64,000 nt of DNA from Bifidobacteriaceae bacterium (GCA_031270825.1 JAISXH010000059.1:28910-92909), one strand, 5' to 3'. Numbered from the stretch's first letter, positions 1-64,000 are shown. Notes: generated from the letters alone by a model not told the origin. Translations and numbers: made by a program.

Positions 1-471
1 ATGCTGATCGCCAAGGGCCACCGGGTTGTGGTCCATGCCCGCAACGACAAGCGCGCCGAGCAGGTCCGCCGCGACCTGCCGGGCGCCGAAGCGGTTGTGA
101 TCGGCGACCTGCGCATCGACAACCTGCTGGCCGGCGACCCGGCGGTGAGCTATTCCGACAGCAAACTGCAAGTGACCGCCCTGGCGATGGCGCTGGCCCG
201 CAAATGGCCGGACGTGAAGGTCAACGCCGTCCACCCCGGCTGGGTGCCGACCCAGATGGGCGGCGTGGGAGCGCCCGACGACCTGCGCGAGGGTTACCTG
301 ACCCAGGTGTGGCTGGCTGAGGCGACCGAGCCGGACAGCGATGTGACCGGCGGATTCCTTTTCCACCGGCAACCCGAGACCAGTTTCAACCCGATCATCC
401 ACGACGCCGCCCGGCAAGACGCGTTGCTGGACGCCTACCAGGCGGTTTCCGGCGTCGAGTTGCCGTCCTGA
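1..471 (+). pseudogene. SDR-family oxidoreductase, internally deleted and open at the window edge
   Basis: The frame is open at base 1, so the 5' end may lie outside the window. The first 37 residues look like the second beta-strand region of a Rossmann fold (GHRVVVHARNDKRAEQV). The text then jumps to the catalytic YSDSK segment (Tyr-x-x-x-Lys) and a normal C-terminus (NAVHPGWVPTQMGG, substrate-loop region). Family members carry roughly 80 more residues between these parts (the NNAG strand and the catalytic Ser strand), and these are missing. An in-frame internal deletion is inferred, so the enzyme is probably inactive. An alcohol dehydrogenase remnant follows 22 bp downstream, which suggests a former redox operon. 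Confidence 0.6.
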
Positions 472-493
472 CGCCCAGACAGAGGAGAACACC

Positions 494-1153
494 ATGAGAG
501 CAGTCACCATGCACGGCCCGCGCGACGTGCGGGTCGAGGAACGCCACAAGCCAGTCATCCAGCAGCCCACAGACGCGATCATCAAGGTCGTCGCGGCGTG
601 TGTGTGCGGCTCGGACCTGTGGCCGTATCGCGGCATCGCCGATTACGGCCCCGAGGCCCGCATGGGGCACGAATACGTGGGCATAGTGGAGCAGGTCGGC
701 GACGCGGTGGCGGCCGTGGGGCCGGGCGACTTCGTGGTCGGCTCGTTCTTCGCCTCCGACAACACCTGCGAGATCTGCCGATCGGGCTACCAGTCGCGCT
801 GCGTCCAGAACCAGAACATGACCGGCGCCCAGGCCGAATACCTGCGGGTTCCGTTGGCGGATGGCACGTTGGTGGCCACACCCGCGATGCCCGATGCCGA
901 CCTGGTGCCTGCGCTGTTGACGGCCTCCGACGTGTTGGGCACCGGTTGGTTCGCCGCCGCGGCGGCGCAGGCCGGGCCGGGCAAGACAGTCGCCGTCGTG
1001 GGGGACGGCGCGGTCGGGCTGCTCGGCATCCTCGCCGCGAGGCAACTCGGCGCGGAGCGGGTCATCGCCATGAGCCGCAACCCGGCCCGGCAGGCCTTGG
1101 CCCGAGACCCAGAGGTGTTCCGCCGCGGCGGCGACGCCGCGAGCAGCGGCTGA
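494..1153 (+). pseudogene. Zinc-dependent alcohol dehydrogenase, 3'-truncated
   Basis: The gene starts with ATG after a good ribosome binding site (AGAGGAG). The first ~200 residues are a typical medium-chain dehydrogenase: CVCGSDLW and GHEYVGIVEQVG carry the catalytic zinc ligands, the lobe with spaced cysteines (NTCEICRSGYQSRC) is present, and VVGDGAVGLLGILAA is the nucleotide-binding turn. After MSRNPARQALA the sequence departs from the family and stops at 219 residues, against the usual ~340. The C-terminal half of the Rossmann domain is therefore lost. The breakpoint lies near base 1100. It follows the broken SDR gene and faces a broken transporter gene. Confidence 0.7.
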
Positions 1154-1212
1154 CGAAGGATGAACCAGTCGATCTGGGCCACCGCGGAGTTTCCTTTTGA
1201 CTGCGGCCCCGG

Positions 1213-1683
1213 TCACTCCCGGACCACCGGATCGCGCGACAACGCTTCCAGGCTGCGGCCTTTGGTCTCGGGCAGGAGTTTGAGGACGAACAAGAACGCC
1301 AGCGCGGTCATGAGCGCGAAGAACCCGAAGTTCGGCGCGGCGCCGAACCTGGCGAGGGTGGAGGGGAACACCAGGGCGACGGCCAGGTTGAACAGCCAGT
1401 TCAGCGTCCAGGCCAGGCCGACGGATCCGGCGCGGATGCTGAGCGGGAACAGTTCGGGCAGCATCACGGTTTGGATCGGCCCCCAGGACATGGCGAAGGA
1501 CGCCACGTAGACGGCGATCCCCCCGACCGTGACCGCGGTGGCCGCCGGGCCCTGCCCGCTGGCCACGCCCAACGCCGAGCTGACGGCGAGGAACACCATC
1601 GCAGCGCACATGCCGGCGGAGCCGACCATCAGCAGGGGCCGCCGGCCCACTTTGTCCACCAGGGCCATCGCGGGCAGGGTCTG
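1213..1683 (-). pseudogene. MFS sugar-porter C-terminal fragment
   Basis: About 155 residues match the C-terminal third of a sugar-porter major facilitator: the motif VDKVGRRPLL, then helices 9-12, with PELFPLSIRAG and the closing PETKGRSLE signature of the sugar transporter family. Helices 1-8 are absent, and the reading frame loses similarity just upstream of the DUF4143 gene end (near base 1683). The ATG at 1668 is internal to the family alignment, so it is not a true start. A 5'-truncated remnant is inferred. Confidence 0.65.
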
Positions 1684-1725
1684 ATGCGTCCGTCGGCAGT
1701 CAAGGGAGGATCGGCGAATCCGGGT

Positions 1726-2976
1726 TCAGTCCCCAAGGAGCGCGAGCGGGACCACGGCGACCCCGTCTGACCGCCGATACGCCGTCGCGCCCGTCGTGAC
1801 GACCATGAGGTCGACAACGCGGTCCGGGAACTGATCGCGGAGCCAAAGAAGGTGCCGCACATCAGCTTCCGAGACGGCCGGGGCGAGTTTGACCTCTACG
1901 CCCACGATCCGCCCGTCCCCGCCCTCCACGACGAGGTCGACCTCGCGGCCCCCGCCCGCCAGCCGCAGGTGGCTCACCGTGGCCTGCGCCGCCTGAGCCA
2001 ACACCCGGACGCCCAACGTCGCCAACGACTCGAACAACGGCCCCGCCATATGCGCCCCCGCCGGCCCGAGCAGGGCCGCCTCGGACAGCCCGAGCAGCCG
2101 CGCTGCCAGCGCCGGGTCGGCGAGCTGGTGCTTCGGCGCCTGTCGCAGCCGGCCGATCGGGTTGTTCGCGGGCGTCCACCCCGGGACGGGATCGAGGAGC
2201 CACAGCGCGCTGAGGTGGTCGCGATAGGCGATCGTCGTGGTCTTCGCGGGCTGGGACCCGTCGCCCGCGGTCGTCGCGTCGAGCAGACGCGAGTACGCGG
2301 TCGAACACGACGATGCCGCGGCGTAGGCCGCCAACCACCGCCGCAGCGTCTCGGGTCGGCGCACGTCATGCCCGATGCCGGGCAGCTCTCGATCGATGAC
2401 GCGCAAGATGTACGCGTCGAGGAGCGCGCGACGCAGCCTGGGGGCGGCGCCCATGATGCCTGGCAAGCCGCTGCCGATGATCGCGCTGGCGTAGTCGACC
2501 AAGGAGAAACCGGTGTGTCCCTCGACGCGCCCGGCCTCCCCCGCGAGCACACGCGACAGCGAGACCGAAGGCAGGACGGCGCCGCGCTCGTGCAGGCCCA
2601 TCGGCCGCATGCGCAGCGACAGTATTCGCCCGGCGCCGCTGTGGGTGTCGCCACGAGCCGTCGGGGTCGCCGACCCGGTCAAGAGGTAACGCCCGGGGGG
2701 TGCGCCGGCGTCCACCTGGCGACGGACGGAGTCCCACACCTGCGGCAGCAACTGCCACTCGTCCAGGAGCACGGTGCCGGGCGGGGCGGACCCCAAGTCG
2801 AAGTCGGCGGCCGCCACCTCACGTTGAGCGGGATCGTCCAGGAACCACGCCGCGTCAGCCCGCCTCTGGGCCGTCGCGGTCTTGCCGACGCCTTTCGGGC
2901 CGTCCAACGCGATCGCGGAGGCGAGCGGAAGCAGCTCGTCAAGCTCGCGGTCGACCGTTCGAGAGAGATAGGCCAC
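1726..2976 (-). CDS. AAA+ ATPase with DUF4143 domain (copy 1)
   Basis: The protein has 416 residues. A Walker A motif GPKGVGKT sits at residues 26-33, a Walker B-like strand LLDEWQLLP near residue 75, and a sensor-like LLTGSATP segment follows. The C-terminal DUF4143 domain ends with a restriction-endonuclease-like strand pattern (GGGREVDLVVEGG ... VGVEVKL). Function in this family is not established. Members are common, often multicopy, and resemble archaeal-type predicted ATPases. The start is GTG, with TACGCT six bases upstream, so a leaderless transcript is likely. A 23-bp tandem array (8 units) lies immediately upstream. It is divergent from the broken second copy at 3381. Confidence 0.85.
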   Translation of the reverse strand: MAYLSRTVDRELDELLPLASAIALDGPKGVGKTATAQRRADAAWFLDDPAQREVAAADFDLGSAPPGTVLLDEWQLLPQVWDSVRRQVDAGAPPGRYLLTGSATPTARGDTHSGAGRILSLRMRPMGLHERGAVLPSVSLSRVLAGEAGRVEGHTGFSLVDYASAIIGSGLPGIMGAAPRLRRALLDAYILRVIDRELPGIGHDVRRPETLRRWLAAYAAASSCSTAYSRLLDATTAGDGSQPAKTTTIAYRDHLSALWLLDPVPGWTPANNPIGRLRQAPKHQLADPALAARLLGLSEAALLGPAGAHMAGPLFESLATLGVRVLAQAAQATVSHLRLAGGGREVDLVVEGGDGRIVGVEVKLAPAVSEADVRHLLWLRDQFPDRVVDLMVVTTGATAYRRSDGVAVVPLALLGD

Positions 2977-3009
2977 GGGTTCAGCGTAGCAAAGGGGGCG
3001 CCGCCCACG

Positions 3010-3193
3010 CTACCGTTTGCGGCTTCGCCACGCTACCGTTTGCGGTTTCGCCACGCTACCGTTTGCGGTTTCGCTACGCTACCGTTTGCGGTTTCGCTAC
3101 GCTACCTTTTGCAGTTTCGCTACGCTACCTCTTGCAGTCGCGCCACACTACCGATCACGGCTCGAGCACGCTGCCGCCTGCGCGTCGAACGGG
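3010..3193 (-). repeat. Tandem array 1: eight 23-bp units upstream of DUF4143 copy 1
   Basis: Units start at 3010, 3033, 3056, 3079, 3102, 3125, 3148 and 3171, exactly 23 bp apart. The first four are nearly identical (CTACCGTTTGCGGTTTCG then C/T, ACG). The rest degrade with distance from the minus-strand gene start at 2976. Read in the gene's direction, the core is CCGCAAACGGTAG, very close to the core of the array at 5784. The units are contiguous with no spacers, so this is not a CRISPR. An operator or iteron-like protein binding array is inferred. Confidence 0.85.
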
Positions 3194-3207
3194 CGAGTCG
3201 CTCCCCG

Positions 3208-3367
3208 GGTTCTCTCCCGGTCTAGAGCCTCTGCAACTCCCGGTCTAGAGCCTCTGCAACTCCCGGCCTGGAACCTCTGCAACTCCCGGCCTGGAACCTC
3301 TGCAACTTCCGGCTTGGAAGCTCTGCAACTCCCGGCCTGGAACCTCTGCAACTCCCGGTCTGGCTGA
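3208..3367 (+). repeat. Tandem array 2: six to seven 23-bp units upstream of the DUF4143 remnant
   Basis: CTGCAACTCCCGG recurs at 3231, 3254, 3277, 3300, 3323 and 3346 (one unit with TTCCGG), again every 23 bp. A degenerate unit (TCTCTCCCGGTCTAGAG) sits one period earlier. The unit differs from array 1 apart from a shared TGCAA/CGCAA element. The array ends beside TAGGGT (3368), which lies 7 nt before the ATG at 3381, so it occupies the position of upstream promoter elements for the plus-strand gene. Confidence 0.85.
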
Positions 3368-3380
3368 TAGGGTCGAGGCC

Positions 3381-4144
3381 ATGGACACGTTGCCGATCAC
3401 GGGCCAGTCCTACCGGCCTCGCCTGATCGACAAGGTGGTGCGCCAAGGCCTGGCGGCCGCGGGCGCCGTGCTGATCGAGGGCGCTCGCGCCTGCGGCAAG
3501 ACGATGACGGGACTGAACGCGGCGGCATCGTACGTGTTCGTCGATGACGAGGCGGCTCAGCTGATGCGCGGGATCGCGCCGCAGGTGCTGCTCGACGGAA
3601 ACCCTCCCCGCCTGGTGGACGAATGGCAACTCGCCCCGGATATGTCGACGCCCTGGAGCGCTTGTTCATCGTGGAGAAGCAGCCGGCCTGGACGCCACGG
3701 CTGCGTTCGCGGGCGCGCCTGCGCACGGCCGACAAGTGGCACCTGGCCGACCCTTGTCTCGCGGTCGTCGCCCTGGGCGCGAGCGCCGAAACGCTCAAGC
3801 GAGACCTCAACACGGCCGGGCTCCTATTCGAGAGCGCTGTCATCCACGATCTCCGCGTCCTCGGCGCGCCCCTCGGGATCGACGTGCGCCATTTCCGAGA
3901 CTCCAACGGCCGCGAGATCGACGCGGTTCTGACGTTGCCCGACGGGCGCTGGGCCGCCGTGGAAGTGAAACTGTCGGGCTTGCAGGTGGCCGCTGGAGCC
4001 GCGTCGCTCGCCGCCGCCGTCAACGACGTCGACCTGGCGGCGGCGGGCGAGCCGGCTTTCCGCCTCGTCGTCACCGGCACAGGCCAGACCTTCGCCTTGG
4101 ACGACGGCGCCGTCACCTGTCCCTTGCCCGCGTTGCGACCCTGA
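3381..4144 (+). pseudogene. AAA+ ATPase DUF4143 remnant (copy 2), internal deletion with frameshift
   Basis: The N-terminal part has the Walker A motif GARACGKT at residues 34-41 and the Walker B-like LVDEWQLAPD. Near base 3640 the sequence jumps into another frame, encoding the C-terminal part (YVDALERLFIVEKQPAW ... LRSRARLRTADKWHLADP ... GREIDAVLTLPDGRWAAVEVKL). Around 130-200 residues between Walker B and the DUF4143 core are missing, and the two halves are out of frame. The Walker A lysine and the nuclease-like EVKL strand survive in separate pieces. The start is ATG with TAGGGT 7 nt upstream (leaderless-like). This is a dead paralogue of the flanking intact copies. Confidence 0.8.
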
Positions 4145-4505
4145 CGGGACCGAAGGCCGCGCCACGGATGCCAAGGCCGACTGCAAGACTGCGCCGGCAA
4201 GGGGTGCCTGAACGTGGGCGGGACGCTGTGCGCGAACGCGGATTCAGGGTGTGTAGGACAGCAAACGCGCTGGTTATTGGCTCGGAGTTGCGGCGGCCGA
4301 CGGTGTCCCGTGTTCCATCGGCGGCAACAAGGCCCGGGGGGACTGCGGCTAGACCCGAGCAGACCGCGTTCCCGTTCGGCGCGCGTCGCCGAGCGGAGCT
4401 AGGGGTGGCGGAGATGGGCGCCCGTGCATGGTGTCCCCAAGGTTGGGCTCGGGGTCTCGCGGCCAGACGGCCATGAGCAGCGGGAGGTCGGCGTTCGGGA
4501 GGCGT
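4145..4505. other. Intergenic stretch with no recognisable gene
   Basis: These 361 bp separate the broken and intact DUF4143 genes. The open frames here are extensions or shadows with no family resemblance. I see no tandem 23-bp units, no strong hairpin and no tRNA. Confidence 0.5.
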
Positions 4506-5774
4506 TCAGGGTCCCAAGAGGGCGAGTGGGATTACGGCGACTCCGTCGGGGCGGCGCAAGGCGCGGTCCGAGGTGTTGAGCAGCACCTTGTCCAGCACGC
4601 AGCCGGGCAGCGACTGATCTAGCCAGTTCAGGGTGGCCACGTCGGCTGGCCGCACTTGGCCGGACAGTTTCACATCGATCGCGACCACGCGGCCATCGGG
4701 CCGCTGCACTATGACGTCCACCTCCCGCCCGTCGCGGTCGCGGAAGTGCGAGACCCGGCAGCCGAGCTGCTCGGCGAGCACGCGCACGGTCTGCACCGCG
4801 AGCGATTCGAACAGGGCGCCCAAGAAGGTGCCGTCTTTGGGGCGGCCCGGCTGGCCGTCTTCGTTGATCAAGGACGCTTGGGTCGCGCCGACCAGCCGCG
4901 CGGCCAGCGCGGGATCGACCAAGTAATGCTTCGGGCCCTGGGCGAGACGCTTCAGATGGGAGCCTCTCGGCACCCAGGCGGGTACTGGGTCCAACACCCA
5001 GATCCGGCTCAGGAGCTCGCGGTAGACGGCTGCGGTTGGCCTGCTCGGTTTGTCGGAACGGCCGGGCGCGGCCGCGTCCAGTAGCGCAGAGTAGGAGGCG
5101 GTGGTGCTGGTCGCGGCGGCGTAGGCGGTGAGCCAGGCGCGCAATGCCCCCGGCTCCCGCACGGGCCGCCCCGCCGCTGGGACGTCGTGGTCCACTATGC
5201 GGTCCAGGTAGCTGTCGAGCAGCAAGCCGCGCGCGGGAGGGAGGGCCTGTCTGATGCCCGGAAACCCCGAATCCAAGATTTCCCGCACGTACTCCACTGT
5301 CTTCACCCGTGTGTCGCCACCCAACTGGGGGCGCGTGCCCGCCAAGAGGCCGGCCAACGAGACCGACGGCTGCTCCAGGCCCCGTTCGGGGAGCGACAGC
5401 GGACGCATCAACAGGCGGACGATCCGCCCCGCCCCGGAGTGCGTTCGCGCCCCAGGCGACGCGGCGGCGGACCCGGCCAACAGGAAGCGTCCCGGGGCGG
5501 CGCCGGGGTCCACCGCCCTACGGACCACGTCCCACACCGGCGGCACAATCTGCCACTCATCGATGAGGGTCGGCGCGCGGCCGGTCAGGACCAACTCCGG
5601 ATCCGCCTCCAGGTTGGCCCGCGTGACCGGCGAGTCCACGGAGAACACGTCGGCCGCGACCCGCTTCGCGCTCTCGGTCTTGCCTACCCCCTTCGCGCCT
5701 TCGATGGCGATGGCGGGCAACAGCCCGAGCCACTCGGCCAACTTGGCGTCCACCAGCCTGGGCAGGTAATCCAC
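4506..5774 (-). CDS. AAA+ ATPase with DUF4143 domain (copy 3)
   Basis: The protein has about 422 residues. The Walker A motif GAKGVGKT is near residue 26-33 and LIDEWQIVPPVWD is the Walker B-like strand. The middle is conserved with copy 1 (THSGAGRI ... LMRPLSLPERG), and the C-terminus carries DGREVDVIVQRPDGRVVAIDVKL, the nuclease-like strand of DUF4143. The ORF track opens at GTG 5780. I prefer the GTG at 5774 because TAAACT lies exactly 7 nt before it, giving a leaderless start. That -10 is embedded in the first unit of a 23-bp array. The role is unknown in this family. Paralogy with copy 1 is evident from shared motifs along the whole length. Confidence 0.85.
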   Translation of the reverse strand: MDYLPRLVDAKLAEWLGLLPAIAIEGAKGVGKTESAKRVAADVFSVDSPVTRANLEADPELVLTGRAPTLIDEWQIVPPVWDVVRRAVDPGAAPGRFLLAGSAAASPGARTHSGAGRIVRLLMRPLSLPERGLEQPSVSLAGLLAGTRPQLGGDTRVKTVEYVREILDSGFPGIRQALPPARGLLLDSYLDRIVDHDVPAAGRPVREPGALRAWLTAYAAATSTTASYSALLDAAAPGRSDKPSRPTAAVYRELLSRIWVLDPVPAWVPRGSHLKRLAQGPKHYLVDPALAARLVGATQASLINEDGQPGRPKDGTFLGALFESLAVQTVRVLAEQLGCRVSHFRDRDGREVDVIVQRPDGRVVAIDVKLSGQVRPADVATLNWLDQSLPGCVLDKVLLNTSDRALRRPDGVAVIPLALLGP

Positions 5775-5783
5775 AAGCACAAG

Positions 5784-5852
5784 TTTACCATTTGCGGGCC
5801 GACAACTTTACAAAATGCGGCCCGGCCGCTTTACAAGATGCGAGCGGCCGAT
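5784..5852 (-). repeat. Tandem array 3: three 23-bp units upstream of DUF4143 copy 3
   Basis: TTTAC starts at 5784, 5807 and 5830, exactly 23 bp apart. In the gene's direction the cores read CCGCAAATGGTAAA, CCGCATTTTGTAAA and TCGCATCTTGTAAA. The first matches the array 1 core CCGCAAACGGTAG. Its TAAA forms part of the likely -10 element (TAAACT, 5787-5782), so a protein bound to unit 1 would occlude the promoter. Confidence 0.8.
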
Positions 5853-6254
5853 GCCGCCGTCAGCGGCCACGGCCAACCGCTCAGGCGACTGTGGGCGGGG
5901 CAGTATCGGCCGCGATGCCGTGGCCGGGGGGCGGCCGGCCTGAAAGCGGGCTGCTGTGGTCGACCGGATTCGGGGGAGGAGCCCTGGCGGCATTCGGCGG
6001 AACTTGGCTTAGTCGAGACCGGGTGGGGCCGCGGAGTCCCCGCTAGCGCCCGGAGGGGTGGTGGACGGCGGCGGGCGCCCAGGTTTCGGGGATGGAGTCC
6101 CGACGAGCGCCCGGAGGGGTGAGCGGCGGAGTTCTGGCGGGTCGGGGTAGGGGCTGGCCCACCGGAGGTTGGGATAGTCTGGGCGGCGTGGCGCCGGAGG
6201 CATTCCTGGACGGGCTCCGGTCCAACCCTTCACCAGTCCGATTGGAGAGCGACC
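5853..6254. other. Intergenic stretch with a 28-bp direct duplication
   Basis: No gene is supported in these 402 bp. A near-identical direct repeat occurs at 6033-6060 and 6094-6121 (GGAGTCCC, then GAGCGCCCGGAGGGGTG or a close variant), 61 bp apart. The ribosome binding site of the next gene (TTGGAGAG) lies at the right end. Confidence 0.5.
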
Positions 6255-6956
6255 ATGCGATTCCAGATTGAAACCCAGATGCAGTTTCCGATGGCCCGTG
6301 TCCTGATGAACCAAGGCGAGATGGCGCGCATTCAACGCGGCGCCATGGTCTACAGATCCCAAGGCGTGGAGCTCAATGCCCGGCTCAACGCCTCCGGCGA
6401 GGGCATCGGCAAGTTTGTCAGGGCGGTGGCCCGCAGCGCCGTGTCCGGCGAGTCCACGTTCATCACCGAGGCGGTCTGCCAGGCGCCGTCTGGCGAGGTC
6501 GCGATCGCGCCGACCTACCCCGGAACGATTGCCCAACTCGATGTTGGCGCCAACCAGTACCGCCTCAATGACGGCGCCTTCTTGGCGATGGACGCCACCG
6601 TCGCTTACACCCTGGAGCGTCAGAGCTTCGGCAAAGCGATGTTCGGCGGCCAGGGCGGCTTCTTCGTTATGACCACGAACGGCCAAGGCGCCCTGTTGGT
6701 CAACGCCTTCGGTTCGATCACCGAGATCCCGTTGGTCAACGCCAACGGCTTCGTGGTCGACAACCGCCATGTGGTCGCCTGGGACCGCAACCTTGACTAC
6801 CACATCGAAGCGCAGAGCGGCTTCTTCGGCTCGATTGGCACAGGAGAGGGCCTGGTCAACGTCTTTAGGGGGAGCGGCAAGATCCTGATCCAAAGCCTCA
6901 ACCTGGAAACCTTCGCCGCCGCGCTGAACCCGTTGCTGCCGACCCGGTCCTCCTGA
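6255..6956 (+). CDS. AIM24 family protein (TIGR00266-type)
   Basis: This 233-residue protein begins MRFQIETQMQFPMARVLMNQGEM. That, the GAMVYRSQGVELNARL strand pattern and the later GEGLVNVFRGSGKILIQSL C-terminus match the AIM24/DUF124 beta-helix-like family. Full family length is about 220-260 residues, so it looks complete. Bacterial members are soluble proteins of unknown biochemical role; the yeast namesake is mitochondrial. The ATG has GGAGAG 7 nt upstream. It stands alone, between the repeat region and a convergent reductase gene. Confidence 0.85.
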   Translation: MRFQIETQMQFPMARVLMNQGEMARIQRGAMVYRSQGVELNARLNASGEGIGKFVRAVARSAVSGESTFITEAVCQAPSGEVAIAPTYPGTIAQLDVGANQYRLNDGAFLAMDATVAYTLERQSFGKAMFGGQGGFFVMTTNGQGALLVNAFGSITEIPLVNANGFVVDNRHVVAWDRNLDYHIEAQSGFFGSIGTGEGLVNVFRGSGKILIQSLNLETFAAALNPLLPTRSS

Positions 6957-7094
6957 GGCGCGCACGCGTGGCCTGAGAACAACGGTCCGTCGGCCGGGGC
7001 CGGCCGGCGTGCCGAGGGCGGCGCAGTCGGGCCAGGATCGGCGCATCGAAGACGAGCGCGCCGCAGCGCGGGCCGGTGGCCCAAGAACGGCCAA

Positions 7095-7745
7095 TTAGTA
7101 AGCGACGGTGAACCGCTCGCGGCGGTGGGCGGGATGCTCGATCTCATCGACCACGGCCAGCGCCAAGTCTCCGGCGGAAATGTTGGAGTTGCCGGATTCA
7201 TCGGACAGCACCAGATCGCCGCCGGTGCGGTAACGCCCCAGTGTGGCTCCGGGCGCGAAGGCACCGAAGCCCGGCGCCGGGGAGACGCCGAACCAGTCGA
7301 CGCCCACGGGTGAAGCCTGAAGATCGGCCAGGACCTGGGCCATCTCATCGGCTTCGGCCTTGAACGCGGCCGGGAAGCTGGGCAGGTCGGCCAGGCGCGG
7401 TCCGCCGGGCTCGGTCGACAACGAGCCCGCCCCCAAGATCACGCCCAGGCGCAAGCCCAGCTTGTCGGCCAGGCTGATCAACTCGTCATCAACCCGCCGG
7501 ACTTGTCCAAGCATGGGCCCGCGAGGCGACAGCGCCGAGATCACCACATCGCTGTCGGCCGACACAGACTCCAGGAAGACCGGGTCGGCGACCGAACCGT
7601 GAAGGTAGGCGACTGCGGGAACGCGCTGGGCGGCATCGGGCGCGGAGCGGGAAACCGACCGGACTTGGTGTCCGCGCCGGGCGGCCTCCGCGACAATCGC
7701 GGCGCCGGCGTAACCGGTCCCGCCCAAAACTGAGATTCTGGCCAT
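7095..7745 (-). CDS. NAD(P)-binding (NmrA-like/atypical SDR) oxidoreductase
   Basis: The 216-residue protein opens with ISVLGGTGYAGAAI, a GxxGxxG dinucleotide-binding turn at residues 8-14. It continues as a single Rossmann domain of the NAD(P)H-binding family (VSRSAPD, VVISALSPRG, SNISAGDLALAVVDEIEHP). It lacks the YxxxK catalytic pair of classical SDRs, so substrate and reaction cannot be named. AGGAG lies before the ATG. It is divergent from thrC, with a hairpin-rich repeat in between. Confidence 0.8.
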   Translation of the reverse strand: MARISVLGGTGYAGAAIVAEAARRGHQVRSVSRSAPDAAQRVPAVAYLHGSVADPVFLESVSADSDVVISALSPRGPMLGQVRRVDDELISLADKLGLRLGVILGAGSLSTEPGGPRLADLPSFPAAFKAEADEMAQVLADLQASPVGVDWFGVSPAPGFGAFAPGATLGRYRTGGDLVLSDESGNSNISAGDLALAVVDEIEHPAHRRERFTVAY

Positions 7746-7763
7746 GGTGATTCTCCTCGGTTA

Positions 7764-7891
7764 GGAGCGTGGTGAACAACCACGCTCCGACTGTGTTGAG
7801 GTGGGCAGCGCGAAGCGTTGACCTAAGGAAACGCGGAAAGCAAGCACAGCTTCGCGCCGAGGAATCCGGTTTTATTCACCGGATTCCTCGG
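7764..7891 (+). repeat. Hairpin-bearing dispersed repeat, copy A
   Basis: The element has two perfect inverted repeats: GGAGCGTGGT/ACCACGCTCC (7764-7788, 5-nt loop) and CCGAGGAATCCGGT/ACCGGATTCCTCGG (7857-7891, 7-nt loop). About 68 bp of linker lies between them, including GGAAACGCGGAA and GCAAGCAC. The whole unit aligns with the reverse complement of 27403-27528. Both copies lie between divergent genes. It could be a small non-autonomous mobile element (REP/MITE-like) or a shared regulatory structure. No T-tract follows the stems, so a standard terminator is unlikely. Confidence 0.75.
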
Positions 7892-7937
7892 CGTCGATTT
7901 CCGGCCAATCTACACGCCTCCGTTAGCCTTGGGGGCT

Positions 7938-9362
7938 GTGCGCTACGTTTCCACGCGGGCGGCCGGCGGCGAAGGGCTGCCCTTCCGCGACATCTTGCTG
8001 TCCGGCCTGGCGCCTGACGGCGGCCTCTACATTCCCAGGCGCTACCCCGAGGTCTCTCCCGGCCGGCTAGACCAGTGGCGCGAGGTGCTGGCCGGCCAGG
8101 GCTACGCCGCGCTGGCCGCCCAGGTGCTGGACTTGTTCGCGCCGGACTACCCGGCCGGCGAAACCCTGCGGTTGGCCCGGTCCGCCTACACCACCGAGGC
8201 GTTCGGGGATCCTGAAATCGTGCCGGTCGACCATCTGGAGGGCACGCGGCTGTTCTTGGCCCACCTGTCGAACGGGCCCACGGCGGCTTTCAAGGACATG
8301 GCCATGCAGCTGATCGGACCGCTTTTCGAGTATGAATTGGAGCAGCGCGACGCCTGGATGACCGTGTTGGGGGCGACCTCTGGGGACACCGGCGGCGCGG
8401 CCGAACACGCTCTGTTGGGGCGCGAGCGCCTGCGCGTGGCCATGCTGACGCCCAGGGGACGGATGACGCCGTTCCAACAGGCCCAGATGTTCTCGATCGA
8501 CGATCCGGTGGTGGCGAATCTGGCCATCGACGGCGTTTTCGACGACTGCCAGGACCTGGTCAAAGCGGTCAACCTGGACCGGGAGTTCAAAGAGCGCTGG
8601 CGAATCGGCGCGGTCAACTCGATCAATTGGGCCCGCGTGGCGGCCCAAGTGGTCTACTACTTCGCCGCCTACTTCCGCAGCGGCCAGGACCGCGTCTCCT
8701 TCGCCGTCCCGACCGGCAATTTCGGCAACATCCTGGCCGGGCACGTGGCCCGACAGATGGGCCTCCCGGTGGACCGCCTGATCCTGGCGACCAATGAGAA
8801 CAACGTCTTGGACGAGTTCTTCACCACCGGCGTCTACCGTCCGCGCGCCTCCAGCCAGACCCTCGAAACCTCTAGCCCCTCGATGGACATCTCCAAAGCC
8901 TCCAACTTCGAACGCTTCGTCGCCGACTTATTGGGTCGCGACGGCGAGCGCGTGGCCCATTTGTTCGGGCAGGTCTTGCCAGAAGACGGCTTCTTCGACC
9001 TGTCCGGCACGCCCGAGTTCGCGGCCGCCAGCGAGCGTTTCGGCTTCGTTTCCGGCGGTTCGACCCACGCTGACCGTCTGGCCGCGATTCGACGGTTGTG
9101 GCGCGACCACCAAGTCTTGGTCGACCCCCACACCGCCGATGCCGTCCACCTCGCCTTGGCGTCGGGGGTTCCGGGGCCGATAATCGTCACCGAGACGGCT
9201 TTGCCGGTCAAATTCGCCCAGACCATCGCAGAGGCGATCGGGGCGCCGCCGCCGGTGCCGGCCCGTTTCGCCGGTCTGATGGACGCGCCCCGCCACGTCA
9301 CCGACTTACCCAATGACGCCGCCGTGCTCAAGGGTTGGCTTGCGGACTGGCTGGCCGGATAG
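7938..9362 (+). CDS. thrC: Threonine synthase
   Basis: This PLP enzyme converts O-phosphohomoserine to threonine. The N-terminus (RYVSTR, FRDILLSGLAPDGGLYIP) is that of the long threonine synthase class. The Schiff-base lysine lies in TAAFKDMAMQ, the phosphate loop in GATSGDTGGAAEHAL, and VPTGNFGNILAG follows; about 474 residues is full length. The ORF track opens at TTG 7929. GTG 7938 fits the family start (MRYVSTR) and has TAGCCT 8 nt upstream, suggesting a leaderless mRNA. It is not linked here to hom or thrB. Confidence 0.93.
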   Translation: MRYVSTRAAGGEGLPFRDILLSGLAPDGGLYIPRRYPEVSPGRLDQWREVLAGQGYAALAAQVLDLFAPDYPAGETLRLARSAYTTEAFGDPEIVPVDHLEGTRLFLAHLSNGPTAAFKDMAMQLIGPLFEYELEQRDAWMTVLGATSGDTGGAAEHALLGRERLRVAMLTPRGRMTPFQQAQMFSIDDPVVANLAIDGVFDDCQDLVKAVNLDREFKERWRIGAVNSINWARVAAQVVYYFAAYFRSGQDRVSFAVPTGNFGNILAGHVARQMGLPVDRLILATNENNVLDEFFTTGVYRPRASSQTLETSSPSMDISKASNFERFVADLLGRDGERVAHLFGQVLPEDGFFDLSGTPEFAAASERFGFVSGGSTHADRLAAIRRLWRDHQVLVDPHTADAVHLALASGVPGPIIVTETALPVKFAQTIAEAIGAPPPVPARFAGLMDAPRHVTDLPNDAAVLKGWLADWLAG

Positions 9363-9491
9363 GCTAGCCGATGGGCTTTTCCGGCGGCGACGGAACCCTG
9401 CGCCACTCCCGGCGCAGAACGTTGACGCTTTTCGCCGCCGTAGGCGTGGGCAGACCAAGACGAGCAAGACCCGACTCGGGAAGGAAATGAC

Positions 9492-10784
9492 ATGGGATTG
9501 ATCCGGGCGGCTATGGGCGCCGTGGGCGGGACACTGGCCGATCAGTGGCAGGACGCCATCGGCGTGCCGGGCCAGTTGGTCAAACAGGACACGTTGCTGA
9601 TCAAAGGACAGCCGCTGAGGGCGGACGCGCGCAGTTCCAACGTCAAAGGCACCACCGACGTGATTTCCAACGGTTCCCGCATCGTGGTGCCGACCAGCAC
9701 GGCCTTGCTGTTGGTTGACGGCGGCCAGGTGGTTGACGTCTCCACCGAGGCGGGCTATTACACGGTCGACAACTCGGCCCAGCCCTCGGTGTTCGTGGGC
9801 CAATGGGGCGACTCGGTGCGCCAAGCCTGGGAGCGCTTCAAGTTCGGCGGCACCACGCCGCAGCAGCAGATCGCGCTGTTCATCACCCAGCGCGAGATCA
9901 GGGACATCAAGTTCGGCACCAAACAGCCGATCCAGTATTTCGACACCTTCTACAACTCCGAGTTGTTCCTGCGCACATTCGGCTCTTTCACCATCTTGAT
10001 CAACAACCCGGTGTTGTTCTTCGCCAACGTCTACGACAAGACTTCCCCGAGGGTGAATTTCTCCGACATCCACGACCAGTTCCTGTCCGAATTCATGGCC
10101 AAGCTGACCACCGCGATCTCGCAATTGAGCGGCCAGGGCGTGCGGGTCAGCGCGGTCCAGCAGCATCAAGACTTGCTGTCGCAGGCCATGGCCCAGTTGT
10201 TGGACACGGACTGGACCCAGGTCCGCGGGATCGAGATCGTCCGGGTCGCGGTCGAATCGATCAGCTACACCGACGAGTCGCGCGAACTGATCAACCTGCG
10301 CAACCGCGGCGCCATGCTGTCCGACCCAGCCATCCAGCGGGGCTACGTGGCCGGGACGGTGGCGGACGCCCTCAACGCCGCCGGATCGAATCCGGCCGGC
10401 GGCGGGGCCGGCGGAATGCTCGGCATCGGCTTCGCCGGCGGCGCGGCCGGCGGACTGTTCGGCGGTCCGCTGGTGCCACCCGCCCCGGCGGCGCCAGTGG
10501 CGCCAGTCGCGCCGGCGCCTCCAGGGGCGGCGCCGGTGGTTCAAGTGCCGCCGCCGCAGCAATACCCGCCCGCGCCCGCCGCGGCCGCCGTTCCCGCGGC
10601 TGGCCAGGCGCCAGCGCCAGCGCCCGCTCAGCCGGCGCCTGGTCCGGGGGCGCCCGAGGGCGGCCAGGCGCCGCCGCCAGCCCCGGCGGCATCGGGCGGC
10701 CCGGGGCCGCGGTTCTGCCCCGACTGCGGGACGCCAACCACCGGCACCAAGTTCTGCGGCAACTGCGGCTACCAGCTCTACTGA
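9492..10784 (+). CDS. SPFH-domain protein with C-terminal zinc ribbon
   Basis: This 430-residue protein has an N-terminal SPFH/YdjI-type domain (residues ~1-290). Typical segments include SNGSRIVVPTSTALLLVDGG, QPSVFVGQWGD and ELFLRTFGSFTI. An Ala/Pro-rich linker of about 90 residues follows, then a four-cysteine zinc ribbon (FCPDCG ... FCGNCGYQLY). Family members are membrane-associated scaffold-like proteins, sometimes annotated virion core protein-like. No transmembrane helix is evident. The ATG is preceded by GGAAGGAA. Confidence 0.85.
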   Translation: MGLIRAAMGAVGGTLADQWQDAIGVPGQLVKQDTLLIKGQPLRADARSSNVKGTTDVISNGSRIVVPTSTALLLVDGGQVVDVSTEAGYYTVDNSAQPSVFVGQWGDSVRQAWERFKFGGTTPQQQIALFITQREIRDIKFGTKQPIQYFDTFYNSELFLRTFGSFTILINNPVLFFANVYDKTSPRVNFSDIHDQFLSEFMAKLTTAISQLSGQGVRVSAVQQHQDLLSQAMAQLLDTDWTQVRGIEIVRVAVESISYTDESRELINLRNRGAMLSDPAIQRGYVAGTVADALNAAGSNPAGGGAGGMLGIGFAGGAAGGLFGGPLVPPAPAAPVAPVAPAPPGAAPVVQVPPPQQYPPAPAAAAVPAAGQAPAPAPAQPAPGPGAPEGGQAPPPAPAASGGPGPRFCPDCGTPTTGTKFCGNCGYQLY

Positions 10785-10864
10785 CGCCGGACGGGCACGC
10801 GCCCGGACTCAGCGGGCACCCGGGGGTCATGCTGGTGACGGTGCTGTGGCGGCGCGTTACAAGT

Positions 10865-10893
10865 TTGCCGCCGCGACCGGTCGCGTTTAGGCT
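10865..10893 (+). promoter_or_regulatory. Probable sigma-70-type promoter of metE
   Basis: TTGCCG (10865-10870) and TAGGCT (10888-10893) are 17 bp apart. They predict a transcript starting near 10900 with a leader of about 205 nt before the metE GTG. I could not match the leader to a cobalamin or SAM riboswitch consensus by eye. Confidence 0.5.
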
Positions 10894-11104
10894 TTGATCC
10901 GCGTTTGGTTCGGGCCGTGATTGTCCATGCCCGTCAGCGGGCTGATTTCAGGCGGTCCTCAGGGGCGCGTCCCGGCCGAACGCGGGGCTCATCGCCGATG
11001 GGCCGCCTAACCAAGACCCTCCCGGACGGGTCGCGGACCGCTTTGGGCCTCGCGCCCGGCGCCGCATTCTGCCCGCGAGCCCCGGCCTCACGAAGGAGAG
11101 CCCT

Positions 11105-13423
11105 GTGACCACCAAACCAACCGCGACCGTTCTCGGCTACCCGCGCCAGGGACCCCATCGGGAGCTGAAGACAGCCGTCGAAGCCTACTGGGCTGGTCGC
11201 GCCTCGGCCGAGGAACTCGACGCCGCCACCCAGGCGCTGCGCCTGGGCCGGCTGGCCGAATTGGCAGCCGCCGGTTTGGGGGAGGTCCCCAGCAACGACT
11301 TCTCGCTGTATGACCACGTCCTGGACACGCTCTGGCTGCTTGGCGCCATCCCAGAGCGGTTCCAGCGGTTCGGCGAGACGCACGCTGCCGCCCGCCCGGC
11401 CACCGATCTGGACTTGTACTTCGCGCTCGCCCGCGGCGCGGAAGGCCTGGAGCCGCTGGAGATGACCAAATGGTTCGACACCAACTATCACTACTTGGTC
11501 CCGGAGCTAGGCCCTGACACCGCGTTCACCCTCAATTCAGCCAAAGTCCTGGCCGAGTTCAACGAGGCGAAACAGGCCGGTCTGGTCACCCGGCCGGTGC
11601 TGCTAGGGCCGGTCAGCTTCCTCTTGCTGGCCAAGCCCGCAGACGCCGACGCCAGCGCGGGGAGCCCATTCCGGCCGCTTGACCTGCTGGATCGCATCCT
11701 GCCGCTATATGTGGAGCTGCTGGCGCGTTTGCGCGAGCACGGCGTCGAATGGGTCCAACTGGATGAGCCCTGTTTGGTTCTGGACCAGCCTCAGGAGGTG
11801 CTGGACCGCACCGCGCAGGCTTATCAAGTGTTGGGGGGCGCGGCGCACCGCCCCGCCATCCTGGTCGCCACCTACTTCGACCGCCTGGGCGAGGCCCTGC
11901 CGGTGTTGGCGGCCGCTCCGATCGAGGGGCTGGCCTTGGATTTCACCGGCCCGGCGGAGGCGAATCTGGAGCACCTCGAGCAGATCGGCCCCCTGCGGGG
12001 CAAGCGATTGGTGGCGGGCCTGATCGACGGGCGCAATATCTGGACGGCGGACCTGGACCAGGCGCTCACCCGGGCCGAGCGTCTGGCGCCGCTGGCCGAG
12101 CGGCTGGACGTGGCGGCATCGTGCTCCTTGTTGCATGTGCCCCTGGATGTCGAACTGGAGGAGGCGGCGCCGGCGGAACTCGACGGCTGGCTGGCCTTCG
12201 CCCGCCAGAAGCTGGCCGAGGCGGTGATCGTGGCGCGGGGGCTGGCCGGCGGACGCGGCGCCATTGGCGAAGAGCTTCTCCGCAACCGCGACGTGCTGGC
12301 CCGGCGGGCGGGTTCGGCGCTGACCCACGTCGCGGCGGTGCGCGCGCGGCTGGCCGCGCTCGGGGCCAAGCTGGAACGCCGGTCCACGCCCTACGCCGAG
12401 CGGGCGGCGGCGCAGCAGTCGTTGCTGGGGCTGCCGGAACTGCCGACCACCACCATCGGGTCTTTCCCGCAGACGGCTCGGCTCCGTTCGGCGCGGGCGG
12501 CGCGGCGGCGCGGGGCGCTGACCGAAGCCGAGTACCAGGACGTGATGCGGGCGGAGGTCGCTGCTGTGATCGAGGCGCAGGAGCGCTTGGGGCTCGATGT
12601 CCTGGTGCACGGCGAGCCGGAGCGCAACGACATGGTGCAGTATTTCGCCGAGCAGTTAGACGGGTACTGGGCCAGCCAGAACGGTTGGGTGCAGTCCTAT
12701 GGCAGCCGCTACGTGCGCCCGCCGATCCTGTTCGGGGACGTGTCGCGGCCGGCCGCCATGACCGTTCCGTGGACCACCTACGCGCAGAGCCTGACTGATC
12801 GTCCGGTCAAGGGCATGCTGACGGGACCGGTGACAATGCTGGCGTGGTCGTTCGTGCGGGACGATCAGCCGCTGGCGGCGACGGCCGCCCAGGTGGCCCT
12901 GGCGCTCAGGGACGAAGTCCTGGACCTGGAGCGGGCGGGAACGGCCATCATCCAGGTGGACGAGCCGGCTTTGCGGGAGTTGTTGCCGCTCAGACGGGCC
13001 GACCGTCCCGCCTATCTGGACTGGGCGGTGGGAGCATTCTGGCTGACCACCGCGGGCGTGGCCGATTCGACGCAGATTCACACCCATATGTGCTACGCCG
13101 AATTCGGGGACATCCTGGAGGCCATTGTGGCCATGGATCCGGACGTGATCTCGTTGGAGGCAGCCCGTTCGGGGGCCGGCGTGATCGCCGCCCTGGGCGC
13201 CTCGGGGCTGGTCGGGGCCGTTGGTCCGGGCGTCTGGGACATCCATTCACCGCGGGTTCCCTCCCTTGAGGAGCTGGTCGGCAAGGTGGCGGCGGTCCGG
13301 TCCGCGTTCCAGGACAGAGCGTGGGTCAACCCCGACTGCGGTCTGAAAACGCGCCGTCCTCAGGAAGTCGAGGCGGCCTTGGCCAACCTGGTCGCGGCGG
13401 CCCGTCAGGTCCGCGCCTCCTAG
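11105..13423 (+). CDS. metE: Cobalamin-independent methionine synthase
   Basis: The enzyme transfers the methyl group of 5-methyltetrahydrofolate (polyglutamate) to homocysteine, in the cytoplasm. At 772 residues it is full length, with an N-terminal barrel (VLGYPRQGPHRELK start) and a C-terminal catalytic barrel (TTIGSFPQTA start). The zinc site is visible as HTHMCYAEF and NPDCGLKTR. The motif VHGEPERNDMVQYF in the C-terminal half is characteristic. The start is GTG with AAGGAG upstream. It is monocistronic, behind a long leader. Confidence 0.96.
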   Translation: MTTKPTATVLGYPRQGPHRELKTAVEAYWAGRASAEELDAATQALRLGRLAELAAAGLGEVPSNDFSLYDHVLDTLWLLGAIPERFQRFGETHAAARPATDLDLYFALARGAEGLEPLEMTKWFDTNYHYLVPELGPDTAFTLNSAKVLAEFNEAKQAGLVTRPVLLGPVSFLLLAKPADADASAGSPFRPLDLLDRILPLYVELLARLREHGVEWVQLDEPCLVLDQPQEVLDRTAQAYQVLGGAAHRPAILVATYFDRLGEALPVLAAAPIEGLALDFTGPAEANLEHLEQIGPLRGKRLVAGLIDGRNIWTADLDQALTRAERLAPLAERLDVAASCSLLHVPLDVELEEAAPAELDGWLAFARQKLAEAVIVARGLAGGRGAIGEELLRNRDVLARRAGSALTHVAAVRARLAALGAKLERRSTPYAERAAAQQSLLGLPELPTTTIGSFPQTARLRSARAARRRGALTEAEYQDVMRAEVAAVIEAQERLGLDVLVHGEPERNDMVQYFAEQLDGYWASQNGWVQSYGSRYVRPPILFGDVSRPAAMTVPWTTYAQSLTDRPVKGMLTGPVTMLAWSFVRDDQPLAATAAQVALALRDEVLDLERAGTAIIQVDEPALRELLPLRRADRPAYLDWAVGAFWLTTAGVADSTQIHTHMCYAEFGDILEAIVAMDPDVISLEAARSGAGVIAALGASGLVGAVGPGVWDIHSPRVPSLEELVGKVAAVRSAFQDRAWVNPDCGLKTRRPQEVEAALANLVAAARQVRAS

Positions 13424-13556
13424 CGGCCGGGGCCCGCCGGGGCCCGCCCGGGCCCGGGCCCGCTTAGAAAGCTGGCCGGCCGACCAGACCCAGGAACTTG
13501 ACTTCCGCCCGGTGGCGAGGCCCAGAATCGGGACGGCTCGGGTAGCGTTGGTGGGC

Positions 13557-13700
13557 GTGACCGCCGATCAACTCGCCGCTGATGCGATCCTTCAACGTGT
13601 GGAGGCCGCCCAGGACGCGCCGCTGGCCGAACGAGTGGACGTTTACGAGGCGGCGTTGAACGATTTGGAAGCCATGCTGGCGAAAGCCATGCCGCGATGA
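13557..13700 (+). CDS. Small conserved protein upstream of tlyA
   Basis: The 47-residue protein (MTADQLAADAILQ ... VDVYEAALNDLEAMLAKA) is acidic and helical. A short protein at this position directly before tlyA is common in actinobacteria (the mycobacterial Rv1693 position). The ORF track opens earlier, at 13512. I prefer GTG 13557 because TAGCGT lies 8 nt before it (leaderless) and the upstream part looks non-coding. Its stop overlaps the tlyA start (ATGA), so the two are translationally coupled. The function is unknown. Confidence 0.65.
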   Translation: MTADQLAADAILQRVEAAQDAPLAERVDVYEAALNDLEAMLAKAMPR

Positions 13701-14743
13701 ACCAGGCGAAACGCCGATTGGACGCGGAAATGGTGCGCCGGGGGTTGGCCCGGTCGCGTGACCATGCCGCCGAACTGATCGCCGCAGGGGCGGTCAAGGC
13801 GGCTGGAATCGCCGCCCGCAAGCCCGCCACCCAGGTCTCCCAGGACGCCTCGATTAAGGTCGATTCGGAGGACGCCGGCGATGACGCCTATGCTTCCCGC
13901 GGGGCCCACAAGCTGGCCGGGGCTCTCGAGGTCCTGGCCGCCCGCGGCCGCTGCCCGAATGTCGAAGGGCTGTTCTGCCTCGACGCCGGCGCTTCGACCG
14001 GGGGCTTCACCGACGTGCTGCTGCGTCGGGGGGCGGCGTTGGTCCACGCGGTCGACGTGGGCTACGGCCAATTGGTCTGGCGGCTGCGCCAGGACGCGCG
14101 CGTCCAGGTCCACGACCGGACCAACGTCCGTCATCTGACGGCGGGGATGTTGGATCCGGCGCCGCAATTGGTGGTGGCGGATTTGTCGTTCATTTCGCTT
14201 AGAACGGTGCTGCCCGCGCTCAAGGCCGTGGCCGCGCCGGGAGCGGATTTCTTGGTCATGGTCAAGCCGCAGTTCGAGGTCGGCAGGGCGAAGCTGCCAG
14301 CGGGCGGCGTGGTCAGCGACCCGGCCGACCGGGCCGGCGCCGTGGCGGCGGTCGCCGAGGCCGCCACCGCCCTCGGCCTGGCGGTCAAGGACGTGGTCCG
14401 CTCGCCTCTGCCCGGACCGTCCGGGAACGTCGAGTTTTTCCTCCTTTTGGGGGACGTGGCGGACGATGCCGTAGGGGATGCGGCAGGCGGCGCCCGGGCA
14501 GACGCGGTGGGGGACGCCGCGGCCGACGCGGCAGGGGCGCCCGTGGCAGACGTGGTGGACGATGCCGTGGGGCAGGTCCTAGCCGGCCAGCGGTTGGCGG
14601 ACGCCATAGCCGAAGAGGTGGAGGGATCGGCGGCGGGCACAAGCCCCGCGCACGGCGCTGCTGGGGCCGGTTTGCCGGACGCTGGACACAGACCTGCCGG
14701 AGCGCCGGCGAACCCGTCCCCGCGAATGGCCGGTGTCACATGA
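13697..14743 (+). CDS. tlyA: TlyA-family rRNA 2'-O-methyltransferase with long C-terminal tail
   Basis: An N-terminal S4 RNA-binding domain (residues ~1-60, RLDAEMVRRGLARSRDHAAELI) is followed by an FtsJ-like methyltransferase domain. CLDAGASTGGFTDVLL binds SAM, and the catalytic-type residues are K in ASRGAHKL, D in VVADLSF, K in MVKPQFE and E in GNVEFFLL. Family members methylate 16S and 23S rRNA riboses, and loss gives capreomycin resistance in mycobacteria. The protein has 348 residues against the usual ~270. The extra ~75 are an Ala/Asp/Gly-rich tail with DAVGDAA-type repeats. It overlaps both neighbours by ATGA. Confidence 0.93.
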   Translation: MNQAKRRLDAEMVRRGLARSRDHAAELIAAGAVKAAGIAARKPATQVSQDASIKVDSEDAGDDAYASRGAHKLAGALEVLAARGRCPNVEGLFCLDAGASTGGFTDVLLRRGAALVHAVDVGYGQLVWRLRQDARVQVHDRTNVRHLTAGMLDPAPQLVVADLSFISLRTVLPALKAVAAPGADFLVMVKPQFEVGRAKLPAGGVVSDPADRAGAVAAVAEAATALGLAVKDVVRSPLPGPSGNVEFFLLLGDVADDAVGDAAGGARADAVGDAAADAAGAPVADVVDDAVGQVLAGQRLADAIAEEVEGSAAGTSPAHGAAGAGLPDAGHRPAGAPANPSPRMAGVT

Positions 14744-15588
14744 AGAGCGTGCTGATCATGGCCCACATGGCCGAACACGACGCTGAAGCGGCCCAGGCGC
14801 TGGCCCAGGTCCGCTTCCAGGAGGCTGGCTGGCAGGCCATCACGCCAGAAGAATTCGACGGCCAACATCTGGACCTGGTGTTGGTGCTGGGCGGCGACGG
14901 CACCCTGTTGCGGGCCGCCGAATTGGTTCACGACCAGGCCACGCCCTTGCTGGGAGTGAATCTTGGCCACCTCGGATTCCTGGCCGAATGCGAGGCCGCC
15001 GAACTGCCGATCGCCATCGAAAAAGTTGTCCGGGGCGAATACCAGGTCGAGGGGCGGTCGACAGTCGACGTGGCCGTGACCCACCCTGGCCGGGAGGTTT
15101 GGCGGGGCTGGGCGCTGAACGAGGTCACGGTCGAGAAGATCCTGCCCCAGCGGATGGTCGAGGTGATCCTGTCGGTGGACGGACAGGACTTGAGCGCTTT
15201 CGGTTGCGACGGCCTGGTGGTCTCGACCGCGACAGGCTCGACCGGGCACGCTTTCTCCGGCGGCGGCCCGGTGGTCTGGCCGGAACTGGAGGCGCTCTTG
15301 GTGGTGCCTCTGGCCGCGCACGCGCTGTTCAACCGCCCGCTGCTGGTGACGCCGCAGTCCAAGGTCACCGTCGAGGTCTCGCCTGTTTCTCGCTCCGGAG
15401 CGCTGGCCACTTGCGATGGGCGGCGCACCGCGCCCCTCGAGATGGGCGGCCGCATGGACGTGACCGCGGGCAGCGGGCGAGTCAACCTGGTTCGCTTCGG
15501 CGGCCAGCCCTTCTCCGAGCGCCTGGTTCGGAAGTTCTCGCTGCCGGTCCGCTCGTGGCGCGAGCGGGCCGCTGACCGGGCGGGCTAA
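14740..15588 (+). CDS. nadK: NAD kinase
   Basis: The enzyme phosphorylates NAD to NADP in the cytoplasm. The GGDGT motif sits at residues 51-55. LGVNLGHLGFLAE, ALNEVTVEK and the TATGSTGHAFSGGGPVVWPE glycine-rich segment follow in the normal order. At 282 residues it is full length. ATGA overlaps the end of tlyA, and recN starts 3 bp downstream, so it belongs to the conserved tlyA-nadK-recN operon. Confidence 0.95.
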   Translation: MKSVLIMAHMAEHDAEAAQALAQVRFQEAGWQAITPEEFDGQHLDLVLVLGGDGTLLRAAELVHDQATPLLGVNLGHLGFLAECEAAELPIAIEKVVRGEYQVEGRSTVDVAVTHPGREVWRGWALNEVTVEKILPQRMVEVILSVDGQDLSAFGCDGLVVSTATGSTGHAFSGGGPVVWPELEALLVVPLAAHALFNRPLLVTPQSKVTVEVSPVSRSGALATCDGRRTAPLEMGGRMDVTAGSGRVNLVRFGGQPFSERLVRKFSLPVRSWRERAADRAG

Positions 15589-15591
15589 GCC

Positions 15592-17400
15592 ATGCTCCGG
15601 GAACTCAGGGTCAGCGGCCTGGGGGTGATCAAACAAGCCGAGGTCACGCTCCCGGCCGGGCTGACCGTCATCACCGGGGAGACCGGCGCGGGCAAGACCA
15701 TGCTTCTGGCGGCCCTGGGACTGCTGGCCGGCGGCCGGGCCGATTCGGCGGTGGTCGAGGGCGCCAGCGCGCAAGTCTCGGCCGTCTTCGAGTTGCCCCC
15801 CGGGCACCCGGTGGCCCAGGCCGCCATCCGGGTCGGGGCCGCCCTCGAGGACTCGGAGTTGATCGCGGCCCGCCGCTTGACCGCCGCCGGACGGTCCCGA
15901 GCCCATCTCGGCGGGGTGCCGGTGCCCTCATCGGTGCTGGCTGACACGGTCGGCTGGCTGGTCTGCGTGCATGGCCAGGGCGACCAGCAGCGACTGCGTT
16001 CGCCCTCGCAGCAGCGCGATCTGCTGGACGCTTTCGGCGGCATTGATTTGACGGCCTACCAAGCTTTGCACGATGCCGCCGGGGCCGCCCACCTGAGATT
16101 GCGGCGTTGGGAGGACCAAGACCGCCGGTCCGCTTTCGAAGCCGATTCGCTGGCCAGGGCCATCCGCGAAATCGACGCCGTGGCGCCCCGGGCGGGCGAG
16201 GAAGAAGATCTGCCCAGGCTGTTGGAGCGCCTGAGCCAGGCCGAAGACCTTCGCCAGGCCGCCGAACGATCGCTGGCGGCGTTGAACGGCGACGATTCCG
16301 GTGGCCCGGGCGGCGCCACCGCTCTGCTCGAGGACGCCCGCCGGGCGCTGAACGCGGGCGCCGGGCGCGACCCCGCCCTTGGCGCCCTGGCCGAGCGCGC
16401 CGGAGAACTGGCCTACCTGGTCTCCGACCTGGCCGGCGAGGTGGCCGAATACCGCCTGGGCCTGGAAGCCGATCCGGCGGCGGTGGAGGCCTTGCAGGAA
16501 CGGCGGGCGGCGTTGAACGCCTTGCTGCGCAGGTACGGCGCGACCGCCGCCGAGGTGATCGCTTTTGCTGATCAGGCTCGCGAGCGCTTGGGCGAACTCG
16601 ACCTCAGCCCGGAGCGCCGGGCCGCTCTGGCGGCCGAGGCCGAGCGATTGACGGACGAGCGCGACCAGTCCGCCAGCGCCATCGGCGCCCGGCGCCGGTC
16701 GTCTGCCGCTGAACTGGAGCGAGCCGTCCAAGCCGAATTGGCTGAGCTGGGCATGGCCGGCGCCCGCTTCGAGATCCAGGTCGAGCCCCTGGCGGAACCT
16801 GGTCGCCAGGGGGCGGACGCGGTCGAGTTCCGTTTCAGCGCCCATGGTGGCGGCCCGACCAGGCCGCTGGCGAAAGGGGCTTCGGGGGGCGAGTTGTCGC
16901 GCCTAATGCTGGCCTTGGAGGTGGCGGCTCTGGATGGGGCGCCAGCGGCGCCCGCGGGCCCGGTGGCCTGCGCTGAGACCGGCGCCTCCGGCGCGCCAGG
17001 GCAGGCCGCGCCGCCTCGCGCCGGCGGCGGAACGCCGGACGGACCGCTGGCTGAAATCTCAGCTGACGCCGCCGCGTCGCTGACCTTGGTTTTCGATGAG
17101 ATCGACCAGGGCGTGGGCGGTCAGGCCGCCTTGGCCTTGGCCGAGCGATTGGCTCGCTTGGCGCGCGGTCGCCAAGTCATCCTGGTGACCCATTTGCCGC
17201 AGTTGGCGGCCGCCGCCGACCACCATCTGGTGGTGACCAAACAAGACGGCGTCACCACCGTCGACGCGGTGTCCGGCGAGGGTCGGCAACGCGAATTGGC
17301 GCGCATGTTGGCTGGGTTGGAGGAATCAGACGCCGCCCTGGAACACGCCGGCGAACTGCTGTCGCGCGACTGGGTGAGACAATCTAGTCGTCTCGCCTAA
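15592..17400 (+). CDS. recN: DNA repair protein RecN
   Basis: This SMC-like ATPase acts in double-strand break repair. The Walker A motif GETGAGKT is at residues 29-36. A long coiled-coil-prone middle follows, then the ABC signature ASGGELSRLMLALE and Walker B TLVFDEIDQGVGG, with the VILVTHLPQLAA switch. At 602 residues it is slightly longer than usual. An Ala/Gly/Pro-rich insertion of about 45 residues lies between signature and Walker B, where most homologues have only a short loop. Translation is likely coupled to nadK. Confidence 0.94.
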   Translation: MLRELRVSGLGVIKQAEVTLPAGLTVITGETGAGKTMLLAALGLLAGGRADSAVVEGASAQVSAVFELPPGHPVAQAAIRVGAALEDSELIAARRLTAAGRSRAHLGGVPVPSSVLADTVGWLVCVHGQGDQQRLRSPSQQRDLLDAFGGIDLTAYQALHDAAGAAHLRLRRWEDQDRRSAFEADSLARAIREIDAVAPRAGEEEDLPRLLERLSQAEDLRQAAERSLAALNGDDSGGPGGATALLEDARRALNAGAGRDPALGALAERAGELAYLVSDLAGEVAEYRLGLEADPAAVEALQERRAALNALLRRYGATAAEVIAFADQARERLGELDLSPERRAALAAEAERLTDERDQSASAIGARRRSSAAELERAVQAELAELGMAGARFEIQVEPLAEPGRQGADAVEFRFSAHGGGPTRPLAKGASGGELSRLMLALEVAALDGAPAAPAGPVACAETGASGAPGQAAPPRAGGGTPDGPLAEISADAAASLTLVFDEIDQGVGGQAALALAERLARLARGRQVILVTHLPQLAAAADHHLVVTKQDGVTTVDAVSGEGRQRELARMLAGLEESDAALEHAGELLSRDWVRQSSRLA

Positions 17401-17558
17401 ACACACTAGGGGGTTCACCATCTTGGCCAGCCAGCGCAGTTCCGCGGGGTTCGCGGCCCTCGGGAAAGGTCTTTTCCGGGGCGCCCGTGAAGACCCTGGA
17501 CGAATAGCGCCGGCTCTGGGGCGGCCTTGTCGGGGTGAAGCCGAAGAGAGGAGCCCTG

Positions 17559-18743
17559 GTGGCGCGGGTTAGACGGCGGCTCAAGACGCACCTGGTCGGA
17601 ACGGCCGCCGGCCCGGCCCGGGTGGACCGCCGCACCAAGACTCTGACCACGCGCCTGAAGAGCGGGGACGTGGCCGTGATCGACCACCCGGCGCTGGATC
17701 GGGTGGCCGGCGAGGCCCTGGCCGAAGCGGGACCGGTGGCGGTGCTGAATGCCGCCCAGTCGGCATCGTCCAGGTTCCCGAATATGGGACCCGAAATCCT
17801 GGTGCGGGCCGGAATACCGCTGATCGACAACCTGGGCCCGGCGGTGATGGGGTTGAAAGAGGGCGCCGAAGTGCGGGTCGACCTGCGCAGCGGCCAGGTG
17901 CGGCAGTTCGGGAGGCTGGTGGCCGCCGGCCAGCGCCTGACGGCGGCCGGGGTGGCGGAGGCGCAGGAATGCGCCAGGCAGGGCCTGACCGAACAGATCA
18001 CCGCCTTCGCCTCGAACACGTTGGAGTACCTGGAGGCCGAATCGGGCGGGTTCTTGGAACGGCGCCCGGCCCCCGAAATCAGGACTGACATGAAGGGGCG
18101 CACGGCGCTGATTGTGGTCCGGGGCTACCATTATCGCGAGGATTTGGCCGTGCTGCGGCCGTTCGTCAGGGAAAAGAAGCCAGTCATCATCGGCGTCGAC
18201 GGCGGCGCCGACGCGGTGCTGGAGGCCGGGCTGAAACCCGAGTTGATCATCGGCGACATGGATTCGGTCAGCGACAAGGCCTTGCGATCAGGCGCCGAAC
18301 TGGTGGTCCACGCCTACCGGGACGGACGCGCGCCGGGCGCCAAGCGCCTGGAGGACTTGGGCCTGGAACACACGGTCTTGCCGATGGCGGGGACATCTGA
18401 AGACATCGCCATGCTGGTGGCGGACGAAAAGGGGGCGGAATTGATTGTGGCCGTCGGCACGCACATGACCTTGATGGAGTTCCTGGACAAGGGTCGCGAG
18501 GGCATGGCCTCAACGTTCCTGACCCGCCTGCGAGTGGGAGGCAAGCTGGTAGACACCAAAGGGGTCTCCCGGCTCTACCGCCCCGGCGTCTCGAACGCCC
18601 AATTGGCGGCGCTGATCGCCGGTGGCATGGCGGCGCTGCTGGTGGCGCTTTCGACCACCCAATCCGGCCAGGCCTTGTTGCAACTGCTGGCGGCGTTCTT
18701 CGATGACGCCTGGGCCTGGATCAAGGGGGTGATGCCGGGATGA
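17559..18743 (+). CDS. steA: SteA-like cytokinetic ring protein
   Basis: This ~394-residue protein begins with PARVDRRTKTL and LKSGDVAVIDHPALDR. Its centre resembles thiamine pyrophosphokinase (PVIIGVDGGADAVLEAG, LIIGDMDSVSD), and a C-terminal hydrophobic helix (LAALIAGGMAALLVAL) anchors it in the membrane. In corynebacteria SteA pairs with SteB and influences septal hydrolase activity. The ORF track opens at GTG 17535. GTG 17559 is better placed behind GAGAGGAG. Its stop overlaps the steB start (ATGA). Confidence 0.88.
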   Translation: MARVRRRLKTHLVGTAAGPARVDRRTKTLTTRLKSGDVAVIDHPALDRVAGEALAEAGPVAVLNAAQSASSRFPNMGPEILVRAGIPLIDNLGPAVMGLKEGAEVRVDLRSGQVRQFGRLVAAGQRLTAAGVAEAQECARQGLTEQITAFASNTLEYLEAESGGFLERRPAPEIRTDMKGRTALIVVRGYHYREDLAVLRPFVREKKPVIIGVDGGADAVLEAGLKPELIIGDMDSVSDKALRSGAELVVHAYRDGRAPGAKRLEDLGLEHTVLPMAGTSEDIAMLVADEKGAELIVAVGTHMTLMEFLDKGREGMASTFLTRLRVGGKLVDTKGVSRLYRPGVSNAQLAALIAGGMAALLVALSTTQSGQALLQLLAAFFDDAWAWIKGVMPG

Positions 18744-20065
18744 TCAATTTCCGCTACCACGTGGTATCCCTGGTGGCTGTGTTCACGGCCCTGGCGGTGG
18801 GGATCTTATTGGGCGCCGGGCCGCTGAAGGAGCCGATTGAGACCTCCTTGGCGGATCAGGTCTCCTCGCTGAGGGAAGACAAGCTGACCTTGCGCGATCA
18901 ACTGGAGGCCGCCGCCAATCGCGGCGACTACGCCGACCAGGCCTTTAGGGAGCTGTTGCCAGAGGCGGCGGCCGGGTTGTTGGCTGGCCGCGGGGTGGCG
19001 GTGGTGGCGATCGGCGAACAATCCGAGACGCGCCTGGATGACATCAAAGACGGTTTGGGCGCCGCCGGAGCCGAACTGGCGGCCGACATCCAACTGGATG
19101 ACGCCTGGGAGTCAGGCACCGATGAGAGCCGCGCCGAGGTCGCCGCGGCGGTGGCCGATTTGCTGGGCGAATCAGCTGGGGAATCCCTGGGCGACCGGGC
19201 GATGATCGCAGTCGCCCTGGCCACGGCCTTGCGGGATTCCGGTGGCGAGGACCCCGCCGCCGGCGGGACCGATCCTTCGCGCCAACCCGGCGATGATCCG
19301 AGCGATCCCGGCGCCTCCGGAGAGCCCGGCGCGAGTGGCGGCTCCCAGGGCTCGGAGGAGTCGTCGGGCGGTACTGGCGCGACTGGGGCTGAGACTGCGG
19401 CCGAGCTTTGGGTGGCCTTGGCCGAGGCGGGAATCGCCTCCGGCACGCTGGTCGGCCCGGTCGGCGCGGTGGTGGTTGTGGCCGGCCCGTACATCGAGGA
19501 CCCGGCCAAGATCGATCCCGACGCGGACACGACCGGTCGGCGCGAGGCGTTTGTCGGCGTGGTGGCGGCCCTGGCCGACGCGGGCCTGAAGACTGTGGTG
19601 GCCGGCCCCGATCAGACGCGAACCGATCTGGTGGCGCGCCTGCGCGCGGACGAGTCCCTAGAAACGGCGGTGTCGACCGTCGCCGCCCCAATTCCCGCCG
19701 CCGAGGCGGTGACGGTGATCAGGGCGCTGGCGGCCGGCTTCCACGCGATCTTCGGCGCCTACGGCATGTCCGGCGGTTCCGCAGACATGCCGCCCCACCG
19801 TCCGGCCCCCGTCACCGAGCCTGACGACCCCGACGATGGCGCCGCACAAGGCGGCGGCGAGGCCGAAGACGGCCGCCAGGCCGCTGGTCAAGACGTCGAC
19901 GATGGCCGTGAAGACAACGCCGCCGGGGGCGGTCTGGTCCAGGGCGATCAACCGGCCGGAACGGTCGCCTTGACGGCGTGGTGGCGGACAAATGCGATTG
20001 GCGGTGGCCAGGCGGCGGCCCAGGCGCCGGCGGGGCCGGCGCAAAGCGCGGGGACAGGCCTGTGA
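18740..20065 (+). CDS. steB: SteB/MctB-family protein (copper transporter domain)
   Basis: The 441-residue protein starts INFRYHVVSLVAVFTALAVGILLGAG, an N-terminal membrane helix with the family signature. A coiled-coil region follows. In place of a short loop there is an insertion of about 60 residues rich in Gly, Ser, Asp and Pro (residues ~165-225). The C-terminal tail is also Gly/Ala-rich. Homologues were described as outer-membrane copper proteins in mycobacteria and as SteA partners in corynebacteria. Overlaps with both neighbours (ATGA, GTGA) indicate coupled expression with steA. Confidence 0.85.
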   Translation: MINFRYHVVSLVAVFTALAVGILLGAGPLKEPIETSLADQVSSLREDKLTLRDQLEAAANRGDYADQAFRELLPEAAAGLLAGRGVAVVAIGEQSETRLDDIKDGLGAAGAELAADIQLDDAWESGTDESRAEVAAAVADLLGESAGESLGDRAMIAVALATALRDSGGEDPAAGGTDPSRQPGDDPSDPGASGEPGASGGSQGSEESSGGTGATGAETAAELWVALAEAGIASGTLVGPVGAVVVVAGPYIEDPAKIDPDADTTGRREAFVGVVAALADAGLKTVVAGPDQTRTDLVARLRADESLETAVSTVAAPIPAAEAVTVIRALAAGFHAIFGAYGMSGGSADMPPHRPAPVTEPDDPDDGAAQGGGEAEDGRQAAGQDVDDGREDNAAGGGLVQGDQPAGTVALTAWWRTNAIGGGQAAAQAPAGPAQSAGTGL

Positions 20066-21102
20066 GCGGGCCGATTCGGCGTTGGCGGACGGCGCTGGCG
20101 GCGGCCGCGGCGACGGCTGCGGCGACGGCTGCGGCCGAACCAGAAGCGGTGGACCACGGCCAACCCGAGGCCGAGGCGGTCCCGGAGCCTTGGCTACGCC
20201 AGAACTACCGCGGACGGCCGGTCGACTTGCGTGGTGGCCCGGCTCTGGCCGGAGGAGTGCTGCTGGCGGCGCTGCAGTCCGCCCCCGATTCGGCGGCGAC
20301 GGTCGGTCCGACCACCGCAGTCGCTTTGGCCGGCGCGGCCGGACTGCTGGACGACTTGCGCGGCGACGGCTCGGTCAGGGGCCTGAAGGGCCACCTGGGG
20401 CGCCTGAGGCGAGGTCAGGTCACCACCGGCGTGATCAAGCTGGTGGCGGTGGCGGTGGGAGCGGCCGTCTTCGCCGTCACCGCCGAATCGGCGCGATCGC
20501 AGCGGCGCCGCCAGGAGAGCTTGGCCGTGGCCGGACGCGCCAGCGGAGCCGGCGCGCGTCGGCGCCAAACACGGCGCCGCCAGCGGGTCGAGCCCGCGTC
20601 CGCTGGCGCAAGCTGGGGGCCGGGGGCGGTGGCCCGGATCGGCGTTGACACCGTCCTGGTCGCGGGCGTCGCCAACCTTGTCAACCTGTTGGACCTGCGT
20701 CCCGGTCGCGCCCTGAAGGCGGCCGGAGCGCCGGCCGCCTTGCTGGCGGTGGCGCCGGGCGCGGGCGGAGAGTTGGCGGCCGGCCTGGTCGGAGCGGTCG
20801 CGGCGGCCGCGCCATCGGATCTGTCCGAACGGACCATGTTGGGCGATTGCGGCGCCAACGCGCTGGGCGCTGGTTTGGGCGTGGCGCTGGCGCAGAGCCT
20901 GCGCTGGCCGGCCCGATTGGTGCTGGCCGGCGCCGCGGCCACCTTGGTTGCCGCCTCGGAGAGGGTCTCCTTCTCGAAGGTGATCGCGGCCAACCCGAGG
21001 CTGCGGCGGCTAGACGAATGGGGCCGGCGCAATAACGCCGATGATTCCGGCGGCGATGGCCTCGGCGGGGATGGCCTCGGCGCCACGGGCGGCGGGGCGT
21101 GA
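20062..21102 (+). CDS. MraY/WecA-like phosphosugar-polyprenyl transferase
   Basis: The protein has about 346 residues, mostly hydrophobic. Family hallmarks are LLDDLRGDGSVRGLKGHL (metal-binding Asp pair and the following basic loop), NLVNLLDLRPGRALK and LGDCGANALGAGLGVAL. It probably transfers a phosphosugar from a UDP-sugar to a lipid carrier at the membrane. The sugar is unknown. GTG 20062 overlaps the steB stop (GTGA), so I reject the longer upstream opening at 19978. Residues ~150-195 form an Arg-rich insertion. Neighbours suggest envelope glycan assembly. Confidence 0.8.
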   Translation: MSGPIRRWRTALAAAAATAAATAAAEPEAVDHGQPEAEAVPEPWLRQNYRGRPVDLRGGPALAGGVLLAALQSAPDSAATVGPTTAVALAGAAGLLDDLRGDGSVRGLKGHLGRLRRGQVTTGVIKLVAVAVGAAVFAVTAESARSQRRRQESLAVAGRASGAGARRRQTRRRQRVEPASAGASWGPGAVARIGVDTVLVAGVANLVNLLDLRPGRALKAAGAPAALLAVAPGAGGELAAGLVGAVAAAAPSDLSERTMLGDCGANALGAGLGVALAQSLRWPARLVLAGAAATLVAASERVSFSKVIAANPRLRRLDEWGRRNNADDSGGDGLGGDGLGATGGGA

Positions 21103-22715
21103 CAGGACGGCCGCTCGGCGCGCTGCTGGGCGGGGCGGCGCTGATCTCGGCGCTGACTGTCGCGGCCAGGGCTGCTGGCTTCGCCCGCTGGGCGGTGTTC
21201 GCGCCGGCAGTCGGCTCGACCGCGATCGGTTCCGCTTACACGGCCGCTAACGCGCTGCCCAATGTCCTGTTCGAGGTCGCCGCCGGTGGGGCCTTGGCCG
21301 GCCTGGTGGTGCCGCTGGCGGCCGGCCCCTTGGCGCGCAAAGCCGCTGGCGAGGTCAACGCCATCGCCTCCGCCCTGATGACTTGGACGCTGACCGTGCT
21401 GGTGCCATTGGCCGCGGTCTTGGCGCTGGCGGCGGGACCGATCGCGAGGGCGATCCTGGGCGGCGCGGTTGAGAGCGCACATCCCGGCTCGCAAGCGGCG
21501 GCGGCTCAGCTCTTGGTCATGTTCGCCCCTCAAGTGCCGCTGTATGGAATCGGTGTGGTGGCGGCGGGACTGCTGCAGGCCGGCAAGCGTTTCTTCTGGC
21601 CGGCCTTGGCCCCGCTGGCCTCCTCGGTGGCGGTGATCGCGGTCTACGCGGTCTTCGCCGGTCTGGCCGGCGGGCGCCAAGACAGCCCGTTGACGCTCAG
21701 CGGCGGCGCGCTCGCCTGGCTGGGCTGGGGCACCACCGCCGGAGTGGCCGTGCTGACCCTGCCGCTGCTGGCGCCGTTGCGGCGCCAGGGGGTGCGCTGG
21801 CGCTGGAGCTACCGGTGGCCCGAGGGCCTGGGCCGCCGGGCCCTGGCTTTGGCCGGCTCCGGTCTGGGCGCGCTGGCGGCACAGCAATTGTGCGTCGTGG
21901 CGGTGGTGCTGTTGGCCAATCGCCGTGGCGGGACCGGCACTCTGCCGCTGTACCACTACGCCCAGGCGGTGTACATGCTGCCCTATGCCGTCTTGGCGCT
22001 GCCTTTGGCGACGGCCGCCTTCCCCTATCTGGCCCAGGCCGCGAGCGGCGACGACCCGACACGCTTGCGCTGCCTGTCGAGCCGCACCAGCCGCCTGGTC
22101 TTGGCTGCCGGGCTGGCCGGCGCGGCCGCGTTGATGGCCGCCGCGCCGGCGGTGCAGCGGGTGTTCGCGGCGATCGACCGTTCCGGTGGGGCGGCGGGGC
22201 TGGCGGGCGCCGTGGTTTGGTTCGCCCCCGGATTGGCCGGGTTCGCGTTGCTGACTCATTTGCAGCGCTTGCTGTATAGCGCCGGCCAAGCGCGAGCTGG
22301 AGGGATCGCGGTGGCCGTGGGCTGGTTGTCGGCGGTGGCGGCCTGCGTGACCTGGGTGACGATCGTGACATCGGATCACCCCGACTCGGTCGCCACCTTG
22401 CGCGCTCTGGGCGGCGGATCGAGCCTGGGAATGGTGGTCGGCGCGCTGGTCGCTGTGGCTGCGGTTGGCCGCTCCCTGGGCGCTGGCATGCTGGCCGGAT
22501 TGGGCCGGACGGCCCTGCTGGGCGGCGCCGGCGCGGCTATCGGCGCCCTATTCGGAAACCGTTTGGCCGGGGCCGTGGCGGACTCGGCGACCTGGTCCGC
22601 GCTGGCGGTGGGGATTGCGGCGGCCCTGATCGCCGCAGCCGTGGTGGCGGTGCTAGCGCTGTCCGATTCAGGTCTGCGGGACGATTTGAAGTGGCTGAAA
22701 GGACTGGAACGGTGA
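21099..22715 (+). CDS. MurJ/MviN-like lipid-linked glycan flippase
   Basis: The 538-residue protein is an almost continuous series of hydrophobic helices (about 13-14). It includes LPNVLFEVAAGGALAGLVVPL near residue 50 and YAQAVYMLPYAVLALPLATAAFPYLAQ in the second half, both typical of the MviN/MurJ family of the MOP superfamily. It probably moves a lipid-linked precursor across the membrane. A second, canonical murJ usually sits elsewhere in actinobacterial genomes (near trxB/parB), so this could be a paralogue serving the adjacent MraY-like and GT4 enzymes. GTGA overlaps occur at both ends. Confidence 0.82.
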   Translation: MTGRPLGALLGGAALISALTVAARAAGFARWAVFAPAVGSTAIGSAYTAANALPNVLFEVAAGGALAGLVVPLAAGPLARKAAGEVNAIASALMTWTLTVLVPLAAVLALAAGPIARAILGGAVESAHPGSQAAAAQLLVMFAPQVPLYGIGVVAAGLLQAGKRFFWPALAPLASSVAVIAVYAVFAGLAGGRQDSPLTLSGGALAWLGWGTTAGVAVLTLPLLAPLRRQGVRWRWSYRWPEGLGRRALALAGSGLGALAAQQLCVVAVVLLANRRGGTGTLPLYHYAQAVYMLPYAVLALPLATAAFPYLAQAASGDDPTRLRCLSSRTSRLVLAAGLAGAAALMAAAPAVQRVFAAIDRSGGAAGLAGAVVWFAPGLAGFALLTHLQRLLYSAGQARAGGIAVAVGWLSAVAACVTWVTIVTSDHPDSVATLRALGGGSSLGMVVGALVAVAAVGRSLGAGMLAGLGRTALLGGAGAAIGALFGNRLAGAVADSATWSALAVGIAAALIAAAVVAVLALSDSGLRDDLKWLKGLER

Positions 22716-24073
22716 CGCCCCCGGCCCGCTGGCGGCTCTTGGAGGTTATGGGGTCCTCCGCTGGCGGCATCAAAGCCCATGTCTCACAGCTCTCAGCGGC
22801 GCTGAACAGTGCTGGTCATCGAGTTGTGGTGGCGGCGCCGCGCCAGGGGCTGCCAGGCTTGGGCGAGGCGCCGAAAAGGCAGCTGGGTTGGGGTTGGTTG
22901 CTGGCCGTGCCAGCCTTGGCCCGGGCGATGGCCGGGGCGGACGCCGTGCACGCCCATGGACTGCGCGCCGCCGCCGTGTCGGCGACGCTGGTCAGGCTGA
23001 GGCGACTGAGACGGCCGAGACGGCCGAGGCGGCTCGGCCGGCCGCCGTTCAGAGCGCCCATCGTAGTTGTTACCTTGCACAATGCCCCGCCTGCGGCGGG
23101 CTGGCGGGCGGTGGGGGCGAATTGGCTCGGCCGGCTGGCCGCCAAGGCCGACCACGTGCTGGTGGTCAGCCCGGACCTCGAGGGCTGGATCGAACGCCTG
23201 GGCGCCACAGCGGTCGAGCGCGCGATAGTGCCAGTGCGCTCCTTGGCGCCGCCGGATAGCGGCCGGGCCGCCACCAGGCGCGAACTCGGCGTCTCCGAAT
23301 TCCCCGGTTCCCGTGCCCCGGCTGTGCCAAGTGAAGACGCCGGGCCGGGCGACCGGGCCGCGACCAGCCCGAACGCCGAGCCGGCCGACCAAGTTGCGAC
23401 CAACCCAGCCGCCGATCTGGGCGATCCGTTCGCGACCGGTCAGGCCGCTAGGCCGCAAGACCCGGCCGGGACCAGCCCAAACGCCGGCCCGGGCCGGCCG
23501 TTGTTGGTCACAGTGGCGCGCTTGGCCCACCAAAAGGGCCTGGACATTCTGATCGAAGCGGCGGCGCGGCTGGGCCGGCGCGATCCCGCCCCGCTATGGC
23601 TGGTGGCCGGCGCGGGCCCGGACCGGGCGAAACTGGAAGCCCTGATCGCCGAGACCGGCGCGCCGGTCAAGCTGTTGGGCCCCCGCGACGACGTGGCGGC
23701 CTTGTACCAAGCCGCCGATCTAGTGGTCGGCACCTCCCGATGGGAAGGCCAGCCGATCGCGCTGCGCGAGGCCATGACGCTCGGGGCCGCGGTGGTGGCC
23801 ACAGACGTGGGCGGCACCAAGGCGGCGCTGGCAGGTGGGGCGCTGCTGACCCAAGCGGATGCTGGGGCGCTGGCAGACGGCGTCGGGCAACTGCTGGACA
23901 ACCCGGAAGAGCTGCGTGAGCTGCGCCGACGCGGGGCTGCGGCGGCCAGGCGATTCCCCGGCCAGGCCGAAATGCTGGCCCAGGCGCTGAGGTTGTACGG
24001 CCAACGGCCGCCGGCCGGCGCCAGGAATTCTCCAAGATCGCCACGCCCGGAGCGGAACCGCCGTCGGTTCTAA
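22712..24073 (+). CDS. Glycosyltransferase family 4 with a 12-residue repeat insertion
   Basis: The protein has about 453 residues. The N-terminal acceptor domain ([19 protein letters not shown]) and the C-terminal donor domain ([20 protein letters not shown] ... [31 protein letters not shown], the E-x7-E type motif) define GT-B family 4. Between the domains lies an insertion holding four 12-residue repeats (PxDxAATSPNAx type). GTG 22712 overlaps the flippase stop, so the earlier opening at 22691 is rejected. It probably extends the lipid-linked glycan begun by the MraY-like enzyme. Confidence 0.85.
23345..23488 (+). repeat. In-frame 36-bp minisatellite (four units) inside the GT4 gene
   Basis: The four 12-residue units [36 protein letters not shown] and [12 protein letters not shown] are encoded back to back, each by 36 bp. 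The repeat lies in the interdomain linker, where length change would be tolerated. Confidence 0.75.
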
Positions 24074-24110
24074 CGCTGGCGCCGGGACGGGGCAGGTAGC
24101 ATGGAAGTCC

Positions 24111-25796
24111 GTGATGCAGCGTGCGAGCCTCCATGGTGAGGCCCTACCAGTGGTCCAACACATCTTCGTCACCGGGGGCGTCGCCTCTTCCCTCGGCAAA
24201 GGCCTGACCGCCTCCTCGTTGGGACAATTGCTCAGGTCAAGGGGTCTGAGGGTGACCATGCAGAAGCTCGACCCATACTTGAACGTCGATCCGGGCACCA
24301 TGAACCCGTTTCAACACGGGGAAGTCTTCGTCACCGACGACGGCGCCGAAACTGACCTCGACATCGGCCATTACGAGCGTTTTCTGGATGTGCCGCTAAG
24401 CGCCGCCGCCAATGTCACCACCGGCCAGGTCTACTCCAAGGTGATCGCGCGCGAGCGTCGAGGCGAATACCTGGGCGACACCGTCCAGGTCATACCCCAC
24501 ATCACCGATGAGATCAAAGCCCGCATGAGGGCGCAGGAATCAGACCAGGTCGACGTCATCATCACAGAGATCGGCGGGACTGTCGGCGACATCGAGTCGC
24601 TGCCCTTCATCGAAGCCGCGCGCCAGATCCGCCAGGAGGTCGGCCGCAAGAACTGCTTCTTCTGCCATGTCTCGCTGGTGCCGTTCATCGGACCGTCGAA
24701 GGAACTCAAGACCAAGCCGACCCAGCATTCGGTGGCGGCCTTGAGGAACAGCGGCATCCAGCCGGACGCGATCGTCTGCCGGGCGGACCGCGACCTGCCC
24801 GAATCGATCCGCAACAAGATCGCGCTGATGTGCGACGTGGACCGCCAGGCGGTTGTGACCTGCGCGGACGCCGCCTCGATCTACGACATTCCGAAAGTGC
24901 TGCACGCGGGCGGACTCGACGCCTATGTCATCCAGCGTCTCGGATTGCCGTTCCGGGACGTCGACTGGACCGGTTGGGGCCAACTGCTGGAGCGCGTGCA
25001 CCACCCCGCCCACCAGGTCACCGTTGCCCTGGTCGGCAAGTACATCGACCTGCCGGACGCCTATCTGTCCGTCTGCGAGGCGCTGCGCGCCGGCGGTTTC
25101 CATCACAACACCCGCGTCGACATCCGCTGGGTCGCCTCCGACACCTGCGAGACCGCCTCCGGCGCCCGCCAGCAATTGGCCGATGCCGACGCCGTCGTTG
25201 TGCCCGGCGGTTTCGGCATCCGCGGGATCGAGGGGAAGTTGGGGGCGTTGCGGTTCGCCCGCGAGAACTTCATCCCGACCTTGGGGTTGTGCCTGGGCCT
25301 GCAGTGCATGGTGATCGAATTCGCTCGCCATGTGCTCGGTTTGGCGGAGGCGTCCTCGACCGAGTTCGACCCGGCGACTCCCGATCCGGTGGTCGCGACT
25401 ATGGACGAGCAGCGCCAGATCGTCGACGGGCAGGGGGATTTGGGCGGCACCATGCGTTTAGGCGCCTACGATGCCGTGTTGTCGCCCGAATCCCAAGTGG
25501 CCAGAGCGTATGGCTCGTCGCGGGTCTCGGAGCGGCATCGGCACCGTTACGAGGTCAACAACTCCTACCGCGACCGGCTGGAGGGGGCTGGACTGAAGGT
25601 GTCCGGCTGGTCGCCGGACCGCTCGCTGGTCGAGTTCGTGGAACTGGATCGCGATCAGCATCCCTACTACGTGGGCACGCAGGCGCATCCGGAGTTCAAG
25701 TCGCGTCCGACCAGGGCGCATCCTCTATTCGCGGGTCTGGTCGGGGCGGCTCTGGCGCGCCAGTCGGAGACCCGGCTGCTGGAGGTCGAACCGTGA
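24111..25796 (+). CDS. pyrG: CTP synthase
   Basis: The enzyme aminates UTP to CTP using glutamine. The N-terminal synthetase domain has [22 protein letters not shown] and [25 protein letters not shown]. The C-terminal class I glutamine amidotransferase domain has [12 protein letters not shown], the nucleophile in GLCLGLQCM and the catalytic HPEF near the end. At 561 residues it is full length. TAGCAT lies 8 nt before GTG 24111, favouring this leaderless start; ATG 24114 is the next codon. Its stop overlaps the Nudix gene start. Confidence 0.96.
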
Positions 25797-26560
25797 GCTC
25801 CCCGCGCGACGCTGGCGGTCGCGGTGAGGGACGCTGCGGTGAGCGCGGCCGCGGCGAGCGCGGCTGCGGGGATGGTTCGCCAGGCGACCGCACGGCGCCG
25901 ACCACCGGGCAGGCCGGGTCCAGCTGGTCTGCTGGCGCCGCGCCGTCCCCGACCGGCCAGCCCCAAGTGCGGGACCAGGCGGTGGCCTATCCGGTGACCA
26001 GTTCGGAAACGGTTTTCCAGGGCCGGGTTTGGGACATCGTGGCCGAGGAGGCCACTCTGCCGGACGGCGTGTCGATCCGCCGCGAGTTCATGGCCCACCC
26101 CGGGGCGGTGGCGATCATCGCGGTCGACTGCCAAGACCGAGTGCTGCTGCAGCGCCAATACCGCCATCCGGTCCGGGCGCTGCTGTGGGAGCCGCCGGCG
26201 GGTCTGTTGGATGTGGCAGGGGAGCCTGCCCTGGCGACAGCGAAACGGGAGCTTCACGAGGAAGCCGATCTGACGGCATCGGACTGGCGGCCCCTGCTCA
26301 GCTTCAACACCACTCCGGGCGGGACCAGCGAGGTCATCCACTTGTTCCTGGCCCGGGGGCTGGCCCCGGTGCCGCCGGGCGAACGTTTCCAGCGTGAGGA
26401 CGAAGAGGCCGGGCTGGTCCCGGCCTGGTTGCCCTTGGACGAGGCGGTCGGGCTGGTCATGGACGGCGCGATCGGCTCGCCGTCCGCGGTGGTGGGCCTG
26501 CTGGCGGCCGCCCAAGCCCGCCGCCAGGAGGGCGGCTGGGACGCCCTGCCCGCCGCTTGA
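25793..26560 (+). CDS. Nudix hydrolase, ADP-ribose pyrophosphatase-like
   Basis: The protein has about 255 residues. A Gly/Arg/Ser-rich N-terminal stretch of ~60 residues precedes the usual start of the fold ([16 protein letters not shown]). The Nudix box reads [24 protein letters not shown], with one extra residue in the first gap, as in other actinobacterial members at this locus. VEAL-type elements [18 protein letters not shown] precede it. It probably hydrolyses ADP-ribose or a related nucleotide diphosphate. The ORF track frame opens far upstream inside pyrG. The true start is GTG 25793, overlapping the pyrG stop (GTGA). Confidence 0.87.
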
Positions 26561-26652
26561 ACCGTGCGCCTGAGCCGCGCGCCTGAGCTGCGCGGTTGAG
26601 CCGTGCGACGGCGCCCGGCGACGGCTGCTACATTGGCCAGTTGGAGGAGCCC

Positions 26653-27000
26653 ATGATCGATCAATACATCGCCGAGCAAGACCCGGCCGTCCAACCTTTC
26701 CTGCGCGCTGTCTGCGCGACCATCCGGGCGGCGGCCCCGGACGCGACCGAGAAGATCGCCTGGGGCATGCCCACCTTCTGGCAGGGCCAGAATCTGGTTC
26801 ATTTCGCGGCCCAGCAGCACCACCTGGGCCTGTACCCGGGCGGGGAGGCCGTCGGGGTGTTCGCCGAACGCCTAACCGGCTACCAGACGTCGAAGGGCGC
26901 CATCAGGTTCCCTTACGACCAGCCCGCCGATCTCGAATTGATCGCCGACATCACCCGCTGGCGGGTCCAATCGGCCAAGGCCAAGGAAGGCCGCGGCTAG
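26653..27000 (+). CDS. DUF1801 (YdhG-like) protein
   Basis: The 115-residue protein has the family pattern IRAAAPDATEKIAWGMPTFW, HFAAQQHHLGLYPGG and KGAIRFPYDQP. It is full length for the family, whose function is unestablished. ATG 26653 follows GGAGGAG, so the longer opening at 26596 is rejected. It converges with the DUF2200 gene. Confidence 0.83.
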   Translation: MIDQYIAEQDPAVQPFLRAVCATIRAAAPDATEKIAWGMPTFWQGQNLVHFAAQQHHLGLYPGGEAVGVFAERLTGYQTSKGAIRFPYDQPADLELIADITRWRVQSAKAKEGRG

Positions 27001-27018
27001 GGCCGCCAGCGTGGGTTT

Positions 27019-27369
27019 TCAGGCCCGGAGCACCTTGTCCAGGGCCTTGCCGCGGGCCAGTTCGTCGACCAGCTTGTCCAGCCAGCGGACCTTTTGCATC
27101 AGCGGGTCGGCGATCTCTTCGACCCGATGCCCGCAGATCAGGCCCTTGATCTTGACGGCGTTGGGGTTGATCTGGGGCGCCTGGGCGTAGAAAGTCTCCA
27201 TGTCGACCGCCTGGTCGAGCTGGTCCCGCAGCCCTTGTTCGTTGTAGCCGGTCAGCCAGAAGATCACGGCATCGACCTCGGCCTTGGTGCGGCCCTTGCG
27301 TTCGACCTTCTTGACCAACAGCGGGTAAACACTGGCGAACGGCATCCGGTACACGCGCTGGTTTGTCAC
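27019..27369 (-). CDS. DUF2200 family protein
   Basis: The protein has about 116 residues, with RVYRMPFASVYPLLVKKVERKGRTKAEVDAVIFWLTGY and KGLICGHRVEEIADPLMQKVRWLDKLVDELARGK, both diagnostic of this short family of unknown function. The ORF track start is 18 codons upstream. GTG 27369 matches the family N-terminus and has GAGGA upstream. Confidence 0.82.
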   Translation of the reverse strand: MTNQRVYRMPFASVYPLLVKKVERKGRTKAEVDAVIFWLTGYNEQGLRDQLDQAVDMETFYAQAPQINPNAVKIKGLICGHRVEEIADPLMQKVRWLDKLVDELARGKALDKVLRA

Positions 27370-27402
27370 TAGATCACATCCTCGGCTAGGCGGACCTCCC
27401 GA

Positions 27403-27554
27403 GCCTAGCAAACCGGTGAACACACCGGTTTCCTAGGCCGAAACAGTGCTTGCCTTCCGCGTTTCCGCAGGTCAGCGTTCCGCTGCCCGGCGTCAACACG
27501 GTCGGAGCGTGGTTGTTCACCACGCTCCTGGCAAACCGGTGAACACACCGGTTT
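27403..27554 (-). repeat. Hairpin-bearing dispersed repeat, copy B
   Basis: Three inverted repeats occur: 27403-27438 (GCCTAGcAAACCGGT and its complement, one mismatch), 27504-27528 (GGAGCGTGGT/ACCACGCTCC) and 27533-27554 (AAACCGGT/ACCGGTTT). The stretch 27403-27528, reverse-complemented, aligns with copy A at 7764-7891, including GGAAACGCGGAA and GGGCAGCG. The third hairpin repeats the first, so this copy is flanked on both sides by the same stem-loop. It lies between divergent genes, just upstream of the parE -10. Confidence 0.75.
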
Positions 27555-27582
27555 CCTAGCGCAGGCCCCTAGACTGCTAGGC

Positions 27583-29766
27583 GTGTCAGCCAAGATTCCC
27601 GAGTACTCCGCCCATCACCTGCAAGTGTTGGAGGGTCTGGAGGCGGTGCGCAAGCGGCCCGGCATGTACATCGGGTCGACCGATGAACGCGGATTGATGC
27701 ATTGCGCCTGGGAGATCATCGACAACGCGGTCGATGAGGCGCTGGGCGGCTTCTGCGATGTGATCGACGTGACGCTGTGCCAGGACGGGTCGGTCGAGGT
27801 CCGGGACAACGGTCGCGGCATCCCCGTCGACATCGAACCGAAGACGGGCCTCAGCGGCGTCGAGGTGGTGTTCACCAAACTGCACGCGGGGGCCAAGTTC
27901 GGCGGGGCCGGTTCAGGCTACGGCGCGGCCGGCGGCCTGCACGGCGTGGGCGCGTCGGTGGTCAACGCCCTGTCCGCCAGGTTGGACGCCGAAGTGGCCC
28001 GCGGCGGGAAACGGCACGTCATGCGCTTCCACCGGGGAGAGCCAGGTTTGTACGATGACGTTCGCGGCCTTGGTCCGAGCGCGCCGTTCACGCCGTTCAC
28101 CGAGGCCTCGCTGTTGGAGGTGGCCGGACGGACCGGCAGAGGGGTCACCGGCACGCGGGTGCGCTTCTGGCCCGATCCGCAGATTTTCGCCGATCCGGGG
28201 GCGTTCTCGCTCGAAGCCTTGCTGGACCGGGCCCGCCAGACCTCGTTTCTGGTCCCAGGTCTGAAGATCACAGTTCGGGACGAACGTGGCGCCGATGCGG
28301 TCGAAGAGGTCTTCCAGCATGCCGGCGGACTGACCGATTACGTCCAGTATCTGGCGCCGGACCAGCCGATCCAGTCGGTCTGGCGGATCAAAGGCGAGGA
28401 CGCTTTCGTGGAGACCGTGCAGGCGTTGGACGAGGAGGGCCATCTCAGTCCGACCGAAGTCGAGCGCACCTGCGAAGTCGAGCTGGCGCTACGCTGGGGG
28501 ACCGGCTATGACCCGGTGGTCAAGTCGTTCGTGAACATCATCGCCACGCCCAAGGGCGGAACCCATCTGCAAGGTTTCGAGCAAGGCCTGTTGAAGGCTG
28601 TGCGAGCCCAGGTCGAGGCCAATTCGCGCCGCCTCAAGACCGGCGGCAAAGCCGGCGGAAAGAACGGCTCCGCTGAACGAGTCGAAAAGGACGACGTCCT
28701 GGCCGGCTTGACGGCTGTGCTCGCGGTCCGTCTGGCCGAGCCCCAATTCGAGGGGCAGACCAAGGAGGTCTTGGGCACCGGCCCGGTGCGCGGCATCGTC
28801 GCCAAGATCGTGGCGGAAGGGCTGTCGAAACGCCTGACCTCGACCAAGCGGGACCACAAGGCGGAATCCTTTCTGGTGTTGGAGAAGATCGTCGCGGAGA
28901 TGCGCGCGCGGGTGGCCGCGCGGACGCACAAGGAGATCTCGCGGCGCAAGAACGCGCTTGAGACCTCGTCGCTGCCGGCCAAACTGGCGGACTGCCGCAG
29001 TTCGGACGTGGAGCGCTCGGAGTTGTTCATTGTCGAGGGCGACTCCGCCCTGGGCACTGCCAAACTGGCTCGCCAATCTGACTTTCAGGCTTTGCTGCCG
29101 ATCCGAGGCAAGATTCTGAACACGCAGAAGGCCTCGATCACGGACATGCTCAAGAACGCCGAATGCGCGGCCATCATCCAGGTGATCGGCGCGGGTTCGG
29201 GGCGAACATTCGACCTGGAGCAGTCCCGCTACGGCAAAGTCATCTTGATGACCGACGCGGACGTGGACGGCGCCCACATCCGCACGCTGCTGCTGACGTT
29301 GTTCTTCCGCTACATGCGCCCGCTGGTGGAGGCCGGGCGGGTGTACGCGGCGGTGCCGCCGCTCCACCGGGTGCTGGTCTCAGGCGGTCGCGGCGCCGGC
29401 GGCGGGCCGGGCCGCGGGGCCGCAGGGTCGTCAAGCGGTGATGCTGGCGGCGGCCGGGGCGGTCCCGAGGCGATCTACACCTACTCGGAGCGGGAGCTGA
29501 AGACACTGCTGGCGCGACTCGACCGGCAGGGCCGCAAGTACGCGCAGCCGGTCCAGCGCTACAAGGGTCTGGGAGAGATGGACGCCGACCAGCTAGCGGG
29601 CACCACCATGGATCCGCACGGCCGGACACTGCGCCGGGTCACCATGGCCGACGCCGCCGCGGCGGAGAGGATGTTCGAGTTGCTGATGGGCACCGAGGTG
29701 GGGCCCAGGCGAGACTTCCTGATCGAGGGCGCGGCGGCGCTGGACCGTGATTTGATCGACGCCTGA
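27583..29766 (+). CDS. parE: DNA topoisomerase IV subunit B (ParE-type)
   Basis: This is the ATPase subunit of a type IIA topoisomerase that decatenates chromosomes. It has a GHKL ATPase domain ([60 protein letters not shown]), a transducer domain, and a TOPRIM domain ([30 protein letters not shown]). [13 protein letters not shown] and [11 protein letters not shown] favour the actinobacterial ParE branch over GyrB. It has 727 residues, with a Gly/Arg-rich insertion after [16 protein letters not shown] sits 7 nt before the GTG (leaderless-like). Its partner parC lies 1.3 kb downstream on the other strand. Confidence 0.93.
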
Positions 29767-29877
29767 CCGGGGCGGCGTCTGATCTCCAGAGCCTTCAGCG
29801 ACACAGGACTTCGTGCTCAGAGCGTAAACCCGAAGGCCCAATTGGCCAGCCGGTTTGACCATCGCTAGGGTTGGGAC

Positions 29878-30909
29878 GTGGAAATCCCACCCCACCATCC
29901 CTCAGGCATCCCGATCTCCGAGCGGGTGCGCGCGCCGATCGAGGTGTCGACGCCTTCCCCGCGCCACCAACTGCTCTGGCGCCCGTTGCGGCCATCGGAC
30001 GAGGCCCAATTGGTGCCGTTGATGAACTCACAGGAAGACGCTCTCGAGGCGGCGGTCGACCAACGCCTGCCCACCTTGGTGGCGCTGCAGCGCACTCCGG
30101 TGGGCGGAGATTTCGCGACTCTGGGGGGATTCGACCGGGCCGGTGTTCTCCGATCAGCCGGTTTCCTGCACTTGTGGCCGGACACGAACGTGGTGGTGGC
30201 CCACGGGGTGGTCGATCCGGCCTGGTCGGGGCGCGGGATCGGCGGCTCGCTGATGGCCTGGCAAGAAGGGCGTGGTCGCCAGATTTTGGCTGGTCTGCCG
30301 GGCGATGGCCCGGCCCGCATGGTGGCTTACGTGTCCGAATCGGCGGCGAATCGGCGCCGGCTGCTGATGGCGGCCGGGTTCTCGCCCTTGCGATCGGTTT
30401 ACCGGATGCGGCGTGACCTCGAAGCCCCCATTCCCTGCTCTGAACTGCCGGCCGGACTGCGTTCGCGGCCGCTTGAGAAGATGGACCCGGAACTGGTCCG
30501 CCAAGCCCACAACAACGCCACCAAGGAAGCCTGGGCGCCAGGCCCGATCTACTCCCAGCTCTGGGAGCGTCGCTGGCAGGAGTACCGGCCGGAACTCAGT
30601 TGCGTCGCCTTCGACCCGGCCGAGGAACGTGTTGCCGGTTACGTGCTCGCCCTGATCGAACGGCCGGCCTCGAAGATGGCCCCGCGTTCCCAAGCCACCA
30701 TCCACCGCTTCGCGGTCGCGCCCGGATATCGCCAGCGGGGAATCGGCCGGGCCCTGTTGGGCCGGGCGCTGCTGCAATTCGCCGATGAGGGGCGGCGCTT
30801 CGCCGCCGCCACAGTGGACCCCGCCATGTCGCGCTCCGGCCTGGCCATGCTGGAGGACTTCGGGTTCACCCCTGCCGGTCGCACGATTGTCTACGGTCTG
30901 GACCTGTAG
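29878..30909 (+). CDS. Tandem GNAT acetyltransferase-like protein
   Basis: This 343-residue protein has two GNAT-like halves. The first is weak around VVDPAWSGRGIGGSLMAWQ. The second has a clear acetyl-CoA loop in RFAVAPGYRQRGIGRALLGRAL, then ATVDPAMSRSGLAMLEDFGF. The substrate cannot be predicted. GTG 29878 has TAGGGT 6 nt upstream, consistent with leaderless translation. It sits between parE and parC, converging with parC. Confidence 0.82.
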   Translation: MEIPPHHPSGIPISERVRAPIEVSTPSPRHQLLWRPLRPSDEAQLVPLMNSQEDALEAAVDQRLPTLVALQRTPVGGDFATLGGFDRAGVLRSAGFLHLWPDTNVVVAHGVVDPAWSGRGIGGSLMAWQEGRGRQILAGLPGDGPARMVAYVSESAANRRRLLMAAGFSPLRSVYRMRRDLEAPIPCSELPAGLRSRPLEKMDPELVRQAHNNATKEAWAPGPIYSQLWERRWQEYRPELSCVAFDPAEERVAGYVLALIERPASKMAPRSQATIHRFAVAPGYRQRGIGRALLGRALLQFADEGRRFAAATVDPAMSRSGLAMLEDFGFTPAGRTIVYGLDL

Positions 30910-30964
30910 ACAAGCCGCATCGGGCCGGGCTTCGCCCGGCGCCGCCTGAGACTAAGGAGCAGAT

Positions 30965-31039
30965 GTGGGCGCTGAGCGCCGGACCAGGTTCGCATTGCGG
31001 GTGCGCGCACAGTGGCTGGCCGACGGCTTGGCGGCCTAA
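30965..31039 (+). CDS. Possible 24-residue small ORF
   Basis: GTG 30965 follows AAGGAG by 6 nt and opens a 24-codon frame (MGAERRTRFALRVRAQWLADGLAA) ending in TAA. It is basic then hydrophobic. The alternative ATG at 30963 opens another frame that runs into the parC 3' end. Only the ribosome binding site supports it, so it may be fortuitous. A small hairpin (GCCGGGC TTC GCCCGGC) lies just upstream. Confidence 0.2.
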   Translation: MGAERRTRFALRVRAQWLADGLAA

Positions 31040-31058
31040 CCCCCACCCGCTAACCCAC

Positions 31059-33671
31059 CTAGCCGAGGGCGGCTAGGGGGGCTCGCAGGGGGGTGCCGGA
31101 GGCGTCGCGGCGGGGGTCAGCGGCGGGCAGGGGGAGGGGTTTGCCGGTGGATGAGACGGCGCGAGCCGGGCCCGGGCCGGCCCAGGCGTGGATCAGCAGA
31201 TCCTGGCCCTTGAGGAATCGCTGGCAGCGGACGCCGCCGGTGGCGCGGCCCTTGGGCGGGTAGGCGGCCACCGGAGTGACCTTGGCGGCGCCCGCCTCCA
31301 ACCCGGGCAGCCCGCGACTCGACCCGGCCACGGACACCACTTCCGCGCCGGCCAGCGGGTCGATCACCCCGAAGAACACCGCCGTGGCCCCGCTCAACAG
31401 TTTGATTCCGGCCATTCCGCCAGCGGCCCGGCCCTGCGGCCGCACGGCGCCCCCCTCGAAGCGCAGCAACTGGGCGTCTGAGGCGATGAAGGTCAGCCAG
31501 GCCGAATCCGGGGCCGGGCCGCAGCCGATCACCCGGTCGCCCTCCCTCAGCCCGATCACCTGCCATTCGTCTTTGGCGCCCGGCACATCGTCAGGACTCA
31601 GCCGTTTCACGATGCCGCCGGCCGTCCCAAGAGCCAGAGGCGGCGACCCGGCCTCCAGCGGCGCCAGCCCGACGACATCTTCGCCCCGCCCCAAGTCGAA
31701 CAATTCGTCCACGCGGGCGCCGCCCGCCAAAGACGGCGCTCCAGCCACAGGCGGGAGCACCGGCAAGTCTAGGCAGGAGATCTTCAAAGCCCGCCCGGCG
31801 CTGGTGACCACGGCGATGTGTCCGCGCGAGGTGGCGGCGACGACCGACCGGACGGCATCGTGCGCGGAGCGTTCGCCGCCGCGGGCCACCGGATCGTCGC
31901 CGGTGGTGCGGGCCAGCAGGCCGGTGGCGGACAGGACCGCCCAGCAGGGCACGTCGGGCACTTCCAGGGGCGCGGCGGCGCCCGAGCGGGCGGCCACGGA
32001 TCGAGCGCCGCGCGCCTCGCCGCCAGCGCCCCAAGCTGACCCGGTTCCGGCACCAGACCCAGCACCGGACCCAGCACCGGATCCGGACCCAACCCCGGAA
32101 CCCGACCCCGAATCCGAGCCAGGGCCAGGCCCGTGACCGCCGGCGTGACCCGATCCGGCGCCGGGCGCCGTCCCTTCCCACTCCAGCAGAACCGTTCGCC
32201 GAGCCGAGCCGAACTCGGCCGCGACTTCGACCAACTCGTCGCTGACCACTGCGCGCAGGGCCTGGTCGGAGGCCAGTATGGCCTCCAAGGCGGCGATCTC
32301 TTGGGCCAACTCGAGGGCCTCGTGCTCCAGTTCGAGGCGGGAGAACTTGGTCAGCCGCCGCAAACGGAGTTCGAGGATGTATTCGGCCTGGGGCTCGGAG
32401 AGGTCGAAAACGGCGACTAAGCGCTGTTTGGCCGCGCCGGCGTCATCCGAAGTCCGGATGACCTCGATGACCTCGTCAATGTTCAGGACTGCGATCATGA
32501 GTCCCTCGACCAGGTGGAGCCGTTCCCTGCGCCGGGCCAGGCGATGGCTGGCCCGGCGGCGGACCACGTTCAGGCGGTGGTCGATAAAGACCTGGAGCAG
32601 GTCTCTCAGCCCCAAGGTGCGCGGCTGGCCGTCGACCAGCGCCAAATTGTTGATCGCGAACGACTCCTCCATGGGGGTCAGGCGGTATAGCTCCGCCAGC
32701 ACCGCCTCCGGGTTGAAGCCGGACTTGACCTCGATCAACAGGCGTAGACCGCGCTTGCGGTCGGTCAAGTCGGTGACCGCGGAGACGCCTTGCAGGCGTC
32801 GCGACTGGACCTGATCCTTGATCTTGTCGATGACCTTCTCCGGTCCCACCAGGTAGGGCAGTTCAGTCACCACTATGCCCATGCGCCGCGCGGTCACCTT
32901 GTCCACCCGGGCGACGGCCCGGGTGCGGAACGTGCCGCGTCCGGTCCGGTAGGCCTCGCGGATCCCGTCCAGGCCGACTATCCGGCCGCCGCCGGGCAGG
33001 TCCGGCCCCGGCACCAGCCGCATCAGCTCTTCTGGCGTGGCCTGCGGATTGGCGAGCAAGTGGCGGGCGGCGGCGCAGATTTCGACCAGATTGTGCGGCG
33101 GCATGTTGGTCGCCATTCCGACGGCTATCCCACTGGCGCCGTTGACCAGCAGATTTGGGATGGCCGCCGGCAGCACCGCCGGTTGGGTGGCGGATGAATC
33201 GTAGTTGGGGACGAAGTCGACCATGTCCTCGTCCAGGCCGGCGGTCATGGCGACGGCGGCGGGCGCCATTCGGGCCTCGGTGTAGCGGGGCGCGGCGGGG
33301 CCGTCGTCCAGTGATCCGAAGTTGCCGTGGCCGTCCACCAGGGGCAGACGCAGCGAGAAGGGTTGGGCCAGCCTGACCAGGGCGTCATAAATGGCTGAGT
33401 CGCCATGGGGATGGAGCCGTCCCATGACGTCGCCGACCACGCGGGCGGATTTGACGTGCGGGCGCTCCGGTGTGAGGCGCATCTGCGACATTTGGTAGAG
33501 AATCCGCCGCTGGACGGGTTTCAGCCCGTCGCGTGCGTCTGGCAGCGCGCGCGCGTAGATCACCGAATAGGCGTACTCGAGGAAGGATTGCGACATCTCC
33601 GCCGTCACGTCGATATCGGTGATCCGTTCCTCGGCCGGCCCTGTCAAAGCCGCTGCCGCCCGCCCCGCCAT
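31059..33671 (-). CDS. parC: DNA topoisomerase IV subunit A (ParC-type)
   Basis: This is the breakage-reunion subunit partnering ParE. The protein has ~870 residues: [27 protein letters not shown], the [17 protein letters not shown] region, and the catalytic tyrosine in [12 protein letters not shown]-terminal beta-pinwheel domain with repeated blades follows. A Gly/Ser/Pro-rich linker ([17 protein letters not shown]-type) joins the catalytic core and the pinwheel. The ORF track opens 38 codons upstream. I chose ATG 33671, which has AAAGGA upstream and matches the family N-terminus. It is divergent from the DUF5998 gene. Confidence 0.92.
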
Positions 33672-33850
33672 AGACGTCCTTTCCGAGCCGTTCCCTGCCG
33701 TTCGACGCCAGGGAGTCTGTAGCCGGTCAGATCCGCCAGGCCACCGAGCCTGTCGCTTCCGCCGGGTCTTCCGGCCCTTCACCATAGCCGCTTCGGCCGC
33801 CCTCCACAGGGCAAATCCTTGCCGCGCCGCCTATCTGCGAGGATTGAATC

Positions 33851-34420
33851 ATGCTTCAACACCCGGCTTTGGTGGCCGAACTGGAACGGGTCGGCTATTT
33901 CCCCCGAATCGTGGCGGACGCTCTCGAGATCGCTTTGGCGGGTGAGAAGCCGCAGGCGTTCTACGTTCACCCTGACGTCGCCTTCGGCGTCGGGACCATT
34001 GGCCAACATTTGACGGTGGTGCTGCTGACTCCTAGCAGGTTGATCTCAGCCCATGCCGATGACCACGCCGCAGATGAGTTGACGCCGGCGGCCGTGGCGG
34101 CCTCGACCGAGGCGGTGCCTCTGCGAAAGATCGAAACGGTCACGCTCACCCACATCACCGGCGAGCCTTCAGAGCACTTGCCCGGGGACACGCCCGAAGT
34201 GGTGCGCTTGGCGGTGAAATGGGGATCGAGCCAACTGTTGGAGCTTGAGCCGGCCGGTTGCGGCGACCCCGAATGCTTGGCCGACCACGGCTATTCCGGC
34301 TCTGTGACTGGTGAGGACATGGGTTTGCAGGTGGCCGCGGACGTCAACGGCCAGGATCTGGCCGCCAAGTTGATCGAGTTCGCGCGCCAGCTCTACGCCG
34401 CCACCGCCCGGGTCGCCTGA
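33851..34420 (+). CDS. DUF5998 family protein
   Basis: This 189-residue actinobacterial protein of unknown function contains LVAELERVGYFPRIVADALEIAL, QHLTVVLLTPSRLISAHADDH and GCGDPECLADHGYSG. The family is commonly found beside the alkaline phosphatase-like gene and parC, as here. GAGGATTG precedes the ATG. The next gene starts 16 bp downstream. Confidence 0.82.
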   Translation: MLQHPALVAELERVGYFPRIVADALEIALAGEKPQAFYVHPDVAFGVGTIGQHLTVVLLTPSRLISAHADDHAADELTPAAVAASTEAVPLRKIETVTLTHITGEPSEHLPGDTPEVVRLAVKWGSSQLLELEPAGCGDPECLADHGYSGSVTGEDMGLQVAADVNGQDLAAKLIEFARQLYAATARVA

Positions 34421-34436
34421 AGGGATTGGAGCGCTG

Positions 34437-35825
34437 TTGGCTAGCGCGGACAACGCCGCAGACGGGTGGCCGAACCGGGCGGCCGGCCCAGCGTCCAGTC
34501 AGGTGGAGATTCCCGATTGGGTCACGATGCCGTGCTACCGCGGTCCCAGCCTGGCCTCGGTTCTGCCCGCCACAGTTGAGCGTCTGGGCATTCAGCTCCC
34601 GCAGGTCGGCGGCGAGGAACGCGATGTGATCGGTTCGCAGGCCGCGGCAAGCGCCGCCCGCGTCGGCCCGACCCGGATCGACGCCGGGGGCGAGGACTCC
34701 GAAGCGGTCGACTCGGCGGCCGCGAACCGGACTTCAGCGATCGCCGAAACGCGGGCGGCCGAGCCCCCGCGCGGCATCGTGCTGGTGTTGGCAGACGGTC
34801 TGGGCGAAGCGAACCTGGCGGCCCGTGCCGGGCACGCCCCGTTCTTGGCCGCCGGACCCCGCCAGGAACTGGTCACCGGTTTCCCCTCGACCACGGTCGC
34901 GTCGTTGGCCAGCCTGGGCACGGGGCTGGAACCCGGCCGAACGGGTCTGGCCGGATATTGTCTGCGTGATCCGGCGACGGGACGGCGGGCCAATCTGATC
35001 AAATGGGACACGCCGACCGCGCCGGAGGTTTGGCAGCCGCATGCCACCGTCTTCGAGCGTTTGGACGCGATCGGGCGGCCGGCGAGCTTTGTCGGCGAGA
35101 GGCGCTTCGCCGATTCGGCCATGACGCGGTCGTCGCTGCGGGGCGCTCGCTTCTATCCGGCCAGGAACAGTCCGGCGGCGATCGTCGAGACGGCACTAGC
35201 GGCCGCGCGCAGGGGTGACGGCCTGATCTACGTCTACTGGGGGCAGTTGGACAAGACGGGCCACGCCTCTGGATGGGAGTCGACCGCTTGGGGGACGGCG
35301 CTGGAGGAGTTGGATCAGGCCGTCCGCCAAATCCAGGCCAGGCTTCCGCGCGGGTGGGAACTGTGGCTGACGGCCGATCACGGCATGGTGGACGTGGCCG
35401 GTGCGCCGGTTTGGGATGTGGCCGCCGACCCGGAACTGGCTAGCGGCGTCAGGCTGGTGGCCGGCGAGCCCAGGGCGGTCCACCTCTACACCGGCGCCGT
35501 CAACGGCGCTAACGCCGGGACCAGCGCCAACGCCGCCAACGCCGCCAACGCCGCCGATGCCGCCCGGGTGGCCGAACGCTGGCGACGCCGCCTAGGGGAC
35601 CAAGCCTGGGTCTTGACCAAGGCGGAGGCGGTGGCCGCGGGGTTGTTCGGGCGAGTCGATCCCAGGGTGGAGCCATACCTGGGCGACGTGATCGTCGCGT
35701 TGGCCGGGCGTGCGACCGTGCGGGACAGCCGGCTCCCCGGCGCGGCGGGCAAAATGGTGGGCCAGCATGGGTCGTTGACAGCCGTCGAGATGCGGGTTCC
35801 CCTGATTCGGTGGGCGGCCGGGTGA
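34437..35825 (+). CDS. Alkaline phosphatase superfamily (nucleotide pyrophosphatase-like) protein
   Basis: This 462-residue protein has the metal site and nucleophile of the phosphodiesterase/nucleotide pyrophosphatase branch: VLVLADGLGEANL, the threonine nucleophile region GFPSTTVASLASLGTG, VYWGQLDKTGHASGWE and ADHGMVDVAG. No signal peptide is visible, so it is probably cytoplasmic or peripheral. Low-complexity insertions occur at residues ~65-105 and in an Ala/Asn run (ANAANAANAAD). The start is TTG after GGAG; no stronger start is nearby. It is probably co-transcribed with DUF5998. Confidence 0.82.
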   Translation: MASADNAADGWPNRAAGPASSQVEIPDWVTMPCYRGPSLASVLPATVERLGIQLPQVGGEERDVIGSQAAASAARVGPTRIDAGGEDSEAVDSAAANRTSAIAETRAAEPPRGIVLVLADGLGEANLAARAGHAPFLAAGPRQELVTGFPSTTVASLASLGTGLEPGRTGLAGYCLRDPATGRRANLIKWDTPTAPEVWQPHATVFERLDAIGRPASFVGERRFADSAMTRSSLRGARFYPARNSPAAIVETALAAARRGDGLIYVYWGQLDKTGHASGWESTAWGTALEELDQAVRQIQARLPRGWELWLTADHGMVDVAGAPVWDVAADPELASGVRLVAGEPRAVHLYTGAVNGANAGTSANAANAANAADAARVAERWRRRLGDQAWVLTKAEAVAAGLFGRVDPRVEPYLGDVIVALAGRATVRDSRLPGAAGKMVGQHGSLTAVEMRVPLIRWAAG

Positions 35826-35841
35826 CGCCGCAATAGCGGCG
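35826..35841 (+). terminator. Short hairpin after the phosphodiesterase gene
   Basis: CGCCGC AATA GCGGCG forms a perfect 6-bp stem directly after the stop codon. There is no T-tract, so its role as a terminator is uncertain. Confidence 0.3.
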
Positions 35842-35898
35842 CTGAAATCATAGCCGAACCCCTGCTCCTGGGACCGGTTGATCGGGCACAATTGGGAG

Positions 35899-38800
35899 GT
35901 GACCCCTGCTGCCCCGACTTCCCTGGAACCCCTCACCGCCGCCGCCGCGGCCCGACTGGCCAGTGCGGCCGAGGTGCCTGTCGGCCCGGACGCAATTGAC
36001 CAATCCCTGATCGAAGAGACGATCGAGCTGACCCGGTCCTGGCTCCGCCAGGCCGGAAGCAGTCCGGGCGACAGCTCGGCCGCGCTGCTGGCCGAGCTGC
36101 TGAAGGACCCGGCCGGTCTGGGCTTCGCGACCCGTTTCATCGATGGGGTGATCCGCCCCGAGGATTCGGCCGTGGCCGGCGCCGTCCTGGCGCAGATCGC
36201 TCCCCAGACGCCGGCGTTCGTGCCGGCGCCCCTGCGGGCGGCGGTCAAGTTGGGCGCCGCGGTGGCGCCGGCGCTCCCGACCTTGGTGGTGCCCATCGCC
36301 CGGCGGGTGCTCCGCGAGATGGTGGACCACCTGGTGATCGACGCCACCAGCCGGCGCCTCGGCCCGGTGCTGGCCAAGTTCAAAGGCGACGGGGCGATCA
36401 AGGCCAACATCAACTTGTTGGGTGAGGCGGTGTTGGGGGACAAGGAGGCCGCCGCCCGCTTGGACGGGACGATCCGCCTGCTCAGCCGCCCGGATGTGGA
36501 CTACGTTTCGATCAAGGTGTCCTCGGCGGTGGCCCCGCACGCGACCTGGGCTTTCGGAGAAACGGTGGCGGATGTGGCCGCGAAGCTGCGGCCGCTTTTC
36601 GAAGTCGCCCTGGCCGAGGGCAAGTTCGTAAACCTCGACATGGAGGAATACCACGACCTCGACATGACGGTGGCGGTGTTCAAGACGATCCTGGACCAGC
36701 CCGAGTTCTTGTCCCTGGAGGCGGGAATCGTCTTGCAGGCCTATCTGCCGGACGCGCTCGGCGCCATGGTCGATCTCCAAGACTGGGCCCGCGCCCGGAG
36801 GGCGCGGGGCGGGGCGAGCATCAAGGTGCGCCTGGTCAAGGGCGCGAATCTGCCGATGGAGCGGGTCCAGGCCTCGCTGCGCGGCTGGCCGCTGGCGACC
36901 TGCCGGTCGAAGCTGGAAACGGACGCCAATTACCTGCGCGTCTTGGAGTACGCGCTCGATCCGGCCCGGTCGCAGGCCGTGCGTCTGGGGGTGGCTGGCC
37001 ACAACCTCTTCGACATCGCCTACGCCTGGCTGCTGGCCGGCCGCCGCCAGGTCCGCCCGGCTCTGGAATTCGAGATGCTGCTGGGCATGGCCCAGGGCCA
37101 GGTGGACGCGGTCAAACGCGAAGTCGGCCGGGTCCGTCTGTACACCCCGGTGGTCGAACCGTCGCAGTTCGATGTGGCGATCGCCTACCTGGTCAGGCGC
37201 TTGGAGGAGGGCGCCGACGAGGCCAACTTCATGTCCGCTGTGTTCGATTTGGCGGACAACCCGGCCATGTTCGACCGCGAGTGCCAGCGTTTCCTTCGTT
37301 CCATCGCGGTGCTCGATGCCGTTCAGCCCGTCCCGTACCGCGGCGCCGACCGTTTCGCCGCCGCGCCCAAGCCCGGTCCTGGACGGTTCGCCGAGACCCC
37401 GGATTCCGACCCGTCGGTGGCCGCGAACCAGGAGGTGGCCGCATCCATCCTGGCGCGAGCGCGTTCGACCGAGTTGGGATTGTCGACGGCCGCGGCGGCC
37501 AAGGTGGCCACGGCTGGCGAGATCAACCGTCTGATCGACGGGGCGGCGGCGGCCGGAGCCGAGTGGGCGCATCTGGGCGCCGCGGAGCGGTCGCGGATCC
37601 TGCACAGAGCGGGGGAGGCTTTGGAGGCTCGGCGTTCGCAGTTGTTGGAGATCATGGCGGCTGAGGCGGGCAAGACCTTGGATCAGGGCGACCCCGAGGT
37701 CTCCGAAGCGGTCGACTTCGCCCACTACTACGCTGAGGCGGCCCTGGAACTCGACCGCGTCGCCGGCGCCAGGCCGGTTCCGCGCCGGGTCACCGTGGTG
37801 GCGCCGCCGTGGAATTTCCCCACCTCGATTCCGGCCGGCGGCGTGCTGGCGGCTCTGGCCACCGGCAGCGCCGTGGTCTTCAAACCTGCTCGTCTGACCT
37901 TCAGGACCGGGGCGGTGGTGGCCGAGGCCCTGTGGGACGCGGGCGTGCCCAGAGAGGTCTTGCGCTTGGCCAATGTTGGCGCCAGGGACCTGGGCAAGCA
38001 TTTGATCAGCCATCCGATGGTCGACCAGGTGATCCTGACCGGGGCCTATGAGACCGCTGAACTGTTCCACTCGATCCGCCCCGGCCTGAGATTGCTGGCG
38101 GAGACGTCCGGCAAGAACGCGATCATTGTGACGCCATCGGCGGACATGAACTTGGCCGCCAAGGACGTGGTGGCCTCGGCCTTCGCCCATGCCGGGCAGA
38201 AGTGTTCGGCCGCCTCGCTGGTGATCCTGGTCGGCTCGGCGGCGCGGTCGCGCCGCTTCCGGGACCAACTGATCGACGCCACCCGTTCGCTCAGAGTCGG
38301 CTGGCCATGGGACCCCGCCACCACCATGGGACCGCTGATCGAGCCGCCGGGCGCGAAGCTCGCCAGAGCGCTGACCCGGCTCGAGCCGGGCCAGCATTGG
38401 GTGCTCAAGCCCCGCCAACTGGACGATTCGGGTCGGTTGTGGTCGCCGGGCATCAGGGCTGGAGTCCAGCCCGGCAGCGAGTTCCATCTGACCGAATACT
38501 TCGGCCCGGTGTTGGGAGTGATGCGGGCCGCCACCTTGGAGCAGGCCGTGGAGATGGTGGGCCAGGTCGATTACGGCCTGACCAGCGGCCTGCATTCGCT
38601 TGACCGCGAGGAGATCGAATACTGGCTGGAGCACGTCGAAGCGGGCAATGTCTATGTCAACCGGACCATCACCGGGGCGATCGTCCAGCGCCAGCCGTTC
38701 GGCGGCTGGAAACGCTCGGCTGTCGGCGCCGGCGCCAAAGCTGGCGGCCCGAACTATCTGATCGGTTTGGTCGACTGGCGCCCGGCGCCGCCGGAACAGG

Positions 38801-39606
38801 TGGCAGCTCCCGGCCAAGCGGAGTCGCCGGTCGCGAGCGGAGCGGCGGACGGGGCCGAGACCCTGGCGCCGGCGGGACCGCCTGTCCCAGCCGAGCCAGC
38901 GGCCAACTCTGTTGGCGATCGGCCGGCGACTCGCGGCGGCGCCGCGCAGGAGGCGCTCACGCCATCGTTGGCGGGCCCGGACGCGGTGCGTTTGGCGGGC
39001 GCAGTCGAAACGCTGGTCCAGGCGGCCGAACAGGGTTTGGACCAGGCTGAATCGGCTAGCGTGGCGCGCGCTGCCGCCTCCGCCGCGCGGGCCTGGGCCA
39101 CGCGCTTCGCCCCGCGTGACGTCAGCCAGTTGCTCGCCGAGCACAATGTCTTGCGCTACCGGCCCCTCTTGCGGCCGGTCGAGGTCCGGCTGGACACCGG
39201 CGGCAGCGTCGCCGATCTTGTGAAAGTCCTGGTCGCTGCTCTGACCGCCGATGCCGACGTGGTGGTCTCAGCGGCCCTGGGGTTGCCGGGGTGGCTGGCC
39301 GAGGCGCTGGCTGGTCGGGGCCTGCCCGTCTTGGTCGAGGACGATCAGGCCTTCGCCGACCGCATCGCGGCGGGGCCGGGAACGCGAGTCCGCCTGATCG
39401 GGGGTGGGGCTGGGTCCTCGCCAGACGGCATCGTCCATAATGGCGCAGTCGGCGCAGGGCGTCCCGACGTGGCGGTGTACGCCAACCCGGCGACCGAGGC
39501 GGGGCGCTTGGAAATCCTGCCATTTGTGGCCGAACAGGCCGTGGCCGTCTCGGCGCACCGCTTCGGCATGCCGGACCCGATGGTCGCGAACCTGACTGGC
39601 CTGTGA
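35899..39606 (+). CDS. putA: Bifunctional proline dehydrogenase / glutamate-semialdehyde dehydrogenase
   Basis: The enzyme oxidises proline to glutamate through FAD- and NAD-dependent domains. The N-terminal PRODH barrel (residues ~1-470) contains LIDATSRRLGP-like and VRLVKGANLPMERV, plus the family helix LRVLEYALDP. The C-terminal ALDH domain (from ~500) has VAPPWNFPTSIPAGG, the catalytic cysteine in AGQKCSAASLVIL and PFGGWKRSAVGAGAKAGGPNYL. It has ~1235 residues, with an Ala/Gly/Pro-rich insertion near 980-1020. The ORF track opens at TTG 35878. GTG 35899 has CACAAT 6 nt upstream and is preferred. Confidence 0.93.
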   Translation: MTPAAPTSLEPLTAAAAARLASAAEVPVGPDAIDQSLIEETIELTRSWLRQAGSSPGDSSAALLAELLKDPAGLGFATRFIDGVIRPEDSAVAGAVLAQIAPQTPAFVPAPLRAAVKLGAAVAPALPTLVVPIARRVLREMVDHLVIDATSRRLGPVLAKFKGDGAIKANINLLGEAVLGDKEAAARLDGTIRLLSRPDVDYVSIKVSSAVAPHATWAFGETVADVAAKLRPLFEVALAEGKFVNLDMEEYHDLDMTVAVFKTILDQPEFLSLEAGIVLQAYLPDALGAMVDLQDWARARRARGGASIKVRLVKGANLPMERVQASLRGWPLATCRSKLETDANYLRVLEYALDPARSQAVRLGVAGHNLFDIAYAWLLAGRRQVRPALEFEMLLGMAQGQVDAVKREVGRVRLYTPVVEPSQFDVAIAYLVRRLEEGADEANFMSAVFDLADNPAMFDRECQRFLRSIAVLDAVQPVPYRGADRFAAAPKPGPGRFAETPDSDPSVAANQEVAASILARARSTELGLSTAAAAKVATAGEINRLIDGAAAAGAEWAHLGAAERSRILHRAGEALEARRSQLLEIMAAEAGKTLDQGDPEVSEAVDFAHYYAEAALELDRVAGARPVPRRVTVVAPPWNFPTSIPAGGVLAALATGSAVVFKPARLTFRTGAVVAEALWDAGVPREVLRLANVGARDLGKHLISHPMVDQVILTGAYETAELFHSIRPGLRLLAETSGKNAIIVTPSADMNLAAKDVVASAFAHAGQKCSAASLVILVGSAARSRRFRDQLIDATRSLRVGWPWDPATTMGPLIEPPGAKLARALTRLEPGQHWVLKPRQLDDSGRLWSPGIRAGVQPGSEFHLTEYFGPVLGVMRAATLEQAVEMVGQVDYGLTSGLHSLDREEIEYWLEHVEAGNVYVNRTITGAIVQRQPFGGWKRSAVGAGAKAGGPNYLIGLVDWRPAPPEQVAAPGQAESPVASGAADGAETLAPAGPPVPAEPAANSVGDRPATRGGAAQEALTPSLAGPDAVRLAGAVETLVQAAEQGLDQAESASVARAAASAARAWATRFAPRDVSQLLAEHNVLRYRPLLRPVEVRLDTGGSVADLVKVLVAALTADADVVVSAALGLPGWLAEALAGRGLPVLVEDDQAFADRIAAGPGTRVRLIGGGAGSSPDGIVHNGAVGAGRPDVAVYANPATEAGRLEILPFVAEQAVAVSAHRFGMPDPMVANLTGL

Positions 39607-39730
39607 CCGCGGCCAGCCGGGCGGCGCGGGAACGGCCGATTGGCCGGCGGACCTGGCCCTGACCCCGGGCGCCGGCCGGCTTAGGGCGGAGTCGGTCTGG
39701 TTTGCCAGTCGCGGGCGGTGCGCTGTCAGG

Positions 39731-40741
39731 TCAGAGGCGGGCGCGCATATGCTCTAGAACGCCGTGGAGGTTCTCGAAACGGTGGTCGGCGCCGTCGGCC
39801 TTGATCACGCCGGCGTAGACGCCGAAGCGCTGCTGGTAGACGATCTCGGCCAGGCCTAGCTGGTGGTCCACGCCTTTGGCCCCTTCAGGCGTGAAGACCA
39901 GGTCGACGCGGCCGTCGGCGGATTTGACGGACCAGGGCGCGAGTTCGCCCCGGTCCAACGGCTCGAAGCTGATGTCGCGCAGCGGCTCGGCGGCCTGGGG
40001 AGTCCAAATGCAGGATTCTTCCTCCTCCTCGGGATACTGCGGGCGGGTGGCGAGGTTCGCGCCCAGATAACCGCCGGTCGCCAGCGGCATGGCGAAGGTT
40101 CCCCAGGTCCATTCGGTGCGGTAGGGCAAGCGGGACTTGTGTTCGTCGAGGATGGCGAAATCGCGGGCGGGATCGAATTCGTAGCGCCGGCCCCCCACTT
40201 CGATGGCGCCGCCGGCGGGGTAGATGATCTTGTTGGTGTAAAGGGAGGCGTCGCGGCCGCCCGGCAAGCGGGCGGAGACAACCAGCGGCGGCGAGGCGCC
40301 GGCCGGATCCAAAGTCAGATTCGCGTTGATGCCGGGGGTCTCGCCGTCGGCGTGGATTCGCACCATGACGCGGACCCGTCCGGGCTCGAAGTTGTAGGCG
40401 ATCCGATAGCCGGCGCTGTGGAAGGCCAAGGCCGATTCAGCCAGCCTGGCGGGTATCCGGAGCGAGCCGCCCAAGGCGTTGGCGGCATGTTGGACCAAAT
40501 CGCCGCTGGCCCGGTCATACACATAGATTTCCGAGCTGGCCAGGTATTTCGCGTCCTGCAGGATCATTGAGCCGAACAATTCGGGATGGGTCAAAGTGAA
40601 TCCCGCCCACTCCTTGGTGCGGAATCCGGCCCAGGCGCGCCGCCCGCGCGGATAGGCGTCCAGAGGATTGGCTCTCGGCGTGGCCGCGAAGCGTCCGAAA
40701 TGGCGTTGGCCGGCCTCCACCAGTGAATCAGCGTCGATCAT
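39731..40741 (-). CDS. DUF2804 domain protein
   Basis: This protein of about 336 residues contains KEWAGFTLTHPELFGSMILQDAKYLASSEIYVYDR, YRIAYNFEPGRVRVMVRI and RLPYRTEWTWGTFAMPL, the pattern of DUF2804, a family of unknown function predicted to be beta-rich. The ORF track extends 35 codons upstream. I chose ATG 40741, because TAGCAT lies 5 nt before it and the upstream residues are non-conserved. No operon partner is present. Confidence 0.72.
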   Translation of the reverse strand: MIDADSLVEAGQRHFGRFAATPRANPLDAYPRGRRAWAGFRTKEWAGFTLTHPELFGSMILQDAKYLASSEIYVYDRASGDLVQHAANALGGSLRIPARLAESALAFHSAGYRIAYNFEPGRVRVMVRIHADGETPGINANLTLDPAGASPPLVVSARLPGGRDASLYTNKIIYPAGGAIEVGGRRYEFDPARDFAILDEHKSRLPYRTEWTWGTFAMPLATGGYLGANLATRPQYPEEEEESCIWTPQAAEPLRDISFEPLDRGELAPWSVKSADGRVDLVFTPEGAKGVDHQLGLAEIVYQQRFGVYAGVIKADGADHRFENLHGVLEHMRARL

Positions 40742-40921
40742 GCCCAATGCTAACGCACCGCGTCCGCTCAGGTTGCGACTGGCGCCAACCTGATTAGTGG
40801 GGACTTGGCCGGTCCGCCGGCCGTTGGTTTGGGCTTGGCGGGCCATTCGGTCAGGCCTCGAACACGGACCAGCGCTAACCGACCCGGTGGTTGGCGGCCC
40901 GTGGAAAGCGCGCGATCGATT

Positions 40922-42307
40922 TCAACCAGTCTTGTCCCCGACGGGATCGCGACGGACGTCGACCACTATGCCGGTCAGGTCGGATGTGATGGTGTCGAGG
41001 GAGGCCTCGGCGACTTGCTCAGCCGAGAGCAACGAGCCGGCCGGCTCCTCGCCGAAGGCGTTCGCGCGCATGGGCGTGTCGGTGCGCTCGGGGTTGACCA
41101 CATTGACCTTGATGCCGTCTGCCGACCATTCTTCCGACAGAGCCTGGGTCAGATTCACCACCGCCGCCTTGGCGGACGAATAGAGGGCGTAATTCTCCCG
41201 TCCGCGGGTGTAGGAAGAAGATGTGAACAGCAGCAAGTGGCCATGGGATTCGGCCAGATGCGGATATGACGCCCGTGCCACGTTGACCGCCGCCGTGTAA
41301 TTAATCGCGATCGACTGATCGATCTCCTCCGGCGAGGCGGTGGCCAGCGGACCGACCCTCAACACGCCAGCCGTCAGGACCACGGCGTCGATCCGGCCGT
41401 GTTCGGCCCGGACCTCGGCCAAGGCCGCTTCCAACGCCTCGAGGTCTTGGACATGCAGGCCGGTGGTGGAGCGCCCGTGGGCCACCACGGTGGCGCCAGC
41501 CGCCCGGGCGATCCGGGCGATCTCCGCCCCGATCCCATAAGAGCCGCCCAACACCACCAGCACCTGTCCGGTCAGCGCCTGCGTCAATTGCTGCGGCGAC
41601 TTGTGCGGCGCCGCCTGCGTCGCCAGTTGGAACAGCTTGTCCGCAATGGTCAGATCGACCGGATGGGTCACCTTGATGTTGTTCTCCGAACCGAGCACAC
41701 ACTTGACGTCGACTTCCGGCAGGTATCGCACCACCACCCCGCAATCGTCGGTGGCGTGGAAATAGGGATCCTCGATCGCTTTCGCATAGGCGGCTCGCAG
41801 CGTCGAAAGCTTGAAAGCTTGCGGCGTCTGACCCCTTCTCAGCCGGGAGCGGTCGGGAATCCGGGTGATGACCTCGTCGTCATCGACCATCACCACCGTG
41901 TCGGAGGACGGAATGGCCACATCGACCGCCTCATGTCGGTCCAAAGCCCCGACGCACTGCGAGATGATGCGCTCGTCGACAAGTGGGCGGACGGCATCGT
42001 GCAACAACACCTTGGCCTCCTCGGCGTCAATCGCCTCGAGGACCCGGCGGGTGGTCTCGTTGCGGGTGACGCCCCCCTCCAGAATCAGGCTGAGCTTGGT
42101 GAAACGGCTGCCCAGCAGGGTGGCGACCCGCTCGGTCCAGCCGGGCGTGATCATCACCATCACTTCGTCGATGAGGGGATGGGAGTCGAAGGCGGCGACG
42201 GTGTGCTCGAGGATCGTCTTCCCGGCCACCTTGACCATCTGTTTGGGAACTGACAGCCCCAGCCGCGCCCCCACTCCGCCGGCCAGCACCACACCATAGG
42301 TTTTCAC
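40922..42307 (-). CDS. Fused cytidylyltransferase-SDR enzyme, CDP-ribitol synthase-like
   Basis: Residues ~1-235 form an IspD/TarI-type cytidylyltransferase (VVLAGGVGARLGLSVPKQM, HDAVRPLVDERII, RGQTPQAFKLSTL). Residues ~245-460 form a short-chain dehydrogenase with VLVVLGGSYGIGAEIA and the catalytic YALYSSAKAAVVNL. The same fusion occurs in the Haemophilus-type bifunctional ribulose-5-phosphate reductase / CDP-ribitol pyrophosphorylase. CDP-ribitol (or a related CDP-polyol) is the likely product, used in teichoic acid-like or capsular polymers. GTG 42307 has CAGACT 7 nt upstream and matches the family start, so the extension to 42358 is rejected. No polymer genes adjoin it. Confidence 0.82.
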   Translation of the reverse strand: MKTYGVVLAGGVGARLGLSVPKQMVKVAGKTILEHTVAAFDSHPLIDEVMVMITPGWTERVATLLGSRFTKLSLILEGGVTRNETTRRVLEAIDAEEAKVLLHDAVRPLVDERIISQCVGALDRHEAVDVAIPSSDTVVMVDDDEVITRIPDRSRLRRGQTPQAFKLSTLRAAYAKAIEDPYFHATDDCGVVVRYLPEVDVKCVLGSENNIKVTHPVDLTIADKLFQLATQAAPHKSPQQLTQALTGQVLVVLGGSYGIGAEIARIARAAGATVVAHGRSTTGLHVQDLEALEAALAEVRAEHGRIDAVVLTAGVLRVGPLATASPEEIDQSIAINYTAAVNVARASYPHLAESHGHLLLFTSSSYTRGRENYALYSSAKAAVVNLTQALSEEWSADGIKVNVVNPERTDTPMRANAFGEEPAGSLLSAEQVAEASLDTITSDLTGIVVDVRRDPVGDKTG

Positions 42308-42372
42308 GCGCTCAAGTCTGCCACCCGGCCGGCTCGCCGCCAGCCCCGGCGTGGCCACAAGCGGCGTGGGGC

Positions 42373-42756
42373 GATGACGGCGGGTGGGGGCTGCTGGCGC
42401 TGGCCCCCCTGATGTGCTTGTCCGGCGGGGCTCTGGCGATGATCGTGATCGGTGTGATCAAGAGCGACAAGGCGGCCAACGCCGCGGTCATGCTCATCAC
42501 CGTGCCGCAGATGTTCCTGTCCGGGGTCATCATCCCGATCGGCCACTCGACCGGCGTTCTCTACGTGCTCAGCCGCATCCTGCCGATGACCTACTGCGTC
42601 GACCTGGGCCGGTCCGTCGCCTACGCCGGCTCGCCCGAGTACGACGCCGTGGTCCTGTTCAACCCTGCCGTCAGCTTGCTCGCCATCGGCGGCCTGACGG
42701 CGCTGTGTCTGGTGGTCGGCACGGTCTTGTGCGCCCGCTCGGAAAAGAACCGCTGA
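42373..42756 (+). pseudogene. ABC-2 type transporter permease, C-terminal remnant
   Basis: The open frame encodes the last ~125 residues of an ABC-2 permease: WGLLALAPLMCLSGGALAMIVIG, then VPQMFLSGVIIPIGHSTGVLYVLSRILPMTYCVDLGR, and a final helix. The N-terminal helices and the ATPase partner are missing; the upstream side is the start region of the CDP-ribitol-type gene. The codons at 42373-42411 continue the family sequence without a start, so ATG 42412 is not a true start. Confidence 0.7.
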
Positions 42757-42972
42757 CCAGGCCGTCCGAAAATGGGGCGCCGCTGGGGCCGGAAATCATC
42801 CGAGTCGGGTCGAACCCGCAGGCCAGGACCGGAACACCTGACGACACGCGCCAACAGGCCGATGGAGCTAGATCGTCCCGGCCGCAGGCGCGACACAGAT
42901 CTCAGCGGCCTCGCCACGTTCGCGCTACACTTGTTTCGACAGATTCGATTATTGCGCTTAGGAGGATGGCCG

Positions 42973-43413
42973 ATGAGGGACATCGCGACGCTGGTTCCCG
43001 GTCCGGCGGACACCGAACTGGCGGTGTCCGCCCTGCGGGAGCTCGACGCCGTGCTCGGCGCAGAGGGCCCAGTCCGGCTGCGGCTTGGTGGTCAGGCCGG
43101 CGAGGTGGAGGTCCCCCGGTCCGCGCTGGCCGCGCTGGCGCGGGTGCTCGCCAGCTTCGCGCATGGCGAGGGCGTGACCGTCCTCCCCTCGCAGGCGGAG
43201 TTGACGACCCAGCAGGCGGCGGATGCGCTGCGTGTGTCGCGCCCGTTCCTGATCGGCCTGCTGGACGCTGGGCAGATCGAGTATCGTCTGGTCGGCACCC
43301 ACCGCCGGGTGAAGGCTGCGTCTCTGATCCGCTACATGCGCGATGACGACGCGCGCCGCCAGGCAGCAGCCGACGAGCTGGCGGCCGAGACCCGCGAACT
43401 CGGATTCGCCTGA
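42973..43413 (+). CDS. Antitoxin with excisionase-type HTH domain
   Basis: The protein has 146 residues. Its second half contains ELTTQQAADALRVSRPFLIGLLDAGQIEYRLVGTHRRVK, a helix-turn-helix of the excisionase/MerR-like type used by antitoxins that pair with PIN toxins. ATG 42973 follows AGGAGG. The gene overlaps the downstream PIN-domain gene, and a TACACT -10-like hexamer lies ~45 bp upstream. It probably neutralises the toxin and represses the operon. Confidence 0.82.
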   Translation: MRDIATLVPGPADTELAVSALRELDAVLGAEGPVRLRLGGQAGEVEVPRSALAALARVLASFAHGEGVTVLPSQAELTTQQAADALRVSRPFLIGLLDAGQIEYRLVGTHRRVKAASLIRYMRDDDARRQAAADELAAETRELGFA

Positions 43414-44012
43414 TGCCGGTCGTCGTCTACGACGCCAACGTGCTCTACCCCTCGACGCTGCGCGACGTGCTGATCCGCGTCGGGATCGCCCAGTTGGTGC
43501 GGGCAAAGTGGACGGAACGGATCCTCGAAGAGGTGTTCGGTAGCCTGCGCGCCAACCGCCCCGACCTCGACACCGCACGCCTGGATCGCACCCGCCGTCT
43601 GATGAACGGCGCGATCCGCGATGTGACTGTGGCCGGCTACGAGCACTTGATTGACCAACTCGACCTTCCCGACCCCGGCGACCGGCACGTTCTGGCCGCC
43701 GCGCTCCACGCAGGAGCCCAGGTAATCGTCACCCGCAACCTCCGCGATTTCCCCGCCGACCGGCTAACCGCCTGGGGTGTGGAGGCGCAGCATCCAGACG
43801 ACTTCCTCACCGAACTGCACCAGGACCACCCGGACACCCTCAGTGGGATCGTCGCCGCGATCGCCCGTGCGTGGGGCGACGACGCGAAGCCCGATGACGT
43901 CCTAGACCGCCTCGCCGTCGACGCGCCCTGCGCTGCCGCCCTCGCGCGCCGGACAGTCGAGGGGCGCAGGTCGAGCCCGCTTCGCCCTCCCCCGGCGGCC
44001 AGGCGGCGCTGA
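43413..44012 (+). CDS. PIN-domain toxin (VapC-like ribonuclease)
   Basis: This 199-residue protein has an N-terminal PIN domain with acidic residues in VVVYDANVLYPS, ERILEEVFGSL, and LPDPGDRHVLAAALHAGAQVIVTRNLRDFP. PIN toxins are metal-dependent RNases. The C-terminal ~65 residues are outside the core, and the last 20 are Arg/Pro-rich. It overlaps the antitoxin gene by one base (TGATG), as in a coupled type II module. Confidence 0.82.
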   Translation: MPVVVYDANVLYPSTLRDVLIRVGIAQLVRAKWTERILEEVFGSLRANRPDLDTARLDRTRRLMNGAIRDVTVAGYEHLIDQLDLPDPGDRHVLAAALHAGAQVIVTRNLRDFPADRLTAWGVEAQHPDDFLTELHQDHPDTLSGIVAAIARAWGDDAKPDDVLDRLAVDAPCAAALARRTVEGRRSSPLRPPPAARRR

Positions 44013-44467
44013 TCGGCTCGGACGGGCGGCGTCAATCCGTTCCGATAGCGGCCCGGAGTACCAGTGCAAGAGCAGACCGAAAAGGCGGCCCCGCGCCGGC
44101 AGGGCCGGCACTGCTCCGGATCTGGGGACCTCTGCCCTCGAACGCCGTGAACCCGTCTTGGACGGTCATCGTCACGTCTTGGCGCGAGGACCGCGGCATG
44201 GCTGCTTCTTTGTGCGTCGCGGCAGGGGTGACCGCGACATCTGGTACAGCCCACTGGCATCGGTCGCAACTCCCCAGCCGTGGCGGCGCCCTGCGGGTTC
44301 TGGTCCGTGACCAACCGGCCGTCGGCTTCCGGCTGGCTGCCGGGGACGACCCGCACCGCGGCGTGTTCGCCTGCGCAGAGCACGGCATCGTACTCTGCTG
44401 GGTTCGACCTCCGCGAACGATGCGAGCGACGCTAGCCGCGCCGCCGCGGCCCGCGCCGCGCAACGGC
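44013..44467. other. Gap between two toxin-antitoxin modules, with a possible DJ-1/PfpI remnant
   Basis: There is no intact gene here. On the minus strand, about 44395-44240, one frame reads EYDAVLCAGEHA and, after a gap, DGRLVTDQNPQGAATAGEL. This resembles two separate segments of DJ-1/PfpI-type amidotransferase-like proteins (the strand before the nucleophile, and the final GQNP segment), with the middle deleted. The frame has no supported start. The similarity is short and could be chance. Confidence 0.3.
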
Positions 44468-44884
44468 TCAGGCGAACGGGTCGGTCAGGCTGAGGCCGGC
44501 GATCGGCTGGAAGTCGCGCACGTTGCGCGTCGCCAGTCGGTGGCCGCCGGCCAGGCAGATCCCGGCGATCTGAGCGTCCGCCAGCGACAGCGTCCGGCCG
44601 ATCGACTCGCATCTGGCCAACAGTTCGGCGGTCGCGCGGGCGGCCGACAGGTCGTAGCTCGCTATCCGCTGGCCGACCTGGTCGACGATAGCGCGCCACC
44701 GCGACGTCAGCCCGTCGCGGCGCCGGCCCTCCGGCAGTCGGCCGAGGCCGCGCTCGATCTCCTCGACGGTGACGACGCATACCGTCAGTTCGGCGGGGCC
44801 CAGCCCCTGCGCCCAGGCCAGCACGTTCGGCGCCGGCGCCTCCCGCATCATCTCCGACACGACGTTGGTGTCAGCGATGATCAT
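44468..44884 (-). CDS. vapC: VapC/FitB-like PIN-domain toxin
   Basis: The protein has 138 residues. MIIADTNVVSEMMREAP is the typical FitB/VapC opening with the first catalytic aspartate. EEIERGLGRLPEG, LSLADAQIAGICLAGGHRLATRNVRDF supply the other acidic residues. It is a predicted RNase toxin. The ATG overlaps the antitoxin stop (ATGA). The longer frame upstream (to 45139) belongs to the antitoxin region and is rejected. Confidence 0.87.
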   Translation of the reverse strand: MIIADTNVVSEMMREAPAPNVLAWAQGLGPAELTVCVVTVEEIERGLGRLPEGRRRDGLTSRWRAIVDQVGQRIASYDLSAARATAELLARCESIGRTLSLADAQIAGICLAGGHRLATRNVRDFQPIAGLSLTDPFA

Positions 44885-45117
44885 GGCAGTTCCACGGCCC
44901 GCGGCGCGTCTGTCCGCTCCGGCGCCGGGATCTCCGCGCCGCCGACTTCCGTTGCCGCGGCGTGGAGCGCCAGGAGGAGGTTCTGTTCGGGACCACGGGT
45001 GGCGGAATCCAGAATGGACCGCACTTCCGCCTCGACTGAGCGGCCGTGTTGCGCCGCCAGCAGGCGCAGGCGGCCGTGGGTCTGCGGGTCTAGTTTGCGA
45101 ACGGTTATGGCGCTCAC
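44881..45117 (-). CDS. vapB: FitA/VapB-like ribbon-helix-helix antitoxin
   Basis: The protein has about 78 residues. AITVRKLDPQTHGRLRLLAAQHGRSVEAEVRSIL is a ribbon-helix-helix of the FitA/Arc type, and the C-terminal tail would bind the toxin. The ORF track begins at GTG 45126. GTG 45117 is preferred because AGGAGG lies 8 nt before it. It is coupled to the PIN toxin gene by a 4-bp overlap. Confidence 0.85.
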   Translation of the reverse strand: MSAITVRKLDPQTHGRLRLLAAQHGRSVEAEVRSILDSATRGPEQNLLLALHAAATEVGGAEIPAPERTDAPRAVELP

Positions 45118-45259
45118 GGGCGTCACCTCCTGATGGCAATGCTATCAGAGGGCGCGGCGCCCTGGCGCGCTGGCGCGGGTCGGGTTCGTTGGTGGGCGTG
45201 TGGGACTTGGGTTGTCTGGGGCGCGCCGCAGCCTGCGGCGGGGACGGGTTCTAGTCCCT

Positions 45260-45289
45260 CTGAGTATGATGGACATACAATGGACTCAG
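45260..45289 (+). promoter_or_regulatory. Inverted repeat around the -10 of the RelB-like gene
   Basis: CTGAGT (45260-45265) and ACTCAG (45284-45289) flank TACAAT (45276-45281), a near-consensus -10, with the RelB-like start ~25 bp downstream. The layout fits an autoregulated antitoxin promoter. The arms are only 6 bp. Confidence 0.4.
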
Positions 45290-45305
45290 CCAAGAGGGGA
45301 GTGTC

Positions 45306-45647
45306 ATGGCCGGAGCCGCCGAGATGGAGCGGATCAATTTCCGCGCTGACCGGAAAGTCAGGCAGGACGCAGAGCGAGTGTTCCACGCGCTCGGCTTGAA
45401 CCTGTCCGACGGGTTGAACGTGTTCTTGCGCCGGGTGGCCGCGGAACAGGCCATCCCGTTCCGGTTGGCGCTGACGCGCGAAGAGATCCTCGGGCCGGAG
45501 TTGGCCGCCCGCGAGGCGGCGATCCGCCGGGGCGTCATGGCGCAGACCGAGCGTGCCCCGGACGAGGGCAGGCCGGTGGCCCGTTTCGATGACGCGCTCG
45601 GCAAGCCCTACCTCGAGTATCCGGACGGGACGCGCGAGTTCCGCTGA
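45306..45647 (+). CDS. RelB/DinJ-like antitoxin without a visible toxin
   Basis: The protein has 113 residues. MERINFRADRKVRQDAERVFHALGLNLSDGLNVFLRRVAAEQAIPF is a ribbon-helix-helix of the RelB/DinJ family, and the remainder is an acidic toxin-binding tail. The ATG follows AGGGGAG. Downstream there is no RelE/YafQ-type frame; the DNA runs into an AbiEi remnant on the other strand. The toxin therefore seems to have been lost, or acts from elsewhere. Confidence 0.78.
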   Translation: MAGAAEMERINFRADRKVRQDAERVFHALGLNLSDGLNVFLRRVAAEQAIPFRLALTREEILGPELAAREAAIRRGVMAQTERAPDEGRPVARFDDALGKPYLEYPDGTREFR

Positions 45648-45667
45648 CCGGTGGGACGAGGCCGAGA

Positions 45668-45838
45668 TCAGAGAATTGATCGGCCCCGGGCGACCCGCTC
45701 AACCCGGCCGCGGCGGACCAACATCGACAAGGCCGGCTGCGACACCCCCGCTTCCATCGCCTGGCGCCAAGTCACGTAACCGTGCTGGTCGAGCGCGATC
45801 TCACGCAGCACATCGACGGAGTCCACGGCCTCAATCAT
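45668..45838 (-). pseudogene. AbiEi-type antitoxin, N-terminal remnant
   Basis: From ATG 45838 the frame gives a winged-helix domain typical of the AbiEi antitoxin N-terminus: VLREIALDQHGYVTWRQAMEAGVSQPALSMLVRRGRVERVARG. It then breaks off after four more residues, where homologues continue with VYRxP and the antitoxin body (another 100-200 residues). The AbiEii toxin is absent. An inverted repeat sits directly upstream of the start. Confidence 0.65.
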
Positions 45839-45841
45839 GCA

Positions 45842-45868
45842 AATACCAGAACACGAAGTGATGGTATT
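45842..45868 (-). promoter_or_regulatory. Inverted repeat upstream of the AbiEi remnant
   Basis: AATACCA (45842-45848) and TGGTATT (45862-45868) are exact complements with centres 20 bp apart, just before the start codon. AbiE antitoxins are known to bind inverted repeats in their own promoter, so a relict operator is inferred. Confidence 0.45.
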
Positions 45869-45996
45869 CGGTCGAACTCTGTTTCGGGTTGCAGCAGCAG
45901 GTTCAGCCAGCTTCGTGGGCCACATCCAGGCGGTGAAGAACTCGGCCGCGATGGCCGACAGGAAGACCTCTTGGCCAGCGAAAACGTCGGGCTGTC

Positions 45997-46039
45997 GGTC
46001 GGGACGGCGGGATTTGAACCCGCGACCCCTTGACCCCCA
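45997..46039 (-). other. 3' fragment of a tRNA-Pro(GGG) gene: likely attachment site
   Basis: On the minus strand the sequence reads TGGGGGTCAAGG (anticodon GGG and the 3' side of its stem), GGTC variable region, GCGGG TTCAAAT CCCGC (perfect T-arm), CGTCCCG (3' acceptor strand), A73 and CC. The 5' half is missing: no D-arm and no CGGGACG acceptor strand precede it. A lone tRNA 3' end is what tyrosine-integrase elements leave at the end away from the intact tRNA. By orientation the element extends to the right of this site and the intact tRNA-Pro lies beyond the window. Confidence 0.75.
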
Positions 46040-46217
46040 GGCGCCTTGAGTAGGCCCCGTAGACCCCTTATCTGCGGTATTGCCGTTTCATAGGCGCTCT
46101 TGGGACGTCTCCTGTTGCACGGTTTGCTCGCTGTTGGTCACTTAATTGGTCCACTTCAGATCAGTCGCAGTTGGAAATGTCCCCGCTGCGTTCGCCTTCG
46201 ACTCCTAGGATGGGGAA

Positions 46218-48545
46218 GTGCTTCGCCGACTTGATGTAACGAGTTCTTGGCGGTCGCTGGATGTGGGGTTCTGGCCGCAAGATGTGCCGATGGGCCGACG
46301 CACGGTTGTGTATGGCCATAACGGTAGCGGCAAGTCCACGCTGGCGGATCTGCTGCTGTCCATCAGCCAACGCAGGTGTGCTGCCGAGGTGGTTTGGGAG
46401 GGCGCCGAGAAACGGATCACCCGAATCGGACGGGACAGTGAGGACGCCCCGCCGCCGATCGCGGTGTTCACGCGGACTTGGGTCGAGGCCAACCTTGCTC
46501 AGTTCCTTGACGGAGACAACGCGGCGGCGATCGTGACTCTTGGCGAGTCGGCGATCGAGTCGAAGAGGCGGGCGGAGCAACTGGCTGGGGAGTTGGTTCG
46601 ATTACGCGAAGTGGCTAGGGCCGCTGCAACGAAGCAGGACGATGAGGCTCGCCGCGCCGACCAGGCAGTTGAGCGGGTTCAGGCCGCGATAGTCGACCGC
46701 CTCCGACGGTTCGACTACGAGCGGTTCACCAAGAACCGGTACAACATGCCGAGGGTCAGGGACCTGCTTCGCGGCTGCGAAGGTGGTTTTCCGGATGATG
46801 CTGCTTGTGAGGCGGCTGTCGGCGTGCTGGAGGGTGGCGTGCCGGAGTCAGTCGGAAGCCTTACGCGGATGCCGGAGGAGATAGGGGAACGGCTCGGCGG
46901 ATTGTCCGCGATTCTCGGCGTGACTCCGTCGCGGCAGGCCATCGCGGAGCTGGAAAGCGATTCTGGCGCCCAAAGCTGGGTGGAAGACGGGCTGGCGCTG
47001 CACGGGGATCGCGAACGCTGCTTGTTCTGCGATGGCGCTGTCACGTCCGAGCGGCGGCAGCGGCTCGCCGCCCACTTCGATGAGAGTTGGCTGCGGATAC
47101 GGCACGACGCGACCGCGCTGCTCGCAGAGGTACAACGATACCGGCGCGCCCTCGCAGACTGGCATTCGACTCTCCCGGGAGCCTCATCCCTCGCGGTGGA
47201 CCTCCAGGGGAGATTCGCCGAGATCCTGGCCAGGGTCACGGGCGACGTCGAGGCTCGTGTCGCCGGTCTGTCAGCGGTGGAGCTTGCCCTCGAGGAGAAG
47301 ACCCGAGATCCGAATGCGACTCCTGCGGCGCCGGATTGGTCGGCCTCGGTCGGAGTCGTGGGATGGGATGAGCTTGAGGGAATCCTCAATGAGCACAACC
47401 GGAGAGCGGCGGACCACGACGCTCTCGCTGATGAGGCGAAGAAAGCGATCCTCAGCCATGTGGTGGGGTCGAACTGTGAGGAATTCAGGGGCCTGGAGAA
47501 GAAGGCCGAGGACGCCCGGGAGAAGGCGAAGGAAGTAGCCGACGCCGTCCGAGCCGCTGAATCTGAGCTTGATCGGCTCCGACAGGAGCAGTTCACTACG
47601 AAGGCGATGGCGGACAAGCTGACCAGCGACCTGGTGCGTGTCTACGGGAAGGACCACCTCAGCGTGGCCGTCACTGAGGACGGGAAGTCCTATGCCTGTC
47701 GCCGTCCCGATGGGCCCGCGACTCACCTGAGCCAGGGCGAGCGAACGACCCTGTCGCTTTTGTACTTCCTGCGGAACCTTCAGGACCAGCAAGGGCCGCA
47801 GGCAAAGCCGTCTGAGCGGATCGTAGTCGTTGACGACCCGTCCAGCTCGCTCGACAGGGAATCGTTGTTCGCTACCCACCAGTGGCTGCTTGACGCCCTT
47901 GAGCCCTTCGGCCAATTCGTGATCCTGACACACGACTTCGACCTGCTACGCCTGTTCATCAACTCCCACCGGACCGCGTGGGGCAAGTCACGGAAAGCCG
48001 TTGCCCAAGGCGACAGTGCCGAGGAGTTGTTCCCCAAGGCCGCGTTCCTGGAGATGTTCGCGGCGCCGTCCTCCGGCGCGCGCACATCGAGGATCGGTGC
48101 GCTGCCCGGATTGCTGCTCAAAAACACGTCCGAGTACACATACCTGTTCTCGATGGTCATGGCCGGTGTGGCCGACTCCGGGGACCACGAGCGTCTGTTC
48201 CTTCTGCCGAACGCGGCCCGCCGTGTTCTGGAGGTTTTCGCGAGCTACAAAGCCCCCCACCTGCCGGACTTCAGATCGCAACTCGAGTCCTTTGCGCAGA
48301 CCGGCGCGGGCGAGCCGTTCCGTGACGTCTACGACTTCTGCAACAGGTACTCCCACGGTGAAGGGCGCGAGAGCGCCGATGCGCTCGACGCTCGAACCGT
48401 CCATGGGCAGATCCGGAGATGTATGGAGTTCCTCCGCACGGTTGATGACGAGCACTTCAAGAGGATGTGCCGGGCGGCGAGCATCGATGACGCCCATCCC
48501 CTTGTGGGCATCCATTCGCCGCCGACGGCGACTATGGGTTCCTGA
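46218..48545 (+). CDS. AAA_13-type ATPase with coiled coil, candidate defence protein
   Basis: This 775-residue protein has the Walker A motif GHNGSGKST at ~residue 33. A coiled-coil region around 110-480 carries a CLFCDG pair (CxxC, ~272), as in RloC/PrrC-like ATPases. An ABC-like LSQGERTTLSLLYFL signature, Walker B IVVVDDPSSSLD and the switch ILTHDFDLLRLF follow. The C-terminal domain has LPNAARRVLEVF and NRYSHGE. Known relatives include RloC-type phage-restriction proteins, but I cannot see an anticodon nuclease domain with certainty. Codon use is less GC-rich than in the neighbours. TAGGAT lies 6 nt before GTG 46218. It is the first gene inside the attachment site. Confidence 0.8.
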   Translation: MLRRLDVTSSWRSLDVGFWPQDVPMGRRTVVYGHNGSGKSTLADLLLSISQRRCAAEVVWEGAEKRITRIGRDSEDAPPPIAVFTRTWVEANLAQFLDGDNAAAIVTLGESAIESKRRAEQLAGELVRLREVARAAATKQDDEARRADQAVERVQAAIVDRLRRFDYERFTKNRYNMPRVRDLLRGCEGGFPDDAACEAAVGVLEGGVPESVGSLTRMPEEIGERLGGLSAILGVTPSRQAIAELESDSGAQSWVEDGLALHGDRERCLFCDGAVTSERRQRLAAHFDESWLRIRHDATALLAEVQRYRRALADWHSTLPGASSLAVDLQGRFAEILARVTGDVEARVAGLSAVELALEEKTRDPNATPAAPDWSASVGVVGWDELEGILNEHNRRAADHDALADEAKKAILSHVVGSNCEEFRGLEKKAEDAREKAKEVADAVRAAESELDRLRQEQFTTKAMADKLTSDLVRVYGKDHLSVAVTEDGKSYACRRPDGPATHLSQGERTTLSLLYFLRNLQDQQGPQAKPSERIVVVDDPSSSLDRESLFATHQWLLDALEPFGQFVILTHDFDLLRLFINSHRTAWGKSRKAVAQGDSAEELFPKAAFLEMFAAPSSGARTSRIGALPGLLLKNTSEYTYLFSMVMAGVADSGDHERLFLLPNAARRVLEVFASYKAPHLPDFRSQLESFAQTGAGEPFRDVYDFCNRYSHGEGRESADALDARTVHGQIRRCMEFLRTVDDEHFKRMCRAASIDDAHPLVGIHSPPTATMGS

Positions 48546-48744
48546 AGCATTCACAGCGTCCCTACCGCCCAACGCCGGGGTGTCGATCAGGGTGTTGGGG
48601 CCACCTCCTGCCGGTGGCGATCAGCGAGGCCACAGCGATGCGGGCGGTCGCGGCCCGGTGAGTTGAGCGGGCCCCCGGTGCCTTGGGCAGGTTTCCGCAC
48701 CTTGGGGGCGTGCTTGATGCTTGCCTCCTTGGCCGGTGGTCGCG

Positions 48745-49797
48745 GTGACGTTTGGCGTGTTGCCGTTCCCGGTGCTGGACACGGGGCGGGTGAGGTTGTT
48801 CGTGGGCGACGCGGTCGCGTTGCTGCCGTTGTTGGGCGCCTCCTGGGCTGACGCGGTGGTGACCGACCCGCCTTACGGGCTCGAGTTCGCGGGGCATGGT
48901 TGGGACGCGCGCGCCGGGTTCGCGGCATCCCTGCCGGGCGTGGACTTGTCGGGGCTGTCGGATGGGGAGGTGTTCGAGGCGTGGTGCGCCGCGTGGGCGG
49001 CGGGCGCGTTGTCGTGTCTGCGGCCGGGCTGTCATTTGGTGGCGTTCGGTGGGACGAGGACGTGGCATCGGCTGGTGGCGGGTGTGGAGGGGGCGGGGTT
49101 CGAGGTCCGCGACCAGATCGCCTGGTTGTACTCGTCGGGGGTCCCGAAGTCGTTGGATCTGTCGAACGCGGCCGACCGGGCACTGGGGGTGGAACGGGCG
49201 GACCGGGAAGTGGTGGTCTCGGAGCGGGACACGGTCCTGGGCGCCACCAGGAGGGTGGTCTCGAAGGGCGAGCCGGTCACGGATCAGGCGCGGGCGTTGG
49301 AGGGTTGGGGGACGGGGTTGAAGCCCGCGTTCGAGCCGATCTTGGTGGCCCGCAAGCCATGCGACGGCGGGGTGGTCGCCAACGTCCTCGCGCATGGGAC
49401 TGGCGGGTTGAACATCGCCCGGTCCAGGACGGCGGGAGGCCGCTGGCCCGCTAACGTCGCGTTGGACGCGGCCCAGGCGGCCCGGTTGGACGCGCTCGCG
49501 GGGGCGGGCGTGGCGGGGCGGTTCCCGGTGTTCCACTACTCGTCGAAGGCTTCCCAGCGGGAACGGCCGCGCGTGTCCGGCGTGTCGCACGCGACGGTGA
49601 AACCGGTCGGGTTGATGCGTTGGCTGGTCGGGTTGGTGACGCCCCGAGGCGGGGTGGTGTTGGAGCCGTTCGCCGGTTCCGGGGCGACGGTCGAGGCGGC
49701 GGTGGCGGAGGGGATGAGCGTGGTCGCCGTCGAGAAGGACCCGGCCTACGCGCCGTTGGTCCAGGCCCGGTTGGATCGGATCGCGGACACGATTTGA
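48745..49797 (+). CDS. DNA (adenine/cytosine-N4) methyltransferase, beta-type order
   Basis: The protein has about 350 residues. The catalytic motif DPPYGLEF comes first (~residue 35) and the SAM-binding FAGSGATVEAAVAEGMSVVAVEKD last, the order of beta-class amino-methyltransferases. LEGWGTGLKPAFEPILVARKP is typical of this group. No restriction enzyme is adjacent, so it looks like an orphan methylase of the element. GTG 48745 is the most plausible start, but no good ribosome binding site is visible; TTG 48721 is an alternative. Confidence 0.85.
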   Translation: MTFGVLPFPVLDTGRVRLFVGDAVALLPLLGASWADAVVTDPPYGLEFAGHGWDARAGFAASLPGVDLSGLSDGEVFEAWCAAWAAGALSCLRPGCHLVAFGGTRTWHRLVAGVEGAGFEVRDQIAWLYSSGVPKSLDLSNAADRALGVERADREVVVSERDTVLGATRRVVSKGEPVTDQARALEGWGTGLKPAFEPILVARKPCDGGVVANVLAHGTGGLNIARSRTAGGRWPANVALDAAQAARLDALAGAGVAGRFPVFHYSSKASQRERPRVSGVSHATVKPVGLMRWLVGLVTPRGGVVLEPFAGSGATVEAAVAEGMSVVAVEKDPAYAPLVQARLDRIADTI

Positions 49798-49957
49798 GGG
49801 TTCCCGGGAGCTGGAGGGAACATGCCACACCACCAGGGCGCCGGCGCCGGCGCCCCTTGTGGGGGCGGGGCGCACCTGGGGGGCGGGCGCCGACGAGCGG
49901 CGCCGCGACCACCGCCCCGCCCGGCCCTGGGGGCCCGGGCTAGGCGGGGAGAAGGGG

Positions 49958-51511
49958 ATGGGCATGGCTGACGATGACGGCGTCGGGGATGGGGTTGTGA
50001 CTGTGGGGGCGGTGTTCGCCGGCCCGGACGCGGACCCGGAGTGTTTCGCGTCTAGGAACCGGGGAGTGGTCGAGGCGGCGGTGGCCGACACGATCCGGGG
50101 CCTGGCCGGGAGCGGCGGGCGCCCGGCGGGCGCGCCGGTGGGCGACGGCCCGGCCGCGTGGTCGGACGCCGCCGAGGCGTGGGGCTCAGGGGTGTGGTCC
50201 GAGATCGCGGACCTGCGGGTGGCGGGGTTGGGCGCGGACGGCGGCGTGGTGTGGGTCGCCGCCGTGGTCGACGGGTCCAGGGATGTCCGCCTGTTGGCGG
50301 CCGCCGGCCAGGAGGAATTGTTGGGGATGGTCGCGGAGGCGTTGGACGAGGGGTTGGCGTCGAGGCGGGCCGGCGTTGACGCGGAGGCGTTCACGGCGGT
50401 GCACGGGCCGCCGCCGGGCCGCCTGGGCGCGTTGATTGCTTGGGTCGACGCCCACCAGCGGGCGCTCGGCCGCCCGGCGGTCACGTTCGGCGCCGTCCCG
50501 GTCGCCGCCGCGCCGCCCCCCGCCGGGGACGCCCCGGTGGCGGGGACCGGGCCGGCTGGTGGGACGGTGGTGGTGGAGATGCCGGCGGTGTGGGCCGACC
50601 TGTCGGGCTCCCCGGTGGCGGTCATGGTCTCGGAGGCGTTCCGGGAGGCCCCGGCCAGGGCCGGGTTCCCCGCCGGGCCGGACGGGGACGGGCTCTGGGA
50701 GGAGGAGATGGAGGCGTGGCGCGGCGAGTGTTTGGAGTTGGCGTCCGCGGTGGCGAACCTGCCCGATATCTTGGACCGCCTCGACCTGCTGGAGCACCAA
50801 AACAGCGTCCTGGCGCGCCGTCTCGCCGCCGACCCGCTCCCAGAACGGCCCCGAACCGCGGGCGGCTGGCGGGGTTTGGGGGCTTGGGTCGGCGAGTTCG
50901 TGTCGGCGGCCGCCCGCCGGGAGGAGGCTGTGGCGAGGTGGCGGGACGCGGTCCGCCAAACCCCGCAGACGGCCCTCGGGATGCGTGATCTGGTCGAGGA
51001 CCAGGCCCGCGCCTTGGCGGCCGCGCTCGCCGACCTGTCCGCCCCGGGCGGCGCCGGCGGCCGGTCGTTGGCGGAGCGGGGCCTCGACCGGGCGGGCCGG
51101 GACGAGGTGGCGCGCCTGTTCGCGTCCGGCCGGGCGGCGGTGGAGGTCGGCGGCTTCGCCGGTGCGGAGTTCGACTGCCGGGGAGGGGGTGGCCGGGCGT
51201 GGGAGCGGCTCGAACCGGGCTGGTATGAGGCGGCCGCTCTGGACGGCGCCGCCCCGGCCGCGGTGGTGGTGGGCCGCGACCCCCGCGGCGGCGGCGGTCT
51301 CGTGTCGGGGGCTTACAAGCTCGACACGGCCACGGTCGCGCTGCTCGCCCCCGTCCGGCGGCTCGCCGCCGACGCCGCCCGGAACACCGCCACAACCGAG
51401 GGGCCGCAGGCCCGGCCGCGGGCCGCCCGACCGGCGACGCTTGCCCCGCTGGACGTGTTCGGGCGGGCGCCGGACGCGTGTGGCCGCCAGGCCGGGGGGT
51501 TGGGGTTGTGA
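49958..51511 (+). CDS. Unrecognised element protein A (Ala/Gly-rich, LAPLDxFG terminus)
   Basis: I do not recognise this 517-residue protein. The N-terminal ~150 residues have alternating strands and helices (VVTVGAVFAG, ADLRVAGLGADGGVVWVAAVVD). A proline-rich linker follows, then a helical region with DILDRLDLLEHQNSVLARRLA (possible coiled coil). A final domain ends TLAPLDVFGRAPD. The next protein shares the N-terminal pattern and the LAPLDxFG ending. ATG 49958 follows GGAGAAGG; ATG 49964 is the alternative. No signal peptide or membrane helix is apparent. Its stop overlaps the next start (GTGA). Confidence 0.65.
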   Translation: MGMADDDGVGDGVVTVGAVFAGPDADPECFASRNRGVVEAAVADTIRGLAGSGGRPAGAPVGDGPAAWSDAAEAWGSGVWSEIADLRVAGLGADGGVVWVAAVVDGSRDVRLLAAAGQEELLGMVAEALDEGLASRRAGVDAEAFTAVHGPPPGRLGALIAWVDAHQRALGRPAVTFGAVPVAAAPPPAGDAPVAGTGPAGGTVVVEMPAVWADLSGSPVAVMVSEAFREAPARAGFPAGPDGDGLWEEEMEAWRGECLELASAVANLPDILDRLDLLEHQNSVLARRLAADPLPERPRTAGGWRGLGAWVGEFVSAAARREEAVARWRDAVRQTPQTALGMRDLVEDQARALAAALADLSAPGGAGGRSLAERGLDRAGRDEVARLFASGRAAVEVGGFAGAEFDCRGGGGRAWERLEPGWYEAAALDGAAPAAVVVGRDPRGGGGLVSGAYKLDTATVALLAPVRRLAADAARNTATTEGPQARPRAARPATLAPLDVFGRAPDACGRQAGGLGL

Positions 51512-52278
51512 ACGGGGACCAGCTCCCCCAGGCTGGCCCGGATCGGCGGACAGGCCGCGGAGGGGACGGCGGCACGACGGCGTCCGGCGGCGCCGGGGAC
51601 GGTGGCGCGGATGTGGGCGCGCCGACCGGGGGCTCGGTGGTGTCGGTGGCGGTCGGGGCGGTGTTGAGGGAGGGATGGGATGGGCGGCTGCCCTCCGTGG
51701 TGTTGGCGGACCGGGACCGGGACCGGTTGGCGCGCCGCCTGGCCGACACGCTCGCCGAGGCCGCGGCCGGCTCGGGGGACCCCGAGTGGGAGGAGTTCTT
51801 GGCGGCCCGGCCTTTGCCCGGCCCGGGCGCCAGGCCCGCCGAGGTCGGGGCGTGGCTGGGGTTGGCGCGTTGGACCGGCGGGGCCGAGCTGGTCCGCGAC
51901 GAGGCGCTGGTCCCCGGGCTCGGTCCGGGCCCGGCGGTGTTGCGGGTCGCGGTCGTCCGCGACGGCGGCGGGGAGACCGCGCTGGTCCTCGCCGACACCG
52001 ACGAGCGGAGGCTGCGGCGGCGGGTCGCCGAGATCGCGTGGGGGACCTGGGCCGAGCGGACCGGCACAGGCGGCGCGCCCCCCCGCCCCGGCGCCGCGCC
52101 GACAGGGTTGACCGGGTTTGTCGCCGCAGCCGACCTGCCCGCCGCCCCGCTGCTCGCGTCCGCCGGGCACCAACCGGCGCCAATCGGCGCCCGGGCGGGC
52201 GGGGGCCGGTTGGCGCCGTTGGACGCGTTCGGGAACCGGCCCCACCAGCCCCCAAGTCCCCCCGCGCCCAGCCTCTGA
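51508..52278 (+). CDS. Unrecognised element protein B, related to protein A
   Basis: The protein has 256 residues. After a ~40-residue disordered N-terminus it reads VVSVAVGAVLREG ... DRDRLARRLADTLAEAAAGSGDPEWEEFLAAR, then PAVLRVAVVRDGGGETALVLADTDERRLRRRVAEIA. A Pro-rich linker and RLAPLDAFGNRP close it. The strand-helix order and the terminal motif parallel protein A, suggesting a duplicated domain. Coupling by GTGA overlap suggests the two act together. A strong inverted repeat follows the stop by two bases. Confidence 0.65.
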   Translation: MNGDQLPQAGPDRRTGRGGDGGTTASGGAGDGGADVGAPTGGSVVSVAVGAVLREGWDGRLPSVVLADRDRDRLARRLADTLAEAAAGSGDPEWEEFLAARPLPGPGARPAEVGAWLGLARWTGGAELVRDEALVPGLGPGPAVLRVAVVRDGGGETALVLADTDERRLRRRVAEIAWGTWAERTGTGGAPPRPGAAPTGLTGFVAAADLPAAPLLASAGHQPAPIGARAGGGRLAPLDAFGNRPHQPPSPPAPSL

Positions 52279-52280
52279 GC

Positions 52281-52320
52281 GCCGGCCTGTCCCAACCCAG
52301 GTGCGGCGGGACAGGCCGGC
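52281..52320 (+). terminator. 13-bp inverted repeat after protein B
   Basis: GCCGGCCTGTCCC (52281-52293) and GGGACAGGCCGGC (52308-52320) are perfect complements around a 14-nt loop, starting two bases after the stop codon. The stem is very stable but has no T-tract, so it could terminate, stabilise the 3' end, or be a protein site. Confidence 0.5.
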
Positions 52321-52866
52321 GATGGGTTGGACGCCGCCACAAAGGGGGGAAGGCGCGCCCAAGCCAGGCGCGCCCCGGCTGGGCGTGTTCGTGCGCAAGG
52401 TGTTTCCCAGTTCGAGCACGTGGGCGCCGCCATTGTCAGTCAGCGTTGCCCGGTTCCCGCTTTCAGCGGACCCGGTTTCCTTTTCCAGCGCCGCCTCCCA
52501 GGGACGAGCCCCCGCCGAACCGGCGACCGGTCGGGCGCCGCCCGCGGCCCGCGGCGGACGTCGGAGGCGGCGTCGCCCGGCAGATGCCCGGGCTCCACGT
52601 CTCCGCGCTCCGTCTTCCCCGAGTTGCCGCCAGCCTTGACGGCTCCGTCCCGCCGGCCGCGGGTGGGAGGCCGGCGGCTGGCGGCGCCCGGCGCCCGGCG
52701 TGGCCGGGATGCCGCTGGCGGGAGGGCCGCGGGCGGCGCCGCCACCGCGGTCCGCGGCGTTCTCGGCGCCGTCGCGTGGCGCGGCGGGTTGGCAGTCGCG
52801 GCACCCGCCCCGGGGCGGGTCTGGTCCCGCCGGTGGGCGCGGGTGTGGGCCGCGCACCTGGGGGGC
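52321..52866. other. GC-rich stretch without a supported gene
   Basis: All frames are open for long distances because of base composition. The frame continuous with the ParB-like gene (from 52327) gives an Arg/Pro/Gly-rich text with no recognisable domain before residue ~180, and the minus-strand frames are equally featureless. The only ribosome-binding-like G-run is at the right end. Confidence 0.4.
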
Positions 52867-54072
52867 GTGAGCGAATCAGACAGCCCAAGGGCGGGCGGAG
52901 GCGGGTTCTTGATACCTGCCCAGCCGGTCGGCGGCATCCAGACCGGCGGGGGGTTCCGCGCCGACGTGGGGGACGTGGCCGCGTTGGAGGACTCGATCCG
53001 CCGCCTCGGGCTGCTCAGCCCCGTGGTCGTCACCCCCGGCCTGGCGTTGGTGTCCGGGGCCAGGCGGCTCGCCGCGGTTGCGCGGCTCGGCTGGGAGGCG
53101 GTGCCGGCGTGGGTCGCGGAGGGCGTCTCGGACCGGTTGAGCCAAGTGTTGGCGGCCCGCGACATTGACGGGCTGCGCAAAGCCCTCACCCCGATAGAGC
53201 AGGCCGAGCTGTACGCCGAACTGGAGGAACTGCTCGCCGCCGAGGCCCGCCGCCGCAAACAAGCCACCCAATACAAACCCGGCCACCCCGCCGCCCACGC
53301 CGCGGCCGGCGCGCCCGGGACGCCCCCCGACCCGCGGACGCCGGCGCCGGGTCCTGGTCCCGGTGATTCACCGGGACCAGCCGAACCGGCCAGCGGCAGG
53401 CGCGTCCCCGCTGACGGCGGCCCCGCCCGCCCTGGGCCGGGCGTCATGGCCCCGCCTGCGGGGAGGGTCGGCGGGCCGGGTCCGGGCGAGGCCCGGGTCG
53501 AGGCGGCCAAACGGGTGACGGGCCGGGACTCGCATCAACGGTTGGAGCGGATCAACGAGTTGCGGGCGATCGCCGCCGACCCTCTGGAAGACGCGCTGGT
53601 GCGGGAGGCAGCCGCCGACGCCCTGGTCGAGTTGAACCAGGACGGGAGGGTCGACCCCCGCTGGCAGAGGGTCAAACTCGCCCAAGCGTTGGCCGGGCTG
53701 CGCCGCGCCGCCCAAGACCCCAGCGTCCCCGACCAGGCGCGCGCCGCCGCTGGGGCCGCGATCCAGGACGTGTCTGGGCAGCCGGGGGTGCCGGAGGCGT
53801 TGCGGGAGGTCAGACGGGCCGCCGCCGAGGTCGCCCGCCTTCGCGGGGCCGCCCCCGGGCCGGGGCGGCCCGCCTCGGACCCGGAAGCGGCGGGCCGCCG
53901 CCAGGTCCGCCAACTGGTGGAGGCGTTGCGCCGCGAGCACGGCTGGTGGGACCGGTCCGACCCCGCCTTGTTCGGGCGGCTCGCCGACCAAGACCAATGG
54001 GCGGTCCTGACCACCCACGTGGCCGGGGCGGCCCAGTTCCTCGACCGGGCCGCCGCCGCCCGCCAACCATGA
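52867..54072 (+). CDS. ParB/Spo0J-like N-terminal domain protein
   Basis: The protein has about 401 residues. Residues ~15-85 match the ParB nuclease-like fold: FRADVGDVAALEDSIRRLGLLSPVVVTPGLALVSGARRLAAVARLGWEAVPAWV (the GxRR-type loop is GARRLAA). A helical part follows (RKALTPIEQAELYAELEEL). A long Pro/Gly-rich linker leads to a helical C-terminus (ERINELRAIAADPLEDALVREAAADALVEL). No ParA is adjacent, so partition or a ParB-like CTPase/nuclease role in transfer are both possible. GTG 52867 was chosen after CTGGGGGG; the upstream frame looks non-coding. Confidence 0.7.
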   Translation: MSESDSPRAGGGGFLIPAQPVGGIQTGGGFRADVGDVAALEDSIRRLGLLSPVVVTPGLALVSGARRLAAVARLGWEAVPAWVAEGVSDRLSQVLAARDIDGLRKALTPIEQAELYAELEELLAAEARRRKQATQYKPGHPAAHAAAGAPGTPPDPRTPAPGPGPGDSPGPAEPASGRRVPADGGPARPGPGVMAPPAGRVGGPGPGEARVEAAKRVTGRDSHQRLERINELRAIAADPLEDALVREAAADALVELNQDGRVDPRWQRVKLAQALAGLRRAAQDPSVPDQARAAAGAAIQDVSGQPGVPEALREVRRAAAEVARLRGAAPGPGRPASDPEAAGRRQVRQLVEALRREHGWWDRSDPALFGRLADQDQWAVLTTHVAGAAQFLDRAAAARQP

Positions 54073-54199
54073 CCGAGTCCACCCGTGGCGCGGCGGCCCG
54101 CGCCACGTCCCGCGACGACAGGCCCCGCCCCCCGCGGGGCGCAGACCAGGAACCATCGGGGCGCCGTTGGAGGCGCTTGAACCAGAAAGGAACCACAAG

Positions 54200-57100
54200 A
54201 TGACACCACGACACTCCACCTCCCAACCGGAGGCCGCCGCCTCCCGGCGCGGCCAGCCACTCGGATGGCGCCGGTCGAGGCTGGTCCGCTGCCTCCTGGC
54301 CGCGGTGCTCGCGCTGGCGACCGGGGCGGCGGGCACGCTGCCCGCGTCGGCCGCGGACTATGTCACCGGGGAGTGGGGTTACTGGCAGGGGATGCGCACG
54401 TTCTGGGGCAACATGACCGTGCAGGGGACATATGGGTTGTGCGTCGACCCGGGCGCGGAGCCCCCGGACACGCTCAACCCCGCCCACGCCACCCAAGTGT
54501 GCGGGACCGTCACCAACGGGGTGGCGGACAAGACCGCCCAGACCGGGTGGCTGTTGGGCCGCCACCTCCACGACACCGACACCCAAACTCTTGTGTCGCT
54601 TTCGCAGTTCGCCAGGGCCGGGTACCACACCGGGATCCCCGTCACCTACCCCGCCCGGTACAACGAGTTGGCGGCGGAGGCCGCCCACGCCGGCCCGAAA
54701 GACGCCTACGTGGAGGTGGACCTCGCGGCGGGGAAGGTCTGGTTCGGGTTGGTACGCGCCGGGGAGGCCGCCCAGATCACGTCGGGGGCGCTGCCCCGCG
54801 GCTCCGCTCACCACACTCCCGGTTTCACGGCTGTGATCACGTTGACGACCGCGAACGCGAGCTTCGCGGGCGGCGCGAAAACCGTCACCGTGACGACGGG
54901 GGCGGCGGCCGGGGCCGTCGCGTTCACGACGTCGCATGACTTGATAGCGGACGAGAAGGTCGCCGCGACCGTCACCGTGAAAGGGGCGCCGGGGATCTGT
55001 CTCACGCTGTATGAGGAGGGCTCCTACCAGCGGGTAATCACACCCGTCCCCCCGAAAGACCTGGCCGGGGCGCACACCGCGACCCAGGCGAAAACCGTCT
55101 GGCAGCCGAAGCTCACAACCGAGGTCACCACGCCGATAGTCGAACCCGACGGGACGGTCACAGACAAGGTGAGGGCGGAGGCCGTGGGCGGCTCGCAGTG
55201 GCCGGTCAAACAATGGGCGGACCCGGGCCAGACCAAACCGGGAACCTATCACCCGTTCACCGCCGCGGGCCAACTGGTGTGGTCCCCGACCCCGGCCACC
55301 GCGTCGAAGACCCTGCCCGCCGGGTCGAAGGTCCTCCCCGGGAAGGCCACGGCTGTGTTGGCCGGGCCGGGTGTGTGGACGGCCGCGACAGTCTCGCTGC
55401 CCGCGGACGCGGGGTCGGGGTTCTACTCGCTGAGGTGGTGTTTGGACAAGGCGGACCAAGGCGGGAACGCGAAGTTCCTGCCGGACGGGGGACCGTTCTG
55501 CGACGACTACCACGCCGCCACCGAGCGGTTCACGGTCCCGATGCGGATCGCCGTCTCCACGCGAGCCCCCGCCAGCGTGGTCCAGAAGGGGGACCCGGCG
55601 GACGACACCGTCACCCTGTCCCTGCCCGGTGCCGCCGACCAGTGGCTCCCCGGCCTGGACGGGAAACCCCTGACTGTGACGGCCCACGGCACCCTCTACG
55701 GGTCCAGCGTCCCGTTCGCGGAGCAGGCGGGGGCGCCCGAAGACGCGGAAGTGTTGGGCGAGGCCGACGTCGACGTCGCCTTGCCGACCAGCGGCCGCGA
55801 GCCGGTCACCGTCAAAGCCCCGGCCGGGTTCGACCTGAAGGGCTCCACCCATTGGACGTGGGTGTGGGAGGTCCGCCGCGCCGACCAGGCCCAGCGGGTC
55901 GCGGAAATGGTCGCCGCGGACGCCAAAGACACGTTCGGCAAACCCGCCGAGTCCGGGCACGCCCCCATGACCCTGGCTGTCACCACCAAGCTCCCCGACC
56001 AGCACCAGCCGAAAGGCGAACCCCCAGACGACACCATCACCGTGTCGCTCCCAAACCCAGACGACCAGTGGATCGCCCGCGCCGACGGGAAACCCGCCGT
56101 CCTCAAAGCCAAAGGCGTGTTCTACGCGGGGTCGGCGTCATCGTTCACGATCAGCGCGGACCCGCCCCCAGACGCGAGAAAGCTGGGGGAGGCGACCGTG
56201 GACATCACCCTGCCGACGTCGGGGAGGGAACCGGTCACGGTGGCGGCCCCGGCGGGGTTCACGGTCCCGACGTCGCAGTATGGGACCTGGGTGTGGGAGA
56301 TCCGTCGCGCCGACCAGGCCCCGCAGGTGGCGGCGCTGTTCGACAACGACCCGAGGGACCGGTTCGGGCAGCGCCTGGAGACCCACGCCACCCAGATGGA
56401 ACTCAAGATCCGCTCCCAGGTCTACGAGGCGGCGGTCCCGGAGCCGAAGGGGGACGGGCTGGTGGAGGTGTGCGACCGGGTGTGGGTCGAGCACACCGAC
56501 CCAGCCGACCTGTGGCTCAACCAGTGGGGCACGAACCGGCCGGCGCGGGTCCGGGTCGACGGGGAGTTGCGGCACGCTGCCGTGCCGGGCCCGGCGACCG
56601 AGGTGGTGGACGATGGCGTGCCCGCGGTCGCGGACTGGGCGTTGACGTTCGAGGCCGCCGGGGAGGCCAACGCCCAGACCGTCTGCCACCAGGTCGCCCA
56701 CGGCGCCTACGGGGCGTATGGGTTCACCTGGCGGATCGAGTTGGGCCGGCAACCCGAAGCCACCAAGGACTTATTGTCGAAGGGGGCGGTGAGCGCGTTG
56801 TGGCTGCTGGAGGAGACGACCATGGTCCGCCGCGTCCCGGTCGTCCACACCGCCGCCACCAGTTGGACCGCGACCAACAACGGCGCCGGGGAAGTGTTCT
56901 TGACGGACGAGATCTGGCAGACGGGATGGCCCGACGGCCCCGAAGACAGCGGCATCCACGGCGCGGTCGGGCACGGGGACTGGGCGGGATATGGGCCGTG
57001 GGAGGCGGACGGGAAGGTGATCCGGGTCGAGTTGTGGCGGATCGAGGGCGACATCACCCCCGAATCATGCTCGGCTGAGAACCCCGCCGCCAGGCTGGTC

Positions 57101-58324
57101 GCGGTGAACGAAGCCGTCTCCGCCGCGAACACGTGGGACGGCGCGAACCGGGTGTCGGGGTCGAGGTTCAAAGCTGACGGCGGGGACGCCACATACACGT
57201 TCGTCGTCACCTGGCCGGGGGACGCGAGGACCGAGCCGTACCGGTCGGTCTGCGGGGAGGCGTCGGAGACCATCACCGTCAACCGGCAGGCCCCCGAGTT
57301 CGCCACCCGCCTCCTGGTCGCGCCCACCCAGGGCGGCCCGACGGATTCCCAACCATTCACCGCTAACGGCGGCCCCGCCCAAGCCGGGCCGGGCGCGGAA
57401 CTGGTGGACGTCCTCCAGGCCGTGTTCCCAGACCAGGGCTCCCGCCGCGCGGACATGAGGGGGTGGGAGGCGACGTGGGAGTTCCACCACCAACCCCTCC
57501 CCGACGGCGGCCAGCCGCCGGCGGTCGTCGAGGACGACGCGGGCGAGGCGGTGTTCGAGGGGGCGGTGTGCTCCCCGGACAACTTGTTCGCCGCTGTCGG
57601 CCCGATCCCGGTCGAGGCCGCCGGGGAGCACCACTCCCCGCCGGTGACCGCGCCCGACGCCCCGGGGATGGTCTACGCGGTCGAGACGGTCCGCGACCAG
57701 GTCGGGGAGGTGGTCCGCAGAGGGGCCTGCGGGGTCGTCGCGGAGTCCGCCATCATCACCACGCCGCCCGCGCCGGGGATCACAACCACCGCGCCAGAAC
57801 GCGCCACCGTCGGCGAGGTCGTCACCGACCTGGCGGAACTGACCGGGCCGTTCCCCGAGGGCACGGTCGTCGAGTTCTGGTATCAGGCGACATCGTTCAC
57901 CGACCCCGGCGCCGCGCCCGAGGATCTCGCCTGCGAGCCGCCCGACCCCGACGACATGGAAGGCGCCGTCCGGATCGGGGCGGTCACCCTCGACCACCCG
58001 ATCCCCGTCGGCGAAACGGAGGAGTTGTCGTCCCCGGAGTTCACGGTCACGGAGCCGGGCTGCACTTGGATCAAGGAGATCGCCTACCGACCAGGGGACG
58101 GCCCCGACCGGGAGATCATGACAGAGGGCCGGTTCGACGCGCTCAACGAGCGCACCATCTGGGAGGCGCCGCCGCCGCCGTCGAGCCCGCCGTCCACGCC
58201 GCCGGGACTGCCCCGCACGGGCGCGGACGTGTGGGTGTGGGGTGGGGCGGCCCTGGGGGCCGTGGCCGCGGGGATCGCCGCGGTCGTGGTAGGGCGGCGG
58301 CGGCGCTCCGACCTGTGGGGATGA
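54200..58324 (+). CDS. Large LPXTG-anchored repeat surface protein
   Basis: This protein of about 1374 residues has a signal peptide (RRSRLVRCLLAAVLALATGAAG ... ASA, cleavage near residue 51). The N-terminal domain contains YGLCVDPGAEPPDT, reminiscent of thioester/TQXA-type adhesin heads, though a thioester is not proven. Two clear repeats of ~140 residues each carry DDT(V/I)T(L/V)SLP and LPTSGREPVTV, then W(V)WE(V/I)RRADQA. A third, degenerate copy follows. The C-terminus is LPRTG (1337-1341), a hydrophobic helix and RRRR: sortase anchoring to the cell wall. Start ATG after AAAGGA. On a mobile element it may promote cell contact or exclusion. Confidence 0.85.
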   Translation: MTPRHSTSQPEAAASRRGQPLGWRRSRLVRCLLAAVLALATGAAGTLPASAADYVTGEWGYWQGMRTFWGNMTVQGTYGLCVDPGAEPPDTLNPAHATQVCGTVTNGVADKTAQTGWLLGRHLHDTDTQTLVSLSQFARAGYHTGIPVTYPARYNELAAEAAHAGPKDAYVEVDLAAGKVWFGLVRAGEAAQITSGALPRGSAHHTPGFTAVITLTTANASFAGGAKTVTVTTGAAAGAVAFTTSHDLIADEKVAATVTVKGAPGICLTLYEEGSYQRVITPVPPKDLAGAHTATQAKTVWQPKLTTEVTTPIVEPDGTVTDKVRAEAVGGSQWPVKQWADPGQTKPGTYHPFTAAGQLVWSPTPATASKTLPAGSKVLPGKATAVLAGPGVWTAATVSLPADAGSGFYSLRWCLDKADQGGNAKFLPDGGPFCDDYHAATERFTVPMRIAVSTRAPASVVQKGDPADDTVTLSLPGAADQWLPGLDGKPLTVTAHGTLYGSSVPFAEQAGAPEDAEVLGEADVDVALPTSGREPVTVKAPAGFDLKGSTHWTWVWEVRRADQAQRVAEMVAADAKDTFGKPAESGHAPMTLAVTTKLPDQHQPKGEPPDDTITVSLPNPDDQWIARADGKPAVLKAKGVFYAGSASSFTISADPPPDARKLGEATVDITLPTSGREPVTVAAPAGFTVPTSQYGTWVWEIRRADQAPQVAALFDNDPRDRFGQRLETHATQMELKIRSQVYEAAVPEPKGDGLVEVCDRVWVEHTDPADLWLNQWGTNRPARVRVDGELRHAAVPGPATEVVDDGVPAVADWALTFEAAGEANAQTVCHQVAHGAYGAYGFTWRIELGRQPEATKDLLSKGAVSALWLLEETTMVRRVPVVHTAATSWTATNNGAGEVFLTDEIWQTGWPDGPEDSGIHGAVGHGDWAGYGPWEADGKVIRVELWRIEGDITPESCSAENPAARLVAVNEAVSAANTWDGANRVSGSRFKADGGDATYTFVVTWPGDARTEPYRSVCGEASETITVNRQAPEFATRLLVAPTQGGPTDSQPFTANGGPAQAGPGAELVDVLQAVFPDQGSRRADMRGWEATWEFHHQPLPDGGQPPAVVEDDAGEAVFEGAVCSPDNLFAAVGPIPVEAAGEHHSPPVTAPDAPGMVYAVETVRDQVGEVVRRGACGVVAESAIITTPPAPGITTTAPERATVGEVVTDLAELTGPFPEGTVVEFWYQATSFTDPGAAPEDLACEPPDPDDMEGAVRIGAVTLDHPIPVGETEELSSPEFTVTEPGCTWIKEIAYRPGDGPDREIMTEGRFDALNERTIWEAPPPPSSPPSTPPGLPRTGADVWVWGGAALGAVAAGIAAVVVGRRRRSDLWG

Positions 58325-58435
58325 CTGGGCGGGCCGGGGCGGCTGGGCGATCCCAGTCGCCCCGGTCGTCCCCACGGGAGGCGGCGCCGCCCGGAGGATC
58401 CGGTGGCCGAGGTGGCCGCCCGTGTCAGACGCGCC

Positions 58436-58474
58436 GCCGGGCATCCAGGTCGGCTCGCGCCGCGGATGCCCGGC
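58436..58474. terminator. 11-bp inverted repeat between convergent genes
   Basis: GCCGGGCATCC (58436-58446) and GGATGCCCGGC (58464-58474) pair perfectly across a 17-nt loop. It lies between the stop of the surface protein and the stop of the convergent NYN gene, a typical place for a bidirectional terminator. Confidence 0.45.
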
Positions 58475-58481
58475 GGGTGAC

Positions 58482-59114
58482 TCAGGCGGGCGGCGCGGGC
58501 GCGTCCCATTTCGCTGGCCGGCGGTACTCCCAGGGGCCGTCGCGGACGACGTCGGGGAGTTGGGCTTGGCGGATCTTGGCTTGGCCGATGGCGAACGACG
58601 CGGGCGCCGCGGCCTGGATCCGTTTCGACACCCGTCCTGGCGGGAACGCGCCTGTCAGGCGGACTCTGGGCCGGTTGGCTTGGACGATCTGGATCGCTGG
58701 GAGGTAGTCGGCGTCCCCGGAGACGATCAGCGCCTCGTCCATGCGGCCCGTCAGCGCGTCGGCGACCAGTTGGGCGGCGATGTGCACGTCGGTCTCCTTC
58801 TCCTCGTAGACGATGCGTTTGTTGCCGCGGTGCTCGCACAGGTGGGAGCGGCGCTGGTAGCGCCCGAAGTGGACCGCGAGCGGGCCGCCGGCCGCGTGGA
58901 GCGCTTTGAGGTAGGTCTGCTGGCGGGACTGCGCGTCGGGGCCCTCGACGGTGATCGCCGTGTAATAGTTGACGGCGACCAGGGCGCTCGCGGGCCGCAG
59001 CGAGCGGACCAGGCCGACCACGTCGAGCCACAACCAGCGGTGTCCCATCGCCTGGCGCAGCCCGTGGTACAAATTCAACCCGTCGACATAAGCGATCACC
59101 CGTTGGTCCGGCAT
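58482..59114 (-). CDS. NYN-domain (LabA/DUF88-like) predicted ribonuclease
   Basis: The protein has 210 residues. The PIN-like NYN fold shows the conserved acidic/Asn residues in AYVDGLNLYHG (D11, N14), KETDVHIAAQLVADAL and IVSGDADYLPAI. Members are predicted metal-dependent RNases, and some act in RNA turnover or defence contexts. The start ATG has GGAGG 6 nt upstream. It is transcribed against the surface-protein operon. Confidence 0.83.
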   Translation of the reverse strand: MPDQRVIAYVDGLNLYHGLRQAMGHRWLWLDVVGLVRSLRPASALVAVNYYTAITVEGPDAQSRQQTYLKALHAAGGPLAVHFGRYQRRSHLCEHRGNKRIVYEEKETDVHIAAQLVADALTGRMDEALIVSGDADYLPAIQIVQANRPRVRLTGAFPPGRVSKRIQAAAPASFAIGQAKIRQAQLPDVVRDGPWEYRRPAKWDAPAPPA

Positions 59115-59197
59115 GTGGGGCCTCCCATCCCGTTCGGGGCCGGTCCCGCTTTGGCCGGCCGGTCGCGCGCCGCCCCGCGTTGGGCGCGTCGGGGTGG

Positions 59198-59270
59198 TAG
59201 TCTAGCGGCATCAACACCACGTTCGAGAGAGCGTGGCCCGACGGCCCCCGGCAGCGGGGGCCGTTTTTTC
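59198..59270 (+). ncRNA. Possible ~60-nt small RNA
   Basis: An extended -10 (TGG TAGTCT, 59198-59203) is followed ~7 bp later by a short region with a small stem (CCACG/CGTGG, 59217-59236) and then a textbook terminator (59241-59269). No ORF fits between promoter and terminator, and the upstream genes on this strand end at 58324 with a convergent gene in between. The terminator therefore needs a local transcript. The -35 is weak. Confidence 0.4.
59241..59269 (+). terminator. Strong Rho-independent terminator
   Basis: ACGGCCCCCG GCAG CGGGGGCCGT forms a perfect 10-bp stem with a 4-nt loop, followed by TTTTTC (the last stem T begins a T6 run). Only the plus strand has the T-tract. Confidence 0.85.
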
Positions 59271-59661
59271 TTGCCCGCCACACCGCCCCCGGGAACGGTC
59301 CTCCAGGCGCGGTCCGCGGTCCTGGGGCGGCGATCCCCGGAGGCTGACCGTGGCGCACAGCAGCGAATCGGTTCGGGATGCCGCTGAGCGGGAGGCGGAG
59401 GGAACCATGGCGTGCTGTTCGGCTGGGACTCGTCCGGCGCTCTGGGACGCCGGTGGGCTGTCTTGGGCGTGGTGGCGCGCCGGGCCCGTGCCCCGACCAG
59501 CGTGGGCTCGCGCGACAGCGCGGGCCGCGGTTCCCGCGCGGTGGGAGGCAGGCCAGGGAGGGGGACCGAGACCAAGCAGGTCCGCCGGCTCTCACTGTGT
59601 GGGCCCAGGGGGATACGGCCGCGACCGCCTCGCGCGCGTCGCCGCGGGCGTCAGGCGGGGG
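59271..59661. other. Stretch without a supported gene
   Basis: About 390 bp between the terminator and the RelB-like gene. The plus-strand frames crossing it (for example that opening at 59233) have no family resemblance and run through the antitoxin gene in the wrong frame. I see no repeat or RNA gene. Confidence 0.45.
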
Positions 59662-59943
59662 TCACATGCCCAATGCCGCCCGGTAGTCCTTGAACGACCG
59701 GTAGGACTGGGCGTGGATGTCCCCGGAGGCGATCTGGTCGGCTTCCCCCAGCGCCGCCCCGGTCACCCGGTTCGGAGTCTCACGGGAGGCGGGGTCGAAT
59801 GGGAGCCTCTGGGCGCGGACCGATTCGGCCAGGAACAGGCGCACGGCGGTGGCGGTGTCCATCCCCAGGCCAGCGAACAGCTCGTCGGCGGCTTGCTTGA
59901 CGTCCTCGTCCACCCGCACTTGGAGCAGCGTGGCGCTCATCAT
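59662..59943 (-). CDS. RelB/DinJ-like antitoxin on the element
   Basis: The protein has about 93 residues. ATLLQVRVDEDVKQAADELFAGLGMDTATAVRLFLAESVRAQRLPFDP is a RelB/DinJ ribbon-helix-helix, and the tail (SYRSFKDYRAALGM) would contact a toxin. The ORF track extends 63 codons upstream through low-complexity sequence. ATG 59943 (or 59940) after GAGGG is preferred. No RelE-like frame follows. A 10-bp-spaced direct repeat (GCGAACAC) lies just upstream. Confidence 0.78.
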   Translation of the reverse strand: MMSATLLQVRVDEDVKQAADELFAGLGMDTATAVRLFLAESVRAQRLPFDPASRETPNRVTGAALGEADQIASGDIHAQSYRSFKDYRAALGM

Positions 59944-59950
59944 CCCTCGC

Positions 59951-59968
59951 GTGTTCGCCAGTGTTCGC
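59951..59968 (-). promoter_or_regulatory. Direct repeat upstream of the element's RelB-like gene
   Basis: GTGTTCGC occurs at 59951-59958 and 59961-59968 (GCGAACAC twice in the gene's direction), one helical turn apart and only ~8 bp before the start. This fits a ribbon-helix-helix operator for autorepression. Confidence 0.4.
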
Positions 59969-60234
59969 AGCGCGACACCATAGCCGCGCCTGCCGCCCGC
60001 ATCAACCGCGCCCCGCGCCGGCCCGGCGGGCGAAGCGCTGGGCGCGTCATCGCGGGGCCGGGGTGAGCGCCTGCCGTGCCCCGGATCGGCCCTCGGTCCG
60101 GGCTGTGGTGCCGCGGGGCGCGCCGGCTCCACGGCCTGACACGGCGGATGGGGCTCTGCGCCGGCTCGTCTGTGTCGCGGCGGGTGGCCGCTGCCCCGGG
60201 GCGCCAGCGGTCGTGTCCGAGCGGCCGCCTCTGG

Positions 60235-63200
60235 TCAGAGGGCGGGTGATCCGGGTCCGGGAGTGGCCGGGGCCTGAGCGGCGGCCGGCGTCGGGGGCGC
60301 CGGGCGCGGGGCCTGGTTGGCCAGGGCGCGTATCCGCTGGGCGTCCCTCCGTTGGACGATGCCGTCCGGCCGCCCCCAGGGTTCAGGCCCGTCGACTTGG
60401 TAGCGGTCCCGGTAGGCGGCTGTGGCCAGCGCCGCCGCCGTCCAGCGTTCCGCCGCCGCCGGATCAGCCGGCCTAGGGCCGAGCGCCGCCAGCCACGGCT
60501 CGCCCGCCGCCTGGGCGCGGGCCAACACTTCGGCGGCGCGGGCCTGGAGCGCCGTACGGCGTTCCGCCAACGCCTGCGCCATCGCGGGGCTCGCCGGGAC
60601 AGGCGCCTCGGGGAACATCCCCAACAAGTAGACGGCCCGGCGGCGGGGCTGGTTCGGGCGGACCTCTGCTTGGTCGAGCACGGTGGCGAGGCGGGCGTGG
60701 AGGACAGCGGCCGGGTCGGCGGCATCGTCCAACGGCCTCGCCGCGGCCAGCCGCGGGAACTCGGCCTCCGGGTCCCAACCCGCTGCCAACGCTCGGTGCA
60801 GCTCGGCGGCCAGCGCGCCGAACGCCTCCGACGCGACCACACGGTCGGCTTGGGCCGGGTCGTGGAGGGATGAGCGGACCAGGGCGGCCCACCGGTCGTG
60901 GAGGGAGGCCTGGGCGAGGGTCTCCCACTCGGCGCCCAACTGGGTGGTGTTCCCCCAAGCCTCCGCCTCCGCCCGGATGGTTTGGTGGGCGGACAGCTCC
61001 GCGCCCGAGTTCCGCAACACCCCGGCCAGCACCGACCGGGGCGTGGGCTCGTCCGGGTCGGCGGGGTGCGGGACGGTGTGGTCCTGGTCGGGGCGGTCTG
61101 TTGCGACGTACGCCCGGTTGGAGTCGCGTCCCCTGGTCATGGCGACATACAGGTTCTCTCTGGTGGTGGCGGGGGTGACGACCACGTGGGCGGTGTCGAC
61201 GGTGACGCCTTGCGCCCGGTGCGACGTGACCGCGTATCCGAGGTCGAGATGTTCGGCTGTGTAGGCGGCTGGGAGGGTGACGGTCCCGCCGGTCGACATC
61301 CCGGCGCGGCGCGCCGTGACGCCGCCGCCTGGGTGGACTTTGAGAACGGTCCACCGGTCCCCGTTGCGGACCCACCCGGTGTTCCCCGCTTGGAGGCGCC
61401 GATGGTTGCGGCGGGTGATCACCAGATCGCCCCGGGAGGCGTGGCACCCGTCCGCGAGGGCGGCCTCCCGCCCGGGGTTGACCTGGCCGGCGATGATCCG
61501 CTCCGAGCGGGCCCGTTGGTTCAACGCCCGGACCGTCTCCAACGAGTCGGCTACCAGCAGGGACGCCCGGCCAGCCTCGAGGTCTGTCCGCCAGGCTTGG
61601 TAGGCGGCCTCGACCATGCCGTCTTGGTCCCCGCCGGCGATCCGCCCGTGGGCATGGTAGGCGTCTATGGCGGCCGGGTTGGCGTGTCTGAGCGCGAGCG
61701 AGGCGGGCCGCTCCCAGTCCGCGTGGAACCGGCGCACGTCCGCCAACTCCGGCGGGTCGGAGCGTTCTGTGACGAGCAGGTTGAACGCTCCGCCGGCGTC
61801 GACGGCTTGGAGTTGCGCCCAGTCGCCGACCAGCAGCAGCTTCGCGCCCGCGCCGGCGGCTTGCCTCGCTATCTGTTCCAAGGTGAATGTGCCGGCGAGG
61901 GACGCCTCGTCGACGATGGCGAGCTGCCCCGCCCGGAAGGTCGTTCCTTTGAGGCGGTGGTCGGTGAGCCATTTCGCGGTGTTCTCGGTCGGGATGCCGA
62001 GGTCTTCGGCCAACACTGCGGCGGCGGTCGCGGACGGCGCCAACCCGACCACGGAGCCCGCCCCGTGGGTTTCCTCCCACGCGCGGCGCAGGGCGGCGAG
62101 CGCTGTGGTCTTCCCTGCCCCCGCCGGGCCGACGAGCACGTCCACTACACGTCCGGAGGTGGCGGCCGCGGCGATGGCTTGGGCTTGGTCGTCGCCGAGG
62201 GTCCGCCCGGCCGGGTCCGGGCGGGACACGGCCCGCTCGACGGCGGCGAACCGGGCGGCCGGGCCACCCAGGTCCCTCGACCAGGCGAGGAGCGCGGCCT
62301 CGGCGTCCAACAGGTCTTGGGAGGAGTAGAGGTCCATGTGGCGGGGACGGAACCGCCTCGACCCGTCCACGCGGGCGAACCCGTCCGGGACGGACAGCTC
62401 GGGGGGTGTCAGCCTGACGGAGGCGGCCTCGGCGGCGTCCACCACCAGCCTCGACACCGCCTCCCGGTCTTGGAGTGTGGCGAACCGCCAACCCATCAAC
62501 TGGCGGGACGCCTCCGCGTGCAGGTTCCACCGCCGCCACGTCGAGCGCCGCTCGCCGACCACCGCGACCACCGAGGCTCCGACCTCGGCGACGAGGTCGA
62601 GGGGCACGTCGTCGGCCCGCAACAACACCGGGGCGGCCTCCGGGTCGGTGACCCGGCGCGCCCAGGCCAACGGGTCCGTCCCGAGGACCGGCCGGGCGCG
62701 TCCCGCCCACTCGGCCGTCAGGTCCGCCAAGGACCGGATGACCTTGTCTTGGCGGGTCGCCAACGTCGCCTGTTGGCGGTAGCGGATCACCGTCCGCCGG
62801 GACGGCGACCGCCCGTGGCGTTCGGTGTGCTCGCTGATCAGGCGGGCGGTCTCGGCGTCGATGTCCCCAGACCTGGACGAGAACTCTCGCACCAGGTCTT
62901 CCCCGACCCCGGCGATCTCCCAGGCGGGGCTCCGGTCCCGGCCCCGTTCCCGCGTCTCCCAGCGGACCCCGACAGCGGCCGCCAACCGGTCCGCCAACAC
63001 CGCGTTGTACAACTCGGAGACCGCCACCGTCGCCGCGAACATGGGCCGCCCGTCGATCGCCCGCCACCGGCCGTCAACCGCTGTGGGGACCTTGTTGCTG
63101 ACCACGACGTGGGTGTGCAGCTGGGGGTCCCCGGCCCTGGAGTCGTAGTGGTCGAACGCGGTCGCCAACACTCCTCCCACGTCGACCTGCAACGACGGGC

Positions 63201-63789
63201 CGCCCCTGGTGGACGCGCCGACCCTGGTCGCCACAACCTCCCGCTCCATGAACCCCAACACCTCCGCGACGGCCTGGTGGTGCGCGGCGGCGATCAGCTC
63301 CTGCAACCCCGCGTCCGCGAGCCCCCACAACACCGACACCGACTTCGGGACGCTGAACGTGAAGTCGTAGGCGGCGACAGTGCGGCGCGTGCCCTTGGCG
63401 GCTTCCTCCCGACCGATCCGGTCTGCGAGGATCGCGCGGTCGGCATCGTGCAATCCGGGGGGCGACGCGGCGACGCGAGCGGCGGCGCGCTCCGCCGCCG
63501 TGCGGTGCGCCAGGTAGGGGCGGCCGAGGACGTCCCCGGTGATGGGATTGCGGCCGTCGCCTATGAGCAATTGCAGCTGCGCCTCGGTGACCGTGTCCCC
63601 GGCGCGCAACACCTCCGGTTGCAACGCCTGCAATCCGGTGCCCATCCACCGGCCCGGAGGTGTGCCTGACTCCGCGTAATAGCGAGTCAGCGGGGTCGAC
63701 AACGACCTGTCGCCGTCGCCTGCCGCCACCGACTTCAACAGGTACTTGTAGCCGTCCCCGGCCGACATCAACCGCATCGACACCGTCAT
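60235..63789 (-). CDS. MobF-family relaxase-helicase (TrwC/TraI-like)
   Basis: The protein has about 1184 residues. The N-terminal TrwC relaxase domain has the double tyrosine TRYY (38-39), FTFSVPKSVSVLWG and the metal-binding histidines H214, H225 and H227 in DHYDSRAGDPQLHTH. The second part is a RecD-like helicase with Walker A VGPAGAGKTTAL, IVDEASLAGT, LLVGDWAQLQAV and GYAVTSHRAQGVTVD near the end. It nicks at oriT and unwinds DNA for conjugative transfer. ATG 63789 follows GGGAGG, so the extension to 63882 is rejected. No coupling protein or other transfer gene lies in the window. Confidence 0.93.
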   Translation of the reverse strand: MTVSMRLMSAGDGYKYLLKSVAAGDGDRSLSTPLTRYYAESGTPPGRWMGTGLQALQPEVLRAGDTVTEAQLQLLIGDGRNPITGDVLGRPYLAHRTAAERAAARVAASPPGLHDADRAILADRIGREEAAKGTRRTVAAYDFTFSVPKSVSVLWGLADAGLQELIAAAHHQAVAEVLGFMEREVVATRVGASTRGGPSLQVDVGGVLATAFDHYDSRAGDPQLHTHVVVSNKVPTAVDGRWRAIDGRPMFAATVAVSELYNAVLADRLAAAVGVRWETRERGRDRSPAWEIAGVGEDLVREFSSRSGDIDAETARLISEHTERHGRSPSRRTVIRYRQQATLATRQDKVIRSLADLTAEWAGRARPVLGTDPLAWARRVTDPEAAPVLLRADDVPLDLVAEVGASVVAVVGERRSTWRRWNLHAEASRQLMGWRFATLQDREAVSRLVVDAAEAASVRLTPPELSVPDGFARVDGSRRFRPRHMDLYSSQDLLDAEAALLAWSRDLGGPAARFAAVERAVSRPDPAGRTLGDDQAQAIAAAATSGRVVDVLVGPAGAGKTTALAALRRAWEETHGAGSVVGLAPSATAAAVLAEDLGIPTENTAKWLTDHRLKGTTFRAGQLAIVDEASLAGTFTLEQIARQAAGAGAKLLLVGDWAQLQAVDAGGAFNLLVTERSDPPELADVRRFHADWERPASLALRHANPAAIDAYHAHGRIAGGDQDGMVEAAYQAWRTDLEAGRASLLVADSLETVRALNQRARSERIIAGQVNPGREAALADGCHASRGDLVITRRNHRRLQAGNTGWVRNGDRWTVLKVHPGGGVTARRAGMSTGGTVTLPAAYTAEHLDLGYAVTSHRAQGVTVDTAHVVVTPATTRENLYVAMTRGRDSNRAYVATDRPDQDHTVPHPADPDEPTPRSVLAGVLRNSGAELSAHQTIRAEAEAWGNTTQLGAEWETLAQASLHDRWAALVRSSLHDPAQADRVVASEAFGALAAELHRALAAGWDPEAEFPRLAAARPLDDAADPAAVLHARLATVLDQAEVRPNQPRRRAVYLLGMFPEAPVPASPAMAQALAERRTALQARAAEVLARAQAAGEPWLAALGPRPADPAAAERWTAAALATAAYRDRYQVDGPEPWGRPDGIVQRRDAQRIRALANQAPRPAPPTPAAAQAPATPGPGSPAL

Positions 63790-64000
63790 CGTGGCGCCTC
63801 CCTCCGCCTGGAAGGTGCGATAGGATGGCCGATGCCGCCGCCGATGCGACAGGCGTGTCAACGCAACGGGCCTCGTCAGCAAGAAGTGTGGTGCACGCTG
63901 AAGGGCGGACCCGGTCCTAGAGCGTGTCAGCGGCGAGAGCGAGAGTTCAAGCGGCCGGGCGGAGACGCAGTTAGCCGGTCGGATCGCGCCGGTCGGCCCC
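63790..64000. other. Upstream region of the relaxase gene, running to the window edge
   Basis: No gene is supported in these ~210 bp. This is the likely promoter area of the relaxase and a natural place to look for oriT, but I cannot identify a nic site by eye. Confidence 0.4.

Follow-up and report, generated by a model that had tools for sequence, protein, structure and literature searches.

Tandem 22/23-bp arrays upstream of DUF4143 ATPase genes and their predicted recognition by the gene products

Arrays and genes in the window

The whole stretch of DNA analyzed, called the window here, is 64 kb long and contains exactly three arrays of period 23, which Tandem Repeats Finder placed at 3005-3153, 3214-3363, and 5779-5842. 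They precede three genes whose products match AAA_14, DUF4143, or both. When the units were followed one by one in register, the period was exactly 23 bp across all three arrays, and each array ends at a TANNNT -10 located 6-7 nt ahead of a start codon. The features, with the basis for each in brackets, are as follows.

1726..2976, minus strand: gene 1, AAA_14 ATPase with winged helix and PD-(D/E)XK, 416 aa, PADLOC PDC-S01 (Pfam, PADLOC HMM)
2983..2988, minus strand: -10 hexamer of gene 1, TACGCT (sequence)
2992..3175, minus strand: array 1, 23-bp units GGTAGCGTRGCGAAACCGCAAAC (Tandem Repeats Finder and register)
3214..3366, plus strand: array 2, 23-bp units CTCCCGGCCTGGAACCTCTGCAA (Tandem Repeats Finder and register)
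3368..3373, plus strand: -10 hexamer of gene 2, TAGGGT, 7 nt before ATG 3381 (sequence)
3381..4144, plus strand: gene 2, DUF4143 pseudogene (domain matches, frame stops)
4506..5774, minus strand: gene 3, AAA_14-DUF4143, about 422-424 aa (Pfam, PADLOC HMM)
5774..5842, minus strand: array 3, three 23-bp units at 5842-5820, 5819-5797, and 5796-5774 (Tandem Repeats Finder and register)
5782..5787, minus strand: -10 hexamer of gene 3, TAAACT, within the last unit of array 3 (sequence)

An earlier note on this DNA had described exact 23-bp arrays at DUF4143 genes, and this observation was confirmed throughout the three arrays. The eight units it counted in array 1 are six well-kept ones (3152-3015, minus strand) and one degenerate unit on each side (3175-3153 and 3014-2992), all in register; the six to seven of array 2 are six full units (3214-3351) and a partial seventh that merges into the -10. 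Array 3 has the three units reported, with the -10 TAAACT (5787-5782) inside the promoter-proximal one. The core said to be common to arrays 1 and 3 is found in the last unit of array 3 (CGCAAATGGTA), but the other two units of that array read CGCATYTTGTAAAG. Domains of the family are present at all three of the supposed ATPase loci, but gene 2 is a pseudogene, in which the P-loop half (3381-3932) and the DUF4143 half (3623-4144) lie in different frames and the middle has been deleted. Array 2 is intact despite its broken gene. A pattern search allowing up to 3 mismatches found no units of arrays 1 and 2 elsewhere in the 2.94-Mb genome.

Both Pfam domains score above the gathering score in genes 1 and 3 (PF13635, 66.6 and 83.6 bits; PF13173, 39.6 and 37.9 bits), with E-values of 2.8e-18 and 6.5e-10, respectively, in gene 1. 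The PADLOC model PDLC04790 matches both proteins over their full length (gene 1, 1.1e-66, residues 2-414; gene 3, 6e-72, residues 3-422). The predicted start of gene 1 is a leaderless GTG at 2976, 6 nt past the -10 TACGCT, which lies one unit on from array 1 and in register with it. Gene 3 probably starts at a leaderless GTG at 5774, 7 nt past its -10, with 5780 as a possible start.

PDC-S01 is a phage-defense candidate of PADLOC, an ATPase fused to PD-(D/E)XK, which is reported to be the fourth most common defense system of prokaryotes and is awaiting validation (PMC12988326). The genes described here belong to the same family by HMM (PF13173 and PF13635, COG1373) and, like it, are single genes. 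Our literature search found no description of an operator array, recognition code, or autoregulation for PDC-S01; for DUF4143 it returned one occurrence, in a table, with no array described.

Distribution of the arrays

Among 200 DUF4143 genes drawn from the same family, order, and phylum and from named relatives, 103 upstream regions had a strong 22/23-bp period. Chance is excluded because this score was attained by 0 of 814 control segments, taken at random from the same loci, and by 0 of 400 dinucleotide shuffles. A looser score detected arrays in 151 of 184 upstream regions, and in a newly fetched, non-redundant set of close relatives (subfamily A) 67 of 70 had one. Array-bearing homologues were also found in Bacteroidota, Chlorobiota, Bacillota, and Pseudomonadota. 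Plasmid-borne homologues (from Prosthecochloris, Bacteroides, Collinsella, Lentilactobacillus, Mycobacterium, Rhizobiaceae, and Azotobacter) had 22/23 as the best period in 11 of 12 cases, some of them weakly; no relatives were found in viral contigs. A minority of arrays have a period of 32/33 bp, one helical turn more. About 10-20% of homologues lack an array, and some of these have long inverted repeats instead.

The arrays are also largely confined to these genes. At a score threshold of at least 14, the window and 60 named loci with their flanks (945 kb together) contained 39 period-23 arrays, of which 38 lie directly upstream of DUF4143 genes (34 scored there and four added by inspection, including that of the second paralogue of locus L202); the 39th is GC-rich sequence. 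The earlier note had named two outcomes that would refute it, a lack of periodic repeats upstream of most homologues and an equal frequency of such arrays away from DUF4143 genes. Both were tested: periodic arrays proved to be the rule upstream of homologues, and nearly all period-23 arrays in the 945 kb were located at DUF4143 genes. The window's genome has 16 DUF4143 matches; in most of the full-length paralogues a 22- or 23-bp array with a different unit occupies the same place. Matches number up to 39 per genome. The arrays at DUF4143 genes are real and general.

A 400-kb sample of the window's genome contained two period-23 arrays. The first precedes a DUF4143 gene, whereas the second adjoins a gene for tRNA-Ser and is unrelated to DUF4143.

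An origin of the arrays in unselected tandem duplication (VNTRs) or in the remnant ends of mobile elements is scarcely credible. The array copy number varies, some arrays are nearly perfect internally, and the array beside tRNA-Ser may be of such a kind. However, the 22/23 period is fixed in several phyla despite unrelated unit sequences, and the placement at the -10, the exclusivity, and the residue-base code described below all speak against such an origin, which the held-out test of that code contradicts.

No gene recurs as a neighbor, since of about 54 loci no more than 4 shared any one neighbor family; array and gene thus appear to form the whole unit. A toxin-antitoxin operon was rejected on the same count, there being no conserved adjacent partner gene. 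A CRISPR-like array was rejected as well, the units being contiguous, with a variable stretch of only 5 bp and no unique spacers.

Co-variation of units and proteins

On the coding strand, units grow more alike as protein identity increases; on the reverse complement their similarity is flat (Mantel, 0/500). Tracking of this kind is also expected from linked descent alone. After removal of overall identity, the best-tracking protein columns were 247, 274, and 248, with 251 high too (residues are numbered from the 5780 start of gene 3). Once the units were phased, the mutual information between residue 349 and base 1 reached z=17.6 and that between residue 247 and base 6 reached z=12.9, against permutation maxima of 8.2-8.6 for column-base pairs. 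Across 128 arrays, Arg or Lys at residue 349 occurs with C at base 1 in 65 of 66 cases and His with G in 15 of 16; Lys at residue 247 accompanies a purine at base 6 in 61 of 66 cases, and Arg accompanies T in 42 of 53. Tyr349 is mostly found with T.

This base-by-base code was kept in held-out genes, a new set whose units were phased with positions 1 and 6 masked. The 349/base 1 rule was right in 45 of 49 of them and the 247/base 6 rule in 54 of 64; 5000 shuffles never rose above 39 and 43, respectively. To allow for relatedness among the sequences, we used clustering, contrasts, and within-clade permutation. In the permutation, the observed value was attained in 0 of 5000 trials for both rules (128 arrays), and the closest non-overlapping Arg/Lys-His349 pairs had the predicted bases in 15 of 16. 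The co-variation of unit and protein that the earlier note had proposed to look for is present, and its suggestion that each locus has a binding specificity for its own product is supported at two protein sites.

The AlphaFold2 model (pLDDT 91.7, pTM 0.92) has a winged helix with helices at 210-222, 230-237, and 247-259. Residue 247 is placed by the model in the first turn of the third of these, the recognition helix, and residue 349 at the turn of a PD-(D/E)XK hairpin between strands 342-348 and 353-359, adjoining the conserved E353 and D355. Together with the code, this suggests that a hairpin beside catalytic residues reads a base. Because the two residues predict letters of the unit, the protein very probably binds the array of its own gene; the co-variation points to recognition of the operator sequence by the gene product, and the DUF4143 protein itself is the most likely binder. 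Within arrays, agreement between units is best at bases 23, 1, 6, 7, and 10-13 and worst at 16-20, and the predicted footprint is about 18 bp with a 5-bp spacer per unit.

Binding by a separate regulator encoded elsewhere, with the DUF4143-unit co-variation reflecting linked descent only, is very unlikely. Promoter and gene are indeed inherited together, and unit similarity follows protein identity, but the signal falls on two single residues at predicted DNA contacts and is not spread over the protein. It also outlasts the within-clade permutation and the closest-pair contrasts. Moreover, no neighbor gene recurs, and one such regulator per paralogue would be required.

In subfamily B, which is more diverse, no residue-base pair passed permutation after EM phasing, and phasing on the -10 gave no common register. 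High ranks in subfamily B were limited to residue 247 and the wing: among about 380 columns, residue 247 came 9th in both of two separate sets, and the wing residues 277/278 stood close to the top in the set with 23-bp units. The residue-base code, as read from these alignments, is established in subfamily A only.

The Walker and PD-(D/E)XK residues are intact in nearly all of the 128 and 81 array-bearing genes. In the set of 128, K34, D74, E75, D355, and K371 are present in every gene, E325 in 127, and E/D369 in 125. Such retention implies that the protein has been kept as an ATPase and probably as a nuclease, not as a repressor only. A role of this ATPase-nuclease in antiphage defense is plausible.

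A sequence search of the PDB gave no match at E<=0.01. Foldseek ranked two archaeal AAA+ ATPases (2qen and 2fna) and Orc1/Cdc6 bound to origin DNA (2qby) highest; these share the order of AAA+ followed by winged helix, with TM-scores not exceeding 0.41/0.48 and identities of 13-16%. We know of no tandem self-array for these proteins. The PD-(D/E)XK nucleases Card1/Can2 are cyclic-oligonucleotide-activated CARF nucleases without comparable AAA+ or winged-helix parts, and their likeness to the DUF4143 protein is a weak fold match only.

Promoter overlap and predicted regulation

In subfamily A the operator overlaps the promoter. The -10 is located at unit position 8-9 in 30 of 43 genes and the start codon at position 20-21 in 27 of 43. 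TANNNT occurs in register in 72 of 104 last units, but the figure drops to 34/104 in the preceding unit and to 22/104 in the one before that; at locus L202, for example, the upstream units have CAGACT and the last unit TAGACT. The maintenance of TANNNT in the promoter-proximal unit suggests that the last unit serves as promoter and predicted binding site at once. Occupancy of this unit should exclude RNA polymerase, which argues for negative autoregulation, and the DUF4143 protein probably silences its own gene. Paralogues in one genome have dissimilar units, so each probably regulates itself separately.

From the evidence of sequence and prediction, we therefore consider it likely, with a probability of roughly 0.8, that each array offers the product of the following gene a row of sites to bind and that occupancy of the -10 unit results in negative autoregulation. 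One protomer, with its AAA+ ATPase, winged helix, and PD-(D/E)XK, would bind each 22/23-bp unit physically. The recognition helix (residues 247/248) would read bases 6 and about 10-11, and the PD-(D/E)XK hairpin (residue 349) would read base 1. Contacts between neighboring protomers would hold the units about two helical turns apart, or three in the 32/33-bp arrays. That the spacing is fixed and the sequence free suggests that these contacts are rigid. The spacing would then be preserved as the sequence changes in step with the recognition residues and paralogues separate. The promoter-proximal unit would hold the -10 of a mostly leaderless promoter, and cooperative occupancy would shut the gene off; both the cooperativity and the sign of regulation are steps that we infer.

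The protein may instead bind the array and activate or switch its own promoter, or act through ATP-driven changes rather than repression, which we regard as unlikely. Subfamily B arrays stop directly before the -10, in the place of the -35, which is an activator position, so activation is possible there; the array copy number also differs among loci. In subfamily A, however, the last unit encloses the -10 and is the only one to maintain TANNNT, so that occupancy should keep RNA polymerase out.

In iteron/Rep plasmids, the protein encoded next to tandem direct repeats of about 19-22 bp binds them and often regulates its own gene. The earlier note had left the choice between autoregulation and an iteron-like system; the -10 inside the last unit favors the former over an iteron-type replication function. 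There is only a slight chance that the array serves replication or maintenance in the manner of iterons, with the DUF4143 protein as an initiator-like AAA+ protein. The fold search does put the model near Orc1/Cdc6 on origin DNA, and the 22-bp spacing resembles that of plasmid iterons. However, DUF4143 matches number up to 39 per genome, mostly on chromosomal contigs, no replication genes recur alongside and no origin accompanies the array, which sits on the -10, and the protein combines AAA+ and PD-(D/E)XK in place of a Rep fold. An iteron/Rep system proper was rejected, the gene being solo, with no recurrent neighbor and many paralogues per genome.

Beyond negative autoregulation, the array might be a DNA-borne antidote and self-address, a possibility that we hold only tentatively, as less probable than not by a wide measure. 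The AAA+-nuclease would form an inactive filament along its own promoter, its catalytic PD-(D/E)XK hairpin docked at base 1 of each unit. If the array were lost or displaced, as in phage takeover or loss of the locus, an active nuclease would be released and its expression would restart. If so, paralogues with separate tags would be a repertoire of independent one-gene defense or addiction modules.

Under the preferred reading of negative autoregulation, PDC-S01/DUF4143 gains a concrete predicted activity, namely sequence-specific binding to a site that is legible immediately upstream of most copies. It also gains a partial amino-acid-to-base code, and its copies would provide many natural orthogonal regulator/operator pairs. 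A handle on the trigger of the system would be offered by its expression and by release from the array.

Among described regulators, RptR is a defense-island repressor that acts at its own promoter through direct repeats overlapping the -10 and is linked to antiphage genes; it is a 9-kDa homodimeric regulator with 9-bp repeats containing a TAGCTA palindrome (PMC12255303). The likely binder here, in contrast, is an ATPase-nuclease of 420 aa, and the 22/23-bp units are non-palindromic.

Pairs of paralogues within one genome showed a slight excess of unit divergence at 50-70% identity, in a set of only 12 pairs.

Putative alternative operator architectures upstream of DUF4143 genes

A long, near-perfect inverted repeat lies over the promoter in 7 of 20 DUF4143 homologues that lack a 22/23-bp array (score at least 10), and in none of the shuffled sequences. 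This putative operator is a different operator architecture within the same DUF4143 family. Arrays or paired repeats with a 32/33-bp period, which exceeds 22/23 bp by one helical turn, were found at other loci.

Repeat architectures upstream of DUF4143 genes, by compared locus
Inverted repeat over the promoter: L023, L026, L065, L073, L181, L193; also L385
32/33-bp period, arrays or paired repeats: L025, L040, L082, L084, L085, L086, L167, L180, L194

Decay and flanks of the DUF4143 cluster

The middle DUF4143 gene of the window is a pseudogene, carrying an internal deletion and a frameshift, and keeps an intact six-unit array. The reading frames bordering the cluster appear truncated, one looking alcohol-dehydrogenase-like and the other sugar-transporter-like, as if the cluster sat at a recombination breakpoint.

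494-1680: bordering reading frames, apparently truncated
3381-4144: middle DUF4143 gene, pseudogene

Expansion, possible transfer and an unrelated array

The single 2.6-Mb genome G017, a member of the family to which the window's genome belongs, has 39 matches to DUF4143, an extreme expansion of one family. In a different phylum, the conjugative plasmid pPAES01 of Prosthecochloris aestuarii (L375) carries a DUF4143 gene together with a 23-bp array of subfamily-A-like type, which suggests that array and gene moved together by horizontal transfer; they adjoin an fxsT gene, with a recombinase gene close by.

Contig C16 of the window's own genome also contains a 23-bp array of four units (TCGGGACAYAGGAAAC...) that adjoins a tRNA-Ser gene and has no sequence relation to the DUF4143 arrays. 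It is possibly a mobile-element end. One lone related unit adjoins what looks like another tRNA gene.

L359:15600-15684: four-unit array beside tRNA-Ser
L357:17708: lone related unit
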